This document shows positions 1 to 44,494 of a stretch of DNA of 44,494 bases, one piece after another. The translations under genes and the position numbers were made by a program. The stretch covers positions 1-44,494 of the forward strand of contig DVKD01000007.1 in NCBI GenBank assembly GCA_018716285.1, written 5' to 3'. Every line of letters starts with the position of its first letter. Position 1 is the stretch's first letter. The DNA comes from Candidatus Merdivicinus faecavium. GTDB lineage: Bacteria; Bacillota; Clostridia; Oscillospirales; Ruminococcaceae. A model generated the notes under the pieces. That model had not been told where the DNA came from. It saw only the letters and a program-made list of their open reading frames with translations, and did no database searches.

Positions 1-1
1 G

Positions 2-90
2 TGGCGGAGAGAGTGGGATTCGAACCCACGGTCCCGTGAGGGATCACTGGTTTTCAAGACCAGCTCCTTAAACCGCTCGGACATCTCTCC
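2..90 (-). tRNA. tRNA-Ser (anticodon UGA)
   Basis: The reverse complement folds as a class II tRNA: acceptor stem GGAGAGA paired with TCTCTCC, a D arm, an anticodon stem CTGGT/ACCAG around loop CTTGAAA (anticodon TGA, serine), a long variable arm typical of tRNA-Ser, and a T arm with GGTTCGAATCC. The 3' CCA is encoded. It has its own promoter just upstream and sits downstream of the terminator of the sugar operon. Confidence 0.97.
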
Positions 91-119
91 GTGCAACCGT
101 GTCACACGGAACGATTATT

Positions 120-148
120 ATCATACCACGAATGGAATCATTTGTCAA
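120..148 (-). promoter_or_regulatory. Promoter of tRNA-Ser
   Basis: Minus strand reads TTGACA, 17-nt spacer, TATGAT. The -10 box lies about 30 nt upstream of the tRNA 5' end, a normal layout for a stable-RNA sigma-A promoter. Confidence 0.85.
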
Positions 149-175
149 CAGTTTTTTGCGATTTTTTCGAGATTT

Positions 176-236
176 TTCAAAAATTGTTTTCCGGTCTCCC
201 CTCCCGGCATTGCGCCGGGAAGGGATACCCGGAAAC
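176..236 (-). terminator. Terminator of the Gfo/Idh-epimerase operon
   Basis: Just after the Gfo/Idh stop codon the minus strand forms a long imperfect hairpin: outer arms GTTTCCGG and CCGGAAAAC, inner arms TCCCGGC and GCCGGGA with a 5-nt loop. It is followed by AATTTTTG, a short U-tract. It separates the sugar operon from the tRNA-Ser promoter. Confidence 0.75.
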
Positions 237-243
237 AAAAGGG

Positions 244-1407
244 TTAGATCTCGGGAATCTCGATCGCAATCTCGCGGCCGAGCTTGGAGGATTCGGCGAT
301 GCCGGAGAGGATCGCCTGGTTGTAGAGGATCTGGCTGGTCGGAACGGGCGCGGGGGTGCCGTTTTTGGCAGCGTCGAGGAAGGTGCGGATCTTGCGGTCA
401 AAGAGGTTCGCGTCGTCCTCGATGATCGGGATCTCGGTTTCAACCTGGGCGCCGGCCACCTCATGGTAGATCTTCATCGGGCCGCCGACCGAGCCGTTCC
501 AGCACTCGGTGGAGGGGATGCGCAGGCCGCCCTTGGTGCCGAGGATGATGGTGTCGCCGGGAGTGTCCATGTTCATCGCCCAGGCGATGCGGAAGTCGAG
601 GATGATGCCGCCCTCGAGCCGGACAAATGCCGCGGCGAAATCGTCAACGCCGAAAAGGTCGGCGTATTCGGGATGGTTCGGGTAGTAGCTGGGCATCTTG
701 CCGAAGAAGTCGGACTTGTAGCCGGTGACGGTCAGGGGCTTCGGGTAGCCGATGGCGTTTAGGACCATGTCGAGGGAGTAGCAGCCGATGTCGGCCAGTG
801 CGCCGAGGCCGGCGGTCTTCTCCTCAATAAAGGTGGTGCCGAAGGGGGTCGGGATGCCGCGCCGGCGGCCGCCGCCGGTCTGGATGTAGTAGATCTGGCC
901 CAGCTCGCCGGACTCGACGATCTTCTTGATCATCTTCATGTTGGCGTCAAAGCGGGGCTGGAAGCCGATGGAGAGAACCTTGCCGCTCGCCTTTTCGGCG
1001 CGGACGAGGTCGATGGCCTCATCCATCGTGACGCACATCGGCTTCTCAAGCAGGACGTGGACGCCCTTTTCGAGGGCGTATTTGGCGCAGGGGACGTGCT
1101 GGCGGTTGTAGGTGCAGACGCTGACTGCGTCGAGCTCCTCGTTGTCGAGCATCTCCTTGTGGCTCGGGTAGCAGCGGACCCCCTCGACGCCGAAGCGCTT
1201 GAAGAAGGCTTCCGCCTTGCCGGGGATGAGGTCCGCGCCGGCGACGATCTCGACGTCGGGCATCCGCTTGTAGCTCTCGATGTGGGCCTCGGCGATCCAG
1301 CCGGTCCCGATGATGCCGACCCGCAGCTTCTTGCTGGTGTCAATGGCGGGGCCTTCCTCCTGATTTGTCTTGAACTTGTTGAGAATATCCTGTTCCTTCT
1401 CAGCCAT
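244..1407 (-). CDS. Gfo/Idh/MocA family NAD(P)-dependent oxidoreductase
   Basis: A 387-aa soluble dehydrogenase. The N-terminal Rossmann fold has the dinucleotide motif GIIGTGWIAEAH; the family EKP motif follows (LLEKPMCVTMDEA), and the C-terminal alpha/beta domain carries GCYSLDMV. Members oxidise or epimerise sugars, inositols or sugar acids; the substrate cannot be read from sequence. The start is the ATG before AEKEQ, because AAAGGAG lies 8 nt upstream; an in-frame ATG 11 codons earlier has no ribosome site. It is the second gene of an operon, 40 nt after the TIM-barrel isomerase gene, and that pairing is typical of sugar or inositol catabolism. Likely under the same catabolite-repressed promoter. 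Family certain, substrate unknown. Confidence 0.92.
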   Translation of the reverse strand: MAEKEQDILNKFKTNQEEGPAIDTSKKLRVGIIGTGWIAEAHIESYKRMPDVEIVAGADLIPGKAEAFFKRFGVEGVRCYPSHKEMLDNEELDAVSVCTYNRQHVPCAKYALEKGVHVLLEKPMCVTMDEAIDLVRAEKASGKVLSIGFQPRFDANMKMIKKIVESGELGQIYYIQTGGGRRRGIPTPFGTTFIEEKTAGLGALADIGCYSLDMVLNAIGYPKPLTVTGYKSDFFGKMPSYYPNHPEYADLFGVDDFAAAFVRLEGGIILDFRIAWAMNMDTPGDTIILGTKGGLRIPSTECWNGSVGGPMKIYHEVAGAQVETEIPIIEDDANLFDRKIRTFLDAAKNGTPAPVPTSQILYNQAILSGIAESSKLGREIAIEIPEI

Positions 1408-1447
1408 GTCCATCACTCCTTTTATAATTTTCTTGCACAAAATTGGC

Positions 1448-2275
1448 TCATACGCCCAGTGTTTTCAGATAATTGCGGCTCATCTCCGCGCACTCCATCG
1501 GGGTCTTGCCCATCGAGGGGCGGTCCTGCTCGACGATGACCCAGGAAGCCCCGGCGTCCTCGGAGGCTTTCAGGATGGAAGCGAAATCCTGCATCCCGTA
1601 GCCGACCGGGCGGAATTCAAAGACGTCCTCGCCGCCCGCTTTCTGGTCGCTGCCGATGAGCTCATAGAAAGGGGTATCCCCGGCGTTGTCGCGGCTGCTC
1701 AGGTAGAAGTCCTTGAGGTGGACGATGGGGGCGCGGCCGGCGTATTTGCGGACAAAGGCCGCCGGCTCTTCCCCGCCGATGTTGACCCAGCAGGTATCCA
1801 GCTCGGTCTGGAGCAGGTCGGCCGGGATCACCCGGTACATGTAATCGAGGGCGTACTCCTCCCCCACCTTTTTGAACTCAAAGTCGTGGTTGTGGTAGAG
1901 CATGACCATGCCGTTGTCCTTTGCGACCTGGCAGAGCATGGCGATCTCCTTGAGGGTAGGCTCGAAGCCGTCGGTGCCGGAGCGCCGCTCCTCGGGCAGA
2001 TAGGGCACCGCGACGTAGGAACAGCCGATCTCGGCGTAGCCGGCCAGCACGCCCTGCGGGTCGGCGAGCATCTCGTCGAGCGGCACGTGGGCGGAAATCG
2101 GGACAAGCCCCGCTGCCTCGACCGCCGCCCTGACCTCGGCGTAGCTGCGGCCGTACAGCCCGGCCAGCTCGACGCCGTCATAGCCGAGCTCCTTGATCTT
2201 TTTGAGGGTCCCTTCCAGGTCCTTTTCCGCGTCCTCGCGGACCGAATACACCTGAAGTCCAACCTTGAAACTCAT
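1448..2275 (-). CDS. Sugar phosphate isomerase/epimerase (AP endonuclease 2-like TIM barrel)
   Basis: A 275-aa TIM-barrel protein of the xylose-isomerase-like superfamily that includes IolE, IolI and hexulose epimerases. Candidate metal ligands and barrel motifs are visible: VMLYHNHDFEF, a strand with ELDTCW, IVHLKD, and near the end WVIVEQDRP. These proteins use a divalent metal to isomerise or dehydrate sugars or inosose. The ATG before SFKVGL is chosen because GGAGG sits 7 nt upstream; the ATG six codons earlier overlaps that site. First gene of a two-gene operon with the Gfo/Idh dehydrogenase and directly downstream of a strong promoter and cre-like site. The pair could carry out consecutive oxidation and isomerisation steps (inference). 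Confidence 0.88.
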   Translation of the reverse strand: MSFKVGLQVYSVREDAEKDLEGTLKKIKELGYDGVELAGLYGRSYAEVRAAVEAAGLVPISAHVPLDEMLADPQGVLAGYAEIGCSYVAVPYLPEERRSGTDGFEPTLKEIAMLCQVAKDNGMVMLYHNHDFEFKKVGEEYALDYMYRVIPADLLQTELDTCWVNIGGEEPAAFVRKYAGRAPIVHLKDFYLSSRDNAGDTPFYELIGSDQKAGGEDVFEFRPVGYGMQDFASILKASEDAGASWVIVEQDRPSMGKTPMECAEMSRNYLKTLGV

Positions 2276-2297
2276 GAAAATACCTCCATTCAACGAA

Positions 2298-2311
2298 TGT
2301 AATCGTTTTCT
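2298..2311. promoter_or_regulatory. Candidate cre site (CcpA catabolite-response element)
   Basis: Plus strand TGTAATCGTTTTCT matches the cre consensus TGWAARCGYTWWCW at 13 of 14 positions. It starts 5 nt downstream of the -10 box of the sugar-operon promoter, so it covers the expected transcription start, a classic place for CcpA repression. The overlapping dyad AACGA-N6-TCGTT could also be an operator for another LacI-family protein. Confidence 0.65.
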
Positions 2312-2316
2312 TCTTT

Positions 2317-2345
2317 ATTATAGCGAAAAAAGAATAGCCCGTCAA
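2317..2345 (-). promoter_or_regulatory. Promoter of the epimerase-Gfo/Idh operon
   Basis: Minus strand TTGACG, 17-nt spacer, TATAAT, a near-perfect sigma-A promoter about 40 nt upstream of the epimerase start codon. Confidence 0.85.
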
Positions 2346-2395
2346 TCTACAACCTTTCCAGAAAATAGAGGAATTTCTTGTGAAATGATCCGAAT

Positions 2396-2435
2396 ATCAG
2401 CATCGTTTCCGCCGGAAACCCGCCGAAATGCTGAT
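2396..2435. promoter_or_regulatory. Nested inverted repeats upstream of the sugar-operon promoter
   Basis: Perfect arms ATCAGCAT (2396-2403) and ATGCTGAT (2428-2435) enclose a second perfect dyad GTTTCC-gcc-GGAAAC (2405-2419). The block lies 50-90 bp upstream of the -35 box and between the regulator gene and the sugar operon, so an activator site is plausible. No U-tract follows, so it is not a terminator. Confidence 0.4.
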
Positions 2436-2443
2436 TCAATTGC

Positions 2444-2484
2444 AAAAAAGCAGCCCGGAACGCCTTTCGGACGCTCCGGGCTGC
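2444..2484 (-). terminator. Terminator of the PocR-AraC regulator gene
   Basis: Perfect 10-bp stem GCAGCCCGGA/TCCGGGCTGC (2475-2484 with 2450-2459 on the minus strand), followed on that strand by a run of six T. It lies 10 nt after the regulator stop codon. Confidence 0.92.
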
Positions 2485-2493
2485 TCATATGGC

Positions 2494-3738
2494 TCAGGAT
2501 TCTTCGTGCTGGACAGGCTGTGCGGCCACGCCACGGCTGTCCCGGTATTTTTTGGGGGAGATGCCCACCATCTTTTTGAAAACACGGGTGAAATAGCTCT
2601 GGTCCTCGAAGCCGCAGAGGTTTGCAATGTCGATGAGGCTGACCTCCTTGTCAAGGAGCAGTACCTTGCTCTTTTCGATCCGCACCCGGTTGATGTAGTT
2701 GGTCAGGCTCTCGCCGATCTCTTCCTTAAATATGCTGCTCAGATACGCCTTGCTTAAGAAGGCGTTGCGGGCGATTTCGTCGAGGGAGAGCTTTTTGTCG
2801 TAGTTTGCCCGGACGTATTCCATCGTTTTGTAGACGGCGTCGATGTGCTTGATCCGGGAAAAGTCGAAGGTATAGTCGATAAACCGGTGCATGATGCCGG
2901 TCAGCCAGACGCTCAGCTCCTCGATCGAGGTGAACTGCTCAATCTTCTGGATATATTCGTTGTTGAAGCCGAAGATTTCCTGGACATCCGCACCTGCGTC
3001 GATGCTCGCGCGGGAGATGAGGACAACCAGCTCCATCACCCGCGCTTTGATCTCGTCGAGGTTGAAATTGCTCAAAAAGAAAATCTCGCCCAGCAGCTCG
3101 TTTAAGAGCTCCCGCGACCCCGCCTTGTCCCGGCTTCGGATGAGGGCCTGCAGCTTCTTCTCCGATTCGATGGGATACGGCATTTCGCCGTCGCGGGACA
3201 TGTAGCGTTCCTTGACGTCGTAAATGGCGCTGAGGAGCCGTTCCTGCTCGTAAACAAACTTCCCCGCTTTGCTGTGCGGCATCCCGCTGATCGCGGCGGT
3301 GACGGCGGCCAGCACCTCGGCGAGGTCGGTGACCTGCCTGGTGCTCATCTCGGGCAGCTCCTCAAGCTGCGGCGTCATTTCCCCGCAGGGAAGCTCCTGC
3401 AGGGTGTCCTGGACGCTCCCCATGATGATCGGCCCGGCCACCAGACCGCCCGCGAGGTTTCCGGTTTCGTCCGAAACCGAAGAGGCGACGAAAACAAGCC
3501 CCAGCGGGCAGTAGTAGATGTACTTGCCGTTCCAGCGGTAGGCTTCCGAGCAGCCGTAGCAGTGGGTATACTGCCGCATCTGATTATACTGCGAACAATT
3601 CTGGCAAAAAGTCCCCTTCTGTCCGGGCTCGTCCAAAAAGGTGTGAAGGCCCATATCGATGACCGAACATTCTACGCCGCACAGACCTGAGATATGACGA
3701 CTGTATTTAAAACAACGATCCTGCAGCGATTTTTCCAC
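2494..3738 (-). CDS. PocR sensory domain-AraC family transcriptional regulator
   Basis: A 414-aa regulator. Roughly residues 5-165 look like a PocR ligand-sensing domain, with clustered cysteines (FCQNC, CYGC, YYCPLG) that may bind a metal or a small ligand. Residues about 310-405 are an AraC/XylS double helix-turn-helix (LSLDEIARNAFLSKAYLSS, then SLIDIANLCGFEDQSYFTR). PocR domains were first described in the propanediol/cobalamin regulator PocR. The start is GTG, with AAGGGGGA about 5 nt upstream, and the gene has its own promoter and terminator. Neighbours suggest control of the sugar operon downstream, the corrinoid-activator-like pair upstream, or both; the sequence does not decide which. 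Confidence 0.88.
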   Translation of the reverse strand: MEKSLQDRCFKYSRHISGLCGVECSVIDMGLHTFLDEPGQKGTFCQNCSQYNQMRQYTHCYGCSEAYRWNGKYIYYCPLGLVFVASSVSDETGNLAGGLVAGPIIMGSVQDTLQELPCGEMTPQLEELPEMSTRQVTDLAEVLAAVTAAISGMPHSKAGKFVYEQERLLSAIYDVKERYMSRDGEMPYPIESEKKLQALIRSRDKAGSRELLNELLGEIFFLSNFNLDEIKARVMELVVLISRASIDAGADVQEIFGFNNEYIQKIEQFTSIEELSVWLTGIMHRFIDYTFDFSRIKHIDAVYKTMEYVRANYDKKLSLDEIARNAFLSKAYLSSIFKEEIGESLTNYINRVRIEKSKVLLLDKEVSLIDIANLCGFEDQSYFTRVFKKMVGISPKKYRDSRGVAAQPVQHEES

Positions 3739-3773
3739 CTGGAATCCCCCTTATTTGCTGTCAGATTACGTCT

Positions 3774-3802
3774 ATTATAGCACAAAACAGGAGAATTTTC
3801 AA
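3774..3802 (-). promoter_or_regulatory. Promoter of the PocR-AraC regulator gene
   Basis: Minus strand TTGAAA, 17-nt spacer, TATAAT, lying in the short gap after the ASKHA-protein gene and 36 nt before the regulator GTG. Confidence 0.85.
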
Positions 3803-3812
3803 TGCGGAAAAA

Positions 3813-5366
3813 TTAGGCTTCAAACATCATCGACTCCATATACTGGTCGCTGAAGTAGGGATTGGAGGAGAGCTCGACCGTTTCCATACGGGCCGCGGTC
3901 TCTTCCGATTCGGGGGTAAAGGCCCGGCGCTTGAGCATCATGACCGCGCCCTCGAGGGCGGCGTTGCCGACGACCTCCGCCTTCTCTTTGAGTTCCGCCG
4001 GGAAGAGGCCGATCGCCGCCGCGTTTTCGACGCTGATATGGCTGCCGAAGCCGCCCGCGATGACAAAGCGCTCCACATCGGACGGGGCAAGGCCCGCCTC
4101 ATGCAGCAGGGTGCGGATGCCCGCGCAGATGGCGGCCTTGGCAAGCTGCACCGCCCGGATGTCCTTTTGGGTGAAGAGGGTCCGCTCTCCGAAGCGGAAG
4201 GCGAGGGTGTCCCCTGCTTCGTCCATATGGCTGACATAGTCGTGATCTTCTTCGAGCAGCAGGCCGGTCTCCTCGACCGCCCCGATTTTTAAGAGGAGGG
4301 CCGTCGCGTCAATGACGCCGGAGCCGCAGATCCCCGCGTCGGGCAGCCCGCCGACCGTCTCGCAGCGGATTTCCCCCTCCTCGAGCCGGATGCGGCGGAT
4401 TGCCCCGCCGAGGGCCGGCATCCCCATATAGATCCCCGCGCCCTCCAAAGCCGGGCCGGCGGCTGTCGAGCTGCAATACATCTTTCCCCGGTGGGTGAGG
4501 ACGATCTCGCCGTTCGTGCCGACGTCGATGAGCAGCGCCGTCTCCTGCCGCTCCGCGATGCCGCTCGCCAGTACCGCCGTCGTGATGTCCCCGCCCACAA
4601 AGGCGGAGTTGCAGCGGGTCAGGTAGCAGGCGGCCTTTGGCGCGGCCGCAAAACCGAGCGGAAATTCCCGCCCGAACAGCTCGTCGGCGTCAAAGGGCGC
4701 GTGGGAGAGGCAGTCGACATCCCGCCCGGTCAGCAGGTAGAGCATGGTCGTGTTGCCGGTCAGGATGATGCGGGTGATTTTGCCGCCGTCCAGGCCGGAT
4801 TTTTCCAGAAGTTCCCGGAGCAGCCCCTCGATGCAGCCGCGGATGGCTTCGGCCAGGGCCGGGCCGTCCCCCGCGAGGGAGCGCTCGATCCGGGAGATGA
4901 CGTCGGCGCCGAAAGCCTCCTGCGGGTTCTGGGCGCAGGCTGAAGCGAGCTCCCCGCCGCTTTCCAGGTCGATGAGGGCGGCTGCGACGGTGGTGGTGCC
5001 GATGTCCACCCCGACGCCGTAGCCCTGCTGCACGTCCCGCTCGTACTGGCGGGAGACCGCCTCGGTCTGGATGACCGAAATGCCGCTCTTTTCGGCGAGG
5101 GTGACCTCGGCGTCCCCTTCCGCGACCGTCCGGCAGGCGAGCCGCACGCCGGCGGCCAGCTCTTCGGAGGTGAGAAGGCGCTTTTCATCGGCAGAGGGGG
5201 CGGAGAGCGCCCCGTGCGCGGTTACACGGCATTTGCCGCACCGCCCGTTCCCCGCGCAGGGCAGGTCGAGGGGGTGCCCCTGGAGGGCGAGGAGGTCCGC
5301 GAGGACCGCCGGCTTGTCAAAGGGCAGGGTGTAGGTCTCGTTCCCGTTATGGATGGTCAGCTTCAT
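3813..5366 (-). CDS. [2Fe-2S]/ASKHA-domain protein, RACo-like corrinoid activator (DUF4445)
   Basis: A 517-aa protein. Residues 1-95 are a plant-type ferredoxin domain with cysteines at about 37, 43, 46 and 78. From about residue 118 come a linker and an ASKHA ATPase-like domain (GVDIGTTTVAA, LLIDVGTNGEI, GICGSGVIDA, FVIAGGFGSH). Family members (RACo, RamA-like) use ATP hydrolysis to drive one-electron reduction of inactive cob(II)alamin in corrinoid methyl-transfer proteins. The start codon overlaps the DUF2284 stop by ATGA, with AAGGAGG 7 nt upstream, so the two are translationally coupled. No corrinoid protein or methyltransferase gene is in the window, so the partner must be elsewhere. 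Confidence 0.88.
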   Translation of the reverse strand: MKLTIHNGNETYTLPFDKPAVLADLLALQGHPLDLPCAGNGRCGKCRVTAHGALSAPSADEKRLLTSEELAAGVRLACRTVAEGDAEVTLAEKSGISVIQTEAVSRQYERDVQQGYGVGVDIGTTTVAAALIDLESGGELASACAQNPQEAFGADVISRIERSLAGDGPALAEAIRGCIEGLLRELLEKSGLDGGKITRIILTGNTTMLYLLTGRDVDCLSHAPFDADELFGREFPLGFAAAPKAACYLTRCNSAFVGGDITTAVLASGIAERQETALLIDVGTNGEIVLTHRGKMYCSSTAAGPALEGAGIYMGMPALGGAIRRIRLEEGEIRCETVGGLPDAGICGSGVIDATALLLKIGAVEETGLLLEEDHDYVSHMDEAGDTLAFRFGERTLFTQKDIRAVQLAKAAICAGIRTLLHEAGLAPSDVERFVIAGGFGSHISVENAAAIGLFPAELKEKAEVVGNAALEGAVMMLKRRAFTPESEETAARMETVELSSNPYFSDQYMESMMFEA

Positions 5367-5932
5367 CTGGTTTCCTCCTTCTCTGCGTCAAAAAAGAGGC
5401 ACATCCCGAAATAGGTGACGGTATTGACCCCATTGATGTACTTCATCCCGACCCGCGGCGCAAGCTGGGAGACCGCGACCCCGTACGCTTCCAGCGAGGC
5501 GAGGGCCTTGTCCGGGAAGCGGCAGGGCTCTTCATCCCGCTTGGCGCAGCGCTCGCAGTAGTGGCATCCTCCCGCAGACAGATGGAGAAAATCCCCCTTC
5601 CAGACCTTCGCGGTCCGCTCGATGAAGGTGCGGGTGTTGCGGTTATGGGAGGCGGCGACCTCCATCATCCCCTCGAAATCGTAGGAATCCTCGATTCCCC
5701 CGACCGTCTGGTAGACGATGGCATAAGGGAACGCCTTGGCCTCGGCGATCAGCTCGTCGATGGGACCGACCGACGGAGGGCAGGTCCAGCATTTGCCGTA
5801 CTGCCCGCACTGGTTGGCCTCGCAGGCCTTGCGGAAAGCCGGGTCAAAGGGGATTCTGTCAATCGTTATCAATCCAGCCGCCGTAAATCCGGCTTCTTTT
5901 GCAATATCGCATAAAAATGTGAATTTTTCCAT
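5363..5932 (-). CDS. DUF2284 cysteine-rich metal-binding protein
   Basis: A 189-aa soluble protein with two cysteine clusters: CGQYGKCWTCPP near residue 45 and CHYCERC followed by EEPCRFP in the C-terminal half. This pattern is that of DUF2284, a predicted Fe-S or zinc-binding family that recurs near corrinoid methyltransferase and reductive-activator genes; its biochemical role is not established. The ATG before EKFTF is chosen because AAAGGAG lies 8 nt upstream; longer readings lack such a site. First gene of a two-gene operon with the RACo-like protein (4-nt overlap), so it probably helps activate or mature the same corrinoid partner (inference). Confidence 0.85.
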   Translation of the reverse strand: MEKFTFLCDIAKEAGFTAAGLITIDRIPFDPAFRKACEANQCGQYGKCWTCPPSVGPIDELIAEAKAFPYAIVYQTVGGIEDSYDFEGMMEVAASHNRNTRTFIERTAKVWKGDFLHLSAGGCHYCERCAKRDEEPCRFPDKALASLEAYGVAVSQLAPRVGMKYINGVNTVTYFGMCLFFDAEKEETR

Positions 5933-6248
5933 CTGAACTTCTCCTTTTAAGCATGAATACCGGGCTGCCAAACCGCCTTGCTGTCCGGCTTCCCGCATAG
6001 GTTGCTACCACTTTATCATAGCGTTTCAACCCTAAATTTTCTATCATTTTTTTTGAGGTTTTTTCACTTTTTTACAAAAACTTGCCGGTCCGGCTGTCCG
6101 GCGGGAAATGCTGTGCAAACCGCATAAATATTGAAGAAAATCCGCGAAAAATCGTATAAGGCAGCCTCTTGTTTTTTTCACAAACACTCCGTATAATAAA
6201 GAAAGCGAAACTGCGCAAACTTTTTGAACTGCTGAAAGGAACATCGTT
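5933..6248. other. Divergent intergenic region between the DUF2284 and GH38 genes
   Basis: AT-rich 316-bp gap. It holds the GH38 promoter (6169-6197) and the ribosome site AAAGGA before the GH38 ATG. A CCGG-rich dyad, GCCGG-t-CCGGC, lies at 6084-6094 with a further CCGGC to 6102. A weak cre-like match (11 of 14) on the minus strand at 6016-6029 overlaps a possible TATGAT -10 box, but no good -35 box for the DUF2284 operon was found. No gene seen. Confidence 0.6.
6169..6197 (+). promoter_or_regulatory. Promoter of the GH38 mannosidase gene
   Basis: TTGTTT, 17-nt spacer, TATAAT, with the -10 box about 50 nt upstream of the ATG. The only convincing plus-strand promoter seen in the window. Confidence 0.75.
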
Positions 6249-9227
6249 ATGGCCTACTGCTACAAAAATGCCCGCCAAAGGATCCCCTCCTTTATGAAGC
6301 GGCTGGAAAAAAGCTACTCGACCCGGATCGCGGGGTTGAGCTGCACCGCCTACGTCACCCCCGAGCCCGTCCCCTTTTCCGAGCGGATGACCGGCGAAAA
6401 GAAGGAGCTTGCCATCGGCGACCGCTGGGGCAACCTCTGGGACTGCGCCTGGATGCACTTTACCGGCACTGTGCCCACCGACTGGAAAAAGGAGAAAAAC
6501 GAGGTCCTCATCCTCCTCATCGACGTCAACGGCGAGGGCCTTCTCTACGACCGGGACGGCACCCCCATCATGGGCCTGACGACCGGCACGAGCGCCTACG
6601 AGTACGGCACCTGCATCAAGCGGACCATCCCCGTCACCCTCTGCGGCGCGGAAGACGGCAAAATCGACATCTGGGTTGACGCCGGATGCAACGACCTCTT
6701 CGGCCGGTTCGTCGGCAGCGGCACCCTCGCCGAGGCCTGCATTGCCGTCCGGCACGAGGAGCTCCGCAGCCTCCACTACGACATCCACGTCCTCGCCGAC
6801 GCGATGGAATCCCTCCCCGAGGAGTCGGTCCGCCACCACGCCATCCTCCGCGCCATCGACGCCGCGGCCAACTGCATGACCGACTATACCGAGGAGGAGG
6901 CTGTCAAAGCCCGCGCCATCCTCAAAAAGGAGCTGGACAAGCAGGGCGGCGACCCCTCCCTCCTCGTTTCCGCCATCGGCCACGCCCACATCGACCTCGC
7001 CTGGCTCTGGCCCATCCGCGAGACCATCCGCAAGGGCGCCCGCACCTTCACCCACACCCTCCGGCTGATGGAGCGCTACCCCGACTACAAGTTCGGCGCG
7101 AGCCAGGCGCAGCTCTACGACTGGATGAAGCGCTTCTACCCCACCGTCTTCGCCGACATCAAGGAGCGCGTCCACGACCGCCGCTGGGAGATCCAGGGCG
7201 CGATGTGGGTCGAGCCGGACACCAACGTCACCGGCGGCGAGTCCCTCATCCGGCAGATCGTCTACGGCTCCCGCTTCTGGAAGGAGGAGTTCGGCGTCAC
7301 CGTCAACAACCTCTGGCTCCCCGACGTCTTCGGCTACACCGGCGCGCTGCCGCAGATCCTCAAAAAGAGCGGCGTCGACTATTTTATGACCCAGAAGCTC
7401 TCCTGGAACGAGCACGACTCCTTCCCCCACCACACCTTCTGGTGGGAGGGCATCGACGGCAGCCGGGTCCTCACCCACATGCTCCCCGAGGAGACCTACA
7501 ACGGACCCGCCCTGCCCCAGTCGGTCGCGACAATCGAGCGGAACTTCAAGGAGAAGGGCCTCTCTGAGCACGCCCTCATGCTCTTCGGCATTGGCGACGG
7601 GGGCGGCGGCCCCGGGGCCTACCACCTCGAGCGGCTGGACCGGATCCAGAACATGGCGGGCTTCTCCCCGGTAAAGCAGCGCTTCGCCCGCGATTTCTTC
7701 CGGGACATCGACGACCCCGCAGTCGAGTACCCCGCCTGGAAGGGCGAGCTCTACCTCGAAAACCACCGCGGCACCTACACCACCCAGGCCCAGAACAAGC
7801 GCTACAACCGCAAGATCGAGTACGCCCTGCGCAACCTCGAGTATTTCGCGGTCCTCGCCGAAAAGGCCGGCCTGCCCTACCCGCATGAGAAGCTCGCCGA
7901 CATCTGGAAGGAGGTCCTCCTCTACCAGTTCCACGACATCCTCCCCGGCTCCTCCATCAAACGGGTCTACGACGAGTCTCTCGCCCGCTACGCGGTCCTG
8001 ACCGACGAGGTCGCCAGCCTCACCGCCGCCTGCCTTGCCGCCATCACCGGCGGGGAGGAGACCCTCTACAACACCCTCTCCTTCGACCGCTGCGAGCTCT
8101 TCACCCACAACGGCGAGACCCGCCGCGTCCATGTTCCCGCCCTCGGCGCGGCAAAATGGGCGGACGGCGTTCCGGCCGGCAGGGACGGCCTCAAGGCTTC
8201 CCCCTGCCTCCTCGAAAACGAGTTCCTCCGGGCCGAGTTCGATGCAAACGGCGCGCTGACCTCCCTCTTTGACCGGAAAAACGGCCGCGAGGTGCTCTCC
8301 GGCCCCGCAAACCTCCTCCGCCTCTACGACGATTCGGACGGCGACGCCTGGAACATCCAGATTTTCTACGACGGCAAGCGGGTCGACCAGTTCGCCCTCG
8401 AATCGGTCCGCGCCTATCTCGAGGACGGCTGCGCGGTGGTGGAGCAGCATTATGCCTACGGCAAATCCCGTCTGACCCAGAAGATCCGGCTCGCCGCGGG
8501 CAGCGAGATGCTCGTCTTCGACACCGAGGTCGACTGGCACGAGCACTTGAAGATGCTCCGCACCTCCTTCCCGGTCGACGTCTACGCTGACGAGGCGGTC
8601 TGCGATATCCAGTTCGGCAACATCCGCCGCAACACCCACCGCAACACCTCCTGGGATGTCTCTCAGTTCGAGATCTGCGCCCACAAGTGGGTCGATCTGA
8701 GCGACGGCGGCTACGGCGTCGCCCTCTTAAACGACTGCAAGTACGGCTACCGGGTTGAGCAGAACGTCATCGACTTAAACCTCCTGCGCAGCCCCAACGA
8801 CACGAGCGAGCAGGACTTCCAGCCCCTCGACCAGGGCCTTCAGCGCTTCTCCTACGCCCTCTACCCCCACGCCGGCAACGAAAAGCAGGCGGGCGTGGAG
8901 AAAAAGGCCCTCGCCTTCAACATTCCCCTCGTCCTGGCCGCCCCCGGCAGCGCCGCAGAGACCCCTGCCGCCAGCTTTGCCCGCGCAGACGCGGAAAACA
9001 TCGAGCTTTCGGCCGTCAAGCAGGCGGAAGACGGCAGCGGCACCATCCTCCGCTTCTTCGAGACCTTTGGGCGCAAAGCCGAGGCGGAGATCACCCTCCC
9101 CGCCGGGACCGCGCGCTGCTTCCTCTGCAGCCTGATGGAAAAGGAGGAGCAGGAGCTCGCCATCCGGGACGGGAAGGTCCGTCTCCCCTTCCACCCCTTC
9201 GAGATCCAGACCATCAAGGTCCGCTGA
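6249..9227 (+). CDS. Glycoside hydrolase family 38 alpha-mannosidase
   Basis: A 992-aa retaining alpha-mannosidase, expected to remove terminal alpha-mannose from glycans. The N-terminal part (to about 235) is a beta-sandwich-like region; the catalytic domain opens with GHAHIDLAWLWP, giving zinc ligands H245 and H247, and WLPDVFGYTG supplies the probable nucleophile D359. A helical bundle and a long C-terminal beta region (from about 640, LLENEFLRAEFD) complete the usual GH38 layout. No signal peptide is seen, so it is probably cytoplasmic and acts on imported oligosaccharides. AAAGGA lies 8 nt before the ATG. Only clear plus-strand gene here; it converges on the GH106-like gene. Confidence 0.95.
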   Translation: MAYCYKNARQRIPSFMKRLEKSYSTRIAGLSCTAYVTPEPVPFSERMTGEKKELAIGDRWGNLWDCAWMHFTGTVPTDWKKEKNEVLILLIDVNGEGLLYDRDGTPIMGLTTGTSAYEYGTCIKRTIPVTLCGAEDGKIDIWVDAGCNDLFGRFVGSGTLAEACIAVRHEELRSLHYDIHVLADAMESLPEESVRHHAILRAIDAAANCMTDYTEEEAVKARAILKKELDKQGGDPSLLVSAIGHAHIDLAWLWPIRETIRKGARTFTHTLRLMERYPDYKFGASQAQLYDWMKRFYPTVFADIKERVHDRRWEIQGAMWVEPDTNVTGGESLIRQIVYGSRFWKEEFGVTVNNLWLPDVFGYTGALPQILKKSGVDYFMTQKLSWNEHDSFPHHTFWWEGIDGSRVLTHMLPEETYNGPALPQSVATIERNFKEKGLSEHALMLFGIGDGGGGPGAYHLERLDRIQNMAGFSPVKQRFARDFFRDIDDPAVEYPAWKGELYLENHRGTYTTQAQNKRYNRKIEYALRNLEYFAVLAEKAGLPYPHEKLADIWKEVLLYQFHDILPGSSIKRVYDESLARYAVLTDEVASLTAACLAAITGGEETLYNTLSFDRCELFTHNGETRRVHVPALGAAKWADGVPAGRDGLKASPCLLENEFLRAEFDANGALTSLFDRKNGREVLSGPANLLRLYDDSDGDAWNIQIFYDGKRVDQFALESVRAYLEDGCAVVEQHYAYGKSRLTQKIRLAAGSEMLVFDTEVDWHEHLKMLRTSFPVDVYADEAVCDIQFGNIRRNTHRNTSWDVSQFEICAHKWVDLSDGGYGVALLNDCKYGYRVEQNVIDLNLLRSPNDTSEQDFQPLDQGLQRFSYALYPHAGNEKQAGVEKKALAFNIPLVLAAPGSAAETPAASFARADAENIELSAVKQAEDGSGTILRFFETFGRKAEAEITLPAGTARCFLCSLMEKEEQELAIRDGKVRLPFHPFEIQTIKVR

Positions 9228-9252
9228 ACGCCTCAATTTCCCATAAAGAGAT

Positions 9253-9312
9253 AAAAACCGGCCGCCGGTATCCGCTTTCATGGATACCGGCGGCCAGCTG
9301 CGTCTGCCGGTT
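9253..9312. terminator. Bidirectional terminator between the GH38 and GH106-like genes
   Basis: A perfect 14-bp stem (9260-9273 with 9282-9295, 8-nt loop) is followed on the minus strand by GGTTTTTAT after 2 nt, a strong terminator for the GH106-like gene. An outer pairing AACCGGC (9256-9262) with GCCGGTT (9306-9312) followed by ATTTTT on the plus strand could serve GH38. The outer arm overlaps the GH106-like stop codon. Confidence 0.88.
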
Positions 9313-12300
9313 ATTTTTGGACCCAGATCACGGGAGCCGAGAGGATGCCGGCCGGCAGGAGCTGGTAGCTCTCCGACCACTCGTCCCCCTTTGTCCGCCA
9401 GGCGTCCGGCCCGAGCCAGTTGTTGCCCTCACAGCGACGGTGGACCGCCCCGAAGGAGTTCTGCCGGTTGCCGAAGAGGGTGAGATCGAGGACGCCGTCT
9501 GCCGGGGCGTCGCACATCAGGTTGTAAGGAGCGAAGGCGATGGATCCGAGCCGTCTGCCTTCCGCCGAGACGCCGACCAGCGCCCCGCGGTAGTGCGGCA
9601 GGTGGATGAGAAGCTTCCCTTCGACCGGGACGGGCAGGTGGTAGATCACGTTGCCGCCGTAGAAGGGCAGGCCCTGCGCCGTGATATCGCCGAATCCGAG
9701 GGCACGGACAGGCGCTGTAACCGTCGCGCGCTCGCCGCTTACCCGGACGCCGAAGTCGCCGAGGAGATAGCACCACTCGAGGTCGGTGCGCCTGCCGAAG
9801 GGCAGCTCCAGCTCGAGGGTATTTTCGCCCGGCATCAGGGTTCCGAGCGCCACCGTCTTGATCGCCTTGTCGGTAAAGAAGCCGGTGATCTCCGCTGGGA
9901 TTTCCCGCCCGTTCCAGCGGATGCGGGCGCGCTCCGCGTCCTCCAGCGCCAGGCTGACATCCGACACGGCGGTCTCGCTGTGGATGGCAAAGCGGAGGCG
10001 GGCGGTGTGGACGAAAGGTTCCTCCGGGATGGTCCAGGGCTGGGCGACCGCGCTGCCGCGGAGCGGGAAGCCGGCCAGGCCGCGCAGCACATTGTCCGCG
10101 CGCAGAATCTCCTCAGCCGGGAAATACTCCCCGCCGTCGAGGGCGTACTCCGCCTTGTCGAGAAGCAGGACGTTGGGCTCCTCCAGCGTCACGGGGACCA
10201 GATCCGGCACTTTCCAGCAATTCTCACCGGTCCGGTGGCAGGCAGTGTGGAGAGGCTCGCTGTGTACCGCCAGCACATCCTCCGCCAGCGGCTCGAGCTT
10301 GAGAAGCAGGCTGTCGTGGTTGTAGAAGGTACGCCGGAGCACGGTCCTGCCCTCCCCGCATTCCGCGGCCATCGGATAGATTTCGCCGGTCATGGTGTCG
10401 TAGCAGGTGATCTTGTACATCCCGCGCAGGGTGACGCGCACCTTCTCGGCGCGGGCGTTGTCCTTGAGCGGCGGCTCTTTGCCCTGGGCGAGGAAGAGCC
10501 AGCGGCAGCCGTTGTCCTGCCGGAGCTGGTAGAGCATGTGGTTCAGGTAAGAGCCGTCCGCACCGCGGAGCTCGACCTCGCGGAATTCCTCGAGGGCTTC
10601 CAGGACGGCGGAGCGTGTAAAGGGGCGCTGCTCCGCACGGGCGCAGAGGGCCGCGGGGAGGTCGCTCTCCCGCGCATCCAGCAGGCGGGGCGCATCCCCG
10701 AGGAAGATCAGGCGGCCGCCCTGGGCGCGGAAGGCTTCCAGGCGTTCCAGCGTGGTGGCGCGCAGCGTCTCGCAGGCCGGGACGATCACGGCGTCGTAGG
10801 CCATCTCCCCGACCTTCAGCGGCGCGCCGCCCTGCGGGCAGAGGTCGGGCAGCAGCGACTCGCAGATAAAGTCGAAATCAAGGGAGCCGAAGAGCAGCCA
10901 CTCGGTCAGGTTCTGGAAATTCTCCTCCATCTGCTCGCGCACAAGGCTGGTCTGCTGGGCGGGGCCCCAGTGGAGCCAGTAGCTCTCGATGGGGTGGATG
11001 ACGCCGATGCGGACGACCGGCCTGCCGCGGGTGAGGGCGGTGTTGACCCGGGCGAAATGGTCCTCGACGAGGGGATACTCCTTGTACCACGGGGACTGGT
11101 AGTTGATGGAGGCGGGATAATCGCGCTTGGCCTCCCCCGCCATCGAGACCCACGAGAGGTGCGGGACCCGGACGGTGACGCCGAGCGCCGCCTGCCAGTC
11201 GCCCTGGATCTTGTGGCCGCGGAAATCAAAGCTCCAGCCGGTGACGCCGTACAGCTCGGAGAGCATCCCCTCCCGGCCGTACTGGTGGACGGCGGACTGG
11301 GCCTGTTTGGCGGTGGTGTACTCAAAATTATGGCAGAGCATGTCGATACCGGGCATCTGGAAGCCGCGGTAGGCGCGCATCGCCTCGCCGAGGGCGGCGG
11401 TCTGGCTGCGCAGAGTCGGCTCCTCCATCATGTGGCCGGTCAGCATCAGGCCGTTTTCCCCGCACCATCTGCCGCAGTTGTCGGCAAAAGCCTCGGTGAA
11501 CCGTTCGGTGATGTGGTCGTGGTAGTGGTAGCGGATGAGCGACACCCGGCCGCCGGGCAGCTCCCAGATGAGCTGGGGCAGATGGGCGATCAGGTCCTCG
11601 CCGTAGGCTTCCGCGAAGGTGTCGGCCAGGTCCTCTGTCCAGGGCAGGATGACATCCTTGCTCTCGTCGGGGAAATTGAGGGTATTTTTGTGGGAGAACT
11701 GCGGTTCGTCGGTAAAGATGGAGGGGACGGCGCCGCCGAAATCCTCCGCAATTGTCTGCTTGTAGGTCTCGTAGGTCACCTCGATGAATTTGTCGATCGC
11801 CTCTTTGCTCAGGGTGTTGACGTAGGTCTGGTTGTTGTACCAGGGGTCGCAGAGCGGCGTCTCGAGGTAGGCGTACCACTTGGTCCCCTCGGCCAGCCCC
11901 TCCATCCGGATCCGGCTGTAGTGTTTGAGGCAGCCGCTGCTGTCGAGGACGACGTCATAGCAGGCGAGAAGGGTCCCGTTCTCGCTGCGGGTGACGGCCG
12001 CCGTCGCGCCGAGGGCTTCCCCCGCCCCGAGGCCGTAGGGGACGGTCGTAAAGCAGAGGTACCGCTCCCGGTACTTCGGATCTTTGGTGACAATGCCGCC
12101 CGCCGCGCCCGAGGGCCAGCGGTCCTCGTCGTAGAGGTATGCGTACATCTGCTCTTTTTTGGCGGTCTCAACGCAGTGTTTGACCAGCCCCATATGCTCG
12201 GCGCTCAGATAGGGGTTGCCGAAGCCGGTGCGGGGATGCATGTGGAACCCGCCGAAGCCCATCTCCTTCAGATAAGCGATCTGCTCGTCCAGAATCTCGT

Positions 12301-12409
12301 TGTCGAGGGTGCAGTTCCAGGCCCAGAACGGGGTGCCGCGGTATTCCGCGGTGGGGTTTTGGAACAGCTCCGCCGAAAGGGCCGGTTCCGTATTTTTTTT
12401 GTAAAACAT
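9311..12409 (-). CDS. GH106-like glycoside hydrolase (putative alpha-L-rhamnosidase family)
   Basis: A 1032-aa protein without a signal peptide. The N-terminal third looks like a TIM-barrel glycosidase (GTPFWAWN, GFGGFHMHPRTGFGNPYLS, YLYDEDRWPSG, IFTDEPQFS), the pattern I associate with GH106 and its relatives. About residues 480-640 resemble a Rossmann/glutaminase-like module, and from about 830 a galactose-binding-like beta-sandwich follows (FAIHSETAVSDV, WNGREIP). GH106 enzymes release alpha-L-rhamnose, but related uncharacterised groups may differ. The ATG has a modest GGTGAG site 6 nt upstream. It has its own promoter with a hairpin at the very start of the leader. Could instead be an unassigned GH2- or GH42-like family. 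Confidence 0.7.
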   Translation of the reverse strand: MFYKKNTEPALSAELFQNPTAEYRGTPFWAWNCTLDNEILDEQIAYLKEMGFGGFHMHPRTGFGNPYLSAEHMGLVKHCVETAKKEQMYAYLYDEDRWPSGAAGGIVTKDPKYRERYLCFTTVPYGLGAGEALGATAAVTRSENGTLLACYDVVLDSSGCLKHYSRIRMEGLAEGTKWYAYLETPLCDPWYNNQTYVNTLSKEAIDKFIEVTYETYKQTIAEDFGGAVPSIFTDEPQFSHKNTLNFPDESKDVILPWTEDLADTFAEAYGEDLIAHLPQLIWELPGGRVSLIRYHYHDHITERFTEAFADNCGRWCGENGLMLTGHMMEEPTLRSQTAALGEAMRAYRGFQMPGIDMLCHNFEYTTAKQAQSAVHQYGREGMLSELYGVTGWSFDFRGHKIQGDWQAALGVTVRVPHLSWVSMAGEAKRDYPASINYQSPWYKEYPLVEDHFARVNTALTRGRPVVRIGVIHPIESYWLHWGPAQQTSLVREQMEENFQNLTEWLLFGSLDFDFICESLLPDLCPQGGAPLKVGEMAYDAVIVPACETLRATTLERLEAFRAQGGRLIFLGDAPRLLDARESDLPAALCARAEQRPFTRSAVLEALEEFREVELRGADGSYLNHMLYQLRQDNGCRWLFLAQGKEPPLKDNARAEKVRVTLRGMYKITCYDTMTGEIYPMAAECGEGRTVLRRTFYNHDSLLLKLEPLAEDVLAVHSEPLHTACHRTGENCWKVPDLVPVTLEEPNVLLLDKAEYALDGGEYFPAEEILRADNVLRGLAGFPLRGSAVAQPWTIPEEPFVHTARLRFAIHSETAVSDVSLALEDAERARIRWNGREIPAEITGFFTDKAIKTVALGTLMPGENTLELELPFGRRTDLEWCYLLGDFGVRVSGERATVTAPVRALGFGDITAQGLPFYGGNVIYHLPVPVEGKLLIHLPHYRGALVGVSAEGRRLGSIAFAPYNLMCDAPADGVLDLTLFGNRQNSFGAVHRRCEGNNWLGPDAWRTKGDEWSESYQLLPAGILSAPVIWVQK

Positions 12410-12458
12410 AGATGCTCACCATGCAGTAACCCGCCGTTTTGGGTACTGCTCCCTTTCT

Positions 12459-12474
12459 GTGTGGCAATCCACAC
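12459..12474. promoter_or_regulatory. Leader hairpin or operator of the GH106-like gene
   Basis: Perfect 6-bp dyad GTGTGG-CAAT-CCACAC in the 5' leader, between the terminator-like hairpin and the start codon. It could be an RNA hairpin or a protein-binding operator; sequence alone does not decide. Confidence 0.45.
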
Positions 12475-12475
12475 G

Positions 12476-12526
12476 AAAAATTCAGCGGGCATAAAGGAAA
12501 AACAGAAAAACTGCCTTATGCCCGCT
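12476..12526 (-). terminator. Terminator-like hairpin at the start of the GH106-like leader
   Basis: On the minus strand AGCGGGCATAA pairs perfectly with TTATGCCCGCT (12516-12526 with 12484-12494), extended by CC/GG past a bulged A, loop about 16 nt, then GAATTTTT. It lies downstream of the HExxH gene and could terminate it, but it also begins at the predicted start point of the GH106-like transcript. Confidence 0.8.
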
Positions 12527-12529
12527 ATC

Positions 12530-12559
12530 ATTATAATCGATTTATCTTGCCGCCGTCAA
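12530..12559 (-). promoter_or_regulatory. Promoter of the GH106-like gene
   Basis: Minus strand TTGACG, 18-nt spacer, TATAAT. The predicted start point is near 12523, inside the first arm of the terminator-like hairpin. Confidence 0.75.
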
Positions 12560-12578
12560 GAGCTTTTCTCACTTTTCT

Positions 12579-13606
12579 TTACTGCCGCCACACGGCCAGG
12601 ATGTTGTTCCCCTCGTCCACCTCCAGGACAAAATCGCCGTGCAGCACCCGGGATTCCGCGCCGTCCTTGTACTCCAGGAAACAGCTGGAAGTGAAGTACT
12701 GCCCCTCCCGCCGGGCGTCCCAGATGTTCAGGTCGAGCAGCGGGTACTCCCCCTTCAGGATGCAGTCGCCCTTTTCCAGGGCGGCGCGGATGATACGGCG
12801 GGTCTGGGCCCGATAGCGGCCGATGAAGGCCGCCGCCTCCGGAAGCTCCGGCACGGATTCCCCGCCGGCTGTCACACCGTCGAGCATCGCGCAGGCAAAG
12901 GGCCGGTCGGAAAAGCCCGTGAAATCCGCGCCCGCGCTCTTCATGCAGGCGAGGACAGCCGCCCCGACCTTGTAGCAGATCGGCCGGATGGGGAAATAAT
13001 TGGCGGGGTCGGCGATCTGGTCCAGCACCTTCCGCCAGGCCGCCTCCCCTTTTTCGGGGCTGAGCTGGGACAGGGCGCGGATCTCCACAAACTCCGCCGA
13101 ACCCTCAACCTGCTCGACCCGCGCCTCATAGTCATATTCATACGGATACCGCTCCGCCCGGGCTTTCCGCAGCCGCAGCAGCTCCTGACAGGCGCCGCGG
13201 CTGCCGCTTTCCAGAGCTTCGCAGATGCAGCGGGCCTCCGCCAGTTTTCCGGACAGATTTTCCGCCGCATACTCGTACCGGAAGAGCGCCTCGATCTCGT
13301 TTGCCCACCGGTGTTCCCCTGAATTTGTCTGGAAGGCGTGGAACATCTCATGGATGATGGAGGCCGCCAGGGCGTCCAGGTCGCGGGGCTCTTCTTCTAT
13401 ATGCCAGATGGCGATCGATTCGCCGCCGTAGCGGATGCTGGTGTTGCGCAGAATGCGTCGGTTTTGGGGATGTACCCGCCGTCAAAAAAGCAGTCCGCAT
13501 CGGTATAGACGGCGAACTTCAGCGGGGAAAATCCTTTCCACAGGGCGGAGAAGTCCGCCTTCTCCACCCGCTTTGCGATTTCGCGGTAAATGGAAGCCAG
13601 ATCCAT
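12579..13606 (-). pseudogene. Frameshifted HExxH protein of unknown function
   Basis: Two overlapping frames make one protein of about 342 aa. The first begins at an ATG (13606) with AGGAGGG 6 nt upstream and reads MDLASIYREIAKRV onward. Near 13455-13470 the frame must shift by -1, next to the homopolymers CCCCAAAA, to continue as ILRNTSIRYGG and on to the stop at 12579. The joined protein has a zinc-peptidase-like HEMFH at about residue 86 with acidic residues about 15-25 residues later (WANEIEA). I do not recognise the family; no signal peptide or membrane segment is visible. Either a recent one-base deletion or a sequencing error; codon use stays gene-like on both sides, so decay is recent if real. 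Confidence 0.75.
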
Positions 13607-13619
13607 GCAGATCCCTCCT

Positions 13620-13654
13620 ATAAAGCAATCAGCGGGCTTTTGGGCCCGCTGATT
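13620..13654 (-). terminator. Hairpin after the acyl-CoA synthetase gene
   Basis: Perfect 11-bp stem AATCAGCGGGC/GCCCGCTGATT (13627-13637 with 13644-13654), 6-nt loop. The following bases on the minus strand, GCTTTATAGG, give only a short U-tract and run into the ribosome site of the HExxH gene, so termination is probably partial. Confidence 0.55.
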
Positions 13655-13672
13655 TGCGCTGTGGTAAGCTCT

Positions 13673-15326
<1,654 letters not shown>

Positions 15327-15349
<23 letters not shown>

Positions 15350-15779
15350 TGCTTGTTTCCCCTTTTTGATTTCTACGGTAGGCGAGGTAGCTCTCCAGAA
15401 TGATGGTGGCGGCGACCTCGTCGATGACTTTTTTGCGCTTTTTGCCTCGGGTATTGGTTTCGTTCAGGTAATTATGCGCCATTACCGTAGTGGATCGTTC
15501 ATCCCAGAGTTCGACCGGGATGGGAACAAGGCCCTGGAGCTTGCGGGCGAATTCCTCGCACTTCTGCGCGCGGGGGCCCGCCGAGCCGTCCATGTTGCGG
15601 GGGTATCCGACGACGATCATTTTGACCTCGAATTCCATTGCCGCATAGACAACCTTGGTGACGATGGCGTTGAAGTCCCGCTCCTGGATCACGCCGACCG
15701 GCGAGGCGAGGTATTCGGTCCTGTCGCAGACGGCAAGGCCGGTGCGGGCGTCGCCGAGGTCCACTGCCATAATTTTCAT
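15327..15779 (-). CDS. ruvX: Putative pre-16S rRNA nuclease / Holliday junction resolvase-like YqgF (RuvX)
   Basis: A 150-aa RNase H-fold protein with the family motifs DLGDARTGLAVCD, VGYPRNMDGSAG, DERSTT and a C-terminal acidic helix (DEVAATIILE). YqgF/RuvX processes the 5' end of 16S rRNA in E. coli and is annotated as a Holliday junction resolvase by similarity. The ATG before KIMAVD follows AAAGGA by about 11 nt; longer readings enter the pyrD end. It lies 25 nt after pyrD and its 3' end overlaps the synthetase gene by 23 nt. Confidence 0.93.
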
Positions 15780-15804
15780 AATTTTCGGATTCCTTTCGTT
15801 GCTG

Positions 15805-16716
15805 TTACCAGGGCTGCACCGTCCCGACAATGTCGGAAACAGCGGGGATCCCCTGTTCGTCCAGCCAGCTCTCCATCCCCTCGATGATCTTTACGGGGGC
15901 ATAAGGGTCGGTAAAGATGGCCGCGCCCACCTGGACAGCCGAAGCGCCCGCCATCATCATCTCGATGGCGTCCTCGGCGGTGGTGATGCCGCCCATCCCG
16001 ACGACCGGGATCCGGACCGCGTTCGCGACCTGCCAGACCATCCGCACCGCGATCGGGAAGACGGCCGGGCCGGACAGCCCGCCGACGTTGTTGCGGAGGA
16101 TGGGCCTGCGGGAACGGATATCGATCCGCATCCCGAGCAGGGTGTTGATGAGGGAAACCGCATCCGCGCCGGCGGCCTCGACCGCCTTTGCGATGTCGGT
16201 GATGCTGGTGACGTTGGGGCTTAATTTGACCATGAGCGGCTTTGTGGTCGCCTTGCGCACCGCGGCGGTGATGCCGGCAGCGCTCTCGCAGCTCGTCCCG
16301 AAGGCCGCGCCGCCCTGTTTGACGTTGGGGCAGGAGATGTTGAGCTCGATCATATCGACCGCGCTGCCTTCGATTTTGCCAACCATTTCGACGCAGTCCT
16401 CGACGGTGCTGCCGGCGACGTTGGCGATGACCCTGGTCCCCTTGCGGGAGAGCTCGGGCAGCTCCTTCTCCAAAAAGGCGTCGATGCCGGGATTTTGCAG
16501 GCCGACCGAATTGAGCATCCCCATCGGGGTCTCGGCGATCCGGGGCGGCGGGTTGCCGTCCTTCGGGTTCAGGGTCATGCCCTTTACGGAAATGCCGCCC
16601 AGCCTGGACAGCGGGTAAAATTTCTCATACTCCCGGCCGAAACCAAAAGCGCCGGAAGCTGGGATCACGGGGTTTTGAAAGGAAACCCCGGCAACCGTTA
16701 CACGTAAGTCCGCCAT
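15805..16716 (-). CDS. pyrD: Dihydroorotate dehydrogenase 1B, catalytic subunit
   Basis: A 303-aa FMN-binding TIM barrel oxidising dihydroorotate to orotate in pyrimidine synthesis. The N-terminal NPVIPASGAFGFG, the catalytic-cysteine loop NISCPNVKQGG, and the FMN-phosphate region VVGMGGITTAEDA are all present. The active-site base is cysteine, as in class 1 enzymes, and the adjacent pyrK shows it is class 1B (NAD-linked). The start codon overlaps the pyrK stop by one base (TAATG), implying coupled translation. Confidence 0.97.
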   Translation of the reverse strand: MADLRVTVAGVSFQNPVIPASGAFGFGREYEKFYPLSRLGGISVKGMTLNPKDGNPPPRIAETPMGMLNSVGLQNPGIDAFLEKELPELSRKGTRVIANVAGSTVEDCVEMVGKIEGSAVDMIELNISCPNVKQGGAAFGTSCESAAGITAAVRKATTKPLMVKLSPNVTSITDIAKAVEAAGADAVSLINTLLGMRIDIRSRRPILRNNVGGLSGPAVFPIAVRMVWQVANAVRIPVVGMGGITTAEDAIEMMMAGASAVQVGAAIFTDPYAPVKIIEGMESWLDEQGIPAVSDIVGTVQPW

Positions 16717-17486
16717 TAAAACACAACCTCCTTGCCGGAAAAGACGGGGCCGTCCTTGCAGACGTGCAGGAAGCGTTCCTTCCCGTCCCGCCGGATCCTG
16801 CAGGCGCAGCCGAGGCAGGCGCCGACGCCGCAGGCCATCCGTTCCTCCAAAGAGATTTCACAGGCGATGCCGTGCCGCTCCGCGATTTCAGCTGTTTTGC
16901 GGAGCATGACCGAAGGGCCGCAGGCGCAGATCATATCGGGGGATTCCGATTGCAGGAGCTCCTCGAGCGCGTCGGTGACAAAGCCTTTTCGTCCCATCGT
17001 GCCGTCGTCGGTGCAAAGGACCGTCCTTACCCCTGCTTTTTTGAAGTCATTCTCGAGAAACGCGGCCTGCGCGCTGCGGAAACCTAAGATCGCAGTGGCG
17101 TTGGCGCCGTAATGCGCCGCAACTGCCAAAAGCGGAGGCACCCCGATCCCGCCGCCGACTACGACGCACTTTCGATCGGGCTCGAGAAGGGTATATCCAT
17201 TCCCAAGAGGACCCAGGAGGTCGGCCATGTCGCCTGCTTTCAAATCCGCAAGGATTTTTGTTCCCTCGCCGCGAATCTCGTAAATAATTCGAATATTGCC
17301 CTGCTCCGCGTCGATCCCGGCAATCGAGATCGGACGCCGCAGAATGTGCGCGGGAACGCGCAGGTGGATAAACTGGCCGGGCTTCGCTTCACGGGCGATG
17401 CCGGGGCAGTGGATCACCAGGCTGTAAACACCTTTAGCCAGGTTGTCCTTGCGGACGACCGGGTATAGACCCTGCTGATAAGGCAT
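16716..17486 (-). CDS. pyrK: Dihydroorotate dehydrogenase electron-transfer subunit
   Basis: A 256-aa ferredoxin-reductase-like protein that passes electrons from PyrD to NAD+ through FAD and a [2Fe-2S] cluster. The FAD motif RRPISIAGID is near residue 50, the NAD-binding region is VVGGGIGVPPLL, and the C-terminal cluster motif is CGVGACLGCAC with a fourth cysteine in LHVCKDG. The ATG has GAAGGAGG 6-7 nt upstream. It is the first gene of the pyrK-pyrD-ruvX-synthetase unit and lies about 40 nt from a clear promoter, leaving no room for a PyrR-type attenuator. Confidence 0.97.
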   Translation of the reverse strand: MPYQQGLYPVVRKDNLAKGVYSLVIHCPGIAREAKPGQFIHLRVPAHILRRPISIAGIDAEQGNIRIIYEIRGEGTKILADLKAGDMADLLGPLGNGYTLLEPDRKCVVVGGGIGVPPLLAVAAHYGANATAILGFRSAQAAFLENDFKKAGVRTVLCTDDGTMGRKGFVTDALEELLQSESPDMICACGPSVMLRKTAEIAERHGIACEISLEERMACGVGACLGCACRIRRDGKERFLHVCKDGPVFSGKEVVF

Positions 17487-17534
17487 CCTGTTTCCTCCTT
17501 CAGAAAATTCATTTTTGCCAACAGGCTAACTAAT

Positions 17535-17563
17535 ATTCTACCATATTGTTCCGTAAAAATCAA
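17535..17563 (-). promoter_or_regulatory. Promoter of the pyrK-pyrD operon
   Basis: Minus strand TTGATT, 17-nt spacer, TAGAAT. The predicted start point is about 40 nt before the pyrK ATG. The rest of the 17487-17766 gap is AT-rich and otherwise holds only the lysC terminator. Confidence 0.8.
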
Positions 17564-17689
17564 CAGATTCGGCAGTTTTTTTCGCGTCGGACGGAAAATC
17601 TCCCGATTTTTTCCGATTTACACAAATTATTTTCTGAAAAATGCCGATCTTATCGCAGATTTCTCTGTTTTCCGGCAGAATCTCTGCGC

Positions 17690-17758
17690 AAATGAAAAAT
17701 CGCGCCGGCCTTCGCGCCCATTCCCGCCAAAACCTGGATGAGCGCGCCGGCCGGCGCG
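17690..17758 (-). terminator. Terminator of the hom-lysC operon
   Basis: On the minus strand CGCGCCGGCC (17749-17758) pairs perfectly with GGCCGGCGCG (17701-17710), loop 38 nt, followed by ATTTTTCATTT. The upstream arm is itself part of a perfect 16-bp palindrome (17743-17758). Confidence 0.65.
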
Positions 17759-17766
17759 GTATGACT

Positions 17767-18972
17767 TTACTTGACAAAGGCCTCCGAAACCACATTGAGC
17801 GCCTTATCGCCGAGCTTTTTGCGGATCAGGACCGAGATCTTGATTTCCGAGGTAGAGATCATCTCGATATTGATGTCCGCTTCGGAGAGTGCTTCAAACA
17901 TCCGGGACGCGACGCCGGGGTTCGACTGCATCCCCGATCCGACGATGGAGATCTTGGTCACGTCGGTGTCGACGTCGATGGTGCAGTTGTTGATCTGGTC
18001 GCGCTCCTCGGTGAGGACCTCGACCGCAGCCTTGTAGCTGTCGATCGGGACGGTGAAGCTGATGTCCTTTGTGCCGTCGCGGCCGACCGACTGCAGGATG
18101 ATGTCGACGTTGATTTTCCGCGCCGCCAAAAGGGAGAAGATCTTAAAGGCCACGCCGGGGTGGTCGGCCAGGCCGATGAGAGAAATGCGGACGACGTCGT
18201 CGTCCTTCGCGACGCCTTTGATCAGCAGCTTTTCCATTCTGGTCACCTCTTTGATTTTTGTACCGGGCTTATCCTCGAGGCTCGAGAGGACCTCCAGGTT
18301 CACGTTATACTTTTTGGCCATTTCGACCGAGCGGTTGTGCAGCACCTGGGCGCCGCAGGAAGCGAGCTCGAGCATCTCGTCAAAGGAAATCTCCTCGAGC
18401 TTCTGTGCGCTCGGGACGATGCGGGGATCGGCCGTATAGACGCCGTCGACGTCGGTGTAGATCTGGCAGAGGTCGGCCTTGAGCTCGGCCGCGAGGGCGA
18501 CCGCGCTGGTATCCGACCCGCCGCGGCCCAGGGTGGTGATGTCGTCATAGCGGTTCATCCCCTGGAAGCCGGCGACCACGACGATCTTGCGCTGGTCCAG
18601 CTCCTTTTCAAGCCGCTCGGTGTCCACCCGCTTGATGCGGGCGCGGGAATGGTTGGAATCGGTGAAGAACCCCGCCTGCCGGCCGGTCAGGGAGATGACC
18701 GGATAGCCCATCTTGGAAATGGCCATCGCGAGCAGCGCGATCGAGATCTGCTCGCCGGTCGAAAGGAGCATATCCATCTCCCGCTTGCTGGGGTTTTCGT
18801 CGATCTCATGCGCCTTGGCGATGAGGTCGTCGGTGGTATCGCCCTGGGCGGAAACGACGGCGACCACGTTCGCGCCTTTCCGGTAGGTGTCGGTGATGAT
18901 CCGCGCCACGTTCCGGATGCGTTCGGCATTGGCAACCGAAGTCCCCCCGAATTTCTGTACGATCAGTTTCAT
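17767..18972 (-). CDS. lysC: Aspartate kinase, monofunctional
   Basis: A 401-aa enzyme making aspartyl phosphate, the first step to lysine, threonine and methionine. The N-terminal kinase domain has KFGGTSV, LLSTGEQIS and TTLGRGGSDTSA; the last 150 residues hold two ACT domains (ISLIGLADHPGVAFKIF and ISIVGSGMQSNPGVASRMF) for feedback control. The ATG before KLIVQK is chosen because GGAGG lies 5 nt upstream; the ATG four codons earlier has no site. It follows hom by 32 nt, with a 7-bp hairpin between them. An internal ATG at 18237 with a strong ribosome site may give a separate regulatory subunit. Confidence 0.96.
   Translation of the reverse strand: MKLIVQKFGGTSVANAERIRNVARIITDTYRKGANVVAVVSAQGDTTDDLIAKAHEIDENPSKREMDMLLSTGEQISIALLAMAISKMGYPVISLTGRQAGFFTDSNHSRARIKRVDTERLEKELDQRKIVVVAGFQGMNRYDDITTLGRGGSDTSAVALAAELKADLCQIYTDVDGVYTADPRIVPSAQKLEEISFDEMLELASCGAQVLHNRSVEMAKKYNVNLEVLSSLEDKPGTKIKEVTRMEKLLIKGVAKDDDVVRISLIGLADHPGVAFKIFSLLAARKINVDIILQSVGRDGTKDISFTVPIDSYKAAVEVLTEERDQINNCTIDVDTDVTKISIVGSGMQSNPGVASRMFEALSEADINIEMISTSEIKISVLIRKKLGDKALNVVSEAFVK
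18235..18252 (-). promoter_or_regulatory. Internal ribosome site and start codon within lysC
   Basis: Inside lysC the minus strand reads AAAGAGGTGA, 5 nt, then an in-frame ATG (18237) at residue 246, exactly where the ACT-domain half begins (MEKLLIKGVAK). Translation from it would give a 156-aa protein. Bacillus subtilis aspartokinase II makes its beta subunit from an in-frame internal start in just this way. Confidence 0.6.
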
Positions 18973-18986
18973 AATTGCCTCCATCT

Positions 18987-19004
18987 GCGCTGGTTTGCCA
19001 GCGC
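18987..19004 (-). other. Intercistronic hairpin between hom and lysC
   Basis: Perfect 7-bp stem GCGCTGG/CCAGCGC with a 4-nt loop, starting directly after the hom stop codon and ending about 10 nt before the lysC ribosome site. No U-tract follows, so it more likely affects mRNA stability or lysC translation than termination. Confidence 0.5.
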
Positions 19005-20249
19005 TTAGTAGTCAAGGATCCGGATCCGGGTCAGCAGTTTGTCGCCGGGTCTGAGCAGCTCGTCAAGCAGCTTTTTGAGCTCCTGTTCGGGCATGGCGGG
19101 GGTGACGAAAGCCCATTCGTCCGCCGGCTGGTTTTTGCGGTGGAGCTCCCCTGCCTCGGGGATGAGCGCCTTGACCGCGGCCGGGAAGGACTCGTCGCGC
19201 GGCGAGGTCAGCCGCAGGTAGAAGGAGAAGGGCACCGTCTCGATATCCACGACCTGGTTGCCGTCGGAATCCTCCCAGCAGAGGGACTTGCTCGTCGTAT
19301 TGGCCTTGGCCACATCGATCATGTCGGCGACGACGGCGCTTGCAGTCGGGAATTTGCCCGCGCCGCGACCGTAGAAGACGACGTCGCCGGTCGCGTCGCC
19401 GCGGATGAGGACCCCGTTGAAGACGTCGTCGATGTTGGCGAGCTGGCTGTGCTCCGCGATAAAGGCCGGGAAGACGCCGGCGCTTAAGGTGCCGTCCGGC
19501 AGACGGCGGGCGCGGCCGATGAGCTTGATGACCCCGCCCCAATCCTCGGCGTAGGCGACGTCCTCCAAAGTGAGCTTGGTGATCCCCTCGGTGTGGACGG
19601 TATTCGGGTAGACGTGGCTGCCGAAGGCGAGGGAGGCGAGGATGCAGATCTTGCGGCAGGTGTCGTGCCCCTCGATGTCGGCGGCGGGATTGCGTTCCGC
19701 GTAGCCGAGCTGCTGCGCCATTTTGAGCGCCTCGTCAAATCCCATCTGGTCGTGGATCATTTTGGTCAGGATAAAGTTGGTTGTCCCGTTGAGGATGCCG
19801 GCGATCTCGCTGATCTCATTGGCGGCCAGGCACTGGTGCATGGGGCGGATGATGGGGATGCCGCCCCCGACGCTCGCCTCAAAAAAGAAATTGACGTTGT
19901 GCTCCCGCGCGATATGCAGAAGCTGGGCGCCCTTCGCGGCGACAAGCTCCTTGTTGGAGGTGACGACGCTTTTGCCGTGCTCCAGCAGGCTTTTGACATA
20001 ATCAAAGGCCGGAGAAAGGCCGCCCATCACCTCTGCAACGACCGAAATTTCCGGATCGTTTAAAATCACCTGGAAATCCTTGGTAAAGCGGTCGCTGTAC
20101 GGCAGGTTCGGGAAATCCCGGATGTCCAGGATATATTTGACCTCCATCGGCTGTCCAGCTTTGGATTCGATGCTGTGCTTATTTTTATGGAAAAGCTCCA
20201 CAACGCCGGAGCCGACTACCCCGTGGCCAAGAACTGCTACCTTTGCCAT
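19005..20249 (-). CDS. hom: Homoserine dehydrogenase
   Basis: A 414-aa NAD(P)-dependent enzyme reducing aspartate semialdehyde to homoserine on the way to threonine and methionine. The Rossmann motif GHGVVGSGV opens the protein; SNKELVAAKG, the signature ILNGTTNFILTKM and the catalytic region ADIEGHDTCRK follow. The last 75 residues sit where many bacterial Hom proteins have an ACT domain, and begin like one (FYLRLTS), but the usual D-x-PGVL motif is replaced by PRDESFPAAV. Threonine feedback may therefore be altered or supplied by the ACT protein encoded 21 nt upstream (inference). Confidence 0.96.
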   Translation of the reverse strand: MAKVAVLGHGVVGSGVVELFHKNKHSIESKAGQPMEVKYILDIRDFPNLPYSDRFTKDFQVILNDPEISVVAEVMGGLSPAFDYVKSLLEHGKSVVTSNKELVAAKGAQLLHIAREHNVNFFFEASVGGGIPIIRPMHQCLAANEISEIAGILNGTTNFILTKMIHDQMGFDEALKMAQQLGYAERNPAADIEGHDTCRKICILASLAFGSHVYPNTVHTEGITKLTLEDVAYAEDWGGVIKLIGRARRLPDGTLSAGVFPAFIAEHSQLANIDDVFNGVLIRGDATGDVVFYGRGAGKFPTASAVVADMIDVAKANTTSKSLCWEDSDGNQVVDIETVPFSFYLRLTSPRDESFPAAVKALIPEAGELHRKNQPADEWAFVTPAMPEQELKKLLDELLRPGDKLLTRIRILDY

Positions 20250-20270
20250 TCCAATTCCTCCATTGCCCTA

Positions 20271-20705
20271 TTATATTCTCTTGACCGAAACAACGCCATC
20301 GATCTCGGAAAGATTGCGCAGGATTTCCTCCATACTGACCTCGTCGCGGTTGACCCGGATGCTGATGGTGACGATCGCCACCGCGTCGACCGGGATGTTC
20401 TGATTGACGGTCAGGATGTTTGCGCCGTTGTCATAAAGCTTTTTGAGCACCCGGGACAGCACGCCGGGCTCGTCCGACAGCTTGAGGTAGAGCGTCCCAA
20501 GCTGGCTGTTGTCCCGCTCCTCATATAGCTGTACGTTGTCCTTATACTTGTAGTAGGCGCTGCGGGAAATGCCCACCATCCGGCAGGCCTCCGAGGAATT
20601 CTTGGCCTGCGCTTTGGAAAGCAGGCGCTTTGCCTCCAAAACCTTCAGGATGACTTCCGGCAGCACATCGGCGCTGACGATTAAAAAACGCGGTTTTTCG
20701 CTCAT
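20271..20705 (-). CDS. ACT domain protein, UPF0735/PheB family, with helix-turn-helix
   Basis: A 144-aa protein. Residues about 30-60 look like a helix-turn-helix (SSEACRMVGISRSAYYKYKD); residues about 70-144 are an ACT domain with the ligand-loop motif DEPGVLSRVLKKL. The family is annotated UPF0735 or PheB-like; an amino-acid-responsive regulatory role is plausible but unproven. The ATG before SEKPR has GGAGGG 6 nt upstream. It is the first gene of the hom-lysC operon, so it may sense threonine or a related amino acid and act on the operon or directly on Hom (inference). Confidence 0.85.
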   Translation of the reverse strand: MSEKPRFLIVSADVLPEVILKVLEAKRLLSKAQAKNSSEACRMVGISRSAYYKYKDNVQLYEERDNSQLGTLYLKLSDEPGVLSRVLKKLYDNGANILTVNQNIPVDAVAIVTISIRVNRDEVSMEEILRNLSEIDGVVSVKRI

Positions 20706-21026
20706 GATGTTCCCTCCAAAATTCATCTATCCGGAATCTGTGCGCCTATGAAGAACATCCGTCCATAGTGCACATCTGTTAATTCACCAGATACAAATAT
20801 AGCATGAATTCAACCTTTCTACAATTCCCGTTTTTGGCTGATTTCCGGGATTATTCAGATAATTTGAAATTTTTCTCTGAATTTCTCCGATTTTCTTCAT
20901 TTTTCTCACGAAAATTGATGTAAATGAGAAATCTCGCATATTTTTCACGGAATCCTGCATGTTTTCTGGAAATTGAATCCAAATGTATGCCGGCTTTTCA
21001 CCGCCTGTATTCTGCGGCGGGACGGA
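20706..21026. other. Intergenic region upstream of the ACT-hom-lysC operon
   Basis: A 321-bp AT-rich gap between the operon start and the end of the symporter gene. It contains the operon promoter (20796-20824) and, near it, the short dyad AATTCA/TGAATT (20781-20786 and 20805-20810). A weak CCGCC/GGCGG hairpin at 21001-21020 follows the symporter gene without a U-tract. I see no gene, T-box or other riboswitch. Confidence 0.6.
20796..20824 (-). promoter_or_regulatory. Promoter of the ACT protein-hom-lysC operon
   Basis: Minus strand TTGTAG, 17-nt spacer, TATATT, about 90 nt upstream of the first start codon. Weaker than the other promoters but the best candidate in the gap. Confidence 0.5.
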
Positions 21027-22361
21027 TTATCCGCGCCCACGGCCCTCTTCCTTCAAAAAGGCGCGCGTTTCCCGCGCCGCTGTCCCGCTCAGCAGCAGCA
21101 CCGCGATGACGTTCGGCACCGCCATCGCGAGGTTTAAGAGGTCGGACAGCAGCCACACGCCCTGAACCGATCCGGCCGCCCCCGCAGCGATTGCCGCGAG
21201 ATAGCAAAGGCGGTAGACGCTGCGCATCCTGCGGGAGCCGGTCAGGTACTCGAGCGCCTTCTCCCCGCAGTAGCTCCACCCCATCATGCTCGCCGCCGCG
21301 AAAAAGAGGATGGCGACCGCCAGGAAGGCAGCCGCGCCCTCGCCCATCGCCCCCTGAAAGGCCGCGAGGGTCAGCGCCGCCCCATCCATTCCGGGCCGGG
21401 CGCCCCCGCTCACCAGCAGGACGAGGCCGGTGACGCTGCACATCAGCGTCGTGTCGAGAAAGACCTCCACCACGCCCCACATCCCCTGCCGGGCCGGAGA
21501 ATCCGCCTCGGCCGCACCGTGGACGATGGGGGCCGAGCCCATCCCCGCCTCGTTGGAAAAGACGCCCCGCGCGACCCCGAACCGCACCGACCGCGCCGTG
21601 ACGAAGCCGAAAAAGCCGCCTGCCGCAGAGCGGAAATCGAAGGCGTCGGCCACAATCAGCCGCACCGCGCCCGGGATCTCCCGCCAATGGAGGGCCAGCA
21701 CCCAGAGCGCCGCCCCGATATATAAGAGGGCCATGACCGGCACGATCCGCTCGGTCCACCGCGCGATCCGGCGGATGCCGCCGAAGAGGGCCAGGCCGAC
21801 GGCTGCCGCGAGGACAAGCCCGGTAACCGCTGCGGGGATGCCGAAGGCGGCCTCTGCCGCCTGCCCGGCCGCGTTGGACTGGGCCATATTCCCCACCCCG
21901 AAGGAGGCGAGGACGCTCGACAGCGCAAACCAGACCGCCAGGAAACGGCAGCCGAGCCCTTTTTCCATATAGTACATCGGCCCGCCGACCTGCTCGCCGC
22001 GGCTGTTTACCGTGCGGAACTTGACCGAAAGGAGGATCTCGGCGTATTTGAGCGCCATGCTGAATAGGGAGGAAAGCCACATCCAGAAGACCGCGCCCGG
22101 CCCCCCGCTCACGACCGCCGTAGCGACCCCGGCGATGTTGCCGGTGCCGAGCGCGCCCGCGAGCGCCGTCGCCGCCGCCTGGAAGGGGGAGATGGTCCCC
22201 TTCCCGCCCGATTTTCCGCGGAAGGAGCGGCCGATGGTCTCCCGCCAGATCTGCGGGAAGCGGAAAAATTGCAGCCCGCCCAGCCGAATGGTATAGAAAA
22301 TCCCCGCGCCTGCCAGAAACAGCAGGAACGCGGGGCCTGTCAGCAAATCCAAAATGCGCAT
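21027..22361 (-). CDS. AGCS-family sodium:alanine/glycine symporter
   Basis: A 444-aa integral membrane protein with about ten hydrophobic segments. It shows the family signature GALGTGNIAGVATAV near residue 70, GGPMYYMEKGLG, and RGVFSNEAGMGSAP around residue 265. Such carriers import alanine or glycine, sometimes other small amino acids, with sodium or protons. The ribosome site (AGGGG about 5 nt before the ATG) is modest. It lies 64 nt after hisE on the same strand, with a 6-bp GCCGGG/CCCGGC hairpin between (22403-22418) lacking a U-tract, so read-through from the histidine operon is possible. Substrate is not predictable from sequence. Confidence 0.94.
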   Translation of the reverse strand: MRILDLLTGPAFLLFLAGAGIFYTIRLGGLQFFRFPQIWRETIGRSFRGKSGGKGTISPFQAAATALAGALGTGNIAGVATAVVSGGPGAVFWMWLSSLFSMALKYAEILLSVKFRTVNSRGEQVGGPMYYMEKGLGCRFLAVWFALSSVLASFGVGNMAQSNAAGQAAEAAFGIPAAVTGLVLAAAVGLALFGGIRRIARWTERIVPVMALLYIGAALWVLALHWREIPGAVRLIVADAFDFRSAAGGFFGFVTARSVRFGVARGVFSNEAGMGSAPIVHGAAEADSPARQGMWGVVEVFLDTTLMCSVTGLVLLVSGGARPGMDGAALTLAAFQGAMGEGAAAFLAVAILFFAAASMMGWSYCGEKALEYLTGSRRMRSVYRLCYLAAIAAGAAGSVQGVWLLSDLLNLAMAVPNVIAVLLLSGTAARETRAFLKEEGRGRG

Positions 22362-22425
22362 AAAAGCCCCTGCCCTTCGTCGAGATTGTTTTCAACGTCC
22401 GGGCCGGGCTCCCCCGGCGAGATGC

Positions 22426-22752
22426 TCAGGTGTTGTGGTCGGAGACGTGGAAGGTCTTGAGATTGCCGATCTTCTGCCGGCGCTGCTCCAGAATCGCCGC
22501 GATGTCGGAAAGCGCGACGCCCTGCTCGACCATCAGCACCATCATGTGATAGATGAGGTCGCACATTTCGTTGGAGAGCTCCTCCTTGTCGTTATTTTTG
22601 GCCGCGATGATCATCTCGCTGCACTCTTCCCCGCACTTCTTGAGGATCTTGTCGAGTCCCTTGTCAAAGAGGTAGCAGGTGTAGGACCCCTCCTCGAAAT
22701 GCTCCTTGCGCTGTTTGACGACCTCATAAAGGCCGGTTAACGTTTCATTCAT
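22426..22752 (-). CDS. hisE: Phosphoribosyl-ATP pyrophosphatase
   Basis: A 108-aa all-helical MazG-like protein that hydrolyses phosphoribosyl-ATP to phosphoribosyl-AMP, step 2 of histidine synthesis. The metal-binding acidic pattern is visible as EECSEM and, after a short loop, [12 protein letters not shown]. Here it is separate from HisI rather than fused as in enterobacteria. Its start overlaps the hisI end by 8 nt, and it is the last his gene of the operon. Confidence 0.96.
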
Positions 22753-23074
22753 CCTGATCCCTCCAAATTTCCTTGAAAAAGCAGCTGTGGCTGCCGGTGT
22801 GGCAGGCCGGGCCGGTCTGATGCACCTTCACCAGCAGGGTGTCGTCGTCGCAGTCGGCGGTGATGGTCACGACCTTCTGCAGATGCCCGCTCGTCGCCCC
22901 CTTGTTCCAGAGGCACTGGCGGGAGCGGCTGTAAAACCAGGTGTAGCCGGTCTCCAGCGTCTTCTGCAGGCTCTCGCGGTTCATGTAGGCGAGCATCAGC
23001 ACCTCGCCGGTCTCCGCCTCCGCGACAATGGCGGGGATGAGCTCCCCTTTCGCGAAATATTTATCCAGTTCCAT
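22745..23074 (-). CDS. hisI: Phosphoribosyl-AMP cyclohydrolase
   Basis: A 109-aa metalloenzyme opening the purine ring of phosphoribosyl-AMP, step 3 of histidine synthesis. The motif [20 protein letters not shown] contains the conserved aspartates and cysteines for Mg and Zn, with a further SHSCFF. A clear AGGAGGG lies before the ATG. It is 9 nt downstream of hisF and overlaps hisE. Confidence 0.97.
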
Positions 23075-23083
23075 AGCGCCCTC

Positions 23084-23842
23084 CTAAAGCCGCACGGGGA
23101 TGCCGCGGCTGCGCAGGTGCTCCTTGACCTGCCCCACCGTCAGCTCCTTATAATGGAAGAGCGAGGCGGCCAGCGCCGCGTCCGCGCCGGTTTTTTCAAA
23201 GACCTCCGAAAAATGTGCGAGGCTGCCGCATCCGCCCGAGGCGATGACCGGGACGCTGACCCGGGAGATGACGGCGTTCAGCAGGTCGAGGTCAAAGCCC
23301 TGTTTGGTGCCGTCCGCGTCCATCGAGGTGAGCAGGATCTCCCCCGCGCCCAGCGCGCAGGCTTTTGCCGCCCATTCGACCGCGTCGACGCCGGTGTCCG
23401 TCCGCCCCCCGGCGACAAAAGCGTGCCAGGTGCCGTCGGCCATCCGCTTGGCGTCGATGGCGGCGACGACGCACTGGCTGCCGAACTTATCCGCCGCCTC
23501 GGCGATGAGCTGCGGGTTTTTTAAGGCGGAGGAGTTGACGCTCACCTTGTCCGCCCCCGCGCGGAGGAGCTTTGAGAAGTCCGCGACGCTGCGGATGCCG
23601 CCGCCGACGGTTAAGGGTACGAAGACCTGCTTGGCGGTCTCGCGCACGACGTCGACGATGGTGTCGCGGTTGTCGCTGGTGGCGGTAATGTCGAGGAAGA
23701 CGATCTCGTCCGCGCCCTGTTCCATGTAGGCGCGGGCGCATTCGACCGGATCGCCGACCTCCTGGATGCCGACGAAGTTGATCCCCTTGACGACCTTGCC
23801 GTCCCGGACGTCCAGGCAGGGGATGATGCGTTTGGCTAACAT
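23084..23842 (-). CDS. hisF: Imidazole glycerol phosphate synthase, cyclase subunit
   Basis: A 252-aa beta/alpha barrel that with HisH forms imidazole glycerol phosphate and AICAR from PRFAR. The catalytic aspartates are in [15 protein letters not shown] and [15 protein letters not shown], and both phosphate-binding halves are intact ([16 protein letters not shown]). Its start overlaps the end of hisA by 7 nt and has GGGAGGTG upstream. Confidence 0.98.
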
Positions 23843-24564
23843 GCCGCCACCTCCCCCGCTGCGCGGATCGCCTCTTTAAGGTTCAAAGTCCCCTGGTAGA
23901 GGGATTTGCCGCAGATGGCGCCGTAGAGCCCGAGCTTCCGCAGGGCGATGATGTCGTCCAGGCTGGAAATGCCGCCGCTCGCGACGATGTTGCAGGAAAC
24001 CGCGCGGTCGATCGCCGTGAGCTCCGCGAGGTTCGGGCCGGAGAGTGTGCCGTCCTTGGAAATATCGGTGTAGATGATGGTCGAAACGCCGGCCTGCTCC
24101 ATCGCGCGGGCGAGGTCGAGGTAGTGGGCTTCCGAGGTGTCGAGCCAGCCCTCCACCGCCGCCATCCCGTTTTTGGCGTCGATGCCGACGGCAATGCGGT
24201 CCCCGTATTCCCGGACGGCGGTCCGGACGAGCGCGGGGCTGCGGACAGCCGCCGAACCCAGAATCACCCGGCTGATGCCCCGGGAGAGGTAATCCTCCAC
24301 CGTCTCGAGGCTGCGGATGCCGCCGCCCACCTCGACTTTGAGGGAGGTTTCCCGGGCAATTTCGCAGAAGATGGCGGCATTTTGGGGCTTTGCGTCCTTC
24401 GCGCCGTCGAGGTCGACCATGTGGAGCCATTCGGCCCCGTCGGAAGCAAACCTGCGGGCGGTTTCCAGCGGGTCCTCCGCCACTTTATGGGCGGTGCTGA
24501 ATTCTCCCCTGTACAGGCGGACGCAGGTCCCGTCCTTGATATCGATTGCGGGAAAAATGATCAT
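23836..24564 (-). CDS. hisA: ProFAR isomerase
   Basis: A 242-aa beta/alpha barrel, the sister of HisF, that isomerises ProFAR to PRFAR. Catalytic aspartates are visible in FPAIDIKDG and [12 protein letters not shown], with the glycine-rich phosphate loops VGGGIRSL and ASGGISSL. The ATG overlaps the hisH stop (ATGA). Confidence 0.98.
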
Positions 24565-25160
24565 GTGGTCAGCCTCCCAAAGTTTCTGAGGATGGTGAGC
24601 CCCGTCTCGCCGCTCTTTTCGGGGTGGAACTGCGCGCCGAAGACGGTGCCTTTCCCGACCAGCGCCGGGATCTCCGCCCCGTAATCGCAGACGGCGTAGA
24701 GGCAGTCCGGCTCGGTCCGCGCCTGGAAGGAGTGGACAAAGTAGACCGACTCCCCTTCCGATACCCCCTCCAGAAGCGGGCAGGGGCGGCGGAATTCGAG
24801 GCTGTTCCAGCCCATGTGCGGGATTTTAAAAGGCGTTTCGATCTTCTCCACCGTGCCGGGCAGCAGCCCGAGGCCGGCGGTTTCTTCGAATTCATAGCCG
24901 GTCTCGAAGAGAAGCTGCATCCCCAGGCAGATGCCGAGGAAGGGCTTTCTGCGCGCTTCCTCCCGGATGAGGGCGGTGAGCCCGGCGGCGTTTAGCATCC
25001 GCATCGCGTCGGGGAACGCGCCGACCCCGGGCAGGATCAGCCCGCTCGCGGAGCGGATATCGGCGGGGTCGCGGCTCACCCGGTTTTCAAGCCCGAGGTA
25101 GTTGAGGGCGTTCTGCACGCTGAACAGGTTGCCCGCCCCGTAGTCAATGATGGTGATCAA
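24561..25160 (-). CDS. hisH: Imidazole glycerol phosphate synthase, glutaminase subunit
   Basis: A 199-aa class I glutamine amidotransferase that supplies ammonia to HisF. The nucleophile cysteine lies in GICLGMQLLFE and the His-Glu pair in FGAQFHPEKSG. The start is TTG: it gives the conserved N-terminus (ITIIDYGAGN) and has AAGGAGGG 7 nt upstream, while no ATG fits. It lies 37 nt after hisB. Confidence 0.97.
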   Translation of the reverse strand: MITIIDYGAGNLFSVQNALNYLGLENRVSRDPADIRSASGLILPGVGAFPDAMRMLNAAGLTALIREEARRKPFLGICLGMQLLFETGYEFEETAGLGLLPGTVEKIETPFKIPHMGWNSLEFRRPCPLLEGVSEGESVYFVHSFQARTEPDCLYAVCDYGAEIPALVGKGTVFGAQFHPEKSGETGLTILRNFGRLTT

Positions 25161-25197
25161 GGGGAAACCCTCCTTGCAAGAATTGTCAGAAGCGGGC

Positions 25198-25773
25198 TCA
25201 GAGCACGCCTTTGGTGGAAAGCACGGCGTTCCCGGCCGGGACGACCGCCTGTCTCAGGCTGTGGGCCAGCGCCTTGAAAAGCGCCTCCGCCCTGTGGTGG
25301 TCGTTTTTGCCGTAGAGACAGCGCAGATGCAGGGTGATCCCGGCGTTATAGGCGAGGGCGCGCATGAATTCCTCCACCATCTGGGTATCCATCTCCCCGA
25401 TTTTGTCCGCCGTGAAAGGACAGTCAAAGACCAGGAAGGGCCGTTTGCTGATATCCAACGCGGCAAATCCGAGCGCCTCGTCCATCGGGACATAGGCCGA
25501 GCCGTACCGGGAGACCGGGACCTCCCCGAGCGCTTTGGCGAGCGCCTGCCCGAGGACGATGCCGGTGTCCTCGACGGTGTGGTGGCAGTCCACCTCGAGG
25601 TCACCCCGGACGGTGATCTCGAGGTCAAAGCCCGCGTGGACGCAGAGGGCGGTGAGCATGTGGTCGAAAAAACCAATGCCGGTGGCGATCTTCGCCTTGC
25701 CGGAGCCGTCGAGATTTAAGGTGACATGGACGTCGGTCTCCCTTGTTTTGCGGGCAAGCTGGGCTGTTCTCAC
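25198..25773 (-). CDS. hisB: Imidazoleglycerol-phosphate dehydratase
   Basis: A 191-aa monofunctional dehydratase without the phosphatase domain of the enterobacterial fusion. The two manganese-binding motifs are HHTVEDTG and HHRAEALFKA. The start is GTG, overlapping the hisC stop (GTGA), with GGAGGGG upstream. Histidinol-phosphate phosphatase must be encoded elsewhere. Confidence 0.97.
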   Translation of the reverse strand: MRTAQLARKTRETDVHVTLNLDGSGKAKIATGIGFFDHMLTALCVHAGFDLEITVRGDLEVDCHHTVEDTGIVLGQALAKALGEVPVSRYGSAYVPMDEALGFAALDISKRPFLVFDCPFTADKIGEMDTQMVEEFMRALAYNAGITLHLRCLYGKNDHHRAEALFKALAHSLRQAVVPAGNAVLSTKGVL

Positions 25774-26846
25774 GCTTTCCCCTCCATTTCTACCAGTATA
25801 TCGGCCAGGGCCGCGAATAATTCCTCCATCTGGTCCGGCGCGGGGACCGAGATGCGCAGGTACTCCCCGAAATTGCGCACCGCGATGGAGTAATCAAAGA
25901 GCCGGCTGTAGATCTCCCGCGCGGCCGCGGTCTTGACAAAAACGAAGTTGGTGCAGGTGGGGTAGACCTTCTCAAGGACCGGGAATTTCTCCGCCAGCCC
26001 GCACATCCGCTCGTAGAGGATGCCGGTGAGGCGGACCAGTTCGTCCCGCCGGGCGTCCAGATACGCCTTTTTGGAGAGGGCGCAGGCGCCGATGGCCTGG
26101 GAGATGCTGTTGACATTGTAGGGGGATTTGGCCGCGCGCAGGGCGATGGTCAGGGTGGGCTTGGCCACCGCGAACCCGAGCCGCACCGCCGCCATCCCGA
26201 TGGCTTTGGAGCAGGTCTTCAAAATGATGAGGTTGTCATGCTGCTGCACCTCGGGCAGGAAGCTCTGATCCCAGAAATCCATATACGCCTCGTCGAGGAC
26301 GACCAGCGCCCTGACCGAGGAGACGAGCCTGCGCACATCGTCCCGGGAAAGGCCGATGCTGGTGGGGTTGCAGGGGTTCGAGAAGATCACCGCCGCGATG
26401 TTGTTTTCATTGATGAAGGCGATGGCCTTATCGACCGGGATGGTCAGGCTGGCATCTTTCTCCAGCACGACCGGTTCGAGTTCGTAAAGTTCCGCATAAA
26501 ACCGGTACATCGAAAAATCCGGTGCGAAGGTCAGCAGTTTCTCCCCCTTCTGCAGGAGAGTGCCGCAGATGATGCTGATGAGCTCGTCCGAACCGTTGCC
26601 GGCTGTCACCGAGGATTCCGGAAGGCCGTAATACTCCGCGAAAGCGCGGCAGAGCTCGACGGCGTAGGGGTCGGGATAACGGTTGTAGGCCGCCTTGGCG
26701 GCGCAGTCCGCGAACTCGGCGCGCAGCGCCTCGTCCGGCGCAAAGCAGCTCTCGTTTGCGTCGAGGCGGATGCGGTACTCCCCCTCCATCGGCGCGTAGG
26801 GGGTCAGGTTTTTGATCTTGCCGCAAAGCTCGTACCCGCAGCTCAT
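25770..26846 (-). CDS. hisC: Histidinol-phosphate aminotransferase
   Basis: A 358-aa PLP enzyme of fold type I. Recognisable parts are GNGSDELI for cofactor binding, VVLDEAYMDF, the Schiff-base lysine in TCSKAIGMAAVRLGF, and a C-terminal arginine in YLRISV. It converts imidazole acetol phosphate to histidinol phosphate. The ATG overlaps the hisD stop by 4 nt and has a strong purine-rich site. Confidence 0.97.
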   Translation of the reverse strand: MSCGYELCGKIKNLTPYAPMEGEYRIRLDANESCFAPDEALRAEFADCAAKAAYNRYPDPYAVELCRAFAEYYGLPESSVTAGNGSDELISIICGTLLQKGEKLLTFAPDFSMYRFYAELYELEPVVLEKDASLTIPVDKAIAFINENNIAAVIFSNPCNPTSIGLSRDDVRRLVSSVRALVVLDEAYMDFWDQSFLPEVQQHDNLIILKTCSKAIGMAAVRLGFAVAKPTLTIALRAAKSPYNVNSISQAIGACALSKKAYLDARRDELVRLTGILYERMCGLAEKFPVLEKVYPTCTNFVFVKTAAAREIYSRLFDYSIAVRNFGEYLRISVPAPDQMEELFAALADILVEMEGKA

Positions 26847-28147
26847 GCTTCTTCCCCCTCTCCCCCACAGCGGACGATGATGGAGTTGGCGTGGGCGGTC
26901 AGCCCCTCGCGGTTGGCGAAGCGGATGATGTCCTCGCTCGCCTCCTGCAAGGCTTCCTTCGTATAATAGATGTAGCTGGATTTTTTGACAAAAGCGTCGA
27001 CCGACAGCGGCGAGAAGAACCGCGCGGTGCCCGAGGTCGGCAGGACGTGGTTGGGACCGGCGTAGTAGTCGCCGAGCGGCTCGGGGGAATACTGGCCGAG
27101 GAAGATCGAGCCCGCGTTGTCGAGCCTCCCGAGGTACGGGAAGGGGTTGTCGACGATCACTTCCAGATGCTCGGGCGCGACTTCGTTTGCCAGTTCGATG
27201 GCCCGGTCGATGTTTTCGCAGATGATGATGCCGCCGAAGCCGGCGAGGGACTTGCGGATGATTTCCCTGCGGGAAAGCCCCTCGACCTGCCGCTCCAGCT
27301 CCTTGACCGTCTCGCGCGCCAGCTTCTCGCTGGTGGTGATGAGGATGGCCGAGGCGAGGACGTCGTGCTCGGCCTGGGACATCAGGTCGGCGGCGACGTA
27401 CTGCGGGTCGGCGGTCTCATCCGCCAGGACGAGGATCTCGCTCGGGCCGGCGATCATGTCGATGTCGACGGTTCCGTAGAGCTGGCGCTTGGCGGTCGCC
27501 ACAAAGATGTTGCCGGGGCCGACAATCTTGTCGACCTTCGGGATGGTCTCGGTGCCGTAAGCGAGGGCTGCAATCGCCTGCGCGCCGCCCATGAGGAAGA
27601 CCCGGTCCACCCCCGCGACGGCCGCAGCGGTGAGGATGTCGGGGTTTGCCTTGCCGTCCTTTGTGGGTGGCGTCACCATGATGAGCTCCTCCACCCCGGC
27701 GATCTTGGCCGGTACGGCGTTCATGAGGACCGAGGAGGGGTAGGCCGCCGTGCCGCCGGGCACATACAGCCCCACCCGCTTGAGACCGCGGATCCGCTGG
27801 CCCAGGATCACGCCGTTTTCCTTGAAGTCGACAAAGCTCTGGTGCTTCTGGCGGTTGTGGAAGGCGGCGATATTTTCCATCGAATTTAAGAGGGTCGAGA
27901 CAAAATCGGGGTCGGCGGCGGTCAGCGCGTCGTTTATCTCCTCCCGGCTCACCTCGATGGAGGGCGGGAGCTTGCCGTCGAATTTGAGGGTGTATTCGGC
28001 GACGGCTTTGTCCCCGTTTGCCCGGACGTTCTCAATGATCTCGGCGACCGTCTGGGTCACCTTTTTGTCCACCTCCCCGCTCCGGGAGCGGATGGAGGCG
28101 AGGAGGGCGGCTTCCTCCCTGCCGTTTGCGGATACGATTGGCAGCAT
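26843..28147 (-). CDS. hisD: Histidinol dehydrogenase
   Basis: A 434-aa zinc- and NAD-dependent enzyme oxidising histidinol to histidine in the last step of the pathway. Landmarks are [32 protein letters not shown] and the catalytic-site EHLEV. AAAGGAAGG precedes the ATG, 18 nt after hisG. Confidence 0.98.
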
Positions 28148-28165
28148 ATCGGTCCTTCCTTTCTG

Positions 28166-28792
28166 CTAAATTGCGGTCTTGATGGCGGAAATCACCGCTT
28201 CCAGCTCCTTTTTGCGGAGCTTGAGGCTTGCGGCGTTGACAATGAGCCGGGCCGAGAGGCTGATGATGTTCTCGGTGACTTCCAGCCCGTTTTCCCGGAG
28301 GGTCGCGCCGGTCTCGACGATGTCGACAATGCCGTCCGAGAGCCCCAGAAGCGGGGCGAGCTCGACCGAGCCCTCGATCTTGATGATCTCGACGTCCATC
28401 CCCTTGCCGGCGAAGAATTCGCGGGCGACGCCGGGGTACTTGGTCGCGATGGTCTTGACCTGGTAGCCCGCGTAGAAATCGGTCCCCTTCTTGACGGCGA
28501 GGGCGAACCGGCACTTGCCGAACCCGAGGTCGACCACCTCGAAAAAGCTGCCGCCGTATTCCAATATGGTGTCCTTGCCGACTACCCCCATATCGCAGGC
28601 GCCGTGCTCGACGTAGGTGATGACGTCGGCGGCCTTGGCGAGGACGATCTCGAGGTTCGCGTCCGGCACCTCGAGGATGAGCCTGCGGCCCTTGTTGCGG
28701 AGCTGCGAGCAGTCGTACCCGAGCTTTTCAAACAGCCGGATAGTGGATTCCTCCAGCCGCCCTTTGGTCAGGGCAATGCGAATCGGCTTCAT
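28166..28792 (-). CDS. hisG: ATP phosphoribosyltransferase, short-form catalytic subunit
   Basis: A 208-aa short HisG that couples ATP and PRPP, the committed step. It has the N-terminal IALTKGRLEEST, GACDMGVVGKDT, and the PRPP loop region VDIVETGATLRENGL, but lacks the C-terminal histidine-sensing domain of long HisG. Short HisG needs HisZ for activity and feedback, and hisZ is directly upstream with a 4-nt overlap. Confidence 0.97.
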   Translation of the reverse strand: MKPIRIALTKGRLEESTIRLFEKLGYDCSQLRNKGRRLILEVPDANLEIVLAKAADVITYVEHGACDMGVVGKDTILEYGGSFFEVVDLGFGKCRFALAVKKGTDFYAGYQVKTIATKYPGVAREFFAGKGMDVEIIKIEGSVELAPLLGLSDGIVDIVETGATLRENGLEVTENIISLSARLIVNAASLKLRKKELEAVISAIKTAI

Positions 28793-29979
28793 ACCCGCAC
28801 CTCCATCAGATCTTCATTGACGACATAGACGACCGGGATCCCGCGCTTGACCGCGTAAAGGCGGCTCTGCTCAAAGGTCTCGAAGGGGCTGAATTCCGCG
28901 CAGAAGCCGTGGGAGGCAAGCTTGCGGATCTCGAGCAGCGCCTTGACCTCATAGCCCTCCTCGGCAAAAACCAGCACGTCGGGGGCCGGCGTCTTGGGCT
29001 GGGCAGGCAGCAGCACCTTGGCCACCGCGTCGACGTTCAGGGAAAAGCCGACCGCCGGCTCATCCTGCCCATAATCGGCAAGCAGGGTGTCGTACCGGCC
29101 GCCCTGCAGGGCGGTCGCGCCCAGCCCCTGGATGTAGCCCTTAAAGACGATGCCGGTGTAGTAGCCGGTCCGGTTGACGATGCCGAGGTCGAGGGAGACC
29201 CGCTCCCCCAGCCCCAGCCCGGAAAGCGCCTGGTAAAGGCCGCGCAGCGCGTCCAGATAGGGGGCAAGCTCCGGGCAGTCAAGGGCCGCGGCCGCCTCGT
29301 CGAGCACCTCCTCCCCGCCGAAGAGGGCGGGCAGCTGTTTGAGGCTCGCGGCGGTCTTTTTGTCCTCCATCCGGTCGAGCATGTCGTTTAGGGCCGGGTA
29401 GTTCTTGGTCTGGATGAGGGTGCGGATCTCCTCCGACTGCTCCTCGTCGAGATTCAGCTTGCGGATGAGGGTGTTGAAAAAGCCGATGTGGCCGATCTCC
29501 AGCCGGAAATCGTCGAGCCCGCAGCTCTGGAGAGTTTCGAGCGCGAGGACAAGCACCTCGAGGTCGGCCCTGCGCCCGCCGGCGCCGATGATCTCCACCC
29601 CGATCTGGGGGATCTCGTGGCTGCGTCCGGTCAGGGCGGGGGTGATGGTGTAGATATTCTGGTCATAGAAAAGCCGCAGCGGCCGCACCTGATCGCGGAG
29701 CCGGGTCGCGGCCAGCCTGGCAATCGGCATGGTCAGGTCAGGCTTTAGGGCGAGCAGCCGCCCCTTGCTGTCGACCAGCTTATACATGGTCTCCTGCGGG
29801 AGGCCGTGGGTCTCCGAGCTGAAGACGTCGTAAAATTCGATGCCGGGGGTGATGACCTCGGTAAAGCCCCTGGAAACGAAGAGGGCCTTGATCTTCTCCT
29901 CCACCCTGCGGCGGGCGGCGCAATCCTCAAAGAGGATGTCCCGGGTTCCTTCCGGGGCAATCAGCTTATTCTTCTGCAT
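28789..29979 (-). CDS. hisZ: ATP phosphoribosyltransferase regulatory subunit
   Basis: A 396-aa paralogue of histidyl-tRNA synthetase that binds short HisG and confers histidine feedback. It retains class II synthetase-like motifs (IAPEGTRDILFED, LALKPDLTMPIARLAA, RSHEIPQIGVEIIG) but lacks the anticodon-binding region of a full synthetase. The ATG before QKNKL has GGAAAGGA 6 nt upstream; an in-frame ATG 22 codons earlier lies at the promoter and is rejected. First gene of the ten-gene histidine operon. Confidence 0.95.
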   Translation of the reverse strand: MQKNKLIAPEGTRDILFEDCAARRRVEEKIKALFVSRGFTEVITPGIEFYDVFSSETHGLPQETMYKLVDSKGRLLALKPDLTMPIARLAATRLRDQVRPLRLFYDQNIYTITPALTGRSHEIPQIGVEIIGAGGRRADLEVLVLALETLQSCGLDDFRLEIGHIGFFNTLIRKLNLDEEQSEEIRTLIQTKNYPALNDMLDRMEDKKTAASLKQLPALFGGEEVLDEAAAALDCPELAPYLDALRGLYQALSGLGLGERVSLDLGIVNRTGYYTGIVFKGYIQGLGATALQGGRYDTLLADYGQDEPAVGFSLNVDAVAKVLLPAQPKTPAPDVLVFAEEGYEVKALLEIRKLASHGFCAEFSPFETFEQSRLYAVKRGIPVVYVVNEDLMEVRV

Positions 29980-30035
29980 AGGCAATCCTTTCCGCAGCGG
30001 AGGTGCCACCTCTCGCAGCGCTTTACTGTGGTAAT

Positions 30036-30064
30036 ATATTAGCACATGAAATTGACGCTGTCAA
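30036..30064 (-). promoter_or_regulatory. Promoter of the histidine operon
   Basis: Minus strand TTGACA, 17-nt spacer, TAATAT, with an AT-rich stretch upstream including the palindrome TTTTTGCAAAAA (30077-30088). The predicted start point is about 50 nt before the hisZ ATG, too short for a T-box leader. Confidence 0.88.
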
Positions 30065-30065
30065 T
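30051..30065. promoter_or_regulatory. Inverted repeat over the -35 box of the histidine promoter
   Basis: Perfect dyad ATTGAC-gct-GTCAAT that contains the -35 hexamer. A repressor bound here would block RNA polymerase. No his repressor is encoded nearby; the match could be partly chance because the -35 box itself supplies one arm. Confidence 0.45.
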
Positions 30066-30097
30066 GCTTTCTGAACTTTTTGCAAAAATCAAACAAA

Positions 30098-33000
30098 TTA
30101 AAAGAAGGTCATCTGGCTGGATTTGGGCAAATCTTTGGTAACGCCGAGCTGCCCCAGCGTCTCGATGATGGTTTTGGAGACGCCGGAACGGGTCTGCACC
30201 TCCTCGACCGAGATGTAAGGCCCCTGCTGACCGGCCTCCATCAGGCTGTAGGCGGCGGCATCGCCCAGGCCCTTGATGGCGTTGAAGGGCAGGCGGATCT
30301 TGCCGTCCTCGATCTGGTACTTGACCGCGTGGGACTTATACAGGTCGATGTTCAAAAACTCAAACCCCCGGCAGAGCATCTCGTTGATGATGAGCAGGGT
30401 GTTGAAGACGTCCTCCTCCTTGACGCTCCGGTCCATGTCGCGGAGCTGCAGGATGCGGGCGCGGGTCGCCTCCCGGCCGGCGAGGGCGGATTCCACCTCG
30501 AAATCCCCGCCGCGGACGGTGAAGAAGGCCGCGTAATAGGCGAGCGGCTTATGCACCTTGTACCAGGCGAGCCGGATGGCCGCGATGACGTAGGCGGCGG
30601 CGTGGGCTTTGGGGAACATGTACTTGATCTTGAGGCAGCTCTCGATGTACCATTCCGGCACGTCGTGGGCGCGCATGTCCTCCTTCATCTCCTCGGTGAG
30701 GAGCTTGGGGGCCTTGCCCTTTCGGGTGATCTCCATGATCTTGAAGGCGGTCTTGGGCTCCATCCCCTTGTGCATGAGGTAGGTCATGATGCTGTCGCGG
30801 GTCCCGATGACGTTGGAAATGGTGCAGGTCTTGGAGTCGATGAGGTCCTTGGCGTTGCCGAGCCAGACGTCGGTGCCGTGGGAGAGGCCAGAGATCTGCA
30901 GAAGGTCGGCGAAGGTCTTGGGCTGGGCTTCCAGCAGCATGCCCCGGACAAAGGGCGTCCCCATCTCCGGGAGGGAGAGGGTGCCGGTTTCACTGAAAAT
31001 CTCGTCCGGTGTGACCCCCAGCGCCTCGGTTGAAGTAAACAGGCTGAAAACCGCCGGGTCGCTCATGGAAACCTTCATGACGCTGATGCCGGTCAGGTCC
31101 TCGATGTGGCGGTAGAGGGTCGGGACATCGTGCCCCAGCTCGTCGAGCTTCAAAATGGTGTCGTGGAGGGAGTGGAAGTCGAAGTGGGTGGTCAAAATAT
31201 CGCTGTCCGCCTTGTCGGCCGGGTGCTGGATGGGGGTGAAGGCGTAGACCTCGTAGTCGGAGGGGATGACGACCATGCCGCCGGGGTGCTGGCCGGTCGT
31301 CCGTTTGACGCCGGTGCAGCCCTGGGCGAGCCGCAGCTCCTCCGCCTTGTGGGCGACCTTCCCCCGCTCCTCGAGGTACTTGAGGACAAAGCCGAAGGCG
31401 GTCTTTTCGGCGACGGTCGAGATGGTGCCCGCCTTGAAGACGTGGTCGGCGCCGAAGAGCTCCTCGGTGTAGCGGTGGACCTGGCTCTGGTACTCGCCGG
31501 AGAAGTTTAAGTCGATATCCGGCTCCTTGTCGCCGTCAAACCCGAGGAAGGTCTCGAAGGGAATGTCGTGGCCGTCCTGGTCCATCCGCGCCCCGCAGAC
31601 CGGGCAGTCTTTGGGCGGCATGTCGAAGCCCGAGCCGACGCTGCCGTCGGTAAAGAACTCGCTGTGCTTGCATTCCGGGCAGACATAGTGCGGCGCAAGA
31701 GGGTTTACTTCCGAAATCCCCGCCATCGTCGCCACAAAGGAGGAACCGACCGATCCCCGCGAGCCGACGAGGTAGCCGTGCTCGACCGAGTAATGCACCA
31801 GCTTCTGGGCGATCATGTACATGACCGAAAAGCCGTGCTTGATGATGGAGTCGAGCTCCCGCTGGAGCCGCGTCCCGACGATTTCGGGGACCGGGTCGCC
31901 GTAAACCTCCCGCGCCTTCGCCCAGGTGATCTTCTGGATATCCTCGTCGGCCCCCGCGATGCTGGGGGGGAAGGTCCCCTTCGGGATGGGGCGGATGTCC
32001 GGCTCGACCATATCGGCGATTTTCTGCGGGTTTTGCACGACGACTTCGTACGCCTTCTCCTTCCCGAGGTAGCTAAACTCGGCGAGCATCTCGTCGGTGG
32101 TGCGCAGGAAGAGCGGCGCCTGCTGGTCGGCATCCTTAAAGCCCATCCCGGCCATCAGGATGGCGCGGAAGATGGAGTCCCGCTCGTTCAGGAAATGGAC
32201 GTCGCAGGTCGCGACGACCGGCTTGCCGAGCTTCTCGCCGATGCGGCAGATGAGGCGGTTGTTTTCCATGAGCTGCTCCCGGCTGGCGACCGTCCCCTCG
32301 CGGAGCATGAAGTCGTTGTTGCCGAGCGGCTGGATCTCGAGGTAGTCGTAAAAATCCGCGATGGCGCAGAGCTCCTCAAAGCTCTTGCCCGCCAAAATTG
32401 CCTGGTAAAGCTCCCCCGCCTCGCAGGCGCTGCCGACGAGCAGCCCCTCGCGGAGCTTTGCGAGCTCGCTCTTGGGGGTGCGGGGGTTGCGGTAGAAGTA
32501 CTGGGTGTGGGCCATCGAGACGAGGCGGTAGAGATTTTTGAGACCCAGGTGGTTTTTGACCAGCAGGATCTGGTGGTAGCTGCGCAGCTGCTTGGGGTCG
32601 CCGCCGCCGGCCGCCCGGTTGATCCCGCCGAGGGAGCGGACGCCCATGTCGGCGGAGAGCTTTTCGGTCATTTCGAGGAAGATGCGGGCGAGCATCTCGG
32701 CGTCGTCGGAAGCGCGGTGGTGGTTGAAGTCCCCGAGCTTCAGGTATTCGGCGAGGGTGTTCAGCTTGTGCCGCTTGAGCTCGGGGTAGAGGGCGCGGGC
32801 CAGCACAACGGTGTCCAGGTAGGTGTGCGGCAGCGAAATCCCGTTCCGGCGGGCTGCGGCGTTTAAAAAGCTCATGTCAAAGGGGGCGTTGTGGGCGATG
32901 AGCGGACGCTCCCCCGCAAACTCCAGAAACTGCCGCAGAGCCTCCCCTTCCGCGGGCGCATCGGCGACCATGTCGTCCCGGATGCCGGTCAGCTCGACGA

Positions 33001-34444
33001 TGTGCGGGGGGATGGGCTTGCCGGGGTTGACGAAGGTGTTGAACCGCCCGGCGATCTCCCCGTTTTTGAGGAGCACCGCGCCGATCTCGGTCAGCCGCTC
33101 GCTCTGGGCGCTCAAGCCGGTGGTTTCGGTGTCGAAGACGATGAATTCGCCGTCAAAGGGGGTGTCGTCCCCTCCCACGACCGCCTCGACGCTGTCGTTG
33201 ACAAAGTAGGATTCGACCCCGTAGAGGACCTTGAAGTCCCCGCCCTCCTTGCGGATGTCCGCGACGGTGTTCATGGCGTCCGGGAAGGCCTGGACGACGC
33301 CGTGGTCGGTGATGGCGATGGCCTTGTGGCCCCAGCGGAAGGCGGTTTTGATGATGTCGGCGGTGTCGGAAACGCCGTCCATCGCCGACATCTTGGTGTG
33401 GCAGTGCAGCTCGATCCGCTTTTCCTCCGCATTGTCGGTGCGGGGGATCTTATTGAGGATCATGATGTCGTAGGGCTTGATGGAGACCTCCCGGTCGTAC
33501 TTGTCGTCGACCACGTCGCCGCGGACCATGACGGTCGCGCCCTTTTTCATCAGGCTGTACTTCTCCTCGTTCTCCACCGTATCGATGATTTTGATGGTGT
33601 TGCTCGAGGTGTAGTCGCTGAAATTCCAGGTGAGGATGACCTTGTCCCCCGCCCGCGTCACCTTGGATTCGCTTGCGAAGATGTCGCCCCAGACGACGAC
33701 GGTGCCGCTGCTCGGGGTGATCTCCCGCATCGGGATGGGCTGGTCGGTGATCTTGCGGCCTTTGAGGAGCTTGGCCTCCTTTTTAAATTGCAGGGCGGTG
33801 AAGTCGACAGAGATCTCCTCCGGCTCGTCCTTGACCCCGCCGGAGCGGCGGGAATAACCGCCGTTTCCGCCCCCGTTCCAGCGGGGAGCCTGCTTGGGGG
33901 CGGCGGGTTTCGGGGTAGAAGGCTCGGGCTGCTGGATGACGACCGGTTCGGCGGGGAGGACGGGCTCCTCTACCAGCAGAACGCCGTCGAATACCACCTC
34001 GGCCCGGACGCTGAAGCGCTCGAAGATGATCTTCTGGAGCAGCCGGTCGACCCCGGCCTGCATGAGGATATCCCGCCCGCCGTTCTGAAGGCGGACGGTC
34101 AGCACAGAGCCATCCCATTCGGGGGAAGCCCCCTCGAAAAAGCCGTTGACCACCCCGCTCAGCTCCTTGAGCTCGTGGACAAGGGAGGGAAAATAATCGA
34201 CCGAAAAGAGGTTCGGCAGGTATTTCATCTGGAAAGCGACCCGCTTGAGCCCCGCTCTGCGCGCGACCGAAAGGCCGCATTCCTTGACAAGCGCCGCCTC
34301 GACGATCTGTTCGCTTTTGACCGTTGCGCGGATGTCCTGGGCCTCCCGGTCCGCATCGATGCGCAGAAGCTCGCAGCCTTCAAATGCCGCGGCGTACTGC
34401 GGTTCCAGATATTCCCCGAAAATATAGGCAAAGCTGTTCTGCAT
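30098..34444 (-). CDS. polC: DNA polymerase III alpha subunit, Gram-positive type PolC
   Basis: A 1448-aa replicative polymerase, close to the 1437 aa of the B. subtilis enzyme. In order: an N-terminal region, an OB-fold (about 235-330), a PHP domain ([27 protein letters not shown]) interrupted by a DEDD 3'-5' exonuclease ([11 protein letters not shown] at about 430, [12 protein letters not shown]), the rest of PHP, then the polymerase core with a zinc finger (CPECKH, CPVC) and catalytic acidic motif [10 protein letters not shown], and a C-terminal HhH/duplex-binding region. It proofreads its own product. GGAAGGGGA precedes the ATG, 15 nt after ispG. Confidence 0.98.
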
Positions 34445-34459
34445 GCTGTTCCCCTTCCG

Positions 34460-35503
34460 TCACATCTTTTCGATTTCCGCCATCAGCTCGTCCACAATGC
34501 GCCCCTCCGGGATCTTGCGCAGGATCTCCCCCTTCTTAAAGAGGATGGCGCAGCCGTCGCCGCCTGCGACGCCGATGTCCGCCTCCCTGGCTTCGCCGGG
34601 TCCGTTGACCGCGCAGCCCATCACCGCGACCCGGATGGGCTTTTGGACCGACGCAAGCCGCGCCTCCACCTCGTTCGCGAGGGAAATGAGGTCGATGCGG
34701 GTCCGGCCGCAGGTCGGGCAGGAGACGATCTGCGGCGCGTCCGGGCAGAGGTCGAGCGCTTTGAGGATGTCCCGCGCGGCTGCGACCTCCCGCAGCGGGT
34801 CGGCGGTCAGCGAGACGCGGATGGTCTCGCCGATGCTGTCCGCGAGCAGGGCCCCGATGCCGGCGGCGGATTTGATGATCCCCATCCGCTCGGTCCCCGC
34901 CTCGGTCACGCCGAGGTGGAGGGGGTAATCACAGCAGGCGGCGAGCTTGCGGTAGGCTTCGATCATCGTCTGCACCCGGGAGGATTTGAGGGAGATGACA
35001 ATCTGGTCAAAATCGAATTTTTCGAGCAGCCGGGCGTTATAAAGCCCGCTTTCGACCAGGGCGTCGGCGGTCGGCGCGCCGTATTTGGCGAGGATGTGCT
35101 TTTCAAGCGACCCGCCGTTGACCCCGATGCGGATGGGGACGCCTTTGGCGGCGCAGGCCTTGGCGACCGCCTTCACGCGGTCCTCGTCCCCGATATTGCC
35201 GGGATTGATCCGGACCTTGTCCACCCCGGCGGCGACCGCCTCGAGGGCCAGCCGGTAGTCAAAGTGGATATCCGCGACCAGCGGGACGGAGACTGCTTCC
35301 TTGATCTTCGGGATGAGGGCGACCGCCGCTTTGTCCGGGATCGCGGCCCGGATGATCTCGCAGCCGGCCCGTTCCAGCGCGGCCGCCTGGGCCACGCTCC
35401 CCGGGATGTCGGTGCTGGGGACGCTCAGCATAGACTGGATGTACACCCGCCCGTCCCCAAAGGTCAAATTCCCAAGCTTCACCGGAAGCACCTTTCTCGC
35501 CAC
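34460..35503 (-). CDS. ispG: 4-hydroxy-3-methylbut-2-enyl diphosphate synthase
   Basis: A 347-aa [4Fe-4S] enzyme of the MEP isoprenoid pathway (also called GcpE). The N-terminal barrel shows VYIQSMLSVPSTD and VRINPGNIGD; the cluster cysteines are in SCPTCGRTR and MGCAVNGPGEA. The start is GTG (reads as ARKVLPVKLGN after the initiator) because GAGAGGAG lies 8 nt upstream; the longer reading would translate the terminator hairpin. It shares the MEP pathway with dxr in the same cluster. Confidence 0.95.
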   Translation of the reverse strand: MARKVLPVKLGNLTFGDGRVYIQSMLSVPSTDIPGSVAQAAALERAGCEIIRAAIPDKAAVALIPKIKEAVSVPLVADIHFDYRLALEAVAAGVDKVRINPGNIGDEDRVKAVAKACAAKGVPIRIGVNGGSLEKHILAKYGAPTADALVESGLYNARLLEKFDFDQIVISLKSSRVQTMIEAYRKLAACCDYPLHLGVTEAGTERMGIIKSAAGIGALLADSIGETIRVSLTADPLREVAAARDILKALDLCPDAPQIVSCPTCGRTRIDLISLANEVEARLASVQKPIRVAVMGCAVNGPGEAREADIGVAGGDGCAILFKKGEILRKIPEGRIVDELMAEIEKM

Positions 35504-35523
35504 AGCAAAAACTCCTCTCTCGC

Positions 35524-35549
35524 AAAAAGGGACAGAGCAAATCTGTCCC
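35524..35549 (-). terminator. Terminator-like hairpin upstream of ispG
   Basis: Perfect 7-bp stem GGGACAG/CTGTCCC with a 7-nt loop, followed on the minus strand directly by TTTTTG. It lies 21 nt before the ispG start codon and 31 nt after the 96-aa gene. No promoter is visible between it and ispG. Confidence 0.8.
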
Positions 35550-35580
35550 AAAACATCCGTTATTTTCCAATAAGCCAGCT

Positions 35581-35871
35581 TTACAGCCGTTTGAATACGA
35601 CGATTTCGGCGTCCGCGCCGCCGTTCCCGTACTCGCAGACGAGCAGGTAGCCGTCCCCGGCGGTCAGCCCGTAGCAGCGGTCGCTCCCCTTTTTGCAGAG
35701 CTCGGCGCCGTAATACATTTTATCGTCGTCCCAGAGCCGCACCTGCTGCCCGCTGGGCAGGGTGTAGCAGAGGTTGATAAAATCGCCTTTCAGCTCGTAG
35801 AGCTCGGCGACCTCCTCCATATCCGGGATATGGAGCGCATTAAATTCGCGGATCAGCTCTTCCTTTGTCAT
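35581..35871 (-). CDS. Hypothetical 96-aa protein
   Basis: A small soluble acidic protein (MTKEELIREFNALHIPDMEE at the start), predicted mostly beta after a short helix, with phrases such as GQQVRLWDDDKMYYGAEL and CYGLTAGDGYLLVCEYG. I do not recognise the family. No signal peptide, membrane segment or metal motif is evident; three cysteines are scattered. It has a strong GGAGGGG site and lies 15 nt after rseP and just before the ispG terminator-like hairpin, so it is expressed with the dxr-rseP part of the cluster. Confidence 0.8.
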   Translation of the reverse strand: MTKEELIREFNALHIPDMEEVAELYELKGDFINLCYTLPSGQQVRLWDDDKMYYGAELCKKGSDRCYGLTAGDGYLLVCEYGNGGADAEIVVFKRL

Positions 35872-35886
35872 ATTATGTCCCCTCCG

Positions 35887-36912
35887 CTACGAAATCAGCC
35901 GCCAGATATCATTGAAGGCGACGACCACCATCAGCAGGATGAGCAGCGCAAACCCCGCAAGATGGACATAGGCTTCATATTCGGGCTTGATCCGCTTGCG
36001 GCGGATCGCCTCGACAATCAGGAAAAGCAGCCTTCCCCCGTCCAGGGCCGGGATGGGCAGGAGGTTGAAGATGCCGACGTTGATGGTGATGAAGGCCGCC
36101 AGCAGGATGAGGCTCGAGGCCCCGACCTTCGCCGCCTCGCCGACCACCTGGGTCATCCCGATGGGGCCCGCGAGGTCGTTTAAGGAGGCGTTCCCGGTCA
36201 CAAGGTCGAGTACGGAGATCCAGACCAGGCGGCCGATCGAGGCCGACTTTTTCAGGGAATAGCTCAGCACATTCCCCACCGTCGGTTCCAGGCCGACCAC
36301 CTTGAAGTCGATGACAAGGCTGTTCGCGCCGTCCTCCCCTTCGGTCATGGCGAAGGCGACCTGGCTAAGCTCGACCTCTTCCCCATCCCGGCGGACCGTC
36401 ATGTCGACGACGCCGTCCGGATCGCGGAGCAGCTCGTAGGCGATGTCGTTCTCCACCCAGACGGAGCGCCCGTTGATGCGCAGGATGGTATCCCCCGCCT
36501 GGAGGCCGGTCGCCTGGGAGCTGGCATTCTCCGAAAAGGCCGCGACGGTATTCGAGGTGATGACGTCCGACGCCGCCGTAATCCCGACAATCAGCCCGAA
36601 CCCGAGCAGCAGGTTCATGACGGCGCCCGCGAGGACGACGAGCATCCGCTTCCAGACCACGATGTTGCAGAAGGCGCGGGGGTCGTTCGAGCCTTCGTCC
36701 TCCCCCTCCATGCTGCAATAGCCGCCGATCGGGAAGGCGCGGATGGAGTAAAGGGTCTCCCCCTTCTGCCGCTTGAAGACAGCGGGGCCCATCCCGAGGG
36801 CAAACTCATTGACCCGGACGCCGCATGCTTTGGCGACCAGGAAATGCCCGAGCTCGTGGATAAAAATGATGACCAGAAAAATAACCAGCGTTAAGAGAAT
36901 GTTGACAAACAT
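35887..36912 (-). CDS. rseP: Site-2 intramembrane metalloprotease RseP/RasP
   Basis: A 341-aa membrane zinc protease that cleaves transmembrane segments such as anti-sigma factors and remnant signal peptides. The zinc motif HELGH is in the first membrane helix, a PDZ domain occupies about residues 110-200, and the third ligand region is NLLPIPALDGGR; about four membrane helices are visible. The ATG before FVNIL follows GGAGG by 5 nt; the upstream in-frame ATG is part of that site. It lies 15 nt after dxr. Confidence 0.96.
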   Translation of the reverse strand: MFVNILLTLVIFLVIIFIHELGHFLVAKACGVRVNEFALGMGPAVFKRQKGETLYSIRAFPIGGYCSMEGEDEGSNDPRAFCNIVVWKRMLVVLAGAVMNLLLGFGLIVGITAASDVITSNTVAAFSENASSQATGLQAGDTILRINGRSVWVENDIAYELLRDPDGVVDMTVRRDGEEVELSQVAFAMTEGEDGANSLVIDFKVVGLEPTVGNVLSYSLKKSASIGRLVWISVLDLVTGNASLNDLAGPIGMTQVVGEAAKVGASSLILLAAFITINVGIFNLLPIPALDGGRLLFLIVEAIRRKRIKPEYEAYVHLAGFALLILLMVVVAFNDIWRLIS

Positions 36913-36927
36913 GGTTTCCTCCAAAAA

Positions 36928-38073
36928 TCAGACGCCGCAGATGGCGTGGACCGCTTCCCGCGCCTGCCGCTCGGCCTCCAGGATGGAGTCGAGGGTGAGC
37001 GCGCCCGAAACGGGCAACGAAAGCATCTGGGAAACGGTATCCCCGATCTGCAAAAAGGGAATTTTCCCCTGCAAAAAGAGGGCGACCAGCTCCTCGTTGG
37101 CGCTGTTGACCAAGGTCGGGTACAATCCGCCCATGCGGATCGCCTCGAGGGCGGTTTTTAAGCAGGGGAAGGTCTCCATATCCGGCCGCGCAAAGGTGAG
37201 CTGCCCGACCGAGAAAAGGTCGAGCCGCCCGGTTGGGCAGGGCTTCCGCTCCGGGTAGGTGAGGGCGTACTGGATGGGGATCTTCATATCCGGCACCCCC
37301 ATCTGGGCGATCACCGCGTAGTCGGCGAATTCCACCATCGAATGGATGATGCTCTCCCGGTGGACGACGACCTCGACCTGTTCGGGCGCGCAGTCAAAAA
37401 GCCAGACCGCCTCGATGCACTCGAAGCCCTTGTTCATGAGGGTCGCCGAATCGACGGTGATCTTGGCCCCCATGCTCCAGTTCGGGTGGCGGAGGGCCTG
37501 CTCCGCGGTGACGTTTTGCAGCTCGGCGCGGGTTTTGCCAAAAAACGGCCCGCCCGAGGCTGTCAGTAGGATTTTATTCAATCGGTTCCCGGAATATCCC
37601 TGGAGGCATTGGAAAATCGCCGAGTGCTCGCTGTCGACCGGCAGGATGCGGACCCCTTTTTCGCGGGCGGCCCGCATGACGAGGGCGCCGCCGGTGACGA
37701 GGGTCTCTTTGTTGGCGAGGGCGATGTCCTTCCCCGCCTCGATGGCGGCGAGGGTGGGCCGCAGCCCGACCATCCCCACCACCGCGTTGACGAGGAGCTC
37801 CGCCTCGGGCAGGGCCGCTGTCTCGCAGAGGCCCTCCATACCGCAGACGACCCGCACCGGGGTATCCGCAAGGCGGGTCTTCATGCTTTTCCAGAGGTCC
37901 TCTCTGCAGATGCAGACCTGGCGGGGGGAGAATTCCCGCGCCTGCGCTTCGAGCAGGGCTTCATTGGAATGGGCGGCCAGCCCCGCGACCGGGAAGTCCT
38001 GCGCGCGGCAGACGTCTAAGGTCTGGGTCCCGATGGAGCCGGTCGAACCGAGCAGGGTGATGGAACGCTGCAT
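36928..38073 (-). CDS. dxr: 1-deoxy-D-xylulose 5-phosphate reductoisomerase
   Basis: A 381-aa NADPH- and metal-dependent enzyme forming MEP in isoprenoid synthesis. The NADPH motif LLGSTGSIGTQ starts the protein, the metal-binding region is PVDSEHSAIFQCL, and the catalytic loop and substrate site are LTASGGPFF and WSMGAKITVDSATLMNKG. It lies 15 nt after cdsA and 15 nt before rseP. Confidence 0.98.
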   Translation of the reverse strand: MQRSITLLGSTGSIGTQTLDVCRAQDFPVAGLAAHSNEALLEAQAREFSPRQVCICREDLWKSMKTRLADTPVRVVCGMEGLCETAALPEAELLVNAVVGMVGLRPTLAAIEAGKDIALANKETLVTGGALVMRAAREKGVRILPVDSEHSAIFQCLQGYSGNRLNKILLTASGGPFFGKTRAELQNVTAEQALRHPNWSMGAKITVDSATLMNKGFECIEAVWLFDCAPEQVEVVVHRESIIHSMVEFADYAVIAQMGVPDMKIPIQYALTYPERKPCPTGRLDLFSVGQLTFARPDMETFPCLKTALEAIRMGGLYPTLVNSANEELVALFLQGKIPFLQIGDTVSQMLSLPVSGALTLDSILEAERQAREAVHAICGV

Positions 38074-38088
38074 GCAAACCGTCCTTTC

Positions 38089-38916
38089 TCAGTGCAGAAT
38101 CGGGAAAAGCTGAACGAGCAGGTAAAGGGCCGGCGCGGCGAACAGGAAACTGTCGAACCGGTCCATAATCCCGCCGTGCCCCGGCATGATGGTCCCGAAA
38201 TCCTTGATGCCGGTCTGACGCTTGATGACCGACGCCGTCAGGTCGCCGCAGATGCCGACCATCGAGCTGACAGCGCCGATGACGGCGGCCGTCAGGTAGG
38301 AAACCTCCACCTCGGTCCCCTGCCCGGCCAGGATGCTCTGATACCCCCAGCAGAATAAGAGGAAAAAGAGGACGGCAAAACAGACCCCGCCGATCGCGCC
38401 CTCCACCGTCTTATGGGGGCTGATGAGGGGGGAAAGCTTGTGCTTGCCGCAGGCGCGCCCCACAAAATAGGCGGCCGTATCCGAGATCCAGGCCGCCACA
38501 CAGGCGAGCAGAGTCAGGAAAAGCCCGTGGGCTGTGTTGTCACGGATGTAAATCAGGATGCCGAAGCCGAGCGGCACCACCAGCGAGACAAAAGCCGCGG
38601 TCGTAATCTCCGTAAACATCGTCTTCTGATGGCAGGCAAGCAGGGCGCCAAGCAGAACCGCGATGTACAGGATGGTCACATAAAAAAAGGAACGGCTGTC
38701 CTGCAATCTATCATAAAAAGGGATCGCCGCGCCGTACAGGACGGCGCAGAAGAGTACGAACCTGTTTTTGACATATCCGGTGGAATGCAGAATCTCAAAG
38801 ACGGCAAGGGCCGCGATCACCGCGACTGCCGCGTTAAAAACCAGTGTCTCATAAAAAAAGAGCACCACAACCAGAACGACGACTCCCAGGAGCCCCGTTA
38901 TCACCCGCTGTTTCAT
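38089..38916 (-). CDS. cdsA: Phosphatidate cytidylyltransferase
   Basis: A 275-aa membrane enzyme with about eight hydrophobic segments that makes CDP-diacylglycerol for phospholipid synthesis. The family signature is complete near the C-terminus: SVIKRQTGIKDFG followed by PGHGGIMDRFDS. The ATG before KQRVI has GGAGG 6 nt upstream; the earlier in-frame ATG lacks a site. The uppS terminator-like hairpin lies 40 nt upstream. Confidence 0.96.
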   Translation of the reverse strand: MKQRVITGLLGVVVLVVVLFFYETLVFNAAVAVIAALAVFEILHSTGYVKNRFVLFCAVLYGAAIPFYDRLQDSRSFFYVTILYIAVLLGALLACHQKTMFTEITTAAFVSLVVPLGFGILIYIRDNTAHGLFLTLLACVAAWISDTAAYFVGRACGKHKLSPLISPHKTVEGAIGGVCFAVLFFLLFCWGYQSILAGQGTEVEVSYLTAAVIGAVSSMVGICGDLTASVIKRQTGIKDFGTIMPGHGGIMDRFDSFLFAAPALYLLVQLFPILH

Positions 38917-38956
38917 CTTTTTCCTCCATACGAGCATCGAGAAGACTATGTGCAGG

Positions 38957-38985
38957 AAAAAGGGGCCATCGTGAGGACGGCCCCT
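38957..38985 (-). terminator. Terminator-like hairpin between uppS and cdsA
   Basis: Perfect 7-bp stem AGGGGCC/GGCCCCT with an 11-nt loop, beginning 4 nt after the uppS stop codon and followed on the minus strand by TTTTCC. No clear promoter lies between it and cdsA. Confidence 0.72.
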
Positions 38986-38989
38986 CTCC

Positions 38990-39700
38990 TCAAATACCGC
39001 CGAAGCGGCGGTCGCGTTTGTGGTATTCTGTGAGCGCCGCTTCCAGGTGGGCGGGGGTAAAGTCCGGCCACAGGACCTCGTCCATAAAGACGTACTCCGC
39101 GTAAGCGCTCTGCCAGATCAGAAAGTTGGACAGGCGGTATTCCCCGCTGGGGCGGATGATCAGGTCGACATCCGGCTCATCGCCGGCGTAGAGGTTTTCC
39201 GCCACAAGCTGCTCGGTAATATCCTCCGGCGCAAGGCGGCCGGCTTTGACCTGTTCGGCCAGCCGCCGCGCAGCGTGGACGATCTCGTCCCGTCCGCCGT
39301 AGTTGATGGCCAGATTCAGAGTCATGCCGGTATTGCCGGCGCTTTCTTCCCGGATCTCCCCCATCTTCTTCTGGATATCCGGCTCAAAAACCGAGAGATC
39401 CCCCAAAAAGCGGATGCGGATATTCTTGTCCCGGTATTGGTCCACCTCGTCGAGGTAGTTGCGCAGGAGACGGATAATGGCGTGGACCTCGTCCTCCGGC
39501 CGCTTCCAGTTTTCGGTGGAAAAGACGTAGAAGGTGAGGTATTTGAGCCCGCGGTCATTGGCGTAGAGCGCGATTTTCCGGAAGACCTCCGCCCCGGCCT
39601 TGTGCCCCATCTTGCGGGGAAGGGCGCGCTTTTTTGCCCAGCGCCCGTTGCCGTCCATAATAATGCCAACATGGGCGGGCAGGAATTGCTGTTCTACCAT
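38990..39700 (-). CDS. uppS: Undecaprenyl diphosphate synthase (isoprenyl transferase)
   Basis: A 236-aa cis-prenyltransferase that builds the lipid carrier for cell-wall synthesis. The catalytic aspartate is in IIMDGNGRWAKKR; GHKAG, TLNLAINYGGRDEI and the C-terminal IRPSGEYRLSNFL complete the family set. The usual IRTSGE reads IRPSGE here, a small change. It starts one nt after the frr stop with a weak ribosome site, so translation is probably coupled. Confidence 0.96.
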   Translation of the reverse strand: MVEQQFLPAHVGIIMDGNGRWAKKRALPRKMGHKAGAEVFRKIALYANDRGLKYLTFYVFSTENWKRPEDEVHAIIRLLRNYLDEVDQYRDKNIRIRFLGDLSVFEPDIQKKMGEIREESAGNTGMTLNLAINYGGRDEIVHAARRLAEQVKAGRLAPEDITEQLVAENLYAGDEPDVDLIIRPSGEYRLSNFLIWQSAYAEYVFMDEVLWPDFTPAHLEAALTEYHKRDRRFGGI

Positions 39701-39701
39701 C

Positions 39702-40256
39702 TTACAGTTCCATGATCTCCTTGACTTTTTTCTCCGTCATCCCATCGATGTCCTTGACATATTTGTCGGTCAGCTTCTGGGTATCCTTTTCGCCGTCCTT
39801 GAGATCGTCCTCGGTCAGCTCGCCGTTCTTTTTCATGACCTTGAGCTTCTCCATCGTGTCGCGGCGGATGGAGCGGACGGCGACCTTGCACTCCTCGCCC
39901 ATCTTGTGGATGTCTTTGGCGAGCTCTTTTCTGCGCTCCTCGGTGAGGGGCGGGAAATTGAGGCGGATGGCCTTGCCGTCGTTGTTGGGGTTGATGCCGA
40001 GATCGGAGGCGAGGATTGCCTTCTCGATGGACTTGAGGGTGGTGGCGTCCCAGGGGCTGATGAGCAGGGTGCGCGCCTCGGGGACCGAAATGGCAGCCAT
40101 CTGGTTGAGGGGGGTGGGGGCGCCGTAATACTCTACCACGATCTTGTCGAGGATAGCGGGATTGGCGCGGCCGGCGCGGATGGCGCCGAACTCCTTATCC
40201 AGGGCGGCGAGGGATTTCTGCATTTTCTCTTCGGCTTTTTTGAGTTGTTCTTTCAT
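39702..40256 (-). CDS. frr: Ribosome recycling factor
   Basis: A 184-aa three-helix-bundle protein that with EF-G splits post-termination ribosomes. It shows the family sequence IRAGRANPAILDKI, the hinge region around YGAPTPLNQMA, and the C-terminal helix ending DIDGMTEKKVKEIMEL. It lies 33 nt after pyrH and immediately before uppS. Confidence 0.98.
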   Translation of the reverse strand: MKEQLKKAEEKMQKSLAALDKEFGAIRAGRANPAILDKIVVEYYGAPTPLNQMAAISVPEARTLLISPWDATTLKSIEKAILASDLGINPNNDGKAIRLNFPPLTEERRKELAKDIHKMGEECKVAVRSIRRDTMEKLKVMKKNGELTEDDLKDGEKDTQKLTDKYVKDIDGMTEKKVKEIMEL

Positions 40257-40289
40257 GGTAACAAATCCTTTCCGTCAATATTTGGGCAA

Positions 40290-41009
40290 TTATTCCGGGA
40301 GAACCAGAGTTCCGATTGTTTCCCCTTTGACCGCCGCGACAATGTTATGCGGGTCGGACAGGTTGAAAACGAGCAGCGGGAGACCGTTGTCCTTGCACAT
40401 GGAAGCCGCAGTCGCGTCCATGACCGCCAGGTTTTGGGTGAGGACATCGGTGAAGGTCAGGGTATCGTACTTGACCGCGTCGGGATACTTGTGGGGATCC
40501 TTGTCGTAAACGCCGTCGACCATCGTCGCCTTCATCACAACGTCGGCCCCGATTTCAGCCGCGCGCAGCGAGGCGGCGGTGTCGGTCGAAAAGAAGGGGT
40601 TGCCGGTGCCGCAGCCGAAGATGACGACCCTTCCCTTTTCCAGATGCCGGACGGCGCGGTTGCGGATATAGGGCTCGGCGACCTCCTGCATGGCAATCGC
40701 GGTCTGAACCCGGACGACAGCGCCGGTCTCCTCCAGCGCGTCGGCGACTGCAAGGGCGTTCATGGTGGTCCCGAGCATCCCAATGTGGTCGGCACGGGTG
40801 CGATCCATCGCGCCGCTGCTCCTTCCCCGCCAGAAATTGCCGCCGCCCACCACGACCGCGACCTGTACGCCCAGATCGACGCATTCCTTGATGGCCTGGC
40901 AGATGGGGGTGATGACGCCGTAATCCAGCCCGAATTTTTTCTCACCGGCGAGAGCCTCGCCGCTGAGTTTCAGCAGAACTCTTTTGTATTTCGGTTCCAA
41001 TGTCGACAC
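40290..41009 (-). CDS. pyrH: UMP kinase
   Basis: A 239-aa amino-acid-kinase-fold enzyme phosphorylating UMP to UDP. Landmarks are [24 protein letters not shown], the UMP site [14 protein letters not shown], and [16 protein letters not shown]. No ATG fits: the nearest upstream ATG (41033) is at the predicted -10 box. GTG at 41009 has GGAG 6 nt upstream and TTG at 41000 has GGAG 8 nt upstream; I chose the GTG, but the TTG gives an equally normal N-terminus. First gene of the pyrH-polC cluster; rpsB and tsf are not upstream. Confidence 0.94.
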
Positions 41010-41035
41010 TCCATTCTCCAATTTGATACACATAT

Positions 41036-41064
41036 ATTCTACCCTATTTGTGGTGTAAAGTAAA
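41036..41064 (-). promoter_or_regulatory. Promoter of pyrH
   Basis: Minus strand TTTACT, 17-nt spacer, TAGAAT. The predicted start point is about 20 nt before the chosen GTG, giving a very short leader. Confidence 0.55.
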
Positions 41065-41148
41065 GAGTGAGGATGGAATTTTCCCAAAAATTCTCGATTT
41101 TTTTAACAAGCTCGTGAAAAATGGCGGCTGGATTTGTGATTTGGCATG

Positions 41149-41174
41149 AAAAAACGCCCGGAATTCCCGGGCGT
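41149..41174 (-). terminator. Terminator of the repeat protein-VTC-DUF4956-CotH unit
   Basis: Perfect 8-bp stem ACGCCCGG/CCGGGCGT with a 5-nt loop, 18 nt after the CotH stop codon, followed on the minus strand by a run of T. Confidence 0.92.
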
Positions 41175-41192
41175 CTGGACCATATTTTCTGT

Positions 41193-42647
41193 TTACCGGC
41201 CGGAAACTGCCGCCAGCGCTGCGTCCTGGCGCTCCTTTGCCGATCTGAGGTCATCGAAATCGCCGAGGTCCTCCAGCCGGATGGCGGAGGCGTCAACCCC
41301 GGCGCCGGGCTGCTCCTGCTGGCTGCGGAGGGTGGAGGGGAAACGCCCTTCCAGCTGGCCGCGGGCGCTTTCGGCCCGGAGCAGGCAGACCTGCCGGAGG
41401 GTTTCGACCGCCAGCTGGTGGTCCGCAAAAGAGCAGAAGGCGGTCGGGTCCTCCTGCACATAGGGGGCGATCATCCGCTCCGTCTGCCGGAGGGAGGCTT
41501 CGAACCGGCCGCTCTCGAAATACCCCGACAGAAATTCGTCGAAATAATCGTGATAGCGGGCAAAATATTCGTCGTTCTGCATCAGATTGTGGTAGAGGGG
41601 GCGGTTGAGCATGACCTCCCCTTCGGCAGGGGTATTGATGGGATAGTTGATGAGGACGTTCGGGTCGCTGATCGGATCGGTCATCCCCAGCGCGTAGGTG
41701 CCGAAGGCGAGGTTGTAGTCCCAGGGGAGGATGCTGAGGATGCCGTCCTCCTCATACAGGAAATAATTGTGGCCGGTGTAGCCGAGATAGCTGTCCCAGT
41801 TCATCACAAAGACCTGCACCGCAAAATAGCGCAGCACCTCGTCCACGTCGACCGCCGTCTCCAGGTCCTCCCCGGTGGAAAGGACCCGCAGCGCCTCGAC
41901 GAGCCGCGCCTTGTCCGCGGCGGAGGGGCTAAACTTCGCCCGCTCAAAGATGCCCGGGTAGCTGTCCGGGTTCTCGTCGATATATTGCAGGGCGACGTCG
42001 GCGTTTTCGGCGCTGAGGGAGCGGTAATCGGGCTTGTAGAGCTGCCCGTACTCCGGGCCGAAATTCCGCCGGGCGAAGGCCTCCTCCGGCTCCTCGATTG
42101 CCAGGAAAAGCCCCCAGTCCTCCCCGTTCACCGTCACCCAGACATAGCTGCACAGCGGCGCGGGGATCCCCATGAAGTCCATCATCTCATAGGTCAGATA
42201 GGTTTTCATATAGCTGTTGTCCTGGAAGGAGGCGTCCAGCGAGAATTTGTCCAGGCCGTAGTAATTCCCGCCGTCTGCAAAGTGGTCGAACTCCAGCTTG
42301 AGGCTGTAGCGGGAAAGGCCGTACTCCTCGGTCAGGCGGAGGGAGTTGTTCCCCTTCGCGCGGACTCCGACCTGGTGGAATTCCTCCCCGTCGATTGCGA
42401 CGGTGCAGGAGGCGTACTCCTCCTCGGGCGCGGCCGCGATGAACCCCGCCCAGTCCTCCATCCGGATGTCGATCCGGTGGACCCGGCTGCCGTCAAAAAG
42501 CCGGGCGGCGTACTCGGGGGAAGCGCTTGCCGCCGGGATAAAGCCCATCAGCCCGCCGCAGATCAGCAGAGCGGCGAGGAGGGCCGCAGCTGCCGCGGCG
42601 CCGATACAGATTTTGTCGAGATACCTGCTTCCCAGCATCCCGCTCAC
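41193..42647 (-). CDS. CotH-family protein kinase, membrane-anchored
   Basis: A 484-aa protein. A hydrophobic segment at about residues 13-40 is a signal anchor, so the kinase domain faces outward. The atypical-kinase domain has VGVRAKGNNSLRL near residue 95, NWDSYLGYTGHNYF and ILPWDYNLAFG, matching CotH proteins, which phosphorylate spore-coat proteins in Bacillus; many clostridial copies are not spore-linked. The substrate here is unknown. GTG start overlaps the DUF4956 stop (GTGA); an in-frame ATG three codons on has GGGGTGA before it and is an alternative. Last gene of the unit, before a strong terminator. Confidence 0.92.
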   Translation of the reverse strand: MSGMLGSRYLDKICIGAAAAAALLAALLICGGLMGFIPAASASPEYAARLFDGSRVHRIDIRMEDWAGFIAAAPEEEYASCTVAIDGEEFHQVGVRAKGNNSLRLTEEYGLSRYSLKLEFDHFADGGNYYGLDKFSLDASFQDNSYMKTYLTYEMMDFMGIPAPLCSYVWVTVNGEDWGLFLAIEEPEEAFARRNFGPEYGQLYKPDYRSLSAENADVALQYIDENPDSYPGIFERAKFSPSAADKARLVEALRVLSTGEDLETAVDVDEVLRYFAVQVFVMNWDSYLGYTGHNYFLYEEDGILSILPWDYNLAFGTYALGMTDPISDPNVLINYPINTPAEGEVMLNRPLYHNLMQNDEYFARYHDYFDEFLSGYFESGRFEASLRQTERMIAPYVQEDPTAFCSFADHQLAVETLRQVCLLRAESARGQLEGRFPSTLRSQQEQPGAGVDASAIRLEDLGDFDDLRSAKERQDAALAAVSGR

Positions 42648-43315
42648 CCCATGTAGTCGCCGTTGTAGGAGACCAGCACCACCCGGCTGACCCCCTGCAT
42701 GGCTTCCAGCTCGTTGACAAAAGCGCTGTCGTCGTCCTTTAAGCGGACCTCATAGTTCAGCTCCACGGTTCCGCCGTCTACGCTTTTGCTTTTGAGGTTC
42801 AGGCGCTTCACCTGCCCGGCGACAAAGGCCCGCGTCCGCCGTTCGGTCTCGCTGTCCGCGCAGTGGACCACCAGGATATAGGGGGAATCCGCCGTTTTCT
42901 TTTTGGCGAAGATCAGGAGCACCGCGCCGATGAAAATGCTGCCGAATACCGCCAGCGGGATGAGCCCCGCCGCCAGCACGATCCCCACCGCGATGGCCCA
43001 GAACAGGAAGGCGATGTCCATCGGCTCCTTGATGGCGGTGCGGAAGCGGACGATGGAGAGCGCGCCCACCATGCCGAGCGAAAGAACGACGTTGCTCACG
43101 ACCGTCATGATGAGCAGGGTGGTGATGAGGGAGAGCGCGACCAGCGTGACGCCGAAGCTCGCCGAATACATCACGCCGCTGTAGCTCTGCTTGTAGACAA
43201 AAAAGATAAACAGCCCCAAAAGGAAGGCCAGCACAAGGGCCAGCGCCATATCGAAGAGGGAAATGCTCGCGATGTTCTCCAGAAAGCTCGATTTGAAGAT
43301 ATCCTGAAAGGTCAT
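42644..43315 (-). CDS. DUF4956 membrane protein
   Basis: A 223-aa protein with about four hydrophobic segments in the first 135 residues (MALALVLAFLLGLFIFFVYK, then around 50-85 and 105-135) and a soluble C-terminal domain of about 85 residues with an alternating beta/alpha pattern. The segment GALSIVRFRTAIKEPMDIAF between membrane helices is the family hallmark. Function is not established, but the family recurs beside VTC and CotH genes as here. GGAGGAG lies about 8 nt before the ATG, 29 nt after the VTC gene; its end overlaps cotH by 4 nt. Confidence 0.92.
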   Translation of the reverse strand: MTFQDIFKSSFLENIASISLFDMALALVLAFLLGLFIFFVYKQSYSGVMYSASFGVTLVALSLITTLLIMTVVSNVVLSLGMVGALSIVRFRTAIKEPMDIAFLFWAIAVGIVLAAGLIPLAVFGSIFIGAVLLIFAKKKTADSPYILVVHCADSETERRTRAFVAGQVKRLNLKSKSVDGGTVELNYEVRLKDDDSAFVNELEAMQGVSRVVLVSYNGDYMG

Positions 43316-43344
43316 GGTGAAAACTCCTCCTGTTTGTGTCCGCC

Positions 43345-44040
43345 TCAGTCAAACCGGCGGCAGAGCGCGTATTTGGAGCAGGCCGCCGCCTGCCGCCCGG
43401 GGACCTGCACCGCCATGCGGACCAGGTCGGGCAGGAAGGCGTCGTATTTTACCTCCAGCACGGTCTGCCGTTCCAGCGCAGGCAGACAGGCGAGGCCGGT
43501 ATTCAGAAAATCCAAGCTGCCGAGGCCGGTGCGGATATCCCGGTCGAGCGTGATCCGCACATTGCCCGGCGCGTAGAGGAAGGCCTCCCGGTCGTAGCGG
43601 ACGACCGTTTTGGGCCGCAGCCCCTTCCCCATCAGCTTGCTGTAAAGCTCCGCGAGGAGAGGATCCCCCGATTCCAGCAGGAAGCGGTACTCCCCCGCCA
43701 GAAGCAGGCGGACCTCTTCTGCGGTCACCCGCGCGCTGCGCTTGCCGCACAGGCCGTTTTCCTTAAACTTTTTTTCCAGCCGGATAAAGGAGGTATCCGT
43801 CCCGTAGTACCGCAGGCGGAATTTTTCCCGCCGGTTCACCCCGTCGAGCTTCTCGCGGAGCGCGCTGTCATAGGGGGTGTCGAAATACAGGCTGGTCACC
43901 CGGTAGGTCCCGTCCTCCCCCGCGTTGCGGTCGTGGGCAAAGAGTTTGCGCAGCCTTTGGGAAAGCACCAGATCTTCCCGGAGGTTGATCTGGTGCTTCA
44001 GCTCATGCCGCAGGGCGGCCGGCCTTGTCGGATCAGTCAT
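43345..44040 (-). CDS. VTC-domain protein, predicted polyphosphate polymerase
   Basis: A 231-aa triphosphate-tunnel protein like the catalytic part of yeast Vtc4, which makes polyphosphate from ATP. The tunnel residues fit: RHELKHQI at the start, EKFRLRYYG, FIRLEKKFKENG, and near the end VLEVKYDAFLPDLVR. No membrane segment is seen. The start is the ATG before TDPTR, which overlaps the repeat-protein stop by 8 nt; a longer reading would translate the acidic repeat tail in the wrong frame. There is no strong ribosome site, so translation is probably coupled to the repeat protein. Activity in bacteria is inferred from the fold. Confidence 0.9.
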   Translation of the reverse strand: MTDPTRPAALRHELKHQINLREDLVLSQRLRKLFAHDRNAGEDGTYRVTSLYFDTPYDSALREKLDGVNRREKFRLRYYGTDTSFIRLEKKFKENGLCGKRSARVTAEEVRLLLAGEYRFLLESGDPLLAELYSKLMGKGLRPKTVVRYDREAFLYAPGNVRITLDRDIRTGLGSLDFLNTGLACLPALERQTVLEVKYDAFLPDLVRMAVQVPGRQAAACSKYALCRRFD

Positions 44041-44494
44041 CGTAACCGCTGTCCCCGTCGCTGTAATTGCTGCCGCCGTCGTCATAGTTGGTGGAACCGT
44101 AGTTGCTGTAGCCATAGTTCGTCGTCCCGTTATCGTCATAATCGGTGTCGTTGTAGTCGGTGACGCCGTCGTTGTTCGGGCCGTAGTCGGTGTCGTTGTA
44201 ATCAGTGACGCCGTCGTTATTGGGGCCGTAATCGGTGTCGTTGTAATCGGTGACGCCGTCGTTATTGGGGCCGTAGTCGGTGTCGTTGTAGTCGGTGACG
44301 CCGTCGTTATTGGGGCCGTAGTCGGTGTCGTTGTAATCGGTGACGCCGTCGTTATTCGGGCCGTAGTCGGTGTCGTTGTAGTCGGTGACGCCGTCGTTGT
44401 TGGGGCCGTAGTCGGTGTCGTTGTAGTCGGTGACGCCGTCGTTGTTGGGGCCGTAGTCGGTGTCGTTGTAGTCGGTGACGCCGTCGTTGTTGGG
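44033..44494 (-). CDS. Asp/Asn/Gly/Tyr-rich tandem-repeat protein, C-terminal part
   Basis: The 5' end lies outside the window; 153 residues and a TGA stop are visible. About 7.8 copies of a 15-residue unit, DYNDTDYGPNNDGVT, are followed by a degenerate tail of the same composition (YGYSNYGSTNYDDGG) ending SGYDD. The unit contains DGVTDYND, which fits the DGxxDxxD core of thrombospondin type 3-like calcium-binding repeats, though the first ligand positions are weaker. No lysine, arginine or cysteine occurs in the visible part, so it is strongly acidic. It is the first visible gene of the VTC-DUF4956-CotH unit. Likely extracellular or surface-bound (inference); the N-terminal domain cannot be judged. 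Confidence 0.8.
   Translation of the reverse strand, partial: PNNDGVTDYNDTDYGPNNDGVTDYNDTDYGPNNDGVTDYNDTDYGPNNDGVTDYNDTDYGPNNDGVTDYNDTDYGPNNDGVTDYNDTDYGPNNDGVTDYNDTDYGPNNDGVTDYNDTDYDDNGTTNYGYSNYGSTNYDDGGSNYSDGDSGYDD
44138..44494 (-). repeat. 45-bp coding tandem repeat, at least 7.8 copies
   Basis: Period exactly 45 bp, with seven full units from 44161 to 44475 and partial units at both ends; the array continues beyond the window. Units differ only at a few third codon positions (GAT/GAC, AAT/AAC, CCC/CCG, ACC/ACT), all silent. Confidence 0.97.

Follow-up and report, generated by a model that had tools for sequence, protein, structure and literature searches.

What brings a polymerase of the VTC family, a DUF4956 membrane protein, a CotH-type kinase and an acidic repeat protein together in one tight gene cluster, and what could govern their joint expression? 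The question is raised by the end of contig DVKD01000007.1 of Candidatus Merdivicinus faecavium, analysed here as a window of 44,494 nucleotides, which is the whole contig and ends inside the repeat. All four genes of the cluster lie on the minus strand, and the features of the locus are as follows.

44033..44494, minus strand: 3' part of rep, the gene of the repeat lipoprotein, with DTDYGPNNDGVTDYN repeats and acidic tail; stop at 44033, open at the window edge
L004:1-943, minus strand: 5' part of rep, on contig C12
44142..44494, minus strand: 45-bp tandem repeat, 7.8 copies in the window; 7 complete units identical in protein
43345..44040, minus strand: VTC-domain protein (polyphosphate-polymerase family), 231 aa; ATG at 44040, 8-nt overlap with rep
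42644..43315, minus strand: DUF4956 membrane protein, 223 aa; 29-nt gap after VTC
41193..42647, minus strand: CotH-family kinase, 484 aa; GTG at 42647, 4-nt overlap; N-terminal membrane anchor judged by eye
41146..41176, minus strand: intrinsic terminator downstream of cotH; fold −18.1 kcal/mol, z −3.1

The packing described in the earlier note (8-nt overlap, 29-nt gap, 4-nt overlap) was reproduced exactly from gene coordinates, and the strong terminator that it placed behind the gene set agrees with the folding energy given above; an automated terminator scan did not have 41146..41176 among its listed sites. The four genes of the module proposed there are thus real, but the unit is larger and comprises six genes, including its own sigma-I/RsgI pair. 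The remainder of the repeat stands at the start of contig C12, where sigI and rsgI precede rep. An operon starting with the repeat protein alone is ruled out, as the contig ends at the repeat. As to the adjacency of contigs C12 and C52, matches to tsf and pyrH are 135 nt apart in a genome of the same genus, whereas the present assembly has tsf on C12 and pyrH on C52. The VTC reading frame stays open through the repeat, and at locus L042 rep and VTC form one frame; either the repeat has changed in length there or the assembly is at fault.

The N-terminus of Rep, which was to be sought beyond position 44494, was found on C12. Together with it the protein reads as a lipoprotein with an RsgI-type SEAL domain, PepSY and disordered repeats; its lipobox was judged by eye, and the protein looks like a surface lipoprotein, as expected earlier for the repeat protein. 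The NP motif of the SEAL domain is present in 65 of 66 Rep sequences, and the structure model of Rep matches RsgI of B. subtilis (8t9n, E 1.5e-5). Copies of the 45-bp repeat match at 95%, and between the seven complete units in the window all 46 pairwise nucleotide differences are synonymous and none is non-synonymous. In repeats of 54 genes, with units departing from the unit pattern left out and pairwise counts that are not independent, 3243 synonymous differences were counted against 1092 non-synonymous ones, the expected synonymous share being 22%, which indicates that the repeats are under purifying selection. Rep tails are acidic, contain few lysines (34 in 7266 residues) and are predicted to be disordered (pLDDT about 40). 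The calcium or mineral binding suggested previously for the repeat has only this acidity in its favour: a Pfam profile search of the repeat gave no family up to E 1, including calcium-binding kinds such as thrombospondin type 3 and dockerin, and a known calcium-binding family was dropped as its identity.

The same arrangement recurs in other genomes. Of 380 VTC relatives the best 80 were taken; 3.5 kb or more of upstream sequence is available in 54, and 51 of these have all six genes on one strand. The closest eight relatives all carry the six genes on one contig, at least three of them duplicating other loci (L039/L107, L040/L100, L041/L131). In the 40 family loci fetched for a neighbourhood survey VTC adjoins DUF4956 in 39 and a CotH match is present in 35, so that the lack of co-occurrence by which the earlier note would be refuted was not observed. 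Variants are few: cotH stands directly after rsgI, still within the module, in L110 and L113, and L117 and L150 have rep and the promoter while sigI and rsgI are absent from the available upstream stretch. Distribution is patchy, with the repeat in 16 of 295 genomes of the order and Rep in 3 of 398 genomes of the phylum. Matches on plasmids (three records, at most 37% identity) and in phage records (four, at most 39%) are few. Horizontal transfer was not accepted as proven. A 92% block common to L099 and L111 ends near the module edges, but an upstream neighbour is also common to L099 and L114, and strain labels are possibly wrong.

The first gene encodes a SigI-family sigma factor (Sigma70_r2 31.2 bits, cut-off 24), to which NCBIfam SigI models match down to E 2.2e-52, yet under their cut-offs. 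RsgI contains the RsgI_M (SEAL) domain (58.7 bits against a cut-off of 25.3) behind a transmembrane helix judged by eye, and an RsgI_N match of 19.5 bits, which is under the cut-off of 25. The NP motif is kept in 56 of 57 RsgI sequences; RsgI had no match among PDB sequences below E 0.16. A promoter of the sigma-I type, CCCCGGTTTT...CGTA, resembling the Bacillales consensus ACCCCC--AA-15N-CGAA, lies upstream of both sigI and the repeat operon, so sigI appears to have a promoter of ACCCC...CGWA type ahead of its own gene. In nine whole genomes the strict form CCCCGGTTT-N13-17-CGTA has 15 matches, every one at the module and together in eight genomes, the ninth having none. Across 57 loci 79 of 81 matches are upstream of sigI or rep, in windows built on approximate gene starts. 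The genome of the window itself is unmatched by the strict form, its sites having N19 after CCCC without GG.

In RsgI the outer tail has copies, in variant form, of the Rep repeat. The motif D-[S/T]-x-Y, defined post hoc after inspection of the tails, was found in 54 of 55 RsgI tails (L101 and L164, where the NP anchor was not found, being skipped), with 254 occurrences against 36.7 in shuffled sequences; the exception is L161. RsgI_M proteins from elsewhere have it in 7 of 30 cases, with 13 occurrences against 9.9 in shuffles; of 73 RsgI_M places listed, these controls are the ones for which a locus was obtained. They include L201, from a sibling sigI-rsgI-rep set, but not the sibling RsgI of L252. 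A near-full repeat unit is present in only 25 of 57 RsgI. The variant GPNADG occurs in both proteins at seven loci, in Rep alone at one, in RsgI alone at none and in neither at 49, the genomes being related.

Matching of tails extends to sibling sets, mostly with tails of other kinds. L248, L249 and L250 consist of sigI-rsgI-rep with no VTC, DUF4956 or CotH match in the fetched stretch and no motif in either tail, whereas L252 has six motifs in each of its two tails and the triad on another contig of its genome. On few cases, presence of D-[S/T]-x-Y in the tails of RsgI and Rep seems to go with CotH. Style agrees within a genome: L252 has DSLY/DSDY, and L249 Trp-Asp, in RsgI and Rep alike. Since siblings without nearby enzymes also have matched tails, the module may have sensor and product as its core, and since the enzymes are not adjacent in these four sets, kinase and polymer functions may be additions to sigI-rsgI-rep. 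The absence of enzymes near siblings also agrees with a rather doubtful alternative, that both tails bind one outside ligand (host or dietary glycan, mucin or cation), Rep being an adhesin and the kinase and polymer auxiliary. Gut MAGs and isolates are the source of many loci, and C-terminal domains of C. thermocellum RsgI proteins are described as sensors of the polysaccharides attacked by its enzymes (PMC12203970 and PMC10575876). However, disordered, acidic, lysine-poor tails are unlike a folded binding domain, and this reading would leave the conservation of VTC, DUF4956 and CotH unexplained. It is still more improbable that the common motif is a generic acidic linker through the wall with no sensing. 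Acidic low-complexity tails do occur in other RsgI_M proteins (L175, L184, L188) and in siblings L248 and L249, but in the 30 controls the motif, unlike acidity, is close to chance, selection on the repeats is purifying, and the tail style of RsgI and Rep is matched genome by genome, including GPNADG.

VTC matches its Pfam family with 117.7 bits against a curated cut-off of 23. The loss of tunnel residues considered in the earlier note was not found, the 14 checked positions, which take in Arg, Lys and Glu of the presumed tunnel, being invariant in all 81 sequences; the roles we assign to them are presumably those of the Vtc4 residues, the pairing being seen in the alignment over the first two thirds and not tool-aligned at the C-terminus. 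Thus VTC retains its presumed active-site residues. Polyphosphate kinase is present in all nine module genomes, which rules out VTC as the sole polyphosphate enzyme, makes it dispensable for bulk polyphosphate and leaves its product here uncertain. DUF4956 (43 bits, cut-off 30.6) is predicted to have five long helices and a C-terminal domain of the MgtC type, that is, it models as MgtC-like. CotH (209.4 bits, cut-off 23.8) matches CotH of B. cereus (5jd9, E 1.5e-13); the aspartates of NWD and PWD, which we take to be catalytic, are kept in 76 of 80 sequences, the other four having a gap there and at least three CotH ORFs being cut by a contig end, so this enzyme, too, retains presumed active-site residues. 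The three genes might, alternatively, be an accessory set for polysaccharide secretion, as in pel loci, with Rep and sigma-I only tuning it. According to PMC7112168, streptococci and clostridia have genes for CotH, polyphosphate polymerase and DUF4956 next to pelDEADAFG, and bifidobacteria have them with a variant set; plasmid pNP95 has the triad among glycosyltransferase genes, and one such gene is described within NELoc-2. We find this unlikely: PelG, the one pel gene and the one glycosyltransferase searched by profile, is absent from all nine module genomes, and a pel locus was rejected on that ground. Around 56 modules the most frequent cluster of neighbours, judged by eye to be ABC ATPase-like, occurs in 12 loci and the next in five.

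The gene set and its order, the common promoter, the predicted lipoprotein and anti-sigma layouts and the motif common to the tails of Rep and RsgI are documented at the level of sequence. We propose, with a probability of about 0.5, a sigma-I-controlled surface module, in which the sensor displays the product's own motif and the state of a coat controls its supply. The module would consist of two operons, sigI-rsgI and rep-vtc-duf4956-cotH, both starting from a sigma-I-type promoter of one kind. Rep would be held outside the cell by its lipid anchor, where CotH, provided that it contacts the tails, could phosphorylate Ser/Thr of the D-[S/T]-x-Y motifs, while VTC and its putative membrane partner DUF4956, for which the earlier note suggested a link from the inside polymerase to the outside, might make a phosphate polymer belonging to the coat and perhaps pass it outwards. 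Because its outer tail bears the same motif, RsgI would share the fate of Rep, be it modification, ligand binding or pulling. Engagement of the tail might then let the pre-cleaved SEAL domain come apart, RseP would cut RsgI, and the freed sigma-I would transcribe both operons, fitting coat supply to coat state. The window also encodes an M50 protease with PDZ (35887-36924). As a more tentative suggestion, this may be self-sensing by mimicry: the anti-sigma factor would wear the coat repeat and serve, like the coat protein, as substrate for the outside kinase and the polymer enzymes, and coat chemistry would feed back to a private two-promoter regulon in a six-gene cassette. For DUF4956, bacterial VTC and non-spore CotH kinases a single cassette would thereby supply the context of their regulation, a candidate substrate and a sensor to match, and the joint role of the three becomes directly testable in cultured gut commensals, an example of a module carrier being a Flavonifractor or Pseudoflavonifractor isolate.

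Among known systems the module is closest in regulation to SigI/RsgI pairs of B. subtilis and of C. thermocellum, where they regulate the cellulosome. It has in common with them a SigI-like sigma factor, an RsgI N-domain followed by a transmembrane helix and SEAL domain, and a promoter of ACCCC/CGWA type placed also before the sigma gene itself. It differs in targeting a surface repeat protein with VTC, DUF4956 and CotH, in a sensor tail that is a disordered acidic repeat common to the product, and in a strict promoter confined to the module in the eight of nine genomes where it was matched. With the yeast VTC complex (Vtc4) there is weak similarity in the VTC catalytic domain (E 1.3e-4); the module protein presumably differs in having no SPX or DUF202 part, and its membrane partner would be the MgtC-like DUF4956. 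The earlier note described the function of the combination as not established; the triad itself is already in print as contiguous accessory genes of Gram-positive pel loci (PMC7112168), from which the module is distinguished by sigI, rsgI and rep and by lack of PelG. No account was found in the literature of the mirrored tail or of the six-gene unit, which are apparently new. A related C. perfringens locus, NELoc-2, is likewise published (PMC2879425; PMC11677781): as far as its available description goes, it shares SigI, a cell-wall protein or anti-sigma factor, VTC, CotH and a 226-aa membrane protein annotated as tubulin/FtsZ, which from this description is probably DUF4956. Unlike the module it is described with two VTC genes, a resolvase, a HEAT-repeat protein and a glycosyltransferase, and a repeat lipoprotein is not mentioned in that description. 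For this locus, the genes of which were earlier read as tubulin and chitin synthase, comparison with the module offers a new reading.

The right end of the window, which is the complete contig C52 of a 2.66 Mb genome assembled in 61 contigs, carries on the minus strand the 3′ part of a repeat lipoprotein gene (rep), a VTC-domain gene, a DUF4956 gene, a CotH gene and a terminator. The earlier note had described these four genes as one surface module, and the overlaps and gap that it gave between them were confirmed by ORF positions and Pfam matches. C52 breaks off within a 45-bp repeat, further copies of which were found by DNA and protein search of the genome only at the start of contig C12, in the matching orientation. 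The first 943 bases of C12 code for the N-terminus of Rep, in which a signal peptide, its lipobox LLAGC recognised by eye, is followed by a central domain of RsgI type and by PepSY. Upstream of rep lie rsgI, encoding an anti-sigma sensor with a weak RsgI_N domain, a helix, RsgI_M and a tail bearing DTDYGPGNDGVTDY units, and then sigI. Judging by eye, tsf and rpsB are located on C12, and pyrH and frr on C52. Since matches to tsf and pyrH lie 135 nt apart in a congeneric genome, adjacency of the two contigs and an insertion between these genes are likely, though not proven; several other genes stand between tsf and sigI on C12. Other features registered in this genome and in one relative were:

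Window 35887-36924: M50 protease with PDZ domain (RseP type), about 4 kb from the module, expected to be the intramembrane cutter of RsgI.
Window 43345-44493, minus strand: VTC reading frame, open across the entire repeat.
Contig C22, 34487-35104 (L058): second VTC gene, 40% identical, with no DUF4956 or CotH matches nearby.
Relative's locus L042, 6844-8658: single reading frame spanning rep and VTC.

VTC matches were found in 64 of 148 family genomes, and 40 family places, including the second VTC of the source genome, were fetched. Contiguous sigI-rsgI-rep-vtc-DUF4956-cotH was registered in the 8 closest relatives; most other places have matches to VTC, DUF4956 and CotH without sigI or rep, and at one of them (L056) there is a rep-like gene that lacks repeats. 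A wider scan of named genomes, from which the best 80 of 380 VTC relatives were kept, gave mainly Clostridia, judging by record titles, with many gut MAGs and isolates among them; the two locus sets overlap, as contigs of equal length indicate (L039/L107, L040/L100, L041/L131). Among these 80 all six genes are present in 56, and in 51 of the 54 with at least 3.5 kb upstream. One of the three exceptions (L097) stops after VTC, and the other two (L117, L150) have a rep operon with its sigma-I-type promoter and no sigI or rsgI in the available upstream stretch, which may reflect control in trans or loss of these genes. In two loci (L110, L113) cotH is placed after rsgI rather than after DUF4956. 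The module is real, under selection and patchy in its spread. It is probably under-annotated, because 14 of the 80 loci have a contig break within the 1 kb that precedes VTC and holds the repeat.

The tails of Rep and RsgI proved to have a motif in common. This motif, [DNSEGT][ST][DGNSEA]Y, chosen after inspection of the tails, is present in all 55 Rep tails (483 matches versus 67.7 in shuffled sequences) and in 54 of 55 RsgI tails (254 versus 36.7), and as a control in 7 of 30 RsgI_M proteins from elsewhere (13 versus 9.9). A near-full repeat unit is present in 25 of 57 RsgI. The variant GPNADG was found in both proteins at 7 loci, which are related to each other, in Rep alone at 1, in RsgI alone at 0 and in neither at 49. 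Differences between repeats fall mostly at silent positions, and in an order-level search every repeat locus with readable neighbours adjoined VTC, CotH or rsgI. In the structural model of Rep the RsgI_M-like (SEAL) and PepSY domains are confident and the repeats disordered; two of its matches fall below E 0.001, and both are to RsgI of B. subtilis.

We also fetched seven loci (L248-L254) in which RsgI_M matches neighbour each other. Three of them (L248-L250) have a sigI-rsgI-rep-like layout; VTC, DUF4956 and CotH gave no match within the fetched stretch, and the motif is in neither tail. Both tails of L249 are rich in Trp-Asp. L252, a similar set without the enzyme genes nearby, has 6 motifs (DSLY, DSDY) per tail in sensor and product alike, and its genome carries VTC-DUF4956-CotH on a different contig (L056). 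Contig ends truncate L251 and L253, and L254 has one RsgI_M protein without sigI. Sensor and product thus look alike also in sets with a different motif, and on these few cases Ser/Thr-x-Tyr seems to accompany CotH.

Promoters of sigma-I type stand before both operons. TTACCCC-N19-CGTA precedes both sigI and rep in the source genome, where the pattern with spacing of 17–21 occurs 4 times, the two N19 sites being these. The family form CCCCGGTTT-N13-17-CGTA, with no match in the window's own genome, gave 15 matches in 9 genomes, every one at the module; in one of these genomes (G073) it marks the rep site only. Among 57 loci the strict form stands before sigI at 33 and before rep at 37, and these places account for 79 of its 81 matches. 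A relaxed form covers 53 of 58 sigI genes and 61 of 66 for rep; with 305 matches in 1.2 Mb it is less informative. Published sigma-I elements of Bacillales (PMC4711584) and C. thermocellum (PMC10575876) agree with this form. In L143 rep (8866) is preceded by four near-identical promoters of sigma-I type, all located after the end of rsgI (7697). In L105 foreign genes (7605-8950; AbiE-like pair, by eye) are inserted between rsgI and rep, and rep retains its own sigma-I-type promoter.

VTC shows a weak sequence match to yeast Vtc4, with 14 checked residues kept in 81 of 81 sequences, and CotH matches the B. cereus protein of that name, whose structure has been solved. DUF4956 contains a SLGMVGALSIVRFR-x-A-x-K-x-P-x-D stretch, its lettered positions invariant in 43 sequences; in its model, of mixed confidence in the membrane part, the C-terminal domain matches the corresponding domain of MgtC from M. 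tuberculosis. All 9 of the 9 module-bearing genomes also have PPK, which points to a special role for VTC rather than a bulk one. On a Pseudobutyrivibrio plasmid (pNP95, L233) CotH, VTC and DUF4956 are surrounded by genes for glycosyltransferases and acyltransferases. In described members of the family, the periplasmic domain of RsgI cleaves itself and intramembrane proteolysis then frees sigma-I. Gene set, promoters, common motif and domain layout were observed in the sequences. In the function that we infer, CotH would modify the tails, VTC and DUF4956 would supply a phosphate polymer, and RsgI would read the coat because it carries the coat's motif. The main rival is an outside ligand common to both tails.

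Neither the six-gene unit nor the mirrored tail was found described in the open-access literature, outside which most subscription papers fall. The VTC-DUF4956-CotH triad is described next to pel operons (PMC7112168). For NELoc-2 of C. perfringens, PMC2879425 lists SigI, a cell-wall protein of 348 aa, two VTC proteins, two that are annotated as tubulin/FtsZ, CotH and a glycosyltransferase, and a 2024 paper assigns an anti-sigma factor to this locus (PMC11677781). The two tubulin/FtsZ-annotated genes, as listed, match DUF4956 in size and place, and these labels are probably mis-annotation of DUF4956. The module is a variant of the sigma-I system, with an uncommon design of its sensor.
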